This document shows, piece by piece, positions 1 to 38,478 of a DNA stretch of 38,478 nucleotides. The notes below the pieces were generated by a model that was not told the origin of the DNA, searched no databases, and was given only the letters and a program-made list of their open reading frames with translations. The stretch spans positions 1 to 38,478 of the forward strand of contig JAFANP010000010.1 of assembly GCA_019232625.1 (NCBI GenBank), given 5' to 3'. The position numbers and the translations under genes were made by a program. Position 1 is the stretch's first letter; each line of letters starts with the position of its first letter. The stretch is from Alphaproteobacteria bacterium. Lineage in GTDB: Bacteria > Pseudomonadota > Alphaproteobacteria > Sphingomonadales > Sphingomonadaceae.

Positions 1-1
1 C

Positions 2-217
2 GCCGACGGCAATGCGGCGAACGGCGACACCGCCTTCACCTTCATCGGCTCGGCCGCCTTCACCGCCGCCGGCCAGGTCCGCGCGGTGGAAGACGCGGCC
101 AATCCCGGCCACTGGACGGTGGAAGCCGACCTGAACGGCGACGGCAACGCCGACCTCTCGATCGCCGTCACCGTCGTCGACGGCCACGCCTTCGCCTATA
201 CGGACTTCTACCTCTGA
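2..217 (+). CDS. RTX / serralysin-type secreted protein, C-terminal end (partial)
   Basis: Only the last 71 residues are present; the gene enters from the left edge in frame 2 and stops with TGA at 215-217. The visible sequence resembles the C-terminal domain of serralysin-family (peptidase M10) and other type I secreted RTX proteins. It has a FTF-IGSAAFT strand, then GQVRAV, the Asp/Gly calcium-type motif DLNGDGNADLSI, and a terminal TDFYL. A hydrophobic-aromatic end following an Asp is what type I exporters recognise in this family. The protein is therefore probably an extracellular, calcium-binding product. Whether it carries a peptidase domain cannot be judged because the N-terminal part is outside the window. 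No ABC exporter is in the window. A second RTX-containing protein lies at 17361-22574. Confidence 0.75.
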   Translation, partial: ADGNAANGDTAFTFIGSAAFTAAGQVRAVEDAANPGHWTVEADLNGDGNADLSIAVTVVDGHAFAYTDFYL

Positions 218-226
218 GAAGGGAAC

Positions 227-294
227 GGGGACAGTTACCGGCCGCCTAGGCCGTCGCGGACCCGCACAGGCCGGTGGGGCCGGTAACTGTCCCC
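227..294. repeat. REP-like palindromic element, copy 1
   Basis: A 68-bp element bounded by ggggacagttaccgg on the left and its exact reverse complement ccggtaactgtcccc on the right. The interior is GC-rich and contains cctagg and cgcacaggccggtgggg. A near-identical copy follows 15 bp downstream. GGGGACAGTTAC-type termini are known from REP/RAYT-associated repeats in proteobacteria; no RAYT transposase is in the window. Confidence 0.85.
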
Positions 295-309
295 AGCGCG
301 GAGGTGAAT

Positions 310-377
310 GGGGACAGTTACCGGCTGCCTAGGCCGCCGCGACCCCGCACAGGCCGGTGGGGCCGGTAACTGTCCCC
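310..377. repeat. REP-like palindromic element, copy 2
   Basis: Second 68-bp copy in the same orientation, with identical 15-bp inverted termini and an interior differing from copy 1 at only a few positions. The pair could form two hairpins, or one large structure by pairing ends across copies. It lies between the RTX gene end and the rne upstream region and may act as a transcription boundary. Confidence 0.85.
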
Positions 378-851
378 AAGTCCCCAAGCCCCGCCGCAGC
401 GACCGTCCCGAGGCGGCGCGGGCCGGGGATTATCCTCGTTTCGCCGCCGATCCCGGTTGCCGCTGCTTATGGGAGGTGCTAGCAACCGCCATCGGCATAA
501 TGTTGAAGGCAGCACCTTTCCTTCTCATATCCAGCCGTAGTTTCGCGCCGCCGCTTTTTCGCGCCGGCCACCAAGTTCGTGCCGGCGCCTCGCGCGCCGG
601 CCACCAAGGTTGACGCTGCATGAGGTATGTTTTTCCCGACCGGCTCCCCCTCCCGAAGGTGAGGGGCGTCGCGGCCGGGGCCCTGCGGCCGGCGCCCGTC
701 GCCGGCCTGCCGCACGCAGCAGACGCAGTGATTTTCCTTTCAACCCGGACATTGAGGGCGCGCGCCGGACCGGCCGCGCCTTCGTCCCTATTCGAGCGCG
801 CCCGCCGCCGGCTCATGATCGAGGCCGCGCCGCGCGCGTGGAGTGATGTTA
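378..851 (+). other. Long non-coding region upstream of rne
   Basis: No convincing gene is seen in these 474 bases; the short open frames have no good ribosome binding site and no recognisable product. Several T-rich stretches (around 485-560 and 625-640) break the high-GC pattern, as expected for promoter or leader sequence. A weak candidate promoter is TTGAAG at 503-508 with CATATC at 526-531 (17-nt spacer). A 15-bp direct repeat, gcgccggccaccaag, occurs at 561-575 and 594-608, exactly 33 bp apart. Long rne leaders mediate autoregulation in enterobacteria, so a structured leader here is plausible but not shown. Confidence 0.4.
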
Positions 852-3368
852 ATGACGATGCGCATGTTGATCGACGCGCGCCACCAGGAAGAAACCCGGG
901 TGGCCGTGGTCAAGGGAAACCGGATCGAGGAATTTGATTTCGAATCTGCCGAGCACAAGCAGCTCAAGGGGAACATCTATCTAGCCAAGGTGACGCGGGT
1001 CGAGCCGTCGCTTCAGGCGGCGTTCGTCGACTATGGCGGCAACCGCCACGGCTTCCTCGCCTTTTCCGAGATCCACCCGGATTATTACCAGATCCCCAAG
1101 GAGGATCGCGAGGCGCTGCTGCGCGAGGAAGCGGAGCATGCCGCCGAGGAAGAGCGCCTGCGCGCCGCCGAGGACGCCCGCTACGAAGGCCGCGACGAGG
1201 ATGAGCGGGACGAGCGCGACTCACGCGACGCGCACGATTCCGACGAGGAGCAGGACGAAGGGGAGGGCGCCGACGAGAATGGCGACACCCCCGCCGCCGA
1301 AAGCGCCAGCGCGCCCGAGGAGAATGCCGCGGACGAGCTTCGCCGCAAGCGCCAGAACCTGCGCCGTCGCTACAAGATCCAGGACGTCATCCGGCGCCGC
1401 CAGGTGCTGCTCGTCCAGGTCGTCAAGGAGGAGCGCGGCAACAAGGGGGCGGCGCTCACCACCTATCTGTCGCTGGCCGGCCGCTATTGCGTGCTGATGC
1501 CGAACACCAGCCACGGCGGCGGCATCAGCCGCAAGATCTCGAACGGCGCCGACCGCAAGCGCCTCAAGCAGATCATGGGCGACCTCAACCTGCCGAGCAG
1601 CATGAGCTGCATCGTCCGGACGGCCGGCCTCTCGCGCACCAAGACGGAGATCAAGCGCGACTTCGACTATCTCGCCCGGCTGTGGGACGAGATCAGGGAG
1701 CGGACGCTCGGAAGCGAGGCGCCGGCCCTGATCTACGGCGACAGCGACCTGGTGAAGCGGGCCATTCGCGACATCTACAATCGCGACATCGACGAGGTGA
1801 TCGTCGAAGGCGAGGAGGGCTACAAGGCCGCCCGCTCGTTCATGAAGCTGCTCATGCCCAGCCACGTGCGGCGGGTGAAGAACTATGCCGACACGGTGCC
1901 GCTCTTCCAGCGCTACGGCGCCGAGGAACAGCTCGCCGCCATGTACCATCCGGTCGTGCAGCTGAAGTCGGGCGGCTATCTCGTCATCAACCCGACCGAG
2001 GCGCTGGTGTCGATCGACATCAACTCCGGCCGCTCGACTCGCGAGCACAATATCGAGCAGACCGCCTACGCCACCAACTTGGAGGCCGCGGCCGAGATCG
2101 CCCGCCAGCTGCGCCTGCGCGACATGGCCGGCCTCATCGTCATCGACTTCATCGACATGGAAGCCAACGGCCACGTCCGCAAGGTCGAGAAGGCGATGAA
2201 GGAGGCGCTTAAGAACGACCGCGCCCGGATCCAGGTCGGCCGCATCTCCTCGTTCGGCCTGATGGAGATGAGCCGCCAGCGCCTGCGCACCGGCGTGCTC
2301 GAAGCCTCGACGAGGCCCTGTCCGCATTGCGAGGGGACGGGGCTGATGCGCACCGCCGCCTCGTCGGGCCTGTCGGCGCTGCGCATGCTCGAGGACGAAG
2401 CGGCGCGGGGCCGCGGCAGCCGCATCGTGCTGCGCGCCGGCCGCGAGGCCGCGGTCTACGTCCTCAACCGCAAGCGCGGCGAGATCGGCGAGATCGAGGA
2501 GCGCTACGGCGTGCTGATCGAGGTGCTGATCGACGACGGCTTCGAAGGCGCCAAGATGGCGGTCGAGTCGCTCGGCCCGCCGCCGGCCTTCCGGCCGAGG
2601 CCGCAGCCCGTCGCCGAGCCGGAGATCGACGAGGAGGAGCTCGTCGAGGAATTCGTCGACGACGAGGATGACGAGGAGTCGGAGGAGGAGGAGGGCGAGC
2701 CGAGCGCGGCGGAGCCCGCCGCGTCCCGCCGCGAGCCGCGCGACGACGAGCAGGGCCAGGACCGCGGCCGCAAGCGCCGCCGCCGCCGCGGCCGCCGCGG
2801 CGGCCGCCGTCGCGGCGCCGAGGGCGAGGAGCTTCCGATGAGCGAGGAGGGCGAAGCTCCGGCCGAGGCTCCGGCCGAGCCCGAAGCGGCGCCGGAGCCG
2901 GTTGCCGACGCCGCGGCCGAGGCGCCCGCCGACGCGCCGGCCGAGGCCGCGGCCGAGCCGGCCGCCGCCGAGGCCGAGGAGAAGCCCAAGGCCCGCCGCC
3001 GTCCCCGCGCCCGCCGCCGGGACGAGGCTGCGCCCGCTCCGGAGCCAGCGCCGGTCGAGGCCGCTCCGGCCGACGTTCCCGCCCCGGTCGACGCTCCCGC
3101 GCCGGCCGCGACCGAGGCTCCGGCCGAGCCGGCCGCCGAGGCGCCCGCCAAGCCGAAGCGCACGCGCCGCCGCAAGGCGGTCGAAGCCGAGGCACCCGCC
3201 CCGGAGGCCCCTCCGGCGGAGGAGGCGGCGCCGGCGCCGCGGGCCGCCAACGACGCCGCGGACGCTTCGGCGCCCGCGCCGGCGGACGAGGCGTCCGGCG
3301 AGGGTTCCGCCGAGGAGCCCTCGGGGCCGCCGCGGCGCGGCTGGTGGCAGCGGACGTTCGGCGCCTGA
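852..3368 (+). CDS. rne: Ribonuclease E, degradosome scaffold endoribonuclease
   Basis: RNase E cleaves single-stranded AU-rich RNA for mRNA decay and rRNA/tRNA processing, and scaffolds the degradosome. The 838-residue product begins MTMRMLIDARHQEETRVAV, the usual alphaproteobacterial start. The ATG at 852 has GGAG about 9 nt upstream, whereas the in-frame starts at 843 and 846 are too close to it. The S1 domain is interrupted by an acidic insertion (about residues 82-167). The DNase I-like subdomain has SIDINSG with Asp389 and VIDFIDM with Asp432, matching the catalytic D303/D346 pair of E. coli. The zinc-link is CPHC at 490-493. The tail from about residue 575 is disordered, with an acidic block, an Arg-rich block and Ala/Pro/Glu repeats. 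It ends RRGWWQRTFGA; a C-terminal GWW motif is the known polynucleotide phosphorylase docking site in Caulobacter RNase E. Confidence 0.97.
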   Translation: MTMRMLIDARHQEETRVAVVKGNRIEEFDFESAEHKQLKGNIYLAKVTRVEPSLQAAFVDYGGNRHGFLAFSEIHPDYYQIPKEDREALLREEAEHAAEEERLRAAEDARYEGRDEDERDERDSRDAHDSDEEQDEGEGADENGDTPAAESASAPEENAADELRRKRQNLRRRYKIQDVIRRRQVLLVQVVKEERGNKGAALTTYLSLAGRYCVLMPNTSHGGGISRKISNGADRKRLKQIMGDLNLPSSMSCIVRTAGLSRTKTEIKRDFDYLARLWDEIRERTLGSEAPALIYGDSDLVKRAIRDIYNRDIDEVIVEGEEGYKAARSFMKLLMPSHVRRVKNYADTVPLFQRYGAEEQLAAMYHPVVQLKSGGYLVINPTEALVSIDINSGRSTREHNIEQTAYATNLEAAAEIARQLRLRDMAGLIVIDFIDMEANGHVRKVEKAMKEALKNDRARIQVGRISSFGLMEMSRQRLRTGVLEASTRPCPHCEGTGLMRTAASSGLSALRMLEDEAARGRGSRIVLRAGREAAVYVLNRKRGEIGEIEERYGVLIEVLIDDGFEGAKMAVESLGPPPAFRPRPQPVAEPEIDEEELVEEFVDDEDDEESEEEEGEPSAAEPAASRREPRDDEQGQDRGRKRRRRRGRRGGRRRGAEGEELPMSEEGEAPAEAPAEPEAAPEPVADAAAEAPADAPAEAAAEPAAAEAEEKPKARRRPRARRRDEAAPAPEPAPVEAAPADVPAPVDAPAPAATEAPAEPAAEAPAKPKRTRRRKAVEAEAPAPEAPPAEEAAPAPRAANDAADASAPAPADEASGEGSAEEPSGPPRRGWWQRTFGA

Positions 3369-3451
3369 CATGGCGCGGACGCGACATGGGCGCCTCGCCG
3401 CGGGCGGGCGCTCATGTGCCGTTCAGGGCGGCGGCGGCAGGAGCGGTCGCC

Positions 3452-4846
3452 ATGGCTGAAGCGGCGCGCGGCGGGGTGAAGCGGGGCGGGTTTCTCGTCC
3501 GCCTCGCTTTGCTGCTGATCTTGTCCCTGGCCCTGGCGGTCCGGCCGGCGATGGCGCAGTCGATCCTGCGCGACGCCGAGACCGAGCAATTGTTCAAGGA
3601 CATGTCGCGCGACATCGTCGCCGCCGCCGGCCTGAGGCCGGAGAACGTCCAGATCGTCCTCCTGCAGGACAATTCGATCAACGCCTTCGTCGCCGGCGGC
3701 CAGATCGTCTACATCCATTCGGGCCTGATCGCCGCCGCCGACAACGCCAACGAGGTCCAGGGCGTGATCGCCCACGAGCTCGGCCACGTCGCCGCCGGCG
3801 ACGTGCTGCGCATCCAGCAGGGCGTGAAGGTCGCCACCGGCATCATGCTGCTCTCGCTGCTGCTCGGCGCCGCTGCGATGGCGGCCGGCGCGGGCGATGC
3901 CGGCGCCGGCCTGATGGCCGCCGGGCAGCAGGCGGCGATGGGCAAGTTCCTGGCCTTCAGCCGCACCCAGGAATCCTCGGCCGACCAGGCGGGGGCCCGC
4001 TTCCTCGGCAAGGCCGGGGTCAGCGGCAAGGGCTCGATCGCCTTCTTCAAGAAGCTCCAGAACCAGGAGTTCCGCTACGCCATCCCGCAGGACGACGCCT
4101 ACGCCCAGACCCATCCCCTCTCGGGGGACCGTATCCAGGCGCTGGAGACGACCTACAAGGCCTCGCCCAACTGGAACGTGCCGACCGACCCGGCGATCGA
4201 GGCCCGCTTCCAACGGATCAAGGCCAAATTGTTCGGCTTCGTCAACGATCCCAAGCGGACTCTGCAGACCTATCCGGAGAGCGACAGGAGCGAGCCGGCG
4301 CGCTACGCCCGGGCCTATGCCTGGCACAAGAGCGCCTATCCGGAAAAGGCGCTCGGCGAGGTCGACGCGCTGATCGCCGCGCGCCCGCACGACCCCTTCT
4401 ATCTCGAGCTCAAGGGGCAGGTGCTTCTCGAATCGGGTCGCCCGGCCGATGCGCTGGAATCGCTTCGCGAGGCGGTGGCGCGGGCGCCCGACCAGCCGCT
4501 CATCTCCGCTTTGCTCGGCCATGCGCTGATCGCCACCGAGAAGCCGGAGAATTTCGAGGAGGCGAAGCGAGTCCTCAAGGCCGCCATCGGCCGCGACAAT
4601 TCCAACCCCTTCGCCTGGTACCAGCTCGGAATCGTCTACGACCGGGAGGGCGACCAGGGGCGTGCTGCGCTTGCGACGGCGGAGCGCTACAATCTCGAAG
4701 GCCAGGCCAAGCTCGCCCTCGCCAATGCCGAGCAGGCGATGCGCGCCATCCCCAGCGGCTCGTCCGACTGGCTGCGCGCCCAGGACATCGCCATGGTCTC
4801 GCGCACCGAGGTGGACAAGGACAAGAAGAAGAATCGTGACCGCTGA
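3452..4846 (+). CDS. M48 family metallopeptidase with TPR repeats (BepA-like)
   Basis: A periplasmic zinc peptidase of 464 residues, probably involved in quality control of outer-membrane proteins as E. coli BepA (YfgC) is. The ATG at 3452 is preceded by AGGAG with an 8-nt spacer; an earlier in-frame ATG at 3344 lies inside rne and has no such site. The signal peptide contains LVRLALLLILSLALA and probably cleaves after PAMA. The zinc motif HELGH is at residues 108-112, and the third ligand is in ESSAD starting at Glu174. Residues about 290-440 look like tetratricopeptide helices (for example PFYLELKGQVLLESGRPADA). It starts 83 bp after rne and its last 11 nt overlap the DsbA-like gene, so the two are probably translationally coupled and work together in the envelope. 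Confidence 0.92.
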   Translation: MAEAARGGVKRGGFLVRLALLLILSLALAVRPAMAQSILRDAETEQLFKDMSRDIVAAAGLRPENVQIVLLQDNSINAFVAGGQIVYIHSGLIAAADNANEVQGVIAHELGHVAAGDVLRIQQGVKVATGIMLLSLLLGAAAMAAGAGDAGAGLMAAGQQAAMGKFLAFSRTQESSADQAGARFLGKAGVSGKGSIAFFKKLQNQEFRYAIPQDDAYAQTHPLSGDRIQALETTYKASPNWNVPTDPAIEARFQRIKAKLFGFVNDPKRTLQTYPESDRSEPARYARAYAWHKSAYPEKALGEVDALIAARPHDPFYLELKGQVLLESGRPADALESLREAVARAPDQPLISALLGHALIATEKPENFEEAKRVLKAAIGRDNSNPFAWYQLGIVYDREGDQGRAALATAERYNLEGQAKLALANAEQAMRAIPSGSSDWLRAQDIAMVSRTEVDKDKKKNRDR

Positions 4847-5576
4847 GGCCCAGCCGCGCGCCAAAGGCGGGTTCGGCGGCTGGAAGGCCGCGCTCGCCGC
4901 CGGCCTCGTCGGCTCGGCGATCGGCGCCGGAGCGATGATGGCCGCCTCCGGCACGCTGATCCGCTCCTACCTGCTCGAGAATCCCGAGGTCCTGCCCGAG
5001 GCGATGCAGCGCCTGCAGGAGCGGGAGGCGGCGAACAGCGTCCGCGGCAACCGGGCGGCGCTGGAGACGCCCTTCGCCGGCGCCTGGGCCGGCGCACGGG
5101 ACGGCGACGTCGTCCTCGTCGAGTTCTTCGATTATGCCTGCGGCTATTGCCGCGCCAGCAACGCCGACGTCGACCGCCTGCTCGCCGAGGACAAGAAGCT
5201 GAAGGTCGTCTGGCGCGAATGGCCGGTGCTCGGGCCCGACAGCGAGGCCGCGGCCCTGGCCAGCCTCGCCGCCGCCGAGGCCGGGCGCTTCAAGCCCTTC
5301 CACGACGCCTTGTTCGCGGCGGGCCGCCCGACCGCGGACAATGTCGCCCGCGCTCGGCGGGCGATCGGGCTGGACGAGGCGGCCGTCGCCCGCCTCCGCG
5401 CCTCGCCGGTCGCCGTCCGGGAGGTCAACCGCAACTACCAGCTCGCCTCGTTCCTGCGCGGCACCGGAACGCCGGTCTTCGTCGTCGGCGACAAGGTCCT
5501 CCACGGCGCCGTCGGCTACGACAAGCTCAAGGCCGCCGTCGCCGAGGCCCGCGGCCGCGGCCGCGGCCGCGCCTGA
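4836..5576 (+). CDS. DsbA-family thiol-disulfide oxidoreductase
   Basis: A thioredoxin-fold protein of 246 residues, probably exported or membrane-anchored, that forms or isomerises disulfides. The start is the GTG at 4836, inside the end of the M48 gene (11-nt overlap). Upstream in-frame starts only read Arg-rich shadow sequence. An N-terminal hydrophobic segment, LAAGLVGSAIGAGAMMAASG, acts as a signal anchor. It is followed by a helical stretch ending LQEREAANSVRGNRAAL that is typical of the alphaproteobacterial DsbA/ScsC-like group. The active site is CGYC at residues 102-105 in FFDYACGYCRAS, and the cis-proline loop is GTPVF with Pro213. The C-terminus is a GRGRGRGRA tail from a GCGGCC repeat. 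DsbD- or DsbB-type partners are not in the window. Confidence 0.93.
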   Translation: MTAEAQPRAKGGFGGWKAALAAGLVGSAIGAGAMMAASGTLIRSYLLENPEVLPEAMQRLQEREAANSVRGNRAALETPFAGAWAGARDGDVVLVEFFDYACGYCRASNADVDRLLAEDKKLKVVWREWPVLGPDSEAAALASLAAAEAGRFKPFHDALFAAGRPTADNVARARRAIGLDEAAVARLRASPVAVREVNRNYQLASFLRGTGTPVFVVGDKVLHGAVGYDKLKAAVAEARGRGRGRA

Positions 5577-5670
5577 CCCCTCCCTTGCCCAAGTCGCTCC
5601 GCCCCTGTAACCAGAGGGCAAGTCACGGGCGCCTCGGGCGTCCGGAACGAGAACATAAGAGTGTTTCGCC

Positions 5671-6726
5671 ATGGCGCAGCAGGCCGCGACGGCTCCGCTC
5701 CCGCCGGCACGGAGCCCGGCGCAGGCGGTAAGTTCCCCGCTCGAGGAGCGGCGCAACCCCCATCGCCACACCTATGGCGCGCTCGATCTCGGCACCAACA
5801 ATTGCCGCCTGCTGGTGGCGCGCCCGGCCGAGGACGGCTTCGTCGTCATCGACGCCTTCTCCCGCGTCGTCCGGCTCGGCGAAGGTCTCGGCACCAGCGG
5901 CAAGATCAGCGAGGCGGCGCAGGACCGGGCGGTCGCGGCGCTCTCGGTCTGCGCCGACAAGCTCTGCCGCCGCCGCGTCTCCCTTTCCCGCTCGGTCGCC
6001 ACGGAGGCGTGCCGCCGCGCCGTCAACGGCCGCCATTTCGTCGAGCGGGTGCGGCGCGAGACCGGCATCTGCCTGGAGATCATCTCGCCCGAGGAGGAGG
6101 CGCGGCTCGCCATGCTCGGCTGCCACCGCCTGCTCGAGCCGGGCGACGGGCCGGCGCTGATCTTCGACATCGGCGGCGGCTCGACGGAGCTCGTCCTCAT
6201 CGACACGGACGGCGGCGGCACGCCGAAGATCAAATGCTGGTGGAGCGCGCCCTGGGGGGTGGTCTCGCTCACCGAGAGCGAGGGACGCGACTTCGCCGAC
6301 GCCAGCGAGCGGGTTGCCGCCTTCGGCCGAATGAAGGAGCGAGTCCGCCACGCCTTCCGCCGCTTCGCCGAGCTGCTGCCGCCGCGGCGTGACAACATCC
6401 GCCTGCTGGGGACCAGCGGCACGGTCACCACCCTCGCCAGCATCCACCTCGCCCTTCCGGCCTACGACCGCCGCGCCGTCGACGGACTGCTGATGCCGGC
6501 CGAGGACATGCGCGCGGTCAACGCCATGCTGTCGCGGATGAGCATCGCCGAGCGGGCCCAGCTCCCCTGCATCGGGCTCGACCGCGCCGACCTCGTCGTC
6601 GCCGGCAGCGCCATACTCGACGCGATCATGGAGATCTGGCCGGCCAAGACCCTCGGCATCGCCGACCGCGGCATCCGCGAGGGCATCCTCCGCTCGCTGA
6701 TGGCGCGCGACGGGCACAGATTGTGA
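5671..6726 (+). CDS. Ppx/GppA family exopolyphosphatase / pppGpp phosphohydrolase
   Basis: A 351-residue ASKHA-fold phosphatase expected to hydrolyse terminal phosphates of polyphosphate or convert pppGpp to ppGpp; the sequence alone does not decide which. The phosphate-binding motif 1 is GALDLGTNN with Asp39. The second glycine loop is FDIGGGSTEL at residues 165-174. GTSGTVTTLA begins near residue 247. The length fits the short two-domain form without the HD extension of E. coli Ppx. The first 35 residues are Pro/Ala-rich and not conserved. The ATG at 5671 follows a 94-bp gap after the DsbA-like gene, with only a weak purine stretch (AAGAG) upstream. The 3' neighbour rlmE is separated by a repeat element. 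Confidence 0.9.
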   Translation: MAQQAATAPLPPARSPAQAVSSPLEERRNPHRHTYGALDLGTNNCRLLVARPAEDGFVVIDAFSRVVRLGEGLGTSGKISEAAQDRAVAALSVCADKLCRRRVSLSRSVATEACRRAVNGRHFVERVRRETGICLEIISPEEEARLAMLGCHRLLEPGDGPALIFDIGGGSTELVLIDTDGGGTPKIKCWWSAPWGVVSLTESEGRDFADASERVAAFGRMKERVRHAFRRFAELLPPRRDNIRLLGTSGTVTTLASIHLALPAYDRRAVDGLLMPAEDMRAVNAMLSRMSIAERAQLPCIGLDRADLVVAGSAILDAIMEIWPAKTLGIADRGIREGILRSLMARDGHRL

Positions 6727-6742
6727 GGTGTGTGAAGCCTAG

Positions 6743-6867
6743 TCCTCCCTGCGGCGCAGCCGGGGGGAGGGGGACCATGCGAAGCATGGTGGAGGGGCAG
6801 GCGCCGCTCCGCCCCTCCACCGCCTTGCAGGCGGTCCCCCTCCCCATCGCTGCGCGACGGGGAGGAC
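6743..6867. repeat. Long GC-rich inverted-repeat element (CCTCCCC/GGGGAGG family)
   Basis: An imperfect palindrome of about 125 bp with paired blocks. TCCTCCC at the left pairs with GGGAGGA at the right; GGGGGAGGGGGACC pairs with GGTCCCCCTCCCC; GGTGGAGGGGC pairs with GCCCCTCCACC. The same family recurs at 25199-25299 and 37287-37420. The right arm ends in GGGGAGGA, which supplies the Shine-Dalgarno sequence of rlmE. Confidence 0.8.
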
Positions 6868-6871
6868 CGGG

Positions 6872-7522
6872 GTGACCCGCCTCCGCACCGCCAAGGGCCG
6901 CAAGGTGAGCTCGACCAAATGGCTCGAGCGCCAGCTCAACGACCCCTATGTCAAGCGCGCCAGGGCGGAGGGCTATCGCTCGCGCGCCGCCTACAAGCTG
7001 ATCGAGCTCGACGAGCGCTTCGGCTTTTTGAAGGGCGCCGAGCGGATCGTCGACCTCGGCATCGCCCCGGGCGGCTGGACCCAGGTGGTGCGCCAGCGCC
7101 TGCCCCAGGCGGCCGTGGTCGGAATCGACCTCCTGCCCACCGATCCGATCGACGGCGCCGCCATCCTCCAGATGGATTTCCTCGCCGAGGAGGCGCCCGA
7201 GCGCCTGCGCGAGGCGCTCGGTGGGCCGGCCGACCTCGTCCTCTCCGACATGGCGGCGAACACCGTCGGCCATCCCCAGACCGACCATCTGCGCACCATG
7301 GCGCTGGTCGAGGCGGGGCTGGAATTCGCCGCCGAGGTGCTGAAGCCCGGCGGCGCCTATGTCGCCAAGGTGCTCGCCGGCGGCGCCGACAACCATCTCG
7401 TCGCCGAGCTCAAGCGCCGCTTCGCCACCGTCAAGCACGCCAAGCCCCCCGCCAGCCGCAAGGGCTCGTCCGAATGGTATGTGGTGGCGCAGGGCTTCAA
7501 GGGCGCCCCCGAACCGGGTTGA
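6872..7522 (+). CDS. rlmE: 23S rRNA (uridine2552-2'-O)-methyltransferase RlmE
   Basis: An S-adenosylmethionine-dependent methyltransferase of 216 residues that modifies U2552 of 23S rRNA during late 50S assembly (FtsJ/RrmJ family). The SAM motif is [13 protein letters not shown]. The catalytic tetrad known as K38-D124-K164-E199 in E. coli is readable here as Lys42 (AAYKLIE), Asp126 (LSDMAAN), Lys166 (YVAKVLAGG) and Glu201 (SSEWYVVA). The start is GTG at 6872 with GGAGG at 6861-6865. That ribosome binding site is the right arm of the repeat at 6743-6867. The Lys/Arg-rich N-terminus ([19 protein letters not shown]) is usual for the alphaproteobacterial enzyme and contacts rRNA. Confidence 0.97.
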
Positions 7523-7558
7523 CCGGGGAAGGGCCGCGCCCTATCTCGCGCCCCGCAC

Positions 7559-7632
7559 TGCCCGATCGTCTAATGGTAAGACTACGGACTCTGACTCCGT
7601 CAATCGAGGTTCGAATCCTCGTCGGGCATCCA
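7559..7632 (+). tRNA. tRNA-Gln (anticodon CTG)
   Basis: A 74-nt cloverleaf with acceptor stem TGCCCGA/TCGGGCA, discriminator T and an encoded CCA end. The D-loop region is TCGTCTAATGGTAAGAC and the anticodon stem ACGGA/TCCGT encloses the loop CTCTGAC, giving anticodon CTG (reads CAG). The T-arm is CGAGGTTCGAATCCTCG. The U1-A72 pair is the typical identity feature of tRNA-Gln. It lies 36 bp after rlmE. Confidence 0.97.
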
Positions 7633-7669
7633 TCCCCTTAGAGCGGTCGGCGAGGAGGTTCACCCACCT

Positions 7670-7754
7670 CCGTTCGGGCTGAGCCTATCGAAGCCCCATC
7701 CTCCTGCTTTGCGAAAGGGGAGGGAAAGCCCTTCGACAGGCTCAGGGCGAACGG
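7670..7754. repeat. TTCGGGCTGAGCCTGTCGAA-type inverted repeat
   Basis: The left arm ccgttcgggctgagcctatc is mirrored by a right arm ending ttcgacaggctcagggcg plus aacgg. The two arms are separated by about 35 bp of GC-rich spacer. Two more copies lie at 27449-27567 and 27744-27819. This is a dispersed intergenic family in sphingomonads; its function is unknown. Confidence 0.8.
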
Positions 7755-7783
7755 TGCGGGCGATTCTATCCAATCCCTCGACC

Positions 7784-8137
7784 CTAGGACCTGCGGAGCC
7801 GCGGCACCTGTCTGGCGCAGGTCGCGAGCTCCGTTTCGGCCTGCGCGGAGGGGGCGGCGAGCTCGGCCGAAGCGGCGGCGCCGGCCTCTTCCTGGTCCTG
7901 CTTGAACCGGGCGGAGGTGAGGCCGGCCTTGCGGGCCACCTCGGAGGCGGCGAGGCCCCAATAGAGGGCGCGGTCGAAGCGCAGCCGCTCCTCCGCGGAA
8001 TTGGGCTCGACCTGCTTCGCCGCCGCTTCCGTAAGCGCCGCGCAGCGCAAGGCGTGAGGGTAGGAGGGAAGCGGCTTGCCCTTCGCCAAAGCGGGGCCGC
8101 CCAGCAGCGCGACGGCGGCCAGGAGCAGCCGCGTCAC
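7784..8137 (-). CDS. Small exported protein of unknown function
   Basis: A 117-residue protein with a clear signal peptide (GTG start, then TRLLLAAVALLGGPALA, probably cleaved before KGK). The mature part contains two Cys residues (HALRCAAL and ELATCARQ) and an Ala/Glu-rich helical stretch (SAEERLRFDRALYWGLAASEVARKAGL). No family is recognised. It begins 5 bp after the stop of the upstream gene (8143-8406), so the two are probably one minus-strand operon of envelope proteins. The start has no strong ribosome binding site (GAAAAGC), consistent with translational coupling. Confidence 0.65.
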   Translation of the reverse strand: MTRLLLAAVALLGGPALAKGKPLPSYPHALRCAALTEAAAKQVEPNSAEERLRFDRALYWGLAASEVARKAGLTSARFKQDQEEAGAAASAELAAPSAQAETELATCARQVPRLRRS

Positions 8138-8142
8138 GCTTT

Positions 8143-8406
8143 TCAGCCGCGGATGCCGGTGCGCACCACCGCAGGCTCGCGGCAGCCGCCGACCTGGCGC
8201 TCCACGGCGAGATAATGATTGGCCGGCGGCAGCTCGCCGAGCTTCTGGACGCGCGACGCCCGTGGCGAGGTTTCAGCGTAAGTGATGGGGATTCCGGGGC
8301 AGGCCGGGGCGGCGGCGGGCGGCGATCGCCGCTGCGGCGCGGCGGGCGGAGCGGCCAGCGCCGGCACGGATATCGCGGCGAGGGCGAGGGCGAGAACGGG
8401 ACGCAT
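8143..8406 (-). CDS. Small exported Pro-rich protein of unknown function
   Basis: An 87-residue product with signal peptide RPVLALALAAISVPALA and a cleavage site before APPAAP. The mature part is a Pro/Ala-rich linker followed by a short conserved-looking segment, ACPGIPITYAETSPRAS, then LPPANHYLAVERQVGGC. It has two Cys and could form one disulfide. The ATG at 8406 has AGGAGG upstream and is preferred over an in-frame ATG at 8475, which would bury the signal peptide. No family is recognised. Confidence 0.65.
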   Translation of the reverse strand: MRPVLALALAAISVPALAAPPAAPQRRSPPAAAPACPGIPITYAETSPRASRVQKLGELPPANHYLAVERQVGGCREPAVVRTGIRG

Positions 8407-8500
8407 GAGCAGGCTCCTCCTTCCTGTTCCTCCCGCGGTGCGGGGGAGGGGACCGAAAGCAGGGTCCTTTACCACGCCGGTTCCTCCCTTCCAATCGCCG

Positions 8501-8519
8501 CCTGACGCGCGGCGTCAGG
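8501..8519. terminator. Perfect 8-bp hairpin at the 3' end of the Trp-repeat gene
   Basis: CCTGACGC and GCGTCAGG are separated by GCG and include the TGA stop of the minus-strand gene at 8515. There is no T tract, so it may be a stability hairpin or weak terminator rather than a canonical intrinsic terminator. Confidence 0.35.
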
Positions 8520-9099
8520 GGCGGGGCGCGCTGCCGAGCCGGCGCAGCCCGGTCGCGATCAGCGCGGGGCCCGCGCAGGCGCCGCCGCCGCGCCGGTCGA
8601 GTGGAAGCGCGGCAAGGTCGGGGACGAGGCTTCCCGCCATTTCCACCCGGTCGCCCGGTCTCAGCGCGATGCGCAGGCCGAACGCCCAGATGACGACGGT
8701 CGTGCCGTTGCCGTCGCTCAGCACGCGCGCCTCCCGCGGCCAGACGATGATCACGTTGCCGCTGCCGCCCTTGACGCGCGCTGCCGCTGATCGCGGCCAG
8801 ACGATGATGGTGGTACCGCCGCCGTCTCGCTTCGCCTGCGCGGGGGGCGAGTGGGGCCAGATCACGACCGTGCTGCCGCCGCCGCGGCGACGGGGGACGG
8901 CCGGTCGAGGCCGGATCGCCGCTGTCTCTACGGAGAGCGCGAGGCAGCCGGCGGACCGCGTCAGCGCGCCCGCGACACGCGCGTCCGCCGGCGGCGTGGC
9001 GATCCCGGCGGCGAGTCGGGGAAAGGCCGGAGCCGGGCGCTCCGCCGCTCCGGCGGCGGTCGCCAGCATGGCGGCGGCGAGGATCGGAAAGCGGAGCAT
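8515..9099 (-). CDS. Exported protein with four-fold V/I-I-V/I-W-P repeat, unknown function
   Basis: A 194-residue protein with signal peptide LRFPILAAAMLATAAGAA. The start is ATG at 9099, preceded by GGGAGG; upstream in-frame starts have no signal peptide. Residues 73-140 contain four tandem units, each beginning with a Gly-rich turn and a beta-strand: GGGSTVVIWP, GGGTTIIVWP, GSGNVIIVWP, GNGTTVVIWA. Their Trp residues are at 81, 101, 120 and 138. The pattern suggests a small beta-solenoid or beta-sheet surface with an exposed Trp ladder. A Cys pair (52 and one near 173) flanks the repeats. No family is recognised. It is divergent from the M28 peptidase gene. Confidence 0.65.
   Translation of the reverse strand: MLRFPILAAAMLATAAGAAERPAPAFPRLAAGIATPPADARVAGALTRSAGCLALSVETAAIRPRPAVPRRRGGGSTVVIWPHSPPAQAKRDGGGTTIIVWPRSAAARVKGGSGNVIIVWPREARVLSDGNGTTVVIWAFGLRIALRPGDRVEMAGSLVPDLAALPLDRRGGGACAGPALIATGLRRLGSAPRP
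8680..8883 (-). repeat. Four tandem 54-60 bp coding repeats (Trp-Pro units)
   Basis: On the plus strand the units read as variants of ggccagatgatgacggt followed by a GGTGCCGCC-like block, about 60, 57 and 54 bp apart. The shrinking spacing (20, 19, 18 residues between Trp) suggests duplication followed by small deletions in the linkers, while the strand and Trp are conserved. Confidence 0.7.
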
Positions 9100-9178
9100 G
9101 AGCGCCTCCCTTGCGGAGCGGGCGTTGTACCACGCCGCCGCATCGCATCCAAATCGCGCCGGGGGGCGTTGGGCCGGG

Positions 9179-10687
9179 ATGATCCGGACCCTGCCGACCG
9201 CCCTCGCTCTGGCGCTGCTGGCCGGCTGCGCGACGGCGCCGCCGATCCGCGACGCCGACACCCGCGCCTGGTGGAGGACGACGGCGGACCTGTCGAGCGA
9301 CCGAATGGAGGGCCGCGACACCGGCTCCGCCGGCTACGAGCGCGCCGCCGCCTATGTCGCCGAGCGATTCCGCCGCGCCGGCCTCGTCCCGGCGGGCGAG
9401 GGCGGCACCTATTTCCAGCGGGTCCCGCTCAGCGAGGTGCGGGTCGAGAAGGCGGGGACCGCGTTCGAGATCGTCCGCGACGGGGGCGCCGCCGTGCCGC
9501 TGCGCTTCCTCCACGACATCAACGTCCGCCCGACCGAGCGCCTCCCCGCCGCCCTCGACGCGCCGCTCGCCTTCCGCGGCTATTGCTCGAAGTCGGAGAT
9601 GCGCGACGTGAGGGGCCGGATCGCCATCTGCTTCAACGCCCGCCGCACCGCCGGGGAGCGCAACGCCGCGGCGCTGGCGGCCGGGGCGGCGGGGCTGATC
9701 GCCGTCGACAATCCCTATTTCACCGTCGAGCCGCCGCGCTGGCCGGCCGCCTATGCCCGCACCGTCCGGATCGCCGGCGCCGAGCCGCTGCCCGACGCCG
9801 CGCTCGCCGTCTTCCGCCTCAATGCCGACGCCTTCGCCGCGCTCCTCCAGGGTTCCGGCCGCGATGCCGCCGCGATCCTCGCCGCGGGCGGCCGCGACGC
9901 GCCGCTCGCCGCCTTCGACGTCCCCGCCCGGCTGCGCGCCCGCCTCGATCTGCGCACCGCCCGCTACAGCGCGCCCAACGTCCTCGCCGTGCTTCCGGGC
10001 ACCGACCTCAAGGACCGCTATCTCGTCCTCGGCGCCCATCTCGACGGCTACGGCCGTGGCGAGCCGGTGGACGGCGACGGGCTCTACAACGGCACGCTCG
10101 ACGATGCCGCCTATGTCGCTCTCCTCGCGCGGCTCGCCGACAATCGAAAGGGCCGCCCGTTCCGCCGCTCGGTCCTGTTCGCCGCCTTCACCGGCGAGGA
10201 GAAGGGGCTGCTCGGCTCCAATCACTACGTGAGGCATCCCACCGTGCCGCTCGCCGCGAGCGACGCGATGATCAACCTCGACCAGCTGCGCCCGCTCTTC
10301 CCGCTCGACCTCCTCACCATGCTGGCGGTCGACCGATCCAGCCTCGGCGAGACGGCCCGGGCGGTCGCGGGGCCGATGGGGATACGAATCCAGGCCGATC
10401 CGGAGCCGGAGCGCGGCCTCCTCCAGCGCGCCGACCACTGGCCGTTCCTGCAGGCCGGCATTCCCGCCACCGGCTTCATCTTCGGCTACGTGCCCGGCAC
10501 CGAGGCGGAGCGCCGCTACCGGCTCTGGTACCGCACCCGCTACCACCATCCCGCCGACGACCTTTCCCAGCCGATGGACTTCGCGGCGGCCGCGAAGTTC
10601 AACAGCTTCTTCTATCGGCTCGTCGAGGCGGTCGCGGACGCGCCGGACGCCCCGCGCCTCCTGCCTTCGGCCGCGCCCGGGCGCTGA
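9179..10687 (+). CDS. M28 family zinc aminopeptidase, lipoprotein
   Basis: A 502-residue lipoprotein (lipobox LLAGC in ALALALLAGC) of the M28 aminopeptidase family, acting in the periplasm or at the outer membrane. After the N-terminal segment comes a PA-type insert (about residues 110-240). The di-zinc catalytic domain follows. Its readable ligands are His287 in LGAHLDG, Asp308 in GTLDD, the catalytic Glu340 and adjacent ligand Glu341 in TGEEKGLLGSN, Asp368 in INLDQ, and a final His at 456/457 in RYHHPADD. All key residues are present, so it should be active. The ATG at 9179 gives the signal peptide directly. The open frame extends upstream to 8282 but that part is antisense to other genes. 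A likely intrinsic terminator follows at 10696. Confidence 0.92.
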   Translation: MIRTLPTALALALLAGCATAPPIRDADTRAWWRTTADLSSDRMEGRDTGSAGYERAAAYVAERFRRAGLVPAGEGGTYFQRVPLSEVRVEKAGTAFEIVRDGGAAVPLRFLHDINVRPTERLPAALDAPLAFRGYCSKSEMRDVRGRIAICFNARRTAGERNAAALAAGAAGLIAVDNPYFTVEPPRWPAAYARTVRIAGAEPLPDAALAVFRLNADAFAALLQGSGRDAAAILAAGGRDAPLAAFDVPARLRARLDLRTARYSAPNVLAVLPGTDLKDRYLVLGAHLDGYGRGEPVDGDGLYNGTLDDAAYVALLARLADNRKGRPFRRSVLFAAFTGEEKGLLGSNHYVRHPTVPLAASDAMINLDQLRPLFPLDLLTMLAVDRSSLGETARAVAGPMGIRIQADPEPERGLLQRADHWPFLQAGIPATGFIFGYVPGTEAERRYRLWYRTRYHHPADDLSQPMDFAAAAKFNSFFYRLVEAVADAPDAPRLLPSAAPGR

Positions 10688-10695
10688 CGGGACGG

Positions 10696-10723
10696 GCCGC
10701 CGCGCGAGGCGGCTCGCTTTTCT
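10696..10723 (+). terminator. Intrinsic terminator after the M28 gene
   Basis: The stem GCCGCC/GGCGGC with loop gcgcga is followed by tcgcttttct, giving a short T run. It lies 9 bp after the stop codon. Confidence 0.5.
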
Positions 10724-10794
10724 CGCCGGGCTCGGCATGATGGCCGCCCGCGACTCGGCCCGGCGAAGGCCGGTCGCGTAGCCAGGGGGGGCGC

Positions 10795-12789
10795 ATGAGC
10801 TATCTCGAACGACCGCGACTCGTCTTCAGCGGCCGCTTTCAGGCCGACGTGTCGACGGTGAACAACGACGTGCGGCATTATGCCAACGGCGCCTTCGAGG
10901 AGCGTTTCCAGTCCCGCCAGAACGGCGATCTCAACGGATGGTGGAACCCGGAAGGGTCGGGCGCCTTCCGCCTCGTCGGCGCAAGGGTGACGGGCGCGGA
11001 CTCGGGCGAAGCGGCCGGCGCCGACCCGGCCGTCGGCCTCCATGTCGCCGGCAACGTGGATTGCGCGCCGGCCAAGCTCGTCGATCTCGATCCCCAGTTC
11101 CAGATGGGCTCGATGATCTGGGGCCTCCAGATGGTGCTGACCGACGGGACCACCGAATATCTGCGCGGCGATTATGCGCCCGCGCCGTTCCGCGACCTGT
11201 TCTTCGGCCGGATCGCCACCGCCGCCGGCAGCGGCGGCGCCTCGGCCAAGTTCACCAGCGTCCTCGAGAACCTGGTCTGGGGGGAAGCGGCCAAGGGCTC
11301 CCCGACGCTCGCCGCGCTCAAGGCCCTCGCCGACAAGGCGGGCGGCCGGCTGTCCGTCAGCCTCACCACCATCGGCTATTATTCCAACGCGAAGAGCGCC
11401 GACTTCACGCTCGGCCTGCTCGTCGGCGCGATCGGCCCGTGGCGGGAGGGCGAGCCGCTCTTCTTCCCGGCGGCGCGGCGCTTCGCCCCGGCGGACGGCC
11501 AGGGCGGCGCCACGGCGACGCTCAACCTCAATTTCTGCGACGGCTGGACGGACGGCCGCAGAGTCACGATCGACCTCGCCAATTGCCTGCCCCTCCAGGA
11601 TCGCGCCGGAACGGTGACCGACGTCGGGCCGCTCACCCTCGCCATGCTGCGGGCGCCGGACAAGACGACCTCGTCCGGCGGAACGACGACGATCGAGGCC
11701 GGCACACCCCAGAATGCGGCGGTGACGCCCGCCGATTACGCGGTCATCGGCGAAATCGACTATCGCGCCGCCGGCTGGCTGACGGCGACCGCGGGCCTCG
11801 CCAGCTTCGATACCGATCTCGGCGCGGATCTCGAAGACCGCCCGCTCGCGCTGATCGCCGACGGGCCCGACGGCGGCAAGGTGGTCGCGCTGCGCGAGAC
11901 GATCGCGGGCTATTTCGCTCGCGCCGACGCGTTCGAGCAGCGCGCCGATCCGGGCGCGAGGCCCGCTCGGCTCGCGGTGGACATCCAGGCGCGATGCTTC
12001 GGCCGTCCGCTCGGGGGCGCGCCGCTGGTGGTCGCGCTCGAGCCGCGCCAGTCCGGAGGGGGCACCGGCGGGAGCGAGCCGCGGCCGCCCAAGGCGCCGG
12101 TCCCCGACATCAACTTCCCCGCCGCCGCGATCGGCCTGGACGGCCACGGCCGTTACAAGACGAACAAGAGGGGCTTGGCCGAGGTCCGCATCTCCGCCGC
12201 CGACCCCGGCGATCCGCGCGACTATATCGACGGCCAGATCTACATGCTGGATTACGGCCTCGCGGTCGCCGGCGCCTCGCCGATGCACGCTTTGGACAAG
12301 ATAGTCCTCCACGTGCGGGAGGCCTTTTCCGGGCCCGCCTCGCCGCAATGGAGCGACGTCGCGCCGATCTTCACCCAGTTCGCCAACCTCTATCCGGTGA
12401 TGAGCCGGCGGATGTTCGACTTTTCCGACATGGCGACCGCGGCGGAGAAGGCGAAGATCCTCCGCTTCGCCCTGACCCGGCCGATCGGCGACCCGAACCA
12501 CATGCCCGTCACCCGCGACCTCTCCGCCGGCAAGCGGCGGATGCTGCTCGCCTGGCTCGACAAGTTCGCGCCGCAACTGCCGGCCGAGACCGAGGCCGAG
12601 GCGGCGGCCGAGGCTGCCGAGGAGGCCGTCGCCGCCTATCCGCCCGCCCCCGTCGGCGAGGCGAGGCCGGAGGGACGGCGAGTGGCGCTGCAGCGCCTCA
12701 AGGGCATGTCGAGCGAACGGGCGGAGGAGGAGCAGGCGGCGCGGGAAGACGCGCGCGCCGCCGCGCCGCCGGCCGAAGGGGAGATCTGA
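10795..12789 (+). CDS. VioB N-terminal-domain-like protein (split iminophenylpyruvate dimer synthase homologue)
   Basis: A 664-residue cytoplasmic protein without signal peptide. It resembles the N-terminal half of VioB/RebD/StaD, the enzymes that couple two oxidised tryptophan imines in violacein and indolocarbazole synthesis. The start SYLERPRLVFSGRFQADV parallels the SILDFPRIHFRGWARV start of VioB. VGAIGPWREGE and VTIDLANCLP have counterparts in VioB. The end of the domain, LYPVMSRRMFDFSDMA...MPVTRDLSAGKRRMLLAWLDK, matches VioB YPFMSDKVFSLAD...MPSTRELSAPKARLFLKYL. Comparisons are from memory, not alignment. The last 80 residues are an Ala/Glu-rich tail not seen in VioB. A GGGGGG purine run precedes the ATG. 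The next gene begins 2 bp after its stop and supplies the C-terminal half. Confidence 0.75.
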   Translation: MSYLERPRLVFSGRFQADVSTVNNDVRHYANGAFEERFQSRQNGDLNGWWNPEGSGAFRLVGARVTGADSGEAAGADPAVGLHVAGNVDCAPAKLVDLDPQFQMGSMIWGLQMVLTDGTTEYLRGDYAPAPFRDLFFGRIATAAGSGGASAKFTSVLENLVWGEAAKGSPTLAALKALADKAGGRLSVSLTTIGYYSNAKSADFTLGLLVGAIGPWREGEPLFFPAARRFAPADGQGGATATLNLNFCDGWTDGRRVTIDLANCLPLQDRAGTVTDVGPLTLAMLRAPDKTTSSGGTTTIEAGTPQNAAVTPADYAVIGEIDYRAAGWLTATAGLASFDTDLGADLEDRPLALIADGPDGGKVVALRETIAGYFARADAFEQRADPGARPARLAVDIQARCFGRPLGGAPLVVALEPRQSGGGTGGSEPRPPKAPVPDINFPAAAIGLDGHGRYKTNKRGLAEVRISAADPGDPRDYIDGQIYMLDYGLAVAGASPMHALDKIVLHVREAFSGPASPQWSDVAPIFTQFANLYPVMSRRMFDFSDMATAAEKAKILRFALTRPIGDPNHMPVTRDLSAGKRRMLLAWLDKFAPQLPAETEAEAAAEAAEEAVAAYPPAPVGEARPEGRRVALQRLKGMSSERAEEEQAAREDARAAAPPAEGEI

Positions 12790-12791
12790 AG

Positions 12792-13814
12792 ATGCTCCAG
12801 ATAGCGTCGTCCTACATCGAGCGGGTCGCCTCGGCCGAGGCGCCGGAGGACCTCTACGATCTCGTCAACGACGCGATCCGGCTCGAGCACGCCACCATCC
12901 CCGCCTATCTGTCGGCCTGGTTCAGCCTCAAGCCGGGCACCAATGCGGAGGTCGGCGCGATATTGCGCAGCATCGTCATCGAAGAGATGCTGCACATGGC
13001 GATCGCCTCCAACCTGCTCATCGCGATCGGCGGAGCCCCGAAGATCGACGAGCCCGGGTTCATCCCGACCTATCCGGGCCCGCTTCCGATGGACGTCGGC
13101 CACGGCGTCATCGTCGGCCTGGAGCGCTGCTCGACCCGGCTCATCGTCGAGACCTTCATGCAGATCGAGGAACCGGAGCAGGTCCTCCAATTCCCCAGCG
13201 TGCTGGAATCGGTCTCGCCGGTCGCAACGATCGGGCAGTTCTACAAGGAGCTGCTCGTCAAGCTGAAGGACCTGGGGCCCGGTGCCTTCAAGGGCGATTT
13301 CTCGCGCGAGCTCACGGGCACCCAATGGTTCTCGGACCAGTTGTTCGAGATCAACGACTTCGACAGCGCCAGCCGCGCGGTCGAGATCATCGTCGTGCAG
13401 GGGGAGGGGACGACGCAGTCGCCCGACGACGCGTCGGGCGAGCTCGCCCATTATTACCGCTTCCGCCAGGTGGTGGAGGGCCGCCTGCTGGTCCAGGGTC
13501 CGAGCGGCGGCTGGGCCTATGCCGGCGCTCCGGTCTCGCTCGACAATAACGGCGTCTATCCGATGAAGGCCAATGCGAAGAGCGCCGACTATCCGCCGGG
13601 AAGCCGCGCCCGCGCCGTGGTCGATACGTTCAACGCCGCCTATTCCGATCTCCTTCGCTCCCTCCACTGCACCTTCAACGGCGAGAAGGCGCAGATCGAC
13701 GTCGCCATGGGGCTGATGTACGATCTGCGCTTCGCCGCGCAGGACGTGCTTGCGACGCCTAACCCGTCCGGCAGCGGGGTCTGCGGCCTTCCCTTCGAAT
13801 ACGTGCCGGCCTGA
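12792..13814 (+). CDS. Ferritin-like domain protein (VioB C-terminal half homologue)
   Basis: A 340-residue protein matching the ferritin-like domain that forms the C-terminal part of VioB/RebD (Pfam Ferritin-like, PF12902). Helix motifs carrying potential metal ligands are Glu32-His33 in AIRLEHATIPAYL, Glu65 and His68 in IVIEEMLHMAIASNLLIAIGG, and Glu217 and His220 in GELAHYYRFRQV. The first pair of helices parallels VioB VDLELSVMLQYL and IAHEEMIHYLVVNNLLMALG; VVQGEGTTQSP parallels VTDQGEGGALDSP. The ATG lies 2 bp after the stop of the N-terminal-half gene, so they are co-translated and probably form one complex. No VioA/RebO-type amino acid oxidase or other violacein gene is nearby, so the substrate is unknown. 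Confidence 0.85.
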   Translation: MLQIASSYIERVASAEAPEDLYDLVNDAIRLEHATIPAYLSAWFSLKPGTNAEVGAILRSIVIEEMLHMAIASNLLIAIGGAPKIDEPGFIPTYPGPLPMDVGHGVIVGLERCSTRLIVETFMQIEEPEQVLQFPSVLESVSPVATIGQFYKELLVKLKDLGPGAFKGDFSRELTGTQWFSDQLFEINDFDSASRAVEIIVVQGEGTTQSPDDASGELAHYYRFRQVVEGRLLVQGPSGGWAYAGAPVSLDNNGVYPMKANAKSADYPPGSRARAVVDTFNAAYSDLLRSLHCTFNGEKAQIDVAMGLMYDLRFAAQDVLATPNPSGSGVCGLPFEYVPA

Positions 13815-13915
13815 GCGCCGGCCGCAACTTCGCGATGGAGTGGGGCGGCCTCGCCGACTAAGGCTTGCCGCGCCGGCAGCGCCCGTCCGAAGGCGCGCCC
13901 CTGAAGGAGAGACTT

Positions 13916-15580
13916 ATGCGCGCCGCCGTCCTTGCCCTGCTCGCCGCGACCGCCGCCTGTGCCGCCCCGCCTTCCCGGCCGGCGGCGAGCGCCGAGGCGC
14001 CGTCGGGCTACAGCCTCGCCGCCCAGCGCGCCAAGATCGCGCGCATCGAGATGCGCCCCGACACCAGCTTCCTCACCGCCGAGGAGCGGGACGTCGTCAA
14101 CTATCTCATCGAGGCCGCCGACCTCCTCAACCCCGTCTTCCTGCGCCAGGTCAGCGCCGACAATCCGCGGGTGAGGGAGGAGATCGCCCGCTCCGCCCGG
14201 CCCGACCGGGCGCTCCTCCTCGACTGGTTCGACTTCAATGCCGGCCCGTGGGACACGCTCGCCGACAACCGGCCCTTCTGGGGCGAGCGCCCGCTCCCGC
14301 CCGGCGGCGGCGTCTACCCGGCCGATCTCACCAAGGAGGCGCTCGACTCCTATCTCGCCGCGCACCCGGACCGGAAGGAGGCGCTCACCAGCCCCTATAC
14401 GGTGGTGAAGCGCGACGGCGACCGCCTCGTCGCGGTGCCCTACAGCGTCGAGTACCGGCAGTGGCTGGAGCCGGCGGCGAAGCTGCTCGAGAAGGCCGCC
14501 GCCCGCACGAGCAATGCCAGCCTGAGGCGCTTCCTGACGCTGCGCGCGCAGGCCTTCCGCACCGACGATTATTATCCCTCTGAAATGGCCTGGATGGACG
14601 TCTCCGGCACGCCGATCGAGGTCGTGATCGGCCCCTACGAAGTCTATGTCGACAATCTCTACGCCCAGAAGACGGCGTTCGAATCCTACGTCACCGTCGC
14701 CGACCCGAAGCAGTCGGCGGCGCTCGCCCGCTACAAGGCCCTGCTCCCCGACATGGAGCGCAACCTGCCGGTCGACGCGAAGTACAAGGACGCCAACCGC
14801 CCCTTCTCCTCGCCGATCCTCGTCACCGAGGAGGTGCATGGCGGCGGCGAGGCCGGGCCGGGCATCCAGACCATCGCCTTCAACCTTCCCAACGACGAGC
14901 GGGTCCGTGCCGCCAAGGGCGCGAAGAAGGTCATCCTCGCCAACGTGCTCGGCGCCAAGTACGAGCGGATCGTGGCGCCGCTCGCCGGCCTCGTCTTCGT
15001 GCCCGACCAGGCCCGCTCGGTCACCAAGGCGTACATGACGCAGGAAACCCTGTTCCACGAGCTGTCGCACAGCCTCGGGCCGGGCATCCTGACGCTGGGC
15101 GGCCGCCAGACCACGGTCAATGCCGAGCTCAAGGACCAGTATAGCGCGATCGAGGAATCCAAGGCCGACGTGATGGGGGCCTGGAACATCCTCTACCTCA
15201 TGCACCGCGGCGAGCTGCCGCTGGCCGAGCGCGAGCAGCTCCTCGCCAGCTACGTGGCCGACGTCTTCCGCCACCTGCGCTTCGGCACCGCCGACGCGCA
15301 CGGCCGCGGCGCGGCGATGCAATACGGCTTCCTGAGGGAGCGGGGCGGCCTCGCCTGGGACTCCTCGGCGAAGCGCTTCCGGCTGGATTACGACAAGCTG
15401 GAGGCGGCCATACCGGCGCTCGTCGCCGAGCTGGTCAGGATCGAGGGCGACGGCGACTATGCCGGCGCCAAGGCCTTCCTCGACCGCTACGGCCGGCTCG
15501 ACCCGGACGCCCAGGCGGTGATCGCGACGATGGGGCACATCCCCGTCGACATCCAGCCCGTCTACCCGGCGCGGGTATAG
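13916..15580 (+). CDS. M49-like (dipeptidyl-peptidase III type) metallopeptidase, lipoprotein
   Basis: A 554-residue lipoprotein; the ATG at 13916 has AGGAGA upstream and gives a signal peptide ending LLAATAAC. The catalytic domain resembles bacterial members of the peptidase M49 group. It has a zinc motif HELSHSLGPG starting at His381 and the second motif EESKAD at 413-418, the counterpart of EECRAD in dipeptidyl-peptidase III. Classical M49 enzymes have the longer HEXXGH; here the spacing is a normal HEXXH, which I believe also occurs in bacterial relatives. The N-terminal helical domain (NYLIEAADLLNPVFLRQV, DWFDFNAGPWDTL) fits that family. It follows the VioB-like pair by 101 bp with its own ribosome binding site and could be co-transcribed, but no functional link is evident. 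Confidence 0.8.
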   Translation: MRAAVLALLAATAACAAPPSRPAASAEAPSGYSLAAQRAKIARIEMRPDTSFLTAEERDVVNYLIEAADLLNPVFLRQVSADNPRVREEIARSARPDRALLLDWFDFNAGPWDTLADNRPFWGERPLPPGGGVYPADLTKEALDSYLAAHPDRKEALTSPYTVVKRDGDRLVAVPYSVEYRQWLEPAAKLLEKAAARTSNASLRRFLTLRAQAFRTDDYYPSEMAWMDVSGTPIEVVIGPYEVYVDNLYAQKTAFESYVTVADPKQSAALARYKALLPDMERNLPVDAKYKDANRPFSSPILVTEEVHGGGEAGPGIQTIAFNLPNDERVRAAKGAKKVILANVLGAKYERIVAPLAGLVFVPDQARSVTKAYMTQETLFHELSHSLGPGILTLGGRQTTVNAELKDQYSAIEESKADVMGAWNILYLMHRGELPLAEREQLLASYVADVFRHLRFGTADAHGRGAAMQYGFLRERGGLAWDSSAKRFRLDYDKLEAAIPALVAELVRIEGDGDYAGAKAFLDRYGRLDPDAQAVIATMGHIPVDIQPVYPARV

Positions 15581-15587
15581 GCATCTC

Positions 15588-15609
15588 CCCTCCCCGCGTG
15601 AGGGGAGGG
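15588..15609. terminator. Hairpin downstream of the M49-like gene
   Basis: CCCTCCCC and GGGGAGGG are separated by gcgtga, 8 bp after the stop codon. There is no T tract. It is part of a GC-rich repeat-like segment that continues to about 15675. Confidence 0.4.
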
Positions 15610-15697
15610 CCGGGGGTGGGCGCCGCCGGGAGAGTCGTTGTCCGTGGAGGGCCACCCTATTCCACCCCGCGTGCAGGGAAGGGGACGAGGAGCGAAG

Positions 15698-16618
15698 ATG
15701 GATTACCAGGCTATTCTCGACCAGGTGGTGGCGGACGTCTCCGCCTATCGCGGCCAGGGCACGGTCGCCTCCTACATCCCCTCGCTGGCCCGCGCCGATC
15801 CGCACAAGTTCGGCATCGCCGTCGCGCTGGAGGACGGCGCCGCCTTCGTCGCCGGCGACGCGGACGAGACCTTCTCGATCCAGAGCCTGTCCTACGTCTT
15901 CACCTTGAACCTCGCCCTGCAGCAGCTCAAGTCGGCGCTCTGGAACCATGTCGGGCGCGAGCCCTCCGGTGCGCCGGTCAGCTCGATCGTCCAGCTCGAG
16001 ATCGAGCGGGGCCGGCCGCGCAACCCGATGACCAGCCCCGGCGCGATCGTCGTGTGCGACCAGCTGATCGGCCGCCGTCCCGCTGCCGAAGCCGCGGACG
16101 AGCTGATCGGCTTCCTGCGCGAGCGGGCGGGGGACCAGGGGATCGGAATCGACGAGGGCCTCGCCATGTCGGAATCGCAAGCGGGCGCCTTCAACCGCAG
16201 CCTCGCCCATTTCATCGCCGCCTTCGGCAACCTCAGGAATCCGGTCGAGGACGTGCTCGGCCTCTATTACCGCCATTGCTCGATTGCGATGAGCTGCCGT
16301 CAGCTCGCCCGCGCCGCCCTCTACCTCGCCTTCGACGGAACCGATCCCGTCTCCGGCGACGCGGTGACCACCCAGTCGCGCTCCCGACGAATCAACGCGC
16401 TGATGCTGACCTGCGGCCATTACGACAATAGCGGCGACTTCGCCTTTCGCGTCGGCCTTCCCGGCAAGAGCTCCGTCGCCGGCGCCATCCTCGCCGTCGC
16501 CCCCGGCAGGGGCTCGGTCTGCGTCTGGTCCCCCGGCCTCAACGCCGCCGGCACCTCCCTCGTCGGCGCAATCGCGCTGGAACGCCTCGTCGAAGCCACC
16601 GGCTGGTCGGTCTTCTGA
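15698..16618 (+). CDS. Glutaminase A family protein with altered active site
   Basis: A 306-residue protein clearly of the beta-lactamase-like glutaminase family (GlsA/YbaS), which hydrolyses glutamine to glutamate and ammonia. The start is ATG 15698 with AGGAG upstream. Most substrate residues are recognisable: Ser63 in FSIQSLSYVF, the SES...FNRS block (E161/N168 equivalents), the Tyr in LGLYYRHCSI, the Tyr in TCGHYDNSGDFAFRVGLP and the Val in KSSVAG. Two usual active-site positions differ. The catalytic lysine of the Ser-x-x-Lys pair (QSISK in normal enzymes) is Tyr66. The Asn of the INAG motif is Ser113 in PMTSPGAIVV. The gene is otherwise intact. It may be inactive, a binding protein, or use a modified mechanism. 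Confidence 0.88.
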   Translation: MDYQAILDQVVADVSAYRGQGTVASYIPSLARADPHKFGIAVALEDGAAFVAGDADETFSIQSLSYVFTLNLALQQLKSALWNHVGREPSGAPVSSIVQLEIERGRPRNPMTSPGAIVVCDQLIGRRPAAEAADELIGFLRERAGDQGIGIDEGLAMSESQAGAFNRSLAHFIAAFGNLRNPVEDVLGLYYRHCSIAMSCRQLARAALYLAFDGTDPVSGDAVTTQSRSRRINALMLTCGHYDNSGDFAFRVGLPGKSSVAGAILAVAPGRGSVCVWSPGLNAAGTSLVGAIALERLVEATGWSVF

Positions 16619-16627
16619 CGGCTTGAC

Positions 16628-16711
16628 CGTCATCCCGGCGAAGGCCGGGATCTCCCTTTCCTCCTACGGTGCGGGAAAGAAGAGGGATTCCAGCTTTCGC
16701 CGGAACGACGG
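16628..16711. repeat. GTCATCCCGGCGAAGGCCGG-type inverted repeat
   Basis: The left arm cgtcatcccggcgaaggccg is mirrored imperfectly by gattccagctttcgccgg plus aacgacgg on the right, about 35 bp apart. The same core appears at 28281-28300. It is a well-spread intergenic repeat of alphaproteobacteria and lies between two same-strand genes. Confidence 0.75.
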
Positions 16712-16787
16712 GAGAGGGCGGCCCCTCCCTCCCTTGCGGGCAGGGGCGACTGACCGCTAGGCTCCGCCTCGAGGGGGAGAGAGCGTC

Positions 16788-17324
16788 ATGGTTCCAGCCT
16801 GGTTTGTGGCGTCGTTCTGGGCGGCCGCGTCGCTGCCCTCGTCCGCCTGCCCGATCGACCGGACCCTCTACCGCCTCCATGGCGCGCCCGGCTTCACCGC
16901 CGGCTTCGCACGGCAGGACACGCGCAAGCCGAGCGCGTCGGACCTCGCCTTCTGGCTGAAGACGCCGAAGCGCACCTACTGGTTCGCGTTCAGCTCGCCC
17001 AACGGCTATGGCGGCACCTACATCTCGCCCGACGTCGATCCGCGCCGGTCGAGGGCGAGCGCCGAGCCGATCGACCCGCCGGCGATCCCGGAGGGGGAGG
17101 AGGGCGTCTTCATCGAGTTCGACGCCTTCGCCGCGGATCGCGCCGCCTTCGAGTCGCCGCCCCAGTCGAAGGACCGGGCGCCCGCCTTCCTCTTCGCCCG
17201 CGGCCTCGGCCCCGCGCTCTGGTACAACGCCGTCGGCCTCTCCGCCGGCGACGAGAAGGCGAAGGTCGAATCCATGCCCATCGGCCTCTTCGAGGCCGCC
17301 GGCTGCACCCCCGCCCGTCGCTGA
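16788..17324 (+). CDS. Exported protein of unknown function
   Basis: A 178-residue product with a likely signal peptide (VPAWFVASFWAAASLPSSA) cleaved near CPIDRTLY. The mature part has FWLKTPKRTYWFAFSSPNGYGGTYISPDV and a C-terminal GLGPALWYNAVGLS...MPIGLFEAAGC, and reads as a compact beta-rich domain with two Cys. I do not recognise the family. GGAGA lies upstream of the ATG. It is convergent with the giant secreted-protein gene, and a perfect hairpin lies between the two stop codons. Confidence 0.65.
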   Translation: MVPAWFVASFWAAASLPSSACPIDRTLYRLHGAPGFTAGFARQDTRKPSASDLAFWLKTPKRTYWFAFSSPNGYGGTYISPDVDPRRSRASAEPIDPPAIPEGEEGVFIEFDAFAADRAAFESPPQSKDRAPAFLFARGLGPALWYNAVGLSAGDEKAKVESMPIGLFEAAGCTPARR

Positions 17325-17326
17325 AA

Positions 17327-17352
17327 GGGGACAGTCGCCGGCGACTGTCCCC
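17327..17352. terminator. Perfect 13-bp palindrome between convergent genes
   Basis: ggggacagtcgcc is followed immediately by its exact reverse complement ggcgactgtcccc. It sits between the stops at 17324 and 17361 and is a plausible bidirectional terminator. Its ggggacag ends match the REP-like elements at 227-377, so it may be a derived half-element of the same family. Confidence 0.5.
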
Positions 17353-17360
17353 TCCCGGCT

Positions 17361-20300
17361 TCAGGCCAGCCATTCCGGCGCGGCCGACAGCGGGCCGCCG
17401 CCGGCGGGGATCGACATCATCATGATCGTGCCGGAATCGTCGTTGGTGATGAAGGCGTGCGCGAAGCTGCCGTTGCCCGCGTCCACCACGACCGACTCCG
17501 CGAACTCGAGGACATTGTCGGCGGTGGGATCGACGATGATCTGCGCGGTCGCGCTGCCGGCCGCGAAGGTGACCGTGCCGAGCCCGGTGCCGCCGTCGTA
17601 GCCGGTCGCGCCGGACAGCGTGAAGTCGGCCGAATCCGCCGTCCCGGTCACCGCGAAGTCGGTGACCAGCGTGCCCGACGTGTCGCCGCTCCGGGTGAAG
17701 GTGTAGACGAGGTTGGTGCCGCCGTCCTCGTCGACCGAGACGGACGAGACGGTGACGGTGACGAAGGCCGGCGAGGCATTGCCGGTGAAGCCGACCGTCG
17801 AGGCGGAGGAGGTCGAGCCCGACACCACGTGGTTGCGGGCGTCCATGTAGGCGTTGACCGCCGCCGTGTCGGTCGGCGCGCCGAGATAATGGTCGAGGTT
17901 GACCGTGCCGTCGTTGCGCTGGCGGACGCGAATGTCGCCGCCGCCGAGGCTGCCGCCGAGCGAGTGGGTGAAGGTGTTCGCCAGCGCGCCCGCGCCGCCT
18001 ATGTCGAGGTCGAGATGGGAGGTGACGCCGGGGCCGGTGATCGCGTTCTGGGCGAGGATCCCGTTCGTCGCGTTGCCGCTGCCGTCGAGCAGGATGTCGA
18101 TGGCGTTGCCCGTGATGGTCGCGCGCAGCGTGCCGTTGCCGTCCTGGCCTTCCTGCAGGAGAATCGCCCGCGTCGTCCCGGCATAGGAGATGACGTTGTC
18201 GGTGATCGCCACGTTCATGGTCCCGCCGCCGGGATTGCTGACGGAGATGCCGTCGGCGGTGACTCCGTTCGCGGTGCTGATCGTGTTGCCGTCGAGACGC
18301 GCGTCGAACTCATAGCCGGTGTCGAACGCCGATCCGACCAGGCTTACGACGGTGAAGTCGCCCGTTCCGCTGCTCAGCGTGTTGCCGGTCGCGTCCAGGT
18401 CCACGTGGCTGCTGTCGCCGGCGCTGACCGTGAGCTGGTCGTTGTTGCCGCTCGAAATGCTGTTCGCGACGCGCAGGTTCATCGTCGCGCCGTCGAAGGC
18501 GTCGGCGACGATGCCGCCTCCGTTATTGTTCTGGCTGGTGGCGTTTTCGAGGCCGATATTGGCCGTCGCGGTGCCGCGGATGCCGAAGAGGTAGCCGCCG
18601 CCGAGCACGGCGGCGGAGGCGCTCCCTCCGGAGACGTAGAGGTCGAGATTGCCCGACTGCATCTGCAGGTTGAGATTGTCGTCGCCGCTGCCGGTGATCG
18701 TGGTGTTCACGATCCGGCCGGTCCCCAGCATGTTGTAGAAATGGATGCCGTCCTCGTCGGAGGCATTGCCGACGCCGGTGATGGTCGAGTTGAGCAGCGC
18801 GAAATTGGTGACGTTGTTGCCGTTGATTGCCTGCTCGGCGCCGCCGGTTATGTCGATGTTGTCGAGCAGGACGTTGGTCACCGTCGCCAGGTGGATGGCG
18901 GCGTTGGTGTCGAGATTGTCGCCGACGGCGAGGCCTCCGTTGGTCGGGTCGAGATCGACGCTCCCCGCATTGGTCAGGACCATGTTGGCGAGGCTGATGT
19001 CGTGCGCGTTGGTGACGCTGATGCCGCGGCCGGTCGTGTTGAGGATGCTGCCGCCCGAGCCGTCGGCGGTGCCGATGCCGGTGACGGCGAAGCCGCCGCC
19101 CGATCCCGTGTTGGCGAGGACGATGCCGTTCGTTGCGCCGTTGACCGATACGCTCTCCAGCGTGACTCCGGCGGCGCCGATGGCGGTGCCGCTGATCGTC
19201 ACCGCGGTGCCGGTGGTCGAGGTGACGCTGCTGCCCGGGCCGGTGACGGTCACGGTGCCGCCGCCGGTGGCGTTGAGCCCGGCGCCGCTGGTGGTGACGA
19301 TGTCGAATCCGCCGTCCAGCGCCAGCGAGCCGCTGTTGCCGACGAAGTTTATGCCCGTCGCCGCCCCGGTCGAAACCGTCCCGCCGCCTTCCAGGCTCAC
19401 GGCGAGCGAGGTGCCGGTGATGTCGATCCCGCCGCCGCTCTGGGTGCCGGTGATCGTCGTCGCGCCGGTGACGGTGAAGCTGCCGCCCACGCCGGCAAGG
19501 TCGATCGCGCCGCCGGCGGAACCGAGCGACTCGGCGCCGTTCAGGGTGACGTTGAGCGTGCCGCCCTGGTCGACGTCGATGATCTGGCCGGTGCCCGAGG
19601 TGCCGACGTCGGAGATGGTGAGCGTGCCGACGCTGCCGCCGCTGTCGGCGATGTCGGCGCCGCTGGTGTTGCCGATGTCGATCCCGGAGATGACGTTGTT
19701 CTGGGCGACGTTGATGCCGTCGCCCGCGGTCGCCTCGATCGTCGGGCGCACCGCGCCGGTGGAGTCGCCGACCAGTATCTGCCCGTTGAGCAGGTTGATC
19801 CCGTCCGCCTCGGCATAGATGCCGGTGCCGGTCCCGGCGAGCAGGTGGACGGTGTGTCCGGGCTGCGGCCCCCCGAGCGTGCCCTGGGCCGCGTTGAACG
19901 CGGCGATCGAGGTGAACGGATCGGCGGCGGTGCCGGTGTTGGCGCTGCCGACGGCGCTGTTGTCGATGAACCAGACCGTCTGCGGGCCGACGCCGACGCC
20001 TGCGCCGGTGATGGTGATGGTGACGTTCTGGGTGGCGGTTCCGCCATGGCCGTCGGCGATCTGGACCGTATAGGTCTGGATCCGGATCTCTCCTTCGCTG
20101 AGGCCCTCCAGCGCGGCGTCGGACACCGAGAAGTCCCAGCCCACGCTGTCGCCCGGCTGGTCGACCGGATCGAGGCTGAACGTGCCGAGATAGAAGGCGC
20201 CCTGGGGCGTGAAGCTGGCGCTGTGCGTGTCGCTGACGTCCACGTCGTTGAACGCGATCGTTCCGCTGTCGCTGTGCACCGTCACGTTCTCGCCCGGATC

Positions 20301-22574
20301 CCCGTCGGGAAGCTCGGCCACCGAGCCGCTGGCGTCGGTGCCGCTCGCGTCGATCGTCGGCGCGTCGTTGACGCCGTTGACGGTGATGGTGAGGTTGGCG
20401 CTGTCCGACTGCGAGCCGTCGGAGGCGGTGTAGCTGAATACGTCCTGCGCGCTCTCGCCCGCGGCGAGGCCGTTCGCGGCGGCGTTGGGCGCGTAGGTGT
20501 AGCTGCCGTTGGCGTTGAGGGTGAGGGTCCCGTAGGTGCCGGCATAGGTGCCGGGGTTGGTCACCGTCAGGGGGTCGTTCTCGGCGTCGGTGTCGTTGGC
20601 GAGCACGTTGCCGGAGACGCTGCTATCCTCGTTGGTCGTCGCGCTGTCGTCGATGGCGTTGGGTGCGCCGCTGAGGCCGTTGACCGTGACGGTGAGCGTC
20701 GCCGTGTCCGAGACGGTGCCGTCCGAGGCGATGTAGGTGAAGACGTCGTTCGCCGACTGGCCGTTGTTGAGCGCGGCCGCGGCTGCGCCAGGCGTGTAGG
20801 TGTAGGTGCCGTTGGCGGCGAGCACGAGGGTTCCGTAGGCGCCGATGAAGGTGCCGGGATTGATCACCGTCAGCGGGTCGTCGGGGTCGGTGTCGTTGGC
20901 GAGCACGTTGCCCGAGACGGGGCTGTTCTCGTCGGTGGTGGCGGTGTCGTCGTTGGCGACCGGGGCGTCGTTGATCCCGGTGACGGTGACGGTGAGCGTC
21001 GCGGTGTCGGAGGCGGTGCCGTCGGTCGCGGCGTAGGTGAAGACGTCCTGCACCACGTCGCCGGTATCGAGCGCCTGCGCCGCCGCTCCGGGCGTGTAGG
21101 TATAGCTGCCGTCGGCGGCGACGACCAGGGTGCCGTAGGTGCCGGCATAGGTGCCCGGATTCGCCACCGTCAGGGTCTCGCCGTCGACGTCGGTGTCGTT
21201 GGCGAGGACGTTGCCCGACACACCGGAGGAGTCCTCGGTCGTTGAGGCGGAGTCGTCATTCGCCACCGGCGCGTCGTTGGCGCCGTTGACCGTGACGGTG
21301 AGCGTCGCCGTCGAGGAGGCGGTGCCGTCGGAGGCGGTGTAGGAGAAGACGTCCTGCGCCGTCTCGCCGGTGTCCAGGCCCTGGGCCGCCGCGTTGGGCG
21401 CGTAGGTGTAGCTGCCGTCGGCGGCCAGCGTCAGGGTGCCGTAGGAGCCGACATAGGTGCCGGGGTTGGCCACCGTCAGCGGTTCGACGTCCACGTCGGT
21501 GTCGTTGGCGAGCACGTTGCCGGAGACGCTGGCATCCTCGCTCGTCGACGCGGAGTCGTTATTGGCGACGGGAGCGTCGTTGGCGCCGTTGACGGCGATC
21601 GTGACGGTGGAGCTCGAGGTGGCGCCGAACTCGTCCTTGATCGTGTAGCTGACGACGACGGTGGCGGTCTCGCCGGTGTCGAGATAGTCGAAGTCGGTCC
21701 CCGGATCGAACCGGACCTGGTTTCCGACCACCGAGGCGCTGCCCTGGCCGGAAGGCGCCGACGCGGCGGTGACGGTGAGGACGGCGCCGTTGTCGACGTC
21801 GGTGTCGTTGGCGAGCACGTTGACCGTCACCGGCGAATTCTCGCCGGTCGAGGCGGTGTCCGCGTGGGCGACCGGCGCGTCGTTGACGCCGGCGAGGTTG
21901 ATCGTCAGCGTCCCAGTGTCGCTGAGGCTGCCGTCCGAGACCACGTAGTTGAAGCTGTCCTGCACCACCTGGCCCTGGGCCAGCGACTGGGCGGCGGCGT
22001 AGGGCGTGTAGGTGTAGGTGCCGTTCGCGTTGAGGACGAGCGTGCCGTAGACGCCGGCATAGGTGCCGGGATTGGCCACCGTGAGGCTGTTATGCTCCCA
22101 GTCGAAGTCGTTGGCGAGCACGCTCGAGCCGGAATAGGTGCCGACGTCCTCGTTGGTCGAGGCGGTGTCGTCGAACGCCAGCGGCGCATTGTTGTGCTCG
22201 AGGTCGATCGTGATGTCGGAGAATCGCAGCCGCTCGACCTGGAGCAGGCGGTCGTTGCCGTCGATATGGGTGCCGCCGGTATGGCTGACGAACAGATTCT
22301 CGCCGTTGCGCGAGAAGCTGTATTCGAGAACCGAGCCCGAATAGACGGCGGTGTCGGTGCCGTTGCCGCCATGGATGAAGTCGTCGCCCTGGCCGCCGAC
22401 CAAAGTGTCGTCGCCCTCGTCGCCGTGCAGAGTGTCGTTGCCCGCGCCGCCGTCGAGATAGTCGTTGCCGGCCTTGCCCTGCAGGAAATCGTCCCCGCCG
22501 AGGCCGTACATGTAGTCGTCGAACTTGGTGCCCTTGAGATTGTCGCCGCCGCCAGTGCCTGTATAGGTCGTCAC
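17361..22574 (-). CDS. Giant RTX / VCBS-repeat / beta-helix / Calx-beta secreted or adhesin-like protein
   Basis: A 1737-residue protein, no N-terminal signal peptide, so type I secretion is the likely route. The start is GTG at 22574 (VTTYTGTGGGDNLKG), with GAGGGGA upstream; the in-frame ATG at 22763 reads non-conserved sequence. Domain order: six RTX calcium nonapeptides (YGLGGDDFL, QGKAGNDYL, DGGAGNDTL and relatives; residues about 25-80), then seven VCBS/cadherin-like repeats of about 100 residues with NDAPVA and SGNVLANDTD cores (about 126-860). A right-handed beta-helix region follows, with a TAADPFTSIAAFNAAQG cap and many short Gly/Asn turns (about 865-1580), then a Calx-beta domain (VSVDEDGG; about 1598-1715). 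The tail ends APEWLA. Such modular proteins are surface adhesins or biofilm matrix components; this role is inferred. RTX repeats at the N-terminus rather than the C-terminus are unusual. Confidence 0.9.
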   Translation of the reverse strand: MTTYTGTGGGDNLKGTKFDDYMYGLGGDDFLQGKAGNDYLDGGAGNDTLHGDEGDDTLVGGQGDDFIHGGNGTDTAVYSGSVLEYSFSRNGENLFVSHTGGTHIDGNDRLLQVERLRFSDITIDLEHNNAPLAFDDTASTNEDVGTYSGSSVLANDFDWEHNSLTVANPGTYAGVYGTLVLNANGTYTYTPYAAAQSLAQGQVVQDSFNYVVSDGSLSDTGTLTINLAGVNDAPVAHADTASTGENSPVTVNVLANDTDVDNGAVLTVTAASAPSGQGSASVVGNQVRFDPGTDFDYLDTGETATVVVSYTIKDEFGATSSSTVTIAVNGANDAPVANNDSASTSEDASVSGNVLANDTDVDVEPLTVANPGTYVGSYGTLTLAADGSYTYAPNAAAQGLDTGETAQDVFSYTASDGTASSTATLTVTVNGANDAPVANDDSASTTEDSSGVSGNVLANDTDVDGETLTVANPGTYAGTYGTLVVAADGSYTYTPGAAAQALDTGDVVQDVFTYAATDGTASDTATLTVTVTGINDAPVANDDTATTDENSPVSGNVLANDTDPDDPLTVINPGTFIGAYGTLVLAANGTYTYTPGAAAAALNNGQSANDVFTYIASDGTVSDTATLTVTVNGLSGAPNAIDDSATTNEDSSVSGNVLANDTDAENDPLTVTNPGTYAGTYGTLTLNANGSYTYAPNAAANGLAAGESAQDVFSYTASDGSQSDSANLTITVNGVNDAPTIDASGTDASGSVAELPDGDPGENVTVHSDSGTIAFNDVDVSDTHSASFTPQGAFYLGTFSLDPVDQPGDSVGWDFSVSDAALEGLSEGEIRIQTYTVQIADGHGGTATQNVTITITGAGVGVGPQTVWFIDNSAVGSANTGTAADPFTSIAAFNAAQGTLGGPQPGHTVHLLAGTGTGIYAEADGINLLNGQILVGDSTGAVRPTIEATAGDGINVAQNNVISGIDIGNTSGADIADSGGSVGTLTISDVGTSGTGQIIDVDQGGTLNVTLNGAESLGSAGGAIDLAGVGGSFTVTGATTITGTQSGGGIDITGTSLAVSLEGGGTVSTGAATGINFVGNSGSLALDGGFDIVTTSGAGLNATGGGTVTVTGPGSSVTSTTGTAVTISGTAIGAAGVTLESVSVNGATNGIVLANTGSGGGFAVTGIGTADGSGGSILNTTGRGISVTNAHDISLANMVLTNAGSVDLDPTNGGLAVGDNLDTNAAIHLATVTNVLLDNIDITGGAEQAINGNNVTNFALLNSTITGVGNASDEDGIHFYNMLGTGRIVNTTITGSGDDNLNLQMQSGNLDLYVSGGSASAAVLGGGYLFGIRGTATANIGLENATSQNNNGGGIVADAFDGATMNLRVANSISSGNNDQLTVSAGDSSHVDLDATGNTLSSGTGDFTVVSLVGSAFDTGYEFDARLDGNTISTANGVTADGISVSNPGGGTMNVAITDNVISYAGTTRAILLQEGQDGNGTLRATITGNAIDILLDGSGNATNGILAQNAITGPGVTSHLDLDIGGAGALANTFTHSLGGSLGGGDIRVRQRNDGTVNLDHYLGAPTDTAAVNAYMDARNHVVSGSTSSASTVGFTGNASPAFVTVTVSSVSVDEDGGTNLVYTFTRSGDTSGTLVTDFAVTGTADSADFTLSGATGYDGGTGLGTVTFAAGSATAQIIVDPTADNVLEFAESVVVDAGNGSFAHAFITNDDSGTIMMMSIPAGGGPLSAAPEWLA
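19990..22200 (-). repeat. Seven tandem VCBS/cadherin-like coding repeats, period about 300 bp
   Basis: The NDAP (or NNAP/GAPN) starts fall near 22195, 21882, 21580, 21280, 20977, 20670 and 20374, a period of 296-313 bp. Five middle or outer units share LTVxNPGTYxGxYGTL and the YTYxPxAAA block. Units 2 and 7 are more divergent. The repeats are similar at DNA level and could recombine. Confidence 0.85.
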
Positions 22575-22896
22575 GTCAGTTCCCCTCACCGCTTTTGATG
22601 GATCAATCGCGGGCAAGGGACCGTAACCGCTGGAAGGCGGTTCGAAGAGTCCAGGGATCCCCAAATCCCTCCCGCACGGAAATTCGACTTGTCCAAGCTC
22701 CGATCGCGCCCCCGTTGCGATCAAACCTGAGGCTGGACTTGGGCGAGCGCGACTCGCCCTCAATTCAGATCTATTGCGGACGCAACGTGACTCCCGTGTG
22801 ACGGGGAGTCCATAGGAAATGATACGCGCCGGGAACGACCGGGTTTCGCCCCGGCTCCGGATCGCGTCTCGCCGCGACTTCGGCTAGGAGGCGCGG
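22575..22896. promoter_or_regulatory. Divergent intergenic region with seven perfect short inverted repeats
   Basis: No gene is seen. Perfect inverted repeats follow one another: TTGAT-2-ATCAA (22595-22606), AACCGC-6-GCGGTT (22625-22642), AGGGAT-6-ATCCCT (22653-22670), GATCGC-9-GCGATC (22702-22722), GGGCGAG-5-CTCGCCC (22741-22759), TTGCG-2-CGCAA (22774-22785) and GACTCCC-7/8-GGGAGTC (22789-22810). The region lies upstream of the giant minus-strand gene and the plus-strand DUF423 gene. It could be a structured leader of the giant protein's mRNA or a set of regulator sites. No promoter could be fixed. Confidence 0.5.
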
Positions 22897-23292
22897 ATGG
22901 TGCAAACCCGGCCCTTTGCCGATCGCTCGCCCGGCCGCACCCGGCTCGCCGCCGGCGCGGCCCTCGCCGGCCTCGCCGTCGCCCCCGGCGCGTTCGGGGC
23001 GCACGCGCTCAAGGCCCGGCTGGGCGCGGAGGCGCTCGGCTGGTGGCAGACGGCTGTCCAGTACCAGATGTGGCACGGCCTCGCCTTGCTCGCGCTCTCC
23101 CGGATCGAAGGAGCCGGTCGGCCTGCCGCGCTGCTCGCCGCGGGAACAGTCGTCTTTTCCGGCAGCCTCTACGCCATGGCCCTCACCGGCGCCCGCTGGC
23201 TCGGCGCAGTGACCCCCTTGGGCGGCCTCGTCCTGCTCGCCGGATGGGCGCTCCTCGCCGCGCGGGCGCTCCGTTCCGGGAACTCGCCCTAG
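22897..23292 (+). CDS. DUF423 family inner-membrane protein
   Basis: A 131-residue membrane protein of the DUF423 (YgdD-like) family. The family signature GAFGAHALKARL is at about residues 30-41, followed by the WWQTAVQYQMWHGLALLAL segment with its conserved histidine. About four transmembrane helices are visible; the last two are ALLAAGTVVFSGSLYAMALTG and WLGAVTPLGGLVLLAGWALLAA, here named only by position (residues 76-96 and 101-122). The function of the family is unknown. The ATG at 22897 has GGAGG upstream. It ends 59 bp before typA. Confidence 0.9.
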   Translation: MVQTRPFADRSPGRTRLAAGAALAGLAVAPGAFGAHALKARLGAEALGWWQTAVQYQMWHGLALLALSRIEGAGRPAALLAAGTVVFSGSLYAMALTGARWLGAVTPLGGLVLLAGWALLAARALRSGNSP

Positions 23293-23351
23293 TCACGCCG
23301 CATTCCTGTGGCTATGGGCACGGGCGAAACCGTAAAATCAGGAAATTCGAA

Positions 23352-25187
23352 ATGAGCCTCCGCAACGTGGCGATCATCGCGCACGTCGATCACGGCAAGA
23401 CGACCCTCGTCGACCAGCTGTTCCGCCAGTCCGGCACCTTCCGCGACAACCAGCGCGTGGAGGAGCGGGCGATGGACTCGAACGACCTCGAGAAGGAGCG
23501 GGGGATCACCATCCTCGCCAAGTGCACGTCGGTCGAGTGGGAGCATGACGGCGCCACCACCCACATCAACATCGTCGACACGCCCGGCCACGCCGATTTC
23601 GGCGCCGAGGTCGAGCGCATCCTCTCGATGGTCGACGGAGTCATCCTGCTCGTCGACGCCGCCGAGGGGCCGATGCCGCAGACCAAGTTCGTCACCGGCA
23701 AGGCGCTTGCGCTCGGCCTCCGCCCGATCGTCGTCGTCAACAAGATCGACCGCCCCGACGCCCGCCCGGCCGAGGTGCTCGACGAATGTTTCGAGCTGTT
23801 CCTGAGCCTCGACGCCACCGACGAGCAGCTCGACTTCCCGACCCTCTACGCCTCCGGCCGCGCCGGCTATGCAGGGCTCACCGACGACGTGCGCTCCGGC
23901 GACCTGGCGCCGCTCTTCCAGACCATCGTCGACCACGTGCCCGCCCCGGACGCCAATCCGGAAGGGCCGTTCCGGATGATCGGAGTCCTCCTCGACCGCG
24001 ATCCCTTCCTGGGCCGCATCCTCACCGGCCGCATCGAGAGCGGCCGGCTCGAGGTCAACGCGCCGATCAAGGCGCTCGACGTCGAGGGCCGGCAGGTCGA
24101 GGAAGGCCGCGCCACCAAGGTCTTCGCCTATCGCGGCCTGGAGCGCGTCGCGGTCGAGCGGGCGCAGGCGGGCGACATCGTCGCCATCGCCGGCCTCACC
24201 AAGGCGACCGTCTCCAACACCATCTGCGAGCCGGCGGTGACCCGCGCCATCGCCGCCCGCCCGATCGATCCGCCGACGCTGGCGATGAGCTTCGCCGTCA
24301 ACGACAGCCCCTATGCGGGCCGCGACGGCGACAAGGTGCAGAGCCGCGTGATCCGCGACCGTCTGGAGCGCGAGGCGGAGGGCAATGTCGCCATCCGAAT
24401 CACCGAGAGCGCCGACAAGGACGCCTTCGAGGTCGCCGGCCGCGGCGAGCTCCAGCTCGGCGTGCTCATCGAGACGATGCGCCGCGAGGGCTTCGAGCTG
24501 TCGATCAGCCGCCCCCGAGTCCTCTTTCGCGACGGGCCGAACGGCGGCCGCGAGGAGCCTTACGAGACGGTCGTCGTCGACGTCGACGACGAATATGCCG
24601 GCACGGTCGTCGAGAAAATGGCTCAGCGCAAGGGCGAGATGACCGACATGCGCCCGTCGGGCGGCGGCAAGACCCGCCTCACGTTCAGCGCGCCGAGCCG
24701 CGGCCTCATCGGCTATCACGGCGAGTTCCTCTCCGACACGCGCGGCACCGGCATCATGAACCGGCTGTTCGAGAAATACGGCCCGTGGAAGGGGCCGATC
24801 CAGGGCCGCCAGAACGGCGTCCTCATCTCGATGGAGCAGGGCGACGCCGTCGCCTATGCGCTGAACGCGCTTGAGGAGCGCGGCATCCTCTTCATCGCCC
24901 CGGGCGAGAAGCTCTATGAAGGGATGATCATCGGCGAGAACGCCAAGCCGCAGGACCTCGAGGTCAATCCCTTGAAGTCCAAGCAGCTCACCAACTTCCG
25001 CGCCTCGGGCGGCAAGGACGACGCTATCCGCCTCACGCCGCCCAAGCGCATGACGCTCGAGCAGGCGATCGCCTACATCCAGGACGACGAGCTGGTCGAA
25101 GTGACGCCGCGCAGCATCCGGCTGCGCAAGCGCTATCTCGATCCCCACGAGCGCAAGCGCCAGAGCCGCAAGGCGGAAGCCGCCTGA
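23352..25187 (+). CDS. typA: Translational GTPase TypA/BipA
   Basis: A ribosome-associated GTPase of 611 residues that assists 50S assembly and growth under stress such as low temperature. The G1 motif is AHVDHGKTT (residues 10-18), G3 is DTPGH (76-80) and G4 is NKID (130-133). A beta-barrel domain 2, two EF-G-like alpha/beta domains (GRGELQLGVLIETMRREGFEL) and the BipA-specific C-terminal domain (SGGKDDAIRLTPP, DDELVEVTPRSIRLRK) follow. The length is normal for the family. The ATG at 23352 is preceded by CAGGAA. A GC-rich hairpin follows the stop codon. Confidence 0.98.
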   Translation: MSLRNVAIIAHVDHGKTTLVDQLFRQSGTFRDNQRVEERAMDSNDLEKERGITILAKCTSVEWEHDGATTHINIVDTPGHADFGAEVERILSMVDGVILLVDAAEGPMPQTKFVTGKALALGLRPIVVVNKIDRPDARPAEVLDECFELFLSLDATDEQLDFPTLYASGRAGYAGLTDDVRSGDLAPLFQTIVDHVPAPDANPEGPFRMIGVLLDRDPFLGRILTGRIESGRLEVNAPIKALDVEGRQVEEGRATKVFAYRGLERVAVERAQAGDIVAIAGLTKATVSNTICEPAVTRAIAARPIDPPTLAMSFAVNDSPYAGRDGDKVQSRVIRDRLEREAEGNVAIRITESADKDAFEVAGRGELQLGVLIETMRREGFELSISRPRVLFRDGPNGGREEPYETVVVDVDDEYAGTVVEKMAQRKGEMTDMRPSGGGKTRLTFSAPSRGLIGYHGEFLSDTRGTGIMNRLFEKYGPWKGPIQGRQNGVLISMEQGDAVAYALNALEERGILFIAPGEKLYEGMIIGENAKPQDLEVNPLKSKQLTNFRASGGKDDAIRLTPPKRMTLEQAIAYIQDDELVEVTPRSIRLRKRYLDPHERKRQSRKAEAA

Positions 25188-25198
25188 CCCGCGCAAAA

Positions 25199-25299
25199 AT
25201 CCTCCCCTGCCCCGGCAGGGGAGGGGGACCGCCCGAAGGGTGGTGGAGGGGCTTTCCCCAAACGATCGCCCATCCCCCTCGCGGGGAGAACCCCTCCGC
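25199..25299. repeat. CCTCCCC/GGGGAGG repeat with terminator-like hairpin after typA
   Basis: CCTCCCCTGCC and GGCAGGGGAGG (25201-25224) form a near-perfect hairpin 13 bp after the typA stop. The element continues with GGGGACCGCCCGAAGGGTGG and ATCCCCCTCGCGGGGAGAA, a degenerate copy of the family at 6743 and 37287. It may stop typA transcription although no T tract follows. Confidence 0.7.
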
Positions 25300-25328
25300 G
25301 CGCCCCCTCGACCCAAACTGAATATCGA

Positions 25329-25380
25329 ATATCGATATAACCCTTGACCCGCATCGATAATCGCCATATCGTTTATCGAT
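25329..25380 (+). promoter_or_regulatory. Phased triple ATCGAT operator
   Basis: ATCGAT occurs at 25331-25336, 25353-25358 and 25375-25380, exactly 22 bp apart. The first is within the perfect 10-bp palindrome ATATCGATAT (25329-25338). The others read GCATCGATAATC and TTATCGATTAGT. The sites lie upstream of, between and downstream of the -35/-10 boxes. They are good candidates for the binding sites of the small HTH regulator encoded at 25923-26180 (autoregulation), which is inference. Confidence 0.6.
25344..25372 (+). promoter_or_regulatory. Candidate sigma-70-type promoter of the DUF2975-HTH operon
   Basis: The -35 box TTGACC (25344-25349) and the -10 box TATCGT (25367-25372) are separated by 17 bp in an AT-rich island within otherwise very GC-rich DNA. 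Transcription would start near 25379, about 20 bp before the ATG at 25400; GGGGAGAG lies just before that ATG. Confidence 0.6.
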
Positions 25381-25399
25381 TAGTCACGGGGAGAGCGTC

Positions 25400-25921
25400 A
25401 TGGCCCGATCGGATTCAGCCGCATTGCGCCTGGCTTCAGGCGTTCTTCGGCTCCTCATCGTCCTCAACTGGCTGATGGGGGCGGCGATCCTCGTCCTGCT
25501 TCTGGTCGTGCCCAACGAGCGCTGGATCATGTCGGCGCTGGATCTCGTGCCTTCGCCCGAGGCGCGCAGGGTGGTGATGGGCCTTCGCGCCGTCGCGGCG
25601 ATCGGTCTCGTCGGAGTCCCCATCAATTACCTCGTCCTCGCGCGGCTGCTGGCGATGGTTCGCACGGTCAGCCTCGGCGATCCGTTCGACGCCGCCAACG
25701 CGTCGCGCCTTCGGACCATCGCCTGGGCGCTGCTCGCGCTCCAGCTTATGAGCCTCGTCGTCGGCGCGATCGCCAGGGCGGTCTCGACGCCGGCCCACCC
25801 CGTCCACCTGGACGCCGGCTTCTCGATAAACGGCTGGCTCGCCGTGCTCCTCACCTTCGTGCTCGCCCGCGTCTTCGCGGAAGGCGCGACGATGCGCGAC
25901 GACCTCGCCGGGACGGTCTGA
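25400..25921 (+). CDS. DUF2975 family membrane protein
   Basis: A 173-residue inner-membrane protein with about four transmembrane helices, matching the DUF2975 layout. It has an N-terminal helix (LLIVLNWLMGAAILVLLLVV), a loop, a second helix, the conserved GDPFDAANASRLRTIAWALLALQL segment and a last helix with GWLAVLLTFVLARVFAEG followed by MRDDLAGTV. The end of DUF2975 proteins typically reads like this, just before a partner Cro/CI-type regulator gene, and the same partner is present here 1 bp downstream. Function is unknown; the pair is suspected to be an envelope or stress-responsive module. It is first in the operon behind the promoter at 25344. Confidence 0.88.
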   Translation: MARSDSAALRLASGVLRLLIVLNWLMGAAILVLLLVVPNERWIMSALDLVPSPEARRVVMGLRAVAAIGLVGVPINYLVLARLLAMVRTVSLGDPFDAANASRLRTIAWALLALQLMSLVVGAIARAVSTPAHPVHLDAGFSINGWLAVLLTFVLARVFAEGATMRDDLAGTV

Positions 25922-25922
25922 C

Positions 25923-26180
25923 ATGCCTATCGCCGTCAAGCTCGACGACCGGCTGCACGAGCGGCGGATGACGCTGACCGAGCTTGCCGAGCGGGTGGGC
26001 ATCACGATCGTCAACCTCTCCGTCCTGAAGACGGGCAAGGCGCGGGCGATCCGCTTCTCCACGCTCGAGGCGATCTGCGCCGCCTTGGCCTGCCAGCCGG
26101 GCGACATATTGGAGTTCGTCCCCGAGGCCGGAGACGGCGAGAGGTCCGTTCCCGACGATCCGGGGAGCGTCGCGGCATGA
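25923..26180 (+). CDS. Small Cro/CI-type HTH regulator (YozG-like)
   Basis: An 85-residue DNA-binding protein. The helix-turn-helix runs from MTLTELAERVGITIVNLSVLKTG to ARAIRFSTLEAICAALACQPGDILEF, the standard XRE/Cro fold of YozG-like regulators that accompany DUF2975 genes. It has no sensor domain, so it probably acts as an autorepressor whose activity is set by its membrane partner or by level. Its ATG is 1 bp after the DUF2975 stop and its TGA overlaps the next ATG (ATGA). The three ATCGAT sites ahead of the operon are candidate targets. Confidence 0.92.
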   Translation: MPIAVKLDDRLHERRMTLTELAERVGITIVNLSVLKTGKARAIRFSTLEAICAALACQPGDILEFVPEAGDGERSVPDDPGSVAA

Positions 26181-26899
26181 ACCCCCTCCTCGGGATCCAC
26201 ATCGGCGCTGGGCTTCTCGCCCTCCTCGCCGGAGCCGCCGCGCTGGTCGCGGCCAAGGGGAGGCGGCTCCACGCCCGCGCCGGTACCGCCTTCTGCGCGT
26301 CCATGCTGGTTCTCGGCGTCACCGCCGCTATCCTGGAGCCGCTCCGGACGCCGCCCGGCTCCCCCATGAGCGGGGCGTTCGTCTGCTATTTCGTGGCCAC
26401 GTCCTGGGTCGCCGCCCGCCGACGCGACGGCACGACCGGCCGGTTCGAGATGGGCGCCTGCGTCGCCGCCCTCGGCCTCGCCGCCCTGATGGCCTGGGGC
26501 GGCTTCACCGGCAGCACGACGCCCGCCGGCCGCGGCCCGGTCTTCGCGCTCGCCGGGCTCTGCCTGCTCGCCGGACTGCTGGACCTCAATGCCGTCCTGC
26601 GCCGGAAGCTGACCCCGACCCAGCGCGTCTCGCGTCACCTTTGGCGGATGTGCTTCGCCTTCTTCATCGCCACCGGGTCGTTCTTCCTCGGTCAGCAGCA
26701 GGTCCTGCCCCGCGGGGTGCGCGGCTCGCCGCTGCTCTTCGTCCTCGCCTTCGCGCCGTTCGCGGTGATGCTTTTCTGGCTCGCCCGGCTGCGGCTCTCG
26801 AAGCGGCTGCGCGGAGAACATGCCGCGTTCGGCGGAGGGCCGGCCGCGCCGCCGCCCGGACGCGGCGATCGTCGCCGGCGGCTCGCCCCCGGCCCTTGA
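26177..26899 (+). CDS. DUF2306-like multi-pass membrane protein
   Basis: A 240-residue membrane protein with about six hydrophobic helices. It begins NPLLGIHIGAGLLALLAGA with a helix-embedded histidine, and has LHARAGTAFCASMLVLGV and a later HLWRMCFAFFIATGSFFLGQ. This pattern of buried His and HxRxG loops resembles the DUF2306 group. The last 30 residues are Pro/Arg-rich and probably disordered. The ATG overlaps the HTH stop by 4 nt, so it is translationally coupled and presumably under the same ATCGAT-associated control. Function is unknown. Confidence 0.75.
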   Translation: MNPLLGIHIGAGLLALLAGAAALVAAKGRRLHARAGTAFCASMLVLGVTAAILEPLRTPPGSPMSGAFVCYFVATSWVAARRRDGTTGRFEMGACVAALGLAALMAWGGFTGSTTPAGRGPVFALAGLCLLAGLLDLNAVLRRKLTPTQRVSRHLWRMCFAFFIATGSFFLGQQQVLPRGVRGSPLLFVLAFAPFAVMLFWLARLRLSKRLRGEHAAFGGGPAAPPPGRGDRRRRLAPGP

Positions 26900-26934
26900 G
26901 ACTGGCGCAGCCCCGCTCGACAAGGAGTCTCGAA

Positions 26935-27393
26935 ATGTCCGCAGCCGCTTCCGCTTCCGCTTCCGATCCCTCTTCCCGCCTCGCGGCCGCCGGCGCCGAA
27001 GGCGAGGTGTCGCTCCTCCGGCTCTACGTCCTGCGCGCCACCTACCTTCTTCTCGTCGTCGGCGTGGGGGCGATGATCCTGCCCGCGCTGATCGATCACG
27101 AGCCGACGGCGCGGGGCGTCATCCCCAGCCTGCTCGGCGGGGTGTGGCTGCTCGCCTTCATCGGCCTCCGGCACCCGCTGCGGATGATTCCCGTTCTGTT
27201 GTTCGAGCTTGCCTGGAAGACCCTCTGGCTGCTCGCCTTCGGCCTGCCGCAATGGTCGTCCGGGCAGGTGCCGCCCACATTCGCCGAGGACGTCTTCAAC
27301 ATCGGCCTCGGCGTCGTCCTGATGCCGATCGTCATCCCCTGGGGCTATGTCTGGCGCCATTATGTGAAGGCGCCGGCGGACCGCTGGAGGTGA
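26935..27393 (+). CDS. Four-helix membrane protein of unknown function
   Basis: A 152-residue protein with a Ser/Ala-rich N-terminus and four predicted membrane segments (YVLRATYLLLVVGVGAMILP; VIPSLLGGVWLLAFIGL; IPVLLFELAWKTLWLLAFGLP; FNIGLGVVLMPIVIPWGYVW). AGGAG is well placed before the ATG at 26935. It lies 35 bp after the DUF2306-like gene and is probably the last gene of the same operon. No family is certain, though similar short proteins are common in alphaproteobacteria. Confidence 0.75.
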   Translation: MSAAASASASDPSSRLAAAGAEGEVSLLRLYVLRATYLLLVVGVGAMILPALIDHEPTARGVIPSLLGGVWLLAFIGLRHPLRMIPVLLFELAWKTLWLLAFGLPQWSSGQVPPTFAEDVFNIGLGVVLMPIVIPWGYVWRHYVKAPADRWR

Positions 27394-27448
27394 CGCCGCC
27401 GTCGACCGGAGACGCCGGAGCGTTGGGGACCATGTCGAATCCCTTCCA

Positions 27449-27567
27449 CCGTTCGCCCTGAGCCTGTCGAAGCCTGTCCTGAGCGACGCCGCAGGCGGCG
27501 TCGAAGGGGGCTCTTCTTCTTGTCTCTCAAAAGCAAGGGAGGGCTTCGACAAGCTCAGCCCGAACGG
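27449..27567. repeat. TTCGGGCTGAGCCTGTCGAA-type inverted repeat, copy 2
   Basis: The left arm ccgttcgccctgagcctgtc and the right arm gggcttcgacaagctcagcc (then cgaacgg) flank a spacer that itself contains the short palindromic gacgccgcaggcggcgtc and a T/C-rich run. It is the longest of the three copies. Confidence 0.8.
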
Positions 27568-27743
27568 AAATCGCGTCGATCCAAGCGCCCGCTGCGCTAG
27601 GACAGTCGCCGGCGCTGCGCCTCCTCGGCGCGCAGAGGTTCATCCGGCCCGGCCGGCCCGTGGAGCTTCGCCGGCCTCGCCCGGCCGGTCGGAGCCGGAC
27701 GAACGGCGCGCTCCCGGAGTTCGTCCCGCTCAAGCCGAGACAC

Positions 27744-27819
27744 CGTTCGGGCTGAGCCTGTCGAAGCCCCTTTCCTTGTCCGCCCTGGAGGGAGGAAAGG
27801 GCGAGCGCAGCCCGAACGG
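27744..27819. repeat. TTCGGGCTGAGCCTGTCGAA-type inverted repeat, copy 3
   Basis: The left arm ccgttcgggctgagcctgtc is intact; the right arm is reduced to gcgagcgcagcccgaacgg. It ends 10 bp before the 3' end of the minus-strand lipoprotein gene and may serve as its terminator region. Confidence 0.75.
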
Positions 27820-27829
27820 GGACGGACCC

Positions 27830-28114
27830 CTAGATTCCGTTGGCGAGATTGGTGTCGGCGTCGTGCGTCGTCGCATCCTTCATCATCGCGTTCTGGGTCG
27901 CCGCGTCGACCGAGCCGTTGGCGCCGGCCGCGGCCGCGCCGTTCATCGCGTCGCTTGTCGCGCTATTGTCGCCCATCATCATGTTCGCGTCGAGCGCGCC
28001 GTTGTCGAGCGTCATGTTGTCGGCGCCCATCGCGTTGGAGTCGTTGGCGTCGCCGCCGCCGCGTCCGCAGGCGGCCAGCGCGAGCACGGCACCGGCCAGC
28101 AAGATCATGCGCAT
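27830..28114 (-). CDS. Small Asn/Asp/Met/Ala-rich lipoprotein
   Basis: A 94-residue lipoprotein. The start ATG at 28114 has GAGGA upstream; an in-frame ATG at 28132 would add six polar residues before the signal. The signal RMILLAGAVLALAAC ends in a lipobox (LAAC). The mature part is low complexity: DANDSNAMGADNMTLDNGALDANMMMGDN, read in blocks of Asn, Asp, Met and Ala, with no catalytic motif. Similar Asn/Met-rich lipoproteins are common in sphingomonads and have no known function. It is divergent from the metallo-beta-lactamase gene. Confidence 0.7.
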   Translation of the reverse strand: MRMILLAGAVLALAACGRGGGDANDSNAMGADNMTLDNGALDANMMMGDNSATSDAMNGAAAAGANGSVDAATQNAMMKDATTHDADTNLANGI

Positions 28115-28426
28115 AGCTTTTCCTCTCATCATCTGTGTCGTGACCGCTCTTGCGGCGGCTAAGCCGCGTCAACGGTTCTCCCCCCACTTGGCTCCTTGCG
28201 GCCCTCAGGCCCGCCGTCGCTCCCGTTTCCGGCCGGACGATGACGGGCCGCCTCGCCCGTCCCGGGGGCCCGGCCTCGCCTCATCCGGCGAAGGCCGGGA
28301 CCCTCGATCCGGCTCGACGGCGACCTTCGCCGAGCCGAGGCGACTGGCAACCATTCCAGATCATTCTCGGCTCGACCCCCCGGTCGCAGGAGATAAGGTG
28401 ACGATGGAACGGGGACGGGAAGAAGC
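28115..28426. promoter_or_regulatory. Divergent intergenic region with repeat core and possible leader ORF
   Basis: It contains a tcatccggcgaaggccggga repeat core at 28281-28300. A possible 11-codon leader frame (28404-28439, MERGREEACRS) has AGGAG and AAGGTG upstream of its ATG, and its stop lies 10 nt inside the following metallo-beta-lactamase gene. No promoter boxes could be fixed with confidence. Confidence 0.35.
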
Positions 28427-29731
28427 ATGCCGCTCATAAACACACGGGTGCAATGGGCGGTGGGGCAGGGCTTCTTTCATTCGGCCGCTTTGATCGAGGA
28501 CGACGAGCTCCGGCTCAGATACGTATATGATTGCGGAGCGAAGGCGCTCTACGAGGAGGCGCGTTCCAACCGCGTCGACGAGCTTGTCGTCAGCGTGGGC
28601 CGGGGGGAGCGCCTCGACCTGCTCTTCCTTTCGCACGTCCATGAGGATCACGTGAACGGCGTCGAGCAGCTGCTCGACGGGACGACCGGTTTGCAGGTCG
28701 ACACGATCGTTCTCCCGCTTCTGGGAGTCGAGGATCGGCTGATCGCTTTCGCTCGCAGCGTCAGTGAAGACCCTGCGGCCGCCGGGAACGGCTTTTACCG
28801 GGATCTCGTCGCGGACCCGATCGGGACGCTCTCACGCTTCAATCCTCGGCAGATATTGCTTGTTCGTTCGGGCGGTCCGGATGGCGGCGCTCCCGGCAGC
28901 GACGACCGGCCCGTAGGCAGGCCCGACGGCGGCGGAGAAATCTCCGGTCTTCGCGACGACAAGGGAAGAGCAAGCTGGAAGCTGGTCGGCCGGGGCGACG
29001 TCCAGCAGGTGGCCGCCACGCAACTTGGCGCGAGCGCGGACACCGCCGCGCGGGTCGCGGTGATCGACGACAGCCTGGCGCTCGCAACGTCGAGCCGCGA
29101 CGACGCCCATCTTTGGCTTTTCGCGCCGTTCGTCGACCCCCTGGTCGAGGACGCGCGCGATGAGTTTCTCGAAGCGCTGGCGGACTCGCTGAAGATGAGC
29201 ATCGGCAGCCTGCAGGTTTGGCTGAAGGACGTTGTCAACGTTGAAGATCTCGTCGTGAACCACGTCGGTAAGCTGAAGTCGGCCTACACTGTCATCACCG
29301 CCAATCTCAACATCACCACGATGAGCCTGTATTCCGGGCCGGAGCGCCCCATGGGCGACGAAGCACGTTGGCAGCGTGCTCGCTTCGGGAAATGGGTGGT
29401 GCAGGGAGGCGAGGACGTGGCGTGGCTAGGCACTGGCGACGCCGCCCTGAAGCAGAAATCCAGACGCACCGCCTTCCTCGATCATTACGACCTGCTCCTG
29501 CGGCAGGTGATCACTCTCACCATGCCTCATCACGGTTCAGACCATAATTTCCACGTTGAGTTGCTGGACCGGATAGAGCCGAGCTTCTGCATCGCTGCGG
29601 CCGACAAGTTCCTGGATTGGAAGCACCCTGGGCCGCATGCCGCCCAGTCCGTTGCCTCCACCGGGCGCTTCCTTTCCGTCGTCACCTCGAATCCCCTCTC
29701 GACTGTCGTGGAGACGGTCCGGATCGGATGA
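28427..29731 (+). CDS. Stand-alone ComEC-like metallo-beta-lactamase-fold hydrolase
   Basis: A 434-residue cytoplasmic protein with no signal peptide. The metal-binding signature HVHEDH is at residues 70-75 after LDLLFLS, and a second metal motif, TMPHHGSDHNF, has its His pair at 368-369. It is followed by CIAAADKFLDWKHPGPH. The HHGSDH and KHP elements are typical of ComEC/Rec2-type hydrolases that act on nucleic acids or nucleotides, but there are no membrane segments. Residues about 147-195 are a Gly/Asp-rich linker and residues 225-300 a mainly helical insert. Its codon use is less GC-extreme than that of its neighbours, it sits alone between repeat-rich gaps, and no partner gene is evident, so lateral acquisition is possible. 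The substrate is unknown. Confidence 0.8.
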   Translation: MPLINTRVQWAVGQGFFHSAALIEDDELRLRYVYDCGAKALYEEARSNRVDELVVSVGRGERLDLLFLSHVHEDHVNGVEQLLDGTTGLQVDTIVLPLLGVEDRLIAFARSVSEDPAAAGNGFYRDLVADPIGTLSRFNPRQILLVRSGGPDGGAPGSDDRPVGRPDGGGEISGLRDDKGRASWKLVGRGDVQQVAATQLGASADTAARVAVIDDSLALATSSRDDAHLWLFAPFVDPLVEDARDEFLEALADSLKMSIGSLQVWLKDVVNVEDLVVNHVGKLKSAYTVITANLNITTMSLYSGPERPMGDEARWQRARFGKWVVQGGEDVAWLGTGDAALKQKSRRTAFLDHYDLLLRQVITLTMPHHGSDHNFHVELLDRIEPSFCIAAADKFLDWKHPGPHAAQSVASTGRFLSVVTSNPLSTVVETVRIG

Positions 29732-30107
29732 CCCGCGCAGGGGATCGGTGCCACGCGCCTGAGGGATCGGTCCTTGAACGGTCCTCGACCGAAGCCTCGA
29801 TCGCAAGGCCCTGCCGTGATCCCACAGGCGCCGGCGGCGAAACCCGCCTGGGGCTTGTCCAAGGCAAGAACAAAGGAGCAACAATCCGATACCGTCCCGT
29901 TTCCACACGTGGCATGACCGGAAGGGTCCGCCGCGACTCGGCGGCGCAAGGAGGGAAGATGGCATTCCTGCCGCCGCGGCGACGGCGACGGCTCGGGGCT
30001 CCGGCCGAGCCCTTTTTCTGCACCGCATCTCCACATCGCGCGGACCAGGGCTGCAATCCGGCATGGCACAGGAAGCGGGCAGGAGAGTGGCGCAGGGAGA
30101 CGGGACG
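29732..30107 (+). other. Intergenic region after the metallo-beta-lactamase gene
   Basis: No recognisable gene or repeat family fills these 376 bases. They contain gatcggtgccacgcg/gatcggtccttgaacgg-like short repeats near 29745-29785. A strong Shine-Dalgarno (AAGGAGG, about 29950) precedes a possible small ORF (29959-30111, listed separately). The long minus-strand frame across this region is antisense to the hydrolase end and not credible. Confidence 0.4.
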
Positions 30108-30111
30108 ATGA
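29959..30111 (+). CDS. Possible small Arg-rich ORF coupled to the next gene
   Basis: A 50-codon frame starts at ATG 29959, directly after AAGGAGGGAAG, and ends in a TGA that overlaps the ATG of the following membrane protein gene (ATGA at 30108-30111). The product would be MAFLPPRRRRRLGAPAEP followed by a Cys-containing basic tail. It has no recognisable domain. The good ribosome binding site and exact stop-start overlap are the only support; it may be a leader peptide or chance. Confidence 0.25.
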   Translation: MAFLPPRRRRRLGAPAEPFFCTASPHRADQGCNPAWHRKRAGEWRRETGR

Positions 30112-30665
30112 GCGACCAAGCGGAGCGGCGCGGGGAATGGCGGCCGGGCGGCGTGCGGCCGGCGATGTGGGGCGGGCTCGCGCTCCTGCTCGCCTTGCCG
30201 GGGGCGGCGATGGGGCTGCACGCCGAGGGCGTGGTGTGGACGGCCTCCGACTTCGCGGTGATGGGCGCGCTGCTCGGCAGCGTCGGGCTTGGGATCGAGC
30301 TCGTCGTTCGCGCCTCCCCCAGCCTCGCCTGGCGGGCGGGCGCCGTCGCGGCGGTGCTGGCCGCCTTCCTCACCGTCTGGGTGAACCTCGCCGTCGGCAT
30401 GATCGGCAGCGAGGACAATCCGTACAATCTGGTTTTCGTCGGCGTCGTCTTTCTCGCCGTGGCCGGGGCGGTCCTGGCTCGCCTGCGCGCGGCCGGCATG
30501 GCAAAGGCGATGGCGGCCGCCGCGGCCGCGCAGGCGGCGGCGGGCGCGCTGGGCTTCACGGCCGACGCGCGCGGCGCCCTTTTCTCCATCCTGTTCGCCG
30601 GCGCGTGGCTGCTCGCCGCCGGCTTGTTCCACCTCGCGGCGGGAGGGGGGCGGGCCGCGGTTTGA
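30108..30665 (+). CDS. Multi-pass membrane protein of unknown function
   Basis: A 185-residue protein with about five membrane helices (AMWGGLALLLALPGAAMGL; VMGALLGSVGLGIELVV; AGAVAAVLAAFLTVWVNLAVG; LVFVGVVFLAVAGAVLA; and two C-terminal helices). The loop WVNLAVGMIGSEDNPYN looks conserved, as in small alphaproteobacterial membrane proteins annotated only as hypothetical. The ATG at 30108 has GGGAG at 8 nt; an in-frame ATG at 30063 lacks a site. It is convergent with the DUF3828-like gene. Confidence 0.75.
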   Translation: MSDQAERRGEWRPGGVRPAMWGGLALLLALPGAAMGLHAEGVVWTASDFAVMGALLGSVGLGIELVVRASPSLAWRAGAVAAVLAAFLTVWVNLAVGMIGSEDNPYNLVFVGVVFLAVAGAVLARLRAAGMAKAMAAAAAAQAAAGALGFTADARGALFSILFAGAWLLAAGLFHLAAGGGRAAV

Positions 30666-30705
30666 GGTGCGGGGGAAAGGAATTTTTAGTTTCTTATGGA
30701 AGCCG

Positions 30706-30732
30706 GACTTTCCGTACCTTTCGAACTTTTCG
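30706..30732. repeat. Three tandem 9-bp units
   Basis: gactttccg, tacctttcg and aacttttcg follow one another, a degenerate 9-bp tandem (consensus NACTTTTCG) in an AT-richer island (about 30680-30735) between two convergent genes. Confidence 0.5.
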
Positions 30733-30764
30733 AGCTTCGCCTCGGCCGCCCCGGGGCGGCGCGG

Positions 30765-31241
30765 CTAGCGCCGGCCGCGCCGCTTCTGCCTCTCCTTGCG
30801 GTTCGAGGCCTGGAGATCGGCGAGGAAGCTCGGCTCGTCGTCGGCGGCGATGTCGGCGACGCGCCAGCCGGCGGCGAGCCTGACCAGCTTCAGCCGGATG
30901 CGGCGGACGTCGGCGGCGCCGAAGCGCAGGCGCACCGAAACTTCCGCCCGCGCCCCCGCCTCGCGGACGGCGCCGAGATCGGCCTTCATGCCCCCCGGGT
31001 CCTGGCATTGGCAGATCGGGTCGGCGTCGATGAAGCCGACTTCGCCGGTGAACAGCCGCCGGTCCTCGGCGAGGGCGGCGACGAAGGGCGGCGCGAAAAT
31101 TCGTTCGGGGCGGCGCAGCGGGCTGAAGTCCGGATCCCTGTAGGCGGCATAGAGGCGCGCGACGAAGGCTCTCGGACCTTCCTGCGCGGCGGCGGGGGCG
31201 GCGGGGGCCAGCCAGGCGGCGAGGAGGAAGGGGAGGATCAC
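30765..31241 (-). CDS. Exported DUF3828-like protein
   Basis: A 158-residue exported protein. The GTG at 31241 overlaps the stop of the upstream EVE gene (GTGA), with GGAGG upstream. The signal peptide is VILPFLLAAWLAPAAPAAA, cleaved before QEGPRAF. The mature part reads FVARLYAAYRDPDFSPL, then FIDADPICQCQDPGG, a strand-rich end (RAEVSVRLRFG, RIRLKLVRLAAGWRVADI) and a basic tail, RKERQKRRGRR. The YAxY and DPxCxCQD elements fit the DUF3828 (cystatin/NTF2-like) group of periplasmic proteins. Function is unknown. Translational coupling to an EVE-domain gene is conserved-looking but unexplained. Confidence 0.7.
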   Translation of the reverse strand: MILPFLLAAWLAPAAPAAAQEGPRAFVARLYAAYRDPDFSPLRRPERIFAPPFVAALAEDRRLFTGEVGFIDADPICQCQDPGGMKADLGAVREAGARAEVSVRLRFGAADVRRIRLKLVRLAAGWRVADIAADDEPSFLADLQASNRKERQKRRGRR

Positions 31242-31645
31242 GACCGCGCCTCCGCCAGCGCGAGGATCGCCGTCCACTCCTCCGGTCTCACCGGGGAGAC
31301 GGAGAGGCGGGACTGGCGAAGCATCTCCAGCGCGGCGAGGCGCGGCTCGGCCTTCATCGCCTTGAGGCTCACCGGGCGGGGGAGGGGGCGCAGCGGCGCC
31401 ACCTCGACGCTCACCCAGCCCGCATCCTTCGGGTCGGGAGCGGCGGCGCGCTCGATGCGCATCACGCCCACCGCCGCCTTTTCGGCGCCGCTATGGTAGA
31501 AGAGCGCCTCGTCCCCGGGCCGCATCGCCTTGAGGTGAAGCCGCGCCGCCGGGTTGCGCACCCCGTCCCACTCGGTCCTGCCGTCGCGCGCCAAATCGTC
31601 CCAGCCGTAGCTGCCGGGCTCGGATTTCATCAGCCAATGCGCCAT
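31238..31645 (-). CDS. EVE domain protein (PUA-like)
   Basis: A 135-residue single-domain EVE protein (thymocyte nuclear protein 1 family). The hallmark N-terminus AHWLMKSEPGSYGWDDL is present, followed by EWDGVRNPAARLHLKAMRPGDEALFYHSG and VGVMRIER. The fold binds modified bases such as 5-methylcytosine derivatives in DNA or modified RNA; the bacterial role is uncertain. The ATG at 31645 has GGGAGG upstream and the length is normal for the family. Its stop overlaps the DUF3828-like start. It is divergent from the lipoprotein gene at 31706. Confidence 0.93.
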   Translation of the reverse strand: MAHWLMKSEPGSYGWDDLARDGRTEWDGVRNPAARLHLKAMRPGDEALFYHSGAEKAAVGVMRIERAAAPDPKDAGWVSVEVAPLRPLPRPVSLKAMKAEPRLAALEMLRQSRLSVSPVRPEEWTAILALAEARS

Positions 31646-31705
31646 CGCCGCCTCCCTCGCCGCCAGCGTAGATTTTTCCGCGCGGCCGCGCCACAAGGGC
31701 CGCCG

Positions 31706-32233
31706 ATGCGCAAACTCCCTTTGCCTCTCGCCTGTGCCCTGCTTGCCGTGCCGGCGCTCGCCGCCTGCGGGGGCTCGGCGCCCGTCTCCAACCGCACCGT
31801 CGATTCGGACAGCGCGCCCGACGTGGTGACTCCCGAGCCGGTGGCGGTGCGGGTCGGCGAGCTCGGCTCGAACTTCCAGGCCTGCCCGGCCGCGGGCACC
31901 ACCCGCCACCTCGAGGCGGGCGAGACTTTGCCGGTGCGGGTCGCGCCGTTCGACAACGCGACCCAGGCCGGGGCCGTCGCCACGGGCGGGCGCTTCTTCA
32001 TCTGCACCCGCTCGCTCGACCAGAAATGGTTCGGCATCGTCTACCCGCCCGCCGATGCGCCGGGGGCGAATTGCGGCGTGTCCGATCCGCTGCCGGTCAA
32101 GCGCAGCTATGCGGGGCCCTGCGCGTCGGGCTGGGTGGAGAGCGCGTTCGTCAAGATGGTCGCCGGGACGACCCCCGATCCGGTCGAGGCGAATCGCGCC
32201 GCGGCGGCTTCGGGCGCGGCCAAGGGTGGCTGA
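31706..32233 (+). CDS. Lipoprotein of unknown function (SH3-like)
   Basis: A 175-residue lipoprotein with signal RKLPLPLACALLAVPALAAC ending in a lipobox. The mature part has VRVGELGSNFQACPAAGTTRHL and LPVRVAPFDNATQAGAVATGGRFFICTRS, then WFGIVYPP and GWVESAFVKMVAG. That pattern of strands with GWV near the end resembles bacterial SH3-type domains, but the assignment is tentative. Three Cys follow the lipid-carrying one. The C-terminal 20 residues are Ala-rich and probably disordered. No upstream ribosome binding site is strong (AAGGGC). Confidence 0.7.
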   Translation: MRKLPLPLACALLAVPALAACGGSAPVSNRTVDSDSAPDVVTPEPVAVRVGELGSNFQACPAAGTTRHLEAGETLPVRVAPFDNATQAGAVATGGRFFICTRSLDQKWFGIVYPPADAPGANCGVSDPLPVKRSYAGPCASGWVESAFVKMVAGTTPDPVEANRAAAASGAAKGG

Positions 32234-32490
32234 AAAACCACGCTGATCCAAAAAGTTCCGGGCCGGAGCAGTTTTTTCTTCGGCGTATCTTCGGAGACAC
32301 ACAGCTCATCGCTAACCGGCTCCCCCCGCCTTGCGCCGCGGGGCCGGGATAGGCATCTGCCGGTCAGCAACTGAGCGAGAGCGGGGGCCCGCGGCGCGAC
32401 GCGCCGGCCGGAGGCACGCGAGACGGGGGCGATCGGGGGTGCGGTTCTCGCGCCCGGGGGTCGGCCGGCCGCACATGAAAATGGACGTGA

Positions 32491-33132
32491 ATGAACCGGA
32501 TTTTCCGGGCTGCGGAGCTGTCCGCGGCCGCCGCCGCGCTGTGCGCGGCGCTGAGCTTCGCCGCGCCTTCGACCGCCGAGGAGCTTCGTGCCGGCACGGC
32601 CGCCCAGGGCGCCGCCGCGGCCGCCGCCCCGACGGGCTATCTCGCGCAGATCTACAACCGGGCGATGGACGCCCTGACCGGCACCGCCCAGCCGTCCGAA
32701 GCGCCGGCGCCCTTGCGCAAGCTCGACCAGCTGGTCGCCCATTACGAAGGCGCCGCGATCGCCGACCGGGAGCAGGACTGCCTCGCCAACGCGGTCTATT
32801 TCGAATCGCGCGGAGAGCCGGTCGAGGGGCAGCTCGCCGTCGCCCAGGTCGTGCTGAACCGCGCCGCGTCGGGCCGCTACCCGACCAGCCTGTGCGCCGT
32901 CATCACCCAGAAGGCACAATTCTCCTTCATCCGCCACGGCCGCTTCCCCGCCGCCGACAAGGGCTCCGAGGCGTGGCGCAAGGCCGTCGCGGTGGCGAAG
33001 ATCGCGCGCGAGAAGCTCGCCCCGAGCGTGCCCGACGACGTGCTCTGGTACCACGCCACCTACGTCGCCCCGAGCTGGGGCAAGCGGCTGAACCGGACGA
33101 CGCAGATCGGCCTCCACATCTTCTACTCCTGA
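32491..33132 (+). CDS. SleB-type cell wall hydrolase
   Basis: A 213-residue exported murein hydrolase of the SleB/hydrolase-2 family (lytic transglycosylase-like). The N-terminal hydrophobic segment (SAAAAALCAALSFAAPSTA) is a signal peptide or anchor. The catalytic domain starts at DCLANAVYFESRGEP, with the likely catalytic Glu105, then VEGQLAVAQVVLNRAASGRYP, CAVITQKAQFSF and the end DVLWYHATYVAPSWGKRL. The domain is complete. The ATG at 32491 has only a weak ribosome binding site (GGACGTGA). Its last 10 nt overlap tail-to-tail with the AlkB-like gene. The preceding 257 bp (32234-32490) contain no gene and only a T-rich patch near 32265-32290. Confidence 0.9.
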   Translation: MNRIFRAAELSAAAAALCAALSFAAPSTAEELRAGTAAQGAAAAAAPTGYLAQIYNRAMDALTGTAQPSEAPAPLRKLDQLVAHYEGAAIADREQDCLANAVYFESRGEPVEGQLAVAQVVLNRAASGRYPTSLCAVITQKAQFSFIRHGRFPAADKGSEAWRKAVAVAKIAREKLAPSVPDDVLWYHATYVAPSWGKRLNRTTQIGLHIFYS

Positions 33133-33707
33133 GCCGCGCGCAGCGTCCGCAAGGTGATCGAGTAGCGCAGCCGCTCCATCGGGGCGATGCTGTGCTCCCA
33201 CTGGGTGCGCGCCTCGCCGCGCAGAAGATAGGCGCTGCGCGGCGCCGCGATCAGCGCGCGGCGCTCCCATTTTTCGCCGCTCCGCCGCCGGAAGCGCAGC
33301 CGCGCCGGGGCGAGCAGCGACAGGCCGACGACGTCGCCGAACACCGAGCGGTCGCGGTGCCAGCCAATGCCCGCGCCGGGCGAATATTCGGTGAGCAGCG
33401 CGTGGGCGATCGCGCCGCGTTCCAGCCCCGCCCATTCCTCCGCCCGCGCGGCGAAGGGGCGAAGCCAGCCGGGCAGCGGCTCGGCCGGGTTGAGGCCGCT
33501 GCCGTCGAAGACGTAGCGCCAGCCGAAGCTGTGGGTCCGCCTTTTGCCCTCGAAACCGTGGAACTGGAAGGCCTCGAACGGCACCGCGGACAGGCGGCCG
33601 ACGAGCGCCCGCTCCTCGGCCTCGGTGAGGAAGTCCGGACGATAGCGGAGGCCCGGAATCAGGCCGCCGGCCTCGGCGTCGAACAGGCCCGGCTGCACCC
33701 CGCTCAT
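33123..33707 (-). CDS. AlkB-like 2-oxoglutarate/Fe(II) dioxygenase
   Basis: A 194-residue dioxygenase of the AlkB family that oxidatively removes alkyl groups from nucleic acid bases, or acts on a related substrate. The iron ligands are readable as His117 and Asp119 in GWHRDRSVFG and His172 in WEHSIAP. The 2-oxoglutarate-binding Arg is in RLRYSITLRTL. Nucleotide-recognition elements include FHGFEGKRRTHSFGWRY. The short form is typical of the ALKBH-like group 2 of alphaproteobacteria. The ATG at 33707 has GGAG at about 8 nt. The stop overlaps the 3' end of the SleB gene. Confidence 0.92.
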   Translation of the reverse strand: MSGVQPGLFDAEAGGLIPGLRYRPDFLTEAEERALVGRLSAVPFEAFQFHGFEGKRRTHSFGWRYVFDGSGLNPAEPLPGWLRPFAARAEEWAGLERGAIAHALLTEYSPGAGIGWHRDRSVFGDVVGLSLLAPARLRFRRRSGEKWERRALIAAPRSAYLLRGEARTQWEHSIAPMERLRYSITLRTLRAAQE

Positions 33708-33789
33708 CGCCGGGGCTCCGGTTCGGCTAGCAATTCGGTAATCATTCCTGTGCCATAGGCGTTGCGACCATCGGACCCGCGGGGGACAA

Positions 33790-34668
33790 ATGCACGAGAT
33801 CCGCTCATCGATCCTGTCTGGCGAGGCGCGCCCCGCCACCCCTGTCGCGCGCAAGAGCAAGGCCGGACGCGGCGGCGAGGGCCTCGGCGGCCTCACCAAG
33901 ATCGCCATCCGCCGCCAGGAGGCGCGGGTCACGGACCAGCGTATCGAGGACCGCCTGCGCAACGTCGTCGAGGAGACGACGATCCTCTTCCGCCGCCGCC
34001 GGATCGACGTCCGGGTCGTCAACGTCTCCTCGCGCGGGGCAATGATCGCCGCCGACATCGAGCCTCGCATCGGCGAGAAGATCGACCTGCTCTTCGCCGA
34101 GCCGAACCGCACCAAATGCGCGGTGCGGTGGGTGCGGGAAGGCCGGATCGGAGTCGAGTTCCTCAACGAAACCATCTTCTGGGAGACGAAGGACGGCGAG
34201 GCCCCCGTCTTCAAGGCCGAGCCGGCCGAGCGGACGGCGCCGGGCACGGGCACGGGCCCGCGCGACGTCGTCGAGCGCGAGCCGCGCCAGGCGCTGCTGC
34301 GCCGCGGCACGCTCTACTGGAGCGGAATCTCCATCCCCGTGCGGCTGCGCAACATCTCGGCGCGCGGCGCTCGGCTCGAGAGCGAGCGCGAGTTCGTGCC
34401 GGGCAGCGAGGTCGAGCTCGACCTCGGCGAATCCGGCTTCCAGGTCGCCGAGGTGCGCTGGTCGAAGGACGGCCAGGTGGGCCTGCGCTTCGCCGGCGAG
34501 TTCAGCCTCGACAGCCTCGCCCCCGCGCCCGCGGCGGTCGCAGGGCCGGCGCCCGACGTGCTGAAGCCCGCCTATCTCGAGACCGAGCTTCGCCCGGATT
34601 CGCCCTGGGCGGCGCGCTTCGAGCGGCTTTCCCTCACCGATCTCAAGATGATCGACCCGGAAGGCTGA
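33790..34668 (+). CDS. Tandem PilZ domain protein
   Basis: A 292-residue protein with two PilZ domains, so a probable cyclic-di-GMP receptor. The first carries both parts of the ligand motif: RIEDR (RxxxR, residues 51-55) and NVSSRG (78-83). The second has NISARG (188-193) but no clear RxxxR; only RQALLR near 166-171 is nearby. So the second domain is probably degenerate or structural. The linker (about 135-162) is Ala/Pro/Gly-rich. The N-terminal 45 residues are basic and disordered. GGGGGAC lies before the ATG. It is convergent with DUF3592, a palindrome spanning both stops. Confidence 0.9.
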   Translation: MHEIRSSILSGEARPATPVARKSKAGRGGEGLGGLTKIAIRRQEARVTDQRIEDRLRNVVEETTILFRRRRIDVRVVNVSSRGAMIAADIEPRIGEKIDLLFAEPNRTKCAVRWVREGRIGVEFLNETIFWETKDGEAPVFKAEPAERTAPGTGTGPRDVVEREPRQALLRRGTLYWSGISIPVRLRNISARGARLESEREFVPGSEVELDLGESGFQVAEVRWSKDGQVGLRFAGEFSLDSLAPAPAAVAGPAPDVLKPAYLETELRPDSPWAARFERLSLTDLKMIDPEG

Positions 34669-34682
34669 GCCGCGGCTCAGCC
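34663..34682. terminator. Perfect 20-bp palindrome covering both convergent stop codons
   Basis: GGCTGAGCCG and CGGCTCAGCC are exact reverse complements. The TGA of the PilZ gene (34666-34668) and the TGA of the minus-strand DUF3592 gene (34677-34679) lie within it. It is a likely bidirectional transcription stop or mRNA end-protecting hairpin. Confidence 0.5.
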
Positions 34683-35141
34683 CATCGCCAGCCAGAAGAT
34701 CCCCATGCCGACGAACAGCAGGCCGAAGACGGCCATGACGAGGTAGATCGGGCCGGGCCGCCGGGTCTCGAGCACGCATTCCTCGGGCCTGTCGGGATTG
34801 TAGCGGACCGGGATCGTCCCCCCGACGGGATAGGGGGTGAGGCATGCCTCGGCCTTGCGGCGCGAGGCGCTGCGGTAATTGCCGAAGCGCAGCCGGTTGC
34901 CCGTCAGGTCGCGGCCGCCGACATTGTAGGCGTAGCTCACCACCGGATTGTACCAGGTCGTGGTGCCGCCTTCCCGGTCGCTCGATTCCTCGACCACCAC
35001 CTCGCAGCCGGCGACGCGGCCCTGGGCCGTCGGCCAGGTCTCCGCCGCCTTCGCCTTGCCGACGGCGCGGAAATGCGCCCATGTCAGCGCCCCGAACCAG
35101 ACGAGGCCGATGAGGATAAGACCCACAGGCACCAAGTTCAT
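34677..35141 (-). CDS. DUF3592 membrane protein
   Basis: A 154-residue protein with an N-terminal membrane helix (VPVGLILIGLVWFGALTW), an extracytoplasmic middle and a C-terminal helix (IYLVMAVFGLLFVGMGIFWLA). The middle has the DUF3592 pattern: TWPTAQGRV, VVVEES, WYNPVVSYAYNVGGRDLTGNRLRFGNYRS, then YPVGGTIPVRYNPDRPEECVLE. Function is unknown; it is frequent in actinobacteria and proteobacteria. The ATG at 35141 has GGGAGG upstream. It is divergent from the alpha/beta hydrolase gene. Confidence 0.92.
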   Translation of the reverse strand: MNLVPVGLILIGLVWFGALTWAHFRAVGKAKAAETWPTAQGRVAGCEVVVEESSDREGGTTTWYNPVVSYAYNVGGRDLTGNRLRFGNYRSASRRKAEACLTPYPVGGTIPVRYNPDRPEECVLETRRPGPIYLVMAVFGLLFVGMGIFWLAMG

Positions 35142-35223
35142 CCATTCCCTCCCGTTCGTTGCACCGCCTTATTGAGCATTGCGAACGGTCGGGAGTAAAG
35201 CCCCGTAATCGAAGGAGGACCCG

Positions 35224-36309
35224 ATGCGGCTTCGGCTCTTGACGGCGATGCTCTGCGCCCTGATCGCGGCGGCCCCCGCCGCCGCCCAGACCCCCGATTA
35301 TGCCGCCCGGCTGAGCGAGGGCGACGCCGTCCTCAAGGACTTCCGCTTCGCCTCGGGCGAACGGCTGGCCGAGCTGCGCCTCCATTACGCCACGCTCGGC
35401 ACGCCCCACCGCGACCCGCAGGGGCGGATCGACAATGCGGTGATGATCCTCCACGGCACGGGCGGCACCGGCCGCCAGTTCCTCGCGCCGCAATTCGCCG
35501 GCGCCCTGTTCGGCCCCGGCCAGCCGCTCGACATCCGCCGCTACTACGTCATCCTCCCCGACGGGATCGGCCACGGCCGGTCGTCGAAGCCGAGCGACGG
35601 CCTGCGCATGCGCTTCCCCCGCTACGATTACGGCGACATGGTCGAGGCGCAGCGGCGGATGCTGGCGGAGGGGCTCGGAGTCTCCCGCTTGCGCCTCCTC
35701 ATGGGCACGTCGATGGGGTGCATGCACGGCTTCGTCTGGGCCGAGACCCACCCCGGCTTCGCCCGGGCGATCATGCCGATGGCCTGCCTGCCGACCGAGA
35801 TAGCCGGCCACAACCGGATGTGGCGCAAGGCCGCGATCGAGGGGATCAAGGCGGATCCGGCCTGGGCCGGCGGCGAGTATCGCGCCGAGCCGCTGCAGGG
35901 CCTGCGCACCGCCGTCTCGATCCTCCAGATCGCCGGCTTCGCGCCGCTCTACCTCCAGCAGGCCTATGCGACCCGCGAGGCCGCCGACGCCTACATCACC
36001 GAGCGCATCGCCAAGGACCTGCCGACGCGCGACGCCAACGACCTCATCTACCAGCTCGAGGCCTCGCGGACCTACAATCCCTGGCCGCAGCTGGAGCTGA
36101 TCACCGCGCCCATCACCTGGGTCAACTCGGCCGACGACTTCATCAACCCGCCGGGCTACGGAATCGCCGAGGCCGCGGCGCGGCGGATGAAGACGGCGCG
36201 CTACGTGCTCATCCCGGCGACGGCGGAGACTCGCGGTCACGGCACCCATACCTGGGCGAGGTTCTGGCAGGCCGAGCTGGTCGACCTGCTGAAGAGGAGC
36301 GAGGACTGA
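35224..36309 (+). CDS. Exported alpha/beta hydrolase, homoserine O-acetyltransferase-like
   Basis: A 361-residue exported alpha/beta-hydrolase with signal peptide RLRLLTAMLCALIAAAPAAA cleaved before QTPDYA. The nucleophile elbow is GTSMGCM with Ser163; the acid is Asp304 or 305 in NSADDFINPP; the base is His339 or 342 in RGHGTHTW. The layout (LHYATLGTP, ILHGTGGTG, DGIGHGRSSKPSDG) resembles the MetX/homoserine acetyltransferase branch. A signal peptide makes a biosynthetic role unlikely; it is better called an esterase or lipase of that superfamily. The ATG at 35224 has AGGAGG upstream. Confidence 0.9.
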   Translation: MRLRLLTAMLCALIAAAPAAAQTPDYAARLSEGDAVLKDFRFASGERLAELRLHYATLGTPHRDPQGRIDNAVMILHGTGGTGRQFLAPQFAGALFGPGQPLDIRRYYVILPDGIGHGRSSKPSDGLRMRFPRYDYGDMVEAQRRMLAEGLGVSRLRLLMGTSMGCMHGFVWAETHPGFARAIMPMACLPTEIAGHNRMWRKAAIEGIKADPAWAGGEYRAEPLQGLRTAVSILQIAGFAPLYLQQAYATREAADAYITERIAKDLPTRDANDLIYQLEASRTYNPWPQLELITAPITWVNSADDFINPPGYGIAEAAARRMKTARYVLIPATAETRGHGTHTWARFWQAELVDLLKRSED

Positions 36310-36336
36310 GTTCCCCGTCCCCGCTCCGGGGAGGCG

Positions 36337-36795
36337 CTATTCGGCCGAGCTGACATGGTTCAGGGCGACGACCCAGCGGCCGTCGACCTTGCGCATGAGG
36401 CGGGTGTTGATCCCGTCCTGGGGGCTGGCGCCGCCTTCCAGCCGGTAGCGGGAGACGAGCTGGGCGGCGTCGGGGGCGATCAGCTCGATGCGCAGGTCCG
36501 AGAAGTGAAGCCGGCCGCGCCGGGCGGGGTCGCCGCCATAGTCGCGGACATAATGGTCGAGCGTGCCCTGCCAGTCCCGCTGGAAGCGGCCCTTGGAGAC
36601 GAACACCACGTCGGGCTTCTTGAAGCCGGCCATGTAGCCGGCGAAGTCGCCCCGGTTCCAGGCCGCCTCCATGGCCGCGATCACCCGCCGGATCGCCGCC
36701 TTCTCCGCCTCCGCGCGCGCGGCCGGGGCAGGGGGCGGGCAGGGGGCGGCGGCGAGGAGCAGGAAGAGGGCTGGAAGAGCTGGAAATCGCGTCAT
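36337..36795 (-). CDS. Exported SnoaL/DUF4440-like protein
   Basis: A 152-residue protein with signal peptide TRFPALPALFLLLAAAPC. The NTF2-like fold reads IRRVIAAMEAAWNRGDFAGYMAGF, VVFVSKGRFQRDWQGTLDHYVRDY, then strands HFSDLRIELI, AAQLVSRYRLEG and VDGRWVVALNHVSS. It fits DUF4440/SnoaL-like proteins, which bind small ligands; no catalytic residues can be assigned. It starts at 36795 with GGGAGG upstream and ends close to the convergent hydrolase gene (27 bp between stops). Confidence 0.85.
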   Translation of the reverse strand: MTRFPALPALFLLLAAAPCPPPAPAARAEAEKAAIRRVIAAMEAAWNRGDFAGYMAGFKKPDVVFVSKGRFQRDWQGTLDHYVRDYGGDPARRGRLHFSDLRIELIAPDAAQLVSRYRLEGGASPQDGINTRLMRKVDGRWVVALNHVSSAE

Positions 36796-36884
36796 AAAAC
36801 CTCCCTTGCGCGACGGATGGATGAACGCCCGCGGCCGTGGCGCGTTGTTGAGGCGAAGCGGGTCGGCAGACAGGAGTATTTGTC

Positions 36885-37277
36885 ATGGCCAACGTGTTGA
36901 AGAAGACAGTCGTCGGGCTCGCGCTCGCGTCGACCGCAATCGTCGCGGTCGCGCCGGCCGATGCGCAATACCGGCGCCGCCACCATCGCGGCGACGACGA
37001 CGCCGCCTGGGCGATCGGCGCCGGCATCGTCGGCCTCGGCATCGGCGCGGCGATCGCGTCGGGCAGCCGCGGCAGCTATTACGGCAACGGCTATTACGAC
37101 CGCGGCTATTATCGCGGCGGCTATTACGATCCCTACGGCTACGACCGCGGCTATTACGGCTACGGCACCGGCTACGGCTACGGACGGGGCTACGGCTACG
37201 GCTATAGCCGCCGCTGCGTCACCCGCCGGGTCTGGGATCCCTATTCGGGCCGCCGGATCCGCGTCCGTTATTGCTGA
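36885..37277 (+). CDS. Gly/Tyr-rich exported protein
   Basis: A 130-residue exported protein. Signal peptide [26 protein letters not shown], cleaved before QYRRRHH. A hydrophobic stretch [20 protein letters not shown] follows, then a repetitive region of [21 protein letters not shown] type, Tyr/Gly-rich, with about ten GYY/YGY units (residues 63-110). The C-terminus has two Cys in [20 protein letters not shown]. Such small proteins are common in sphingomonads and may be cell-envelope or stress-associated; nothing here shows function. AGGAG lies 9 nt before the ATG. Confidence 0.8.
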
Positions 37278-37286
37278 GCAGCCCTG

Positions 37287-37420
37287 ATCCTCCCCGTCGC
37301 CGCGAGGCGATGGGGAGGGGGACCGGGCGCAGCCTGGTGGAGGGGCTTTGCGCACGCCCTCAGCCCCTCCACCGCACTTCGTGCGGTCCCCCTCCCCATG
37401 CGCTTCGCGCACGGGAAGGG
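37287..37420. repeat. CCTCCCC/GGGGAGG inverted-repeat element, copy 3
   Basis: TCCTCCCCGTCGCC...GGCGATGGGGAGGGGGACC forms the left hairpin, AGCCTGGTGGAGGGGC pairs with GCCCCTCCACC, and GGTCCCCCTCCCC closes the element. It is the same architecture as 6743-6867. It separates the Gly/Tyr-rich gene from the convergent fadB-like gene and may act as a terminator for both. Confidence 0.8.
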
Positions 37421-37428
37421 TCGATCGC

Positions 37429-38478
<1,050 letters not shown>

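What the first reader, a model, noticed from the sequence alone, without database searches (positions are those of the whole stretch)
10795..13814. Split VioB-like enzyme: N-terminal and ferritin-like halves as adjacent genes with no pigment cluster
The sequence shows two genes 2 bp apart. The first ends with a MSRRMFDFSD...MPVTRDLSAGKRR block like the middle of VioB, and the second starts with ferritin-like helices EHATIPAYL and EEMLHMAIASNLL like the VioB C-terminal half. In VioB, RebD and StaD these are one polypeptide that dimerises oxidised tryptophan. Here the fusion point is a stop-start pair, the first protein has an extra Ala/Glu tail, and no VioA/RebO, VioC/D/E or exporter is nearby. 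This suggests a two-subunit dimer synthase working on another substrate, or the ancestral unfused form.
Basis: partly seen in the sequence, partly recalled or inferred. Interest (0 to 1): 0.72.

Follow-up and report, generated by a model that had tools for sequence, protein, structure and literature searches.

The report
Two-gene cousin of VioB pigment enzyme
The window carries a two-gene version of VioB, the enzyme known for joining two tryptophan-derived molecules when bacteria make the pigment violacein; the two-gene form turns out to be widespread and often sits beside export genes of the ebo type, so it may start pathways to small molecules that are not yet identified.

Summary
Gene 1 (10795-12789) is collinear with VioB 1-580; gene 2 (12792-13814), a PF12902 ferritin-like protein, with VioB 595-933; control comparisons give nothing. 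The split is real but not odd: of 84 gene-1 copies in 79 loci from at least eight phyla, 78 are followed directly by gene 2 and 2 are fused. The partners co-evolve, also where two pairs lie in tandem. Six likely iron-ligand residues are shared with four VioBs. It is not a VioB ortholog. Here the pair is a roughly 3.3 kb insert beside peptidase genes, absent from the 13 relatives' regions examined; the genome holds two further VioB-like pairs. The most useful find is context: 20 of 79 loci carry at least four of six ebo export genes and 26 of 79 an unassigned secreted protein; none of 12 stand-alone PF12902 loci does (shorter flanks). I found no report of this link. Best reading: a two-subunit, iron-dependent oxidative coupling enzyme for amino-acid-derived imines or keto acids. 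Chemistry and substrate are inferred, not shown.

The parts
10795..12789 (+). Gene 1: VioB-N-like subunit, 664 aa; conserved core about residues 1-593, then a variable Ala/Glu-rich tail
12577..12786 (+). Variable low-complexity tail of gene 1 (about residues 595-664), mostly predicted disordered, not conserved
   Evidence: alignment; pLDDT under 50 at 614-644 and 646-664
12776..12783 (+). Purine-rich AAGGGGAG inside the end of gene 1, 8 nt before the gene-2 ATG; likely ribosome-binding site (sequence reading, inference)
12792..13814 (+). Gene 2: PF12902 ferritin-like subunit, 340 aa; E32, E65, H68, E126, E205, H220 conserved and identical in four VioBs
10643..13933 (.). Stretch of about 3.3 kb holding the pair that has no counterpart between the M28 and M49 peptidase genes of relative G690 (edges as given by BLAST, so approximate; the right edge lies inside the start of the M49 gene)
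8669..10687 (+). Flanking gene, not part of the system: M28 family peptidase
13916..15580 (+). Flanking gene, not part of the system: M49 family peptidase, with a glutaminase (15698-16618) after it

Best explanation
Genes 1 and 2 encode the two subunits of a VioB/RebD-type oxidative coupling enzyme. Gene 2 is a ferritin-like helical subunit whose conserved Glu/His set holds iron and does the oxidative chemistry. Gene 1 is a mostly beta subunit that packs on it, as the N-terminal half presumably does in VioB, and shapes the substrate pocket. The reaction would be the joining of two amino-acid-derived imines or alpha-keto acids into a dimeric scaffold, with the amino-acid oxidase supplied in trans here. 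In many other bacteria the product is then exported by the ebo proteins and finished by a secreted partner protein. In this strain the pair is a 3.3 kb insert, most simply gained by transfer. Shown: homology, collinearity, subunit pairing by co-evolution, residue conservation, genomic context, empty site in relatives. Inferred: iron use, complex formation, coupling chemistry, substrate, export of the product.
For: Gene 1 profile positions 1-581 align with VioB 1-580 (prob. 99.2, E 3.7e-19) and gene 2 with VioB 595-933 (98.8, E 5.4e-17); swapped halves, reversed and shuffled VioB give prob. 1.8 or less. The gene-1 profile finds the four VioB proteins directly at 47.7-62.7 bits. 78 of 84 gene-1 copies in 79 loci are followed by gene 2 (median gap 13 bp, 20 overlapping by 1 or 4 bp), 2 are fused into one chain. 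Gene-1 and gene-2 distances correlate over 85 pairs (r 0.835; largest of 1000 permutations 0.096, which do not correct for species kinship); the stricter test is within genomes: in 5 of 5 loci with tandem pairs own partners fit (0.85-0.96) and swapped ones do not (-0.46 to 0.17). E32, E65, H68, E126, E205, H220 at 99-100% in 89 gene-2 rows and identical in 4 of 4 VioBs. The model of a natural fusion matches the PF12902 protein 3hl1 (TMt 0.74). 20 of 79 loci have at least 4 of 6 ebo genes, 26 of 79 the secreted protein; 0 of 12 stand-alone PF12902 loci have either. Pair absent beside M49 in relatives.
Against: No substrate-supplying oxidase is conserved beside the pair: LodA-type oxidase in only 2 of 79 loci, and PF01593 is not among the 25 commonest families of 99 neighbours. 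No EboE found in this genome, and the secreted partner lies only by a divergent third pair. Identity to VioB is 21% and 24% in the aligned parts. No invariant or nearly invariant His or Cys in gene 1 marks a heme site, although VioB is reported to use heme b (PMC9705886, passage). PF12902 occurs without detectable gene 1 (12 loci), and divergent gene-1 relatives occur in a genome without a PF12902 match (G422). 42 of 79 loci have neither ebo nor the secreted protein in the stretch held. Gene 1 and a natural fusion were modelled; no two-chain complex was, and gene 2 of the window was not modelled alone.
Confidence: 0.45

Rival explanations
1. The pair is a two-subunit iron oxidase or oxygenase of different chemistry (for example hydroxylation or ring oxidation of one aromatic molecule); the VioB fold and metal site are shared, but no dimer is made.
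For: Only scaffold and likely ligand residues are kept, with 21-24% identity. Among 99 neighbour genes scanned the commonest Pfam family is glyoxalase/dioxygenase superfamily (11 of 99), with ABM monooxygenase in 3 of 99; no background rate was measured. The pair on C33 follows an ABM-glyoxalase fusion.
Against: The closest studied relative, VioB, is a coupling enzyme (PMC9705886, passage); nearly the whole length of both subunits is collinear with it.
Confidence: 0.35
2. The pair is mainly a peroxide-removing or iron-handling protein that protects an oxidase pathway.
For: PF12902 genes lie near LodA/LodB genes, whose enzymes release hydrogen peroxide: L046 and L079 of 79 pair loci and plasmid locus L013, L142 and L145 of 12 stand-alone loci; a PF12902 gene near lodA-like genes was reported in five fungi (PMC4417212, passage). 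VioB is said to have catalase activity (PMC9705886, passage).
Against: 77 of 79 pair loci have no LodA-type gene in the stretch held (other oxidases were not counted per locus). A simple scavenger would hardly need a 590-aa partner that co-evolves so tightly (inference).
Confidence: 0.12
3. The pair is a decayed or accidentally split VioB gene without function.
For: A stop-start junction falls where VioB is continuous.
Against: The same junction exists in 78 of 84 copies across at least eight phyla, both ORFs are intact and the likely ligand residues are conserved.
Confidence: 0.02

Closest known systems
VioB (iminophenyl-pyruvate dimer synthase, TIGR04492); RebD and StaD are its relatives by recall
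   Same: Collinear over nearly the whole of both halves; similar start (MSYLERPRLVFSGRFQADVSTVNN here, MSILDFPRFHFRGFARANVPTANR in VioB); same six Glu/His residues in the ferritin-like part.
   Different: Two chains instead of one; far below the VioB equivalog cut-off; no vio gene seen beside it; 21-24% identity. In 4 of 10 genomes searched a full VioB and a separate split pair coexist. RebD and StaD sequences were not compared here.
PF12902 ferritin-like proteins, e.g. Caulobacter CC_0557 (3hl1)
   Same: Same family as gene 2; the fused model matches its fold.
   Different: 12 stand-alone PF12902 loci had no detectable gene-1 relative, ebo gene or secreted partner in the 6.4-13.5 kb held.
ebo / EDB clusters (ebo: scytonemin precursor export in Nostoc)
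   Same: 20 of 79 pair loci carry at least four of six ebo genes near the pair.
   Different: No EboE found in the window's genome. In Nostoc the exported aromatic is made by ScyA-C, not by a VioB relative (PMC6282210, passages).
Natural fusions in Chitinophaga vietnamensis (L084) and a Pyrinomonadaceae MAG (L087)
   Same: Both subunits, same order, one chain of 926 and 903 aa.
   Different: Fused; they form one clade nested inside the split forms.

Membership tests
VioB equivalog (TIGR04492) | Score above the curated cut-off of 1250 bits | tested here: not met
   17.7 bits (gene 1) and 23.1 bits (gene 2)
VioB equivalog (TIGR04492) | One polypeptide with N-terminal and ferritin-like halves | tested here: not met
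   stop and start with a 2 bp gap
VioB equivalog (TIGR04492) | vioA, vioC, vioD, vioE beside it | tested here: inconclusive
   no PF01593 oxidase on contig C2; nine scanned proteins, eight from the window, none vio-like; VioC/D/E not searched genome-wide
VioB superfamily (both halves homologous) | Collinear homology of both halves | tested here: met
VioB superfamily (both halves homologous) | Conserved ferritin-like Glu/His set | tested here: met
   six residues identical in 4 of 4 VioBs; metal binding itself not shown
VioB superfamily (both halves homologous) | Heme b, catalase activity and imine dimerisation | not testable with these tools
   biochemical; reported for VioB in PMC9705886 (passage)
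RebD/StaD | Sequence similarity to RebD or StaD | not tested
   no RebD or StaD sequence was compared
PF12902 Ferritin-like | Gene 2 above the Pfam gathering score | tested here: met
   219.8 bits against 22.3
ebo-linked biosynthetic locus | ebo genes within about 10 kb of the pair | tested here: not met
   none in the window; no EboE found in the genome. Met in 20 of 79 related loci

The most novel reading that the evidence does not exclude
The split VioB-type synthase is the recurrent biosynthetic core of an undescribed, phylum-spanning class of pathways: it joins two amino-acid-derived units in the cytoplasm, the ebo proteins carry the product across the inner membrane, and the conserved secreted protein of unassigned family finishes it outside, in parallel to scytonemin, where a coupled aromatic product is exported by ebo and finished by periplasmic ScyE. 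Clusters of the nematode-repellent EDB type would belong to the same world, with divergent gene-1 relatives.
Probability: 0.3. Interest if true: 0.78.

Novelty: new variant of a known kind. Interest (0 to 1): 0.56.

Why it matters
By recall, VioB-type coupling is known from a few pigment and bis-indole pathways and as one protein. A common two-subunit form in at least eight phyla suggests that the chemistry, or a relative of it, is more widespread; it gives separable subunits for work on an enzyme for which no solved structure was found (also stated in PMC9705886, passage); and it offers a biosynthetic candidate for what ebo clusters outside scytonemin producers export, which PMC6282210 leaves open (section 8).

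Tried and rejected
Solved relatives by sequence: none for gene 1 at E 1; for VioB only five unrelated-looking hits, best E 0.13. Foldseek with the gene-1 model gave no global match among the 50 rows shown (TMq at most 0.15). Distribution: gene 1 in 1 of 26 genomes of the genus; 1 of 296 of the order with a full-length hit (four more hits of 73-105 aa at E 4.5e-5 to 4.9e-4 were taken for chance and not followed up); 3 of 398 of the phylum, of which 2 full-length and 1 divergent. PF12902 in 17 of 398: besides this genome and the pair-bearing G445, 12 of the other 15 were fetched and looked at; three weak ones (G343, G363, G475) were not. A frameshifted or broken VioB was rejected by distribution. 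Operon membership with the flanking peptidases was rejected: M28, M49 and glutaminase are neighbours without the pair in G690. The secreted partner matched only PF12902 in its fused form (Pfam, E 0.01), nothing in NCBIfam at E 1 and one PDB chain at E 0.57. One search mislabelled ebo and secreted genes because of a wrong reference; one search replaces it. Alignments A5 and A6 mixed the halves and were not used for folding; A9 was, with only 5 gene-2 rows and 2 fusions to support the C-terminal half. The neighbour scan covered 99 of the 164 neighbour genes selected; nine near-duplicate loci had been left out before. The genome scan kept the best 80 of 157 relatives (79 loci), so counts describe the closer relatives; loci differ in length (49 of 79 hold at least 18 kb: of these 18 have ebo, 18 the secreted protein). 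The P. fluorescens EDB paper (10.1038/ismej.2013.9) is not held; what is said of it comes from PMC6282210 (section 8).
Full report
WHAT IS THERE. Two intact genes lie on the + strand, 10795-12789 (664 aa) and 12792-13814 (340 aa), separated by two bases. A purine-rich stretch inside the end of gene 1 sits 8 nt before the gene-2 start, so coupled translation is likely (inference). The only Rfam match in the window at gathering scores is a tRNA at 7559-7629.

FAMILY. Gene 2 is PF12902 (219.8 bits). Gene 1 has no Pfam match at E 1. NCBIfam's VioB model touches both, collinearly, far under its cut-off. I built profiles from 90 gene-1 and 89 gene-2 rows and compared them with an alignment of four VioB proteins. 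Gene 1 aligns from its first residue to profile position 581 with VioB 1-580 (prob. 99.2) and gene 2 with VioB 595-933 (prob. 98.8). Swapped halves, a reversed and a shuffled VioB alignment give at most prob. 1.8. The gene-1 profile also finds the four VioBs directly (47.7-62.7 bits). It is not a VioB ortholog: four of ten pair-bearing genomes searched hold a full VioB as well.

THE SPLIT IS THE RULE. A scan of GTDB species genomes gave 157 relatives; the best 80 (79 loci) were kept. They span Pseudomonadota 35, Bacteroidota 17, Acidobacteriota 7, Cyanobacteriota 6, Myxococcota 6, Actinomycetota 5, Planctomycetota 1, Chlorobiota 1, and one without a phylum rank. They hold 84 gene-1 copies: 78 followed by gene 2 on the same strand (gaps -4 to 171 bp, median 13; 20 overlap by 1 or 4 bp), 2 fused (L084, L087), 4 other (two at contig ends, one with gene 2 upstream, one with only a gene-2 remnant). 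The six annotated plasmid loci inspected, of eight found, also show 'hypothetical protein' then 'ferritin-like protein'. In a quick ML tree the two fused forms are one clade (SH-aLRT 100) nested among split forms; two changes explain fused versus split when VioB is included and the divergent rows are left out. The tree warns of long branches that meet at the root, so the ancestral state relative to VioB is open.

SUBUNITS. Over 85 pairs the distances of gene 1 and gene 2 correlate at 0.835 (largest of 1000 permutations 0.096; these do not correct for kinship). In the five loci with two tandem pairs, and for the window pair and the C33 pair of the same genome, own partners fit and swapped partners do not (the window's own value, 0.53, is the weakest). 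The gene-1 model is confident (pLDDT 87.6, pTM 0.87): mostly beta with C-terminal helices and a disordered tail; no solved structure shown resembles it as a whole. A model of the naturally fused L087 protein (pLDDT 84.5, pTM 0.75, with few rows for its C-terminal half) matches Caulobacter 3hl1 (TMt 0.74). E32, E65, H68, E126, E205 and H220 of gene 2 are 99-100% conserved in 89 rows and identical in four VioBs; that they bind iron is inference from the ferritin-like family.

CONTEXT ELSEWHERE. With ebo proteins of Aureibacter and Mycetohabitans as references, 20 of 79 loci hold at least four of six ebo genes; 26 of 79 hold a conserved, mostly secreted-looking protein of about 330 aa; 37 hold one or the other and 42 neither. 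Pfam agrees for four of six ebo representatives (DHQ synthase, phosphodiesterase, TatD, UbiA) and NCBIfam for EboE. As a yardstick, EboE occurs in 2 of 398 genomes drawn from the phylum, and 0 of 12 stand-alone PF12902 loci have an ebo gene or the secreted protein (these stretches are 6.4-13.5 kb, against up to about 22 kb for the pair loci). Most listed members of the secreted family start with a signal- or lipoprotein-like stretch by eye (no predictor was run; L050 and L051 as called do not); it is fused to gene 2 in L046 and has no convincing match in Pfam, NCBIfam or the PDB. Glyoxalase-superfamily proteins are the commonest family among 99 other neighbours scanned (11 of 99). LodA-type amino-acid oxidase genes lie near 2 of 79 pair loci and one plasmid locus and 2 of 12 stand-alone loci.

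CONTEXT HERE. The window pair has no ebo gene or secreted partner. It sits between an M28 and an M49 peptidase gene. In the closest relative compared (G690; M49 protein 88% identical) M28, M49 and a glutaminase gene are direct neighbours without the pair; in G685 M28 also precedes M49; in the other 11 of 13 regions M28 was not found, and none of the 13 regions holds gene 1 or gene 2. DNA similarity to G690 stops at 10642 and resumes at 13934. Within the genus sample only this genome has gene 1 (1 of 26). It has three VioB-like pairs: this one, one on C33 (38% and 44% identical) and a divergent one on C15 in reversed order, beside which lies the only copy found of the secreted protein (51% identical). 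Acquisition by transfer is the simplest reading; loss elsewhere is not excluded. GC3 resembles the neighbours.

MECHANISM. VioB is reported to join indole-pyruvate imines and to hold heme b (PMC9705886, passages). The pair keeps the architecture and the candidate iron ligands, so oxidative coupling of amino-acid-derived imines or keto acids is my best guess (0.45), with a non-dimerising oxidation as the main rival (0.35). In Nostoc, ebo proteins export the scytonemin monomer, itself made by coupling indole-pyruvate with hydroxyphenylpyruvate, to the periplasm for ScyE (PMC6282210, passages). A VioB-type coupling enzyme plus ebo plus a secreted protein would be the same logic with another enzyme. 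That parallel is inference.

WHAT IS KNOWN. The main texts of two ebo papers do not hold the words ferritin, VioB or iminophenyl (PMC6282210, PMC5133447) and that of a third does not hold ferritin or VioB (PMC9235831) (word searches). Literature searches for ferritin-like with ebo cluster (12 of 42 papers listed), for VioB, ferritin-like and ebo terms together (1 paper) and for VioB-like or split VioB (2 papers) showed no report of the link; only open-licence PMC papers are covered and listings were what I saw. A PF12902 gene near lodA-like genes was reported for five fungi (PMC4417212, passages). In the six plasmid records inspected the pair is annotated only as hypothetical plus ferritin-like protein.

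VERDICT. Observation confirmed; the split is ordinary for its family; I found no functional study of the family, and its link to ebo and a secreted partner is the part worth following.

Noticed in passing
L046:5546-6481 (+) and 26 of 79 pair loci; own genome C15 (L017:10558-11628 +): A conserved, mostly secreted-looking family of about 330 aa with conserved Cys and motifs such as YRHPQSFYFSG and NHPPRRDFIKHLPY, without a convincing Pfam, NCBIfam or PDB match (one PDB chain at E 0.57), linked to the pair and once fused to gene 2.
   Followed up: partly
L158 (G422:C48:40000-59500): An ebo-bearing locus with two divergent gene-1 relatives (603 and 831 aa frames) and two proteins with signal-like starts, in a genome not among the PF12902 matches; it may be an EDB-type cluster, which was not verified.
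   Followed up: partly
L142, L145 (stand-alone PF12902), L013, L046, L079: PF12902 genes near LodA/LodB-type quinoprotein amino-acid oxidase genes in bacteria, as earlier noted in fungi.
   Followed up: partly
L017:7558-10400 (-), L086:9-2500 (+): Divergent pairs in reversed gene order (ferritin-like first, then gene-1-like) in the window's genome and in Paraburkholderia sacchari, the latter cut at the edge of the locus.
   Followed up: no
window 17361-22574 (-): A 1737-aa protein of cadherin-like and bacterial Ig repeats with RTX calcium-binding repeats, probably a secreted giant adhesin-like protein.
   Followed up: no
L069, L070, L071: Two tandem, strongly diverged pairs (32-34% identity between the gene-1 copies) next to six ebo genes and the secreted protein; the genomes of L069 and L070 also hold VioB, that of L071 gave no VioB match.
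   Followed up: partly
G156 and G272 (order sample, L007 and L008): Two same-family genomes match residues 104-186 of gene 1 weakly (E 3.6e-4 and 4.9e-4) inside 591- and 453-aa frames; taken for chance but not examined.
   Followed up: no
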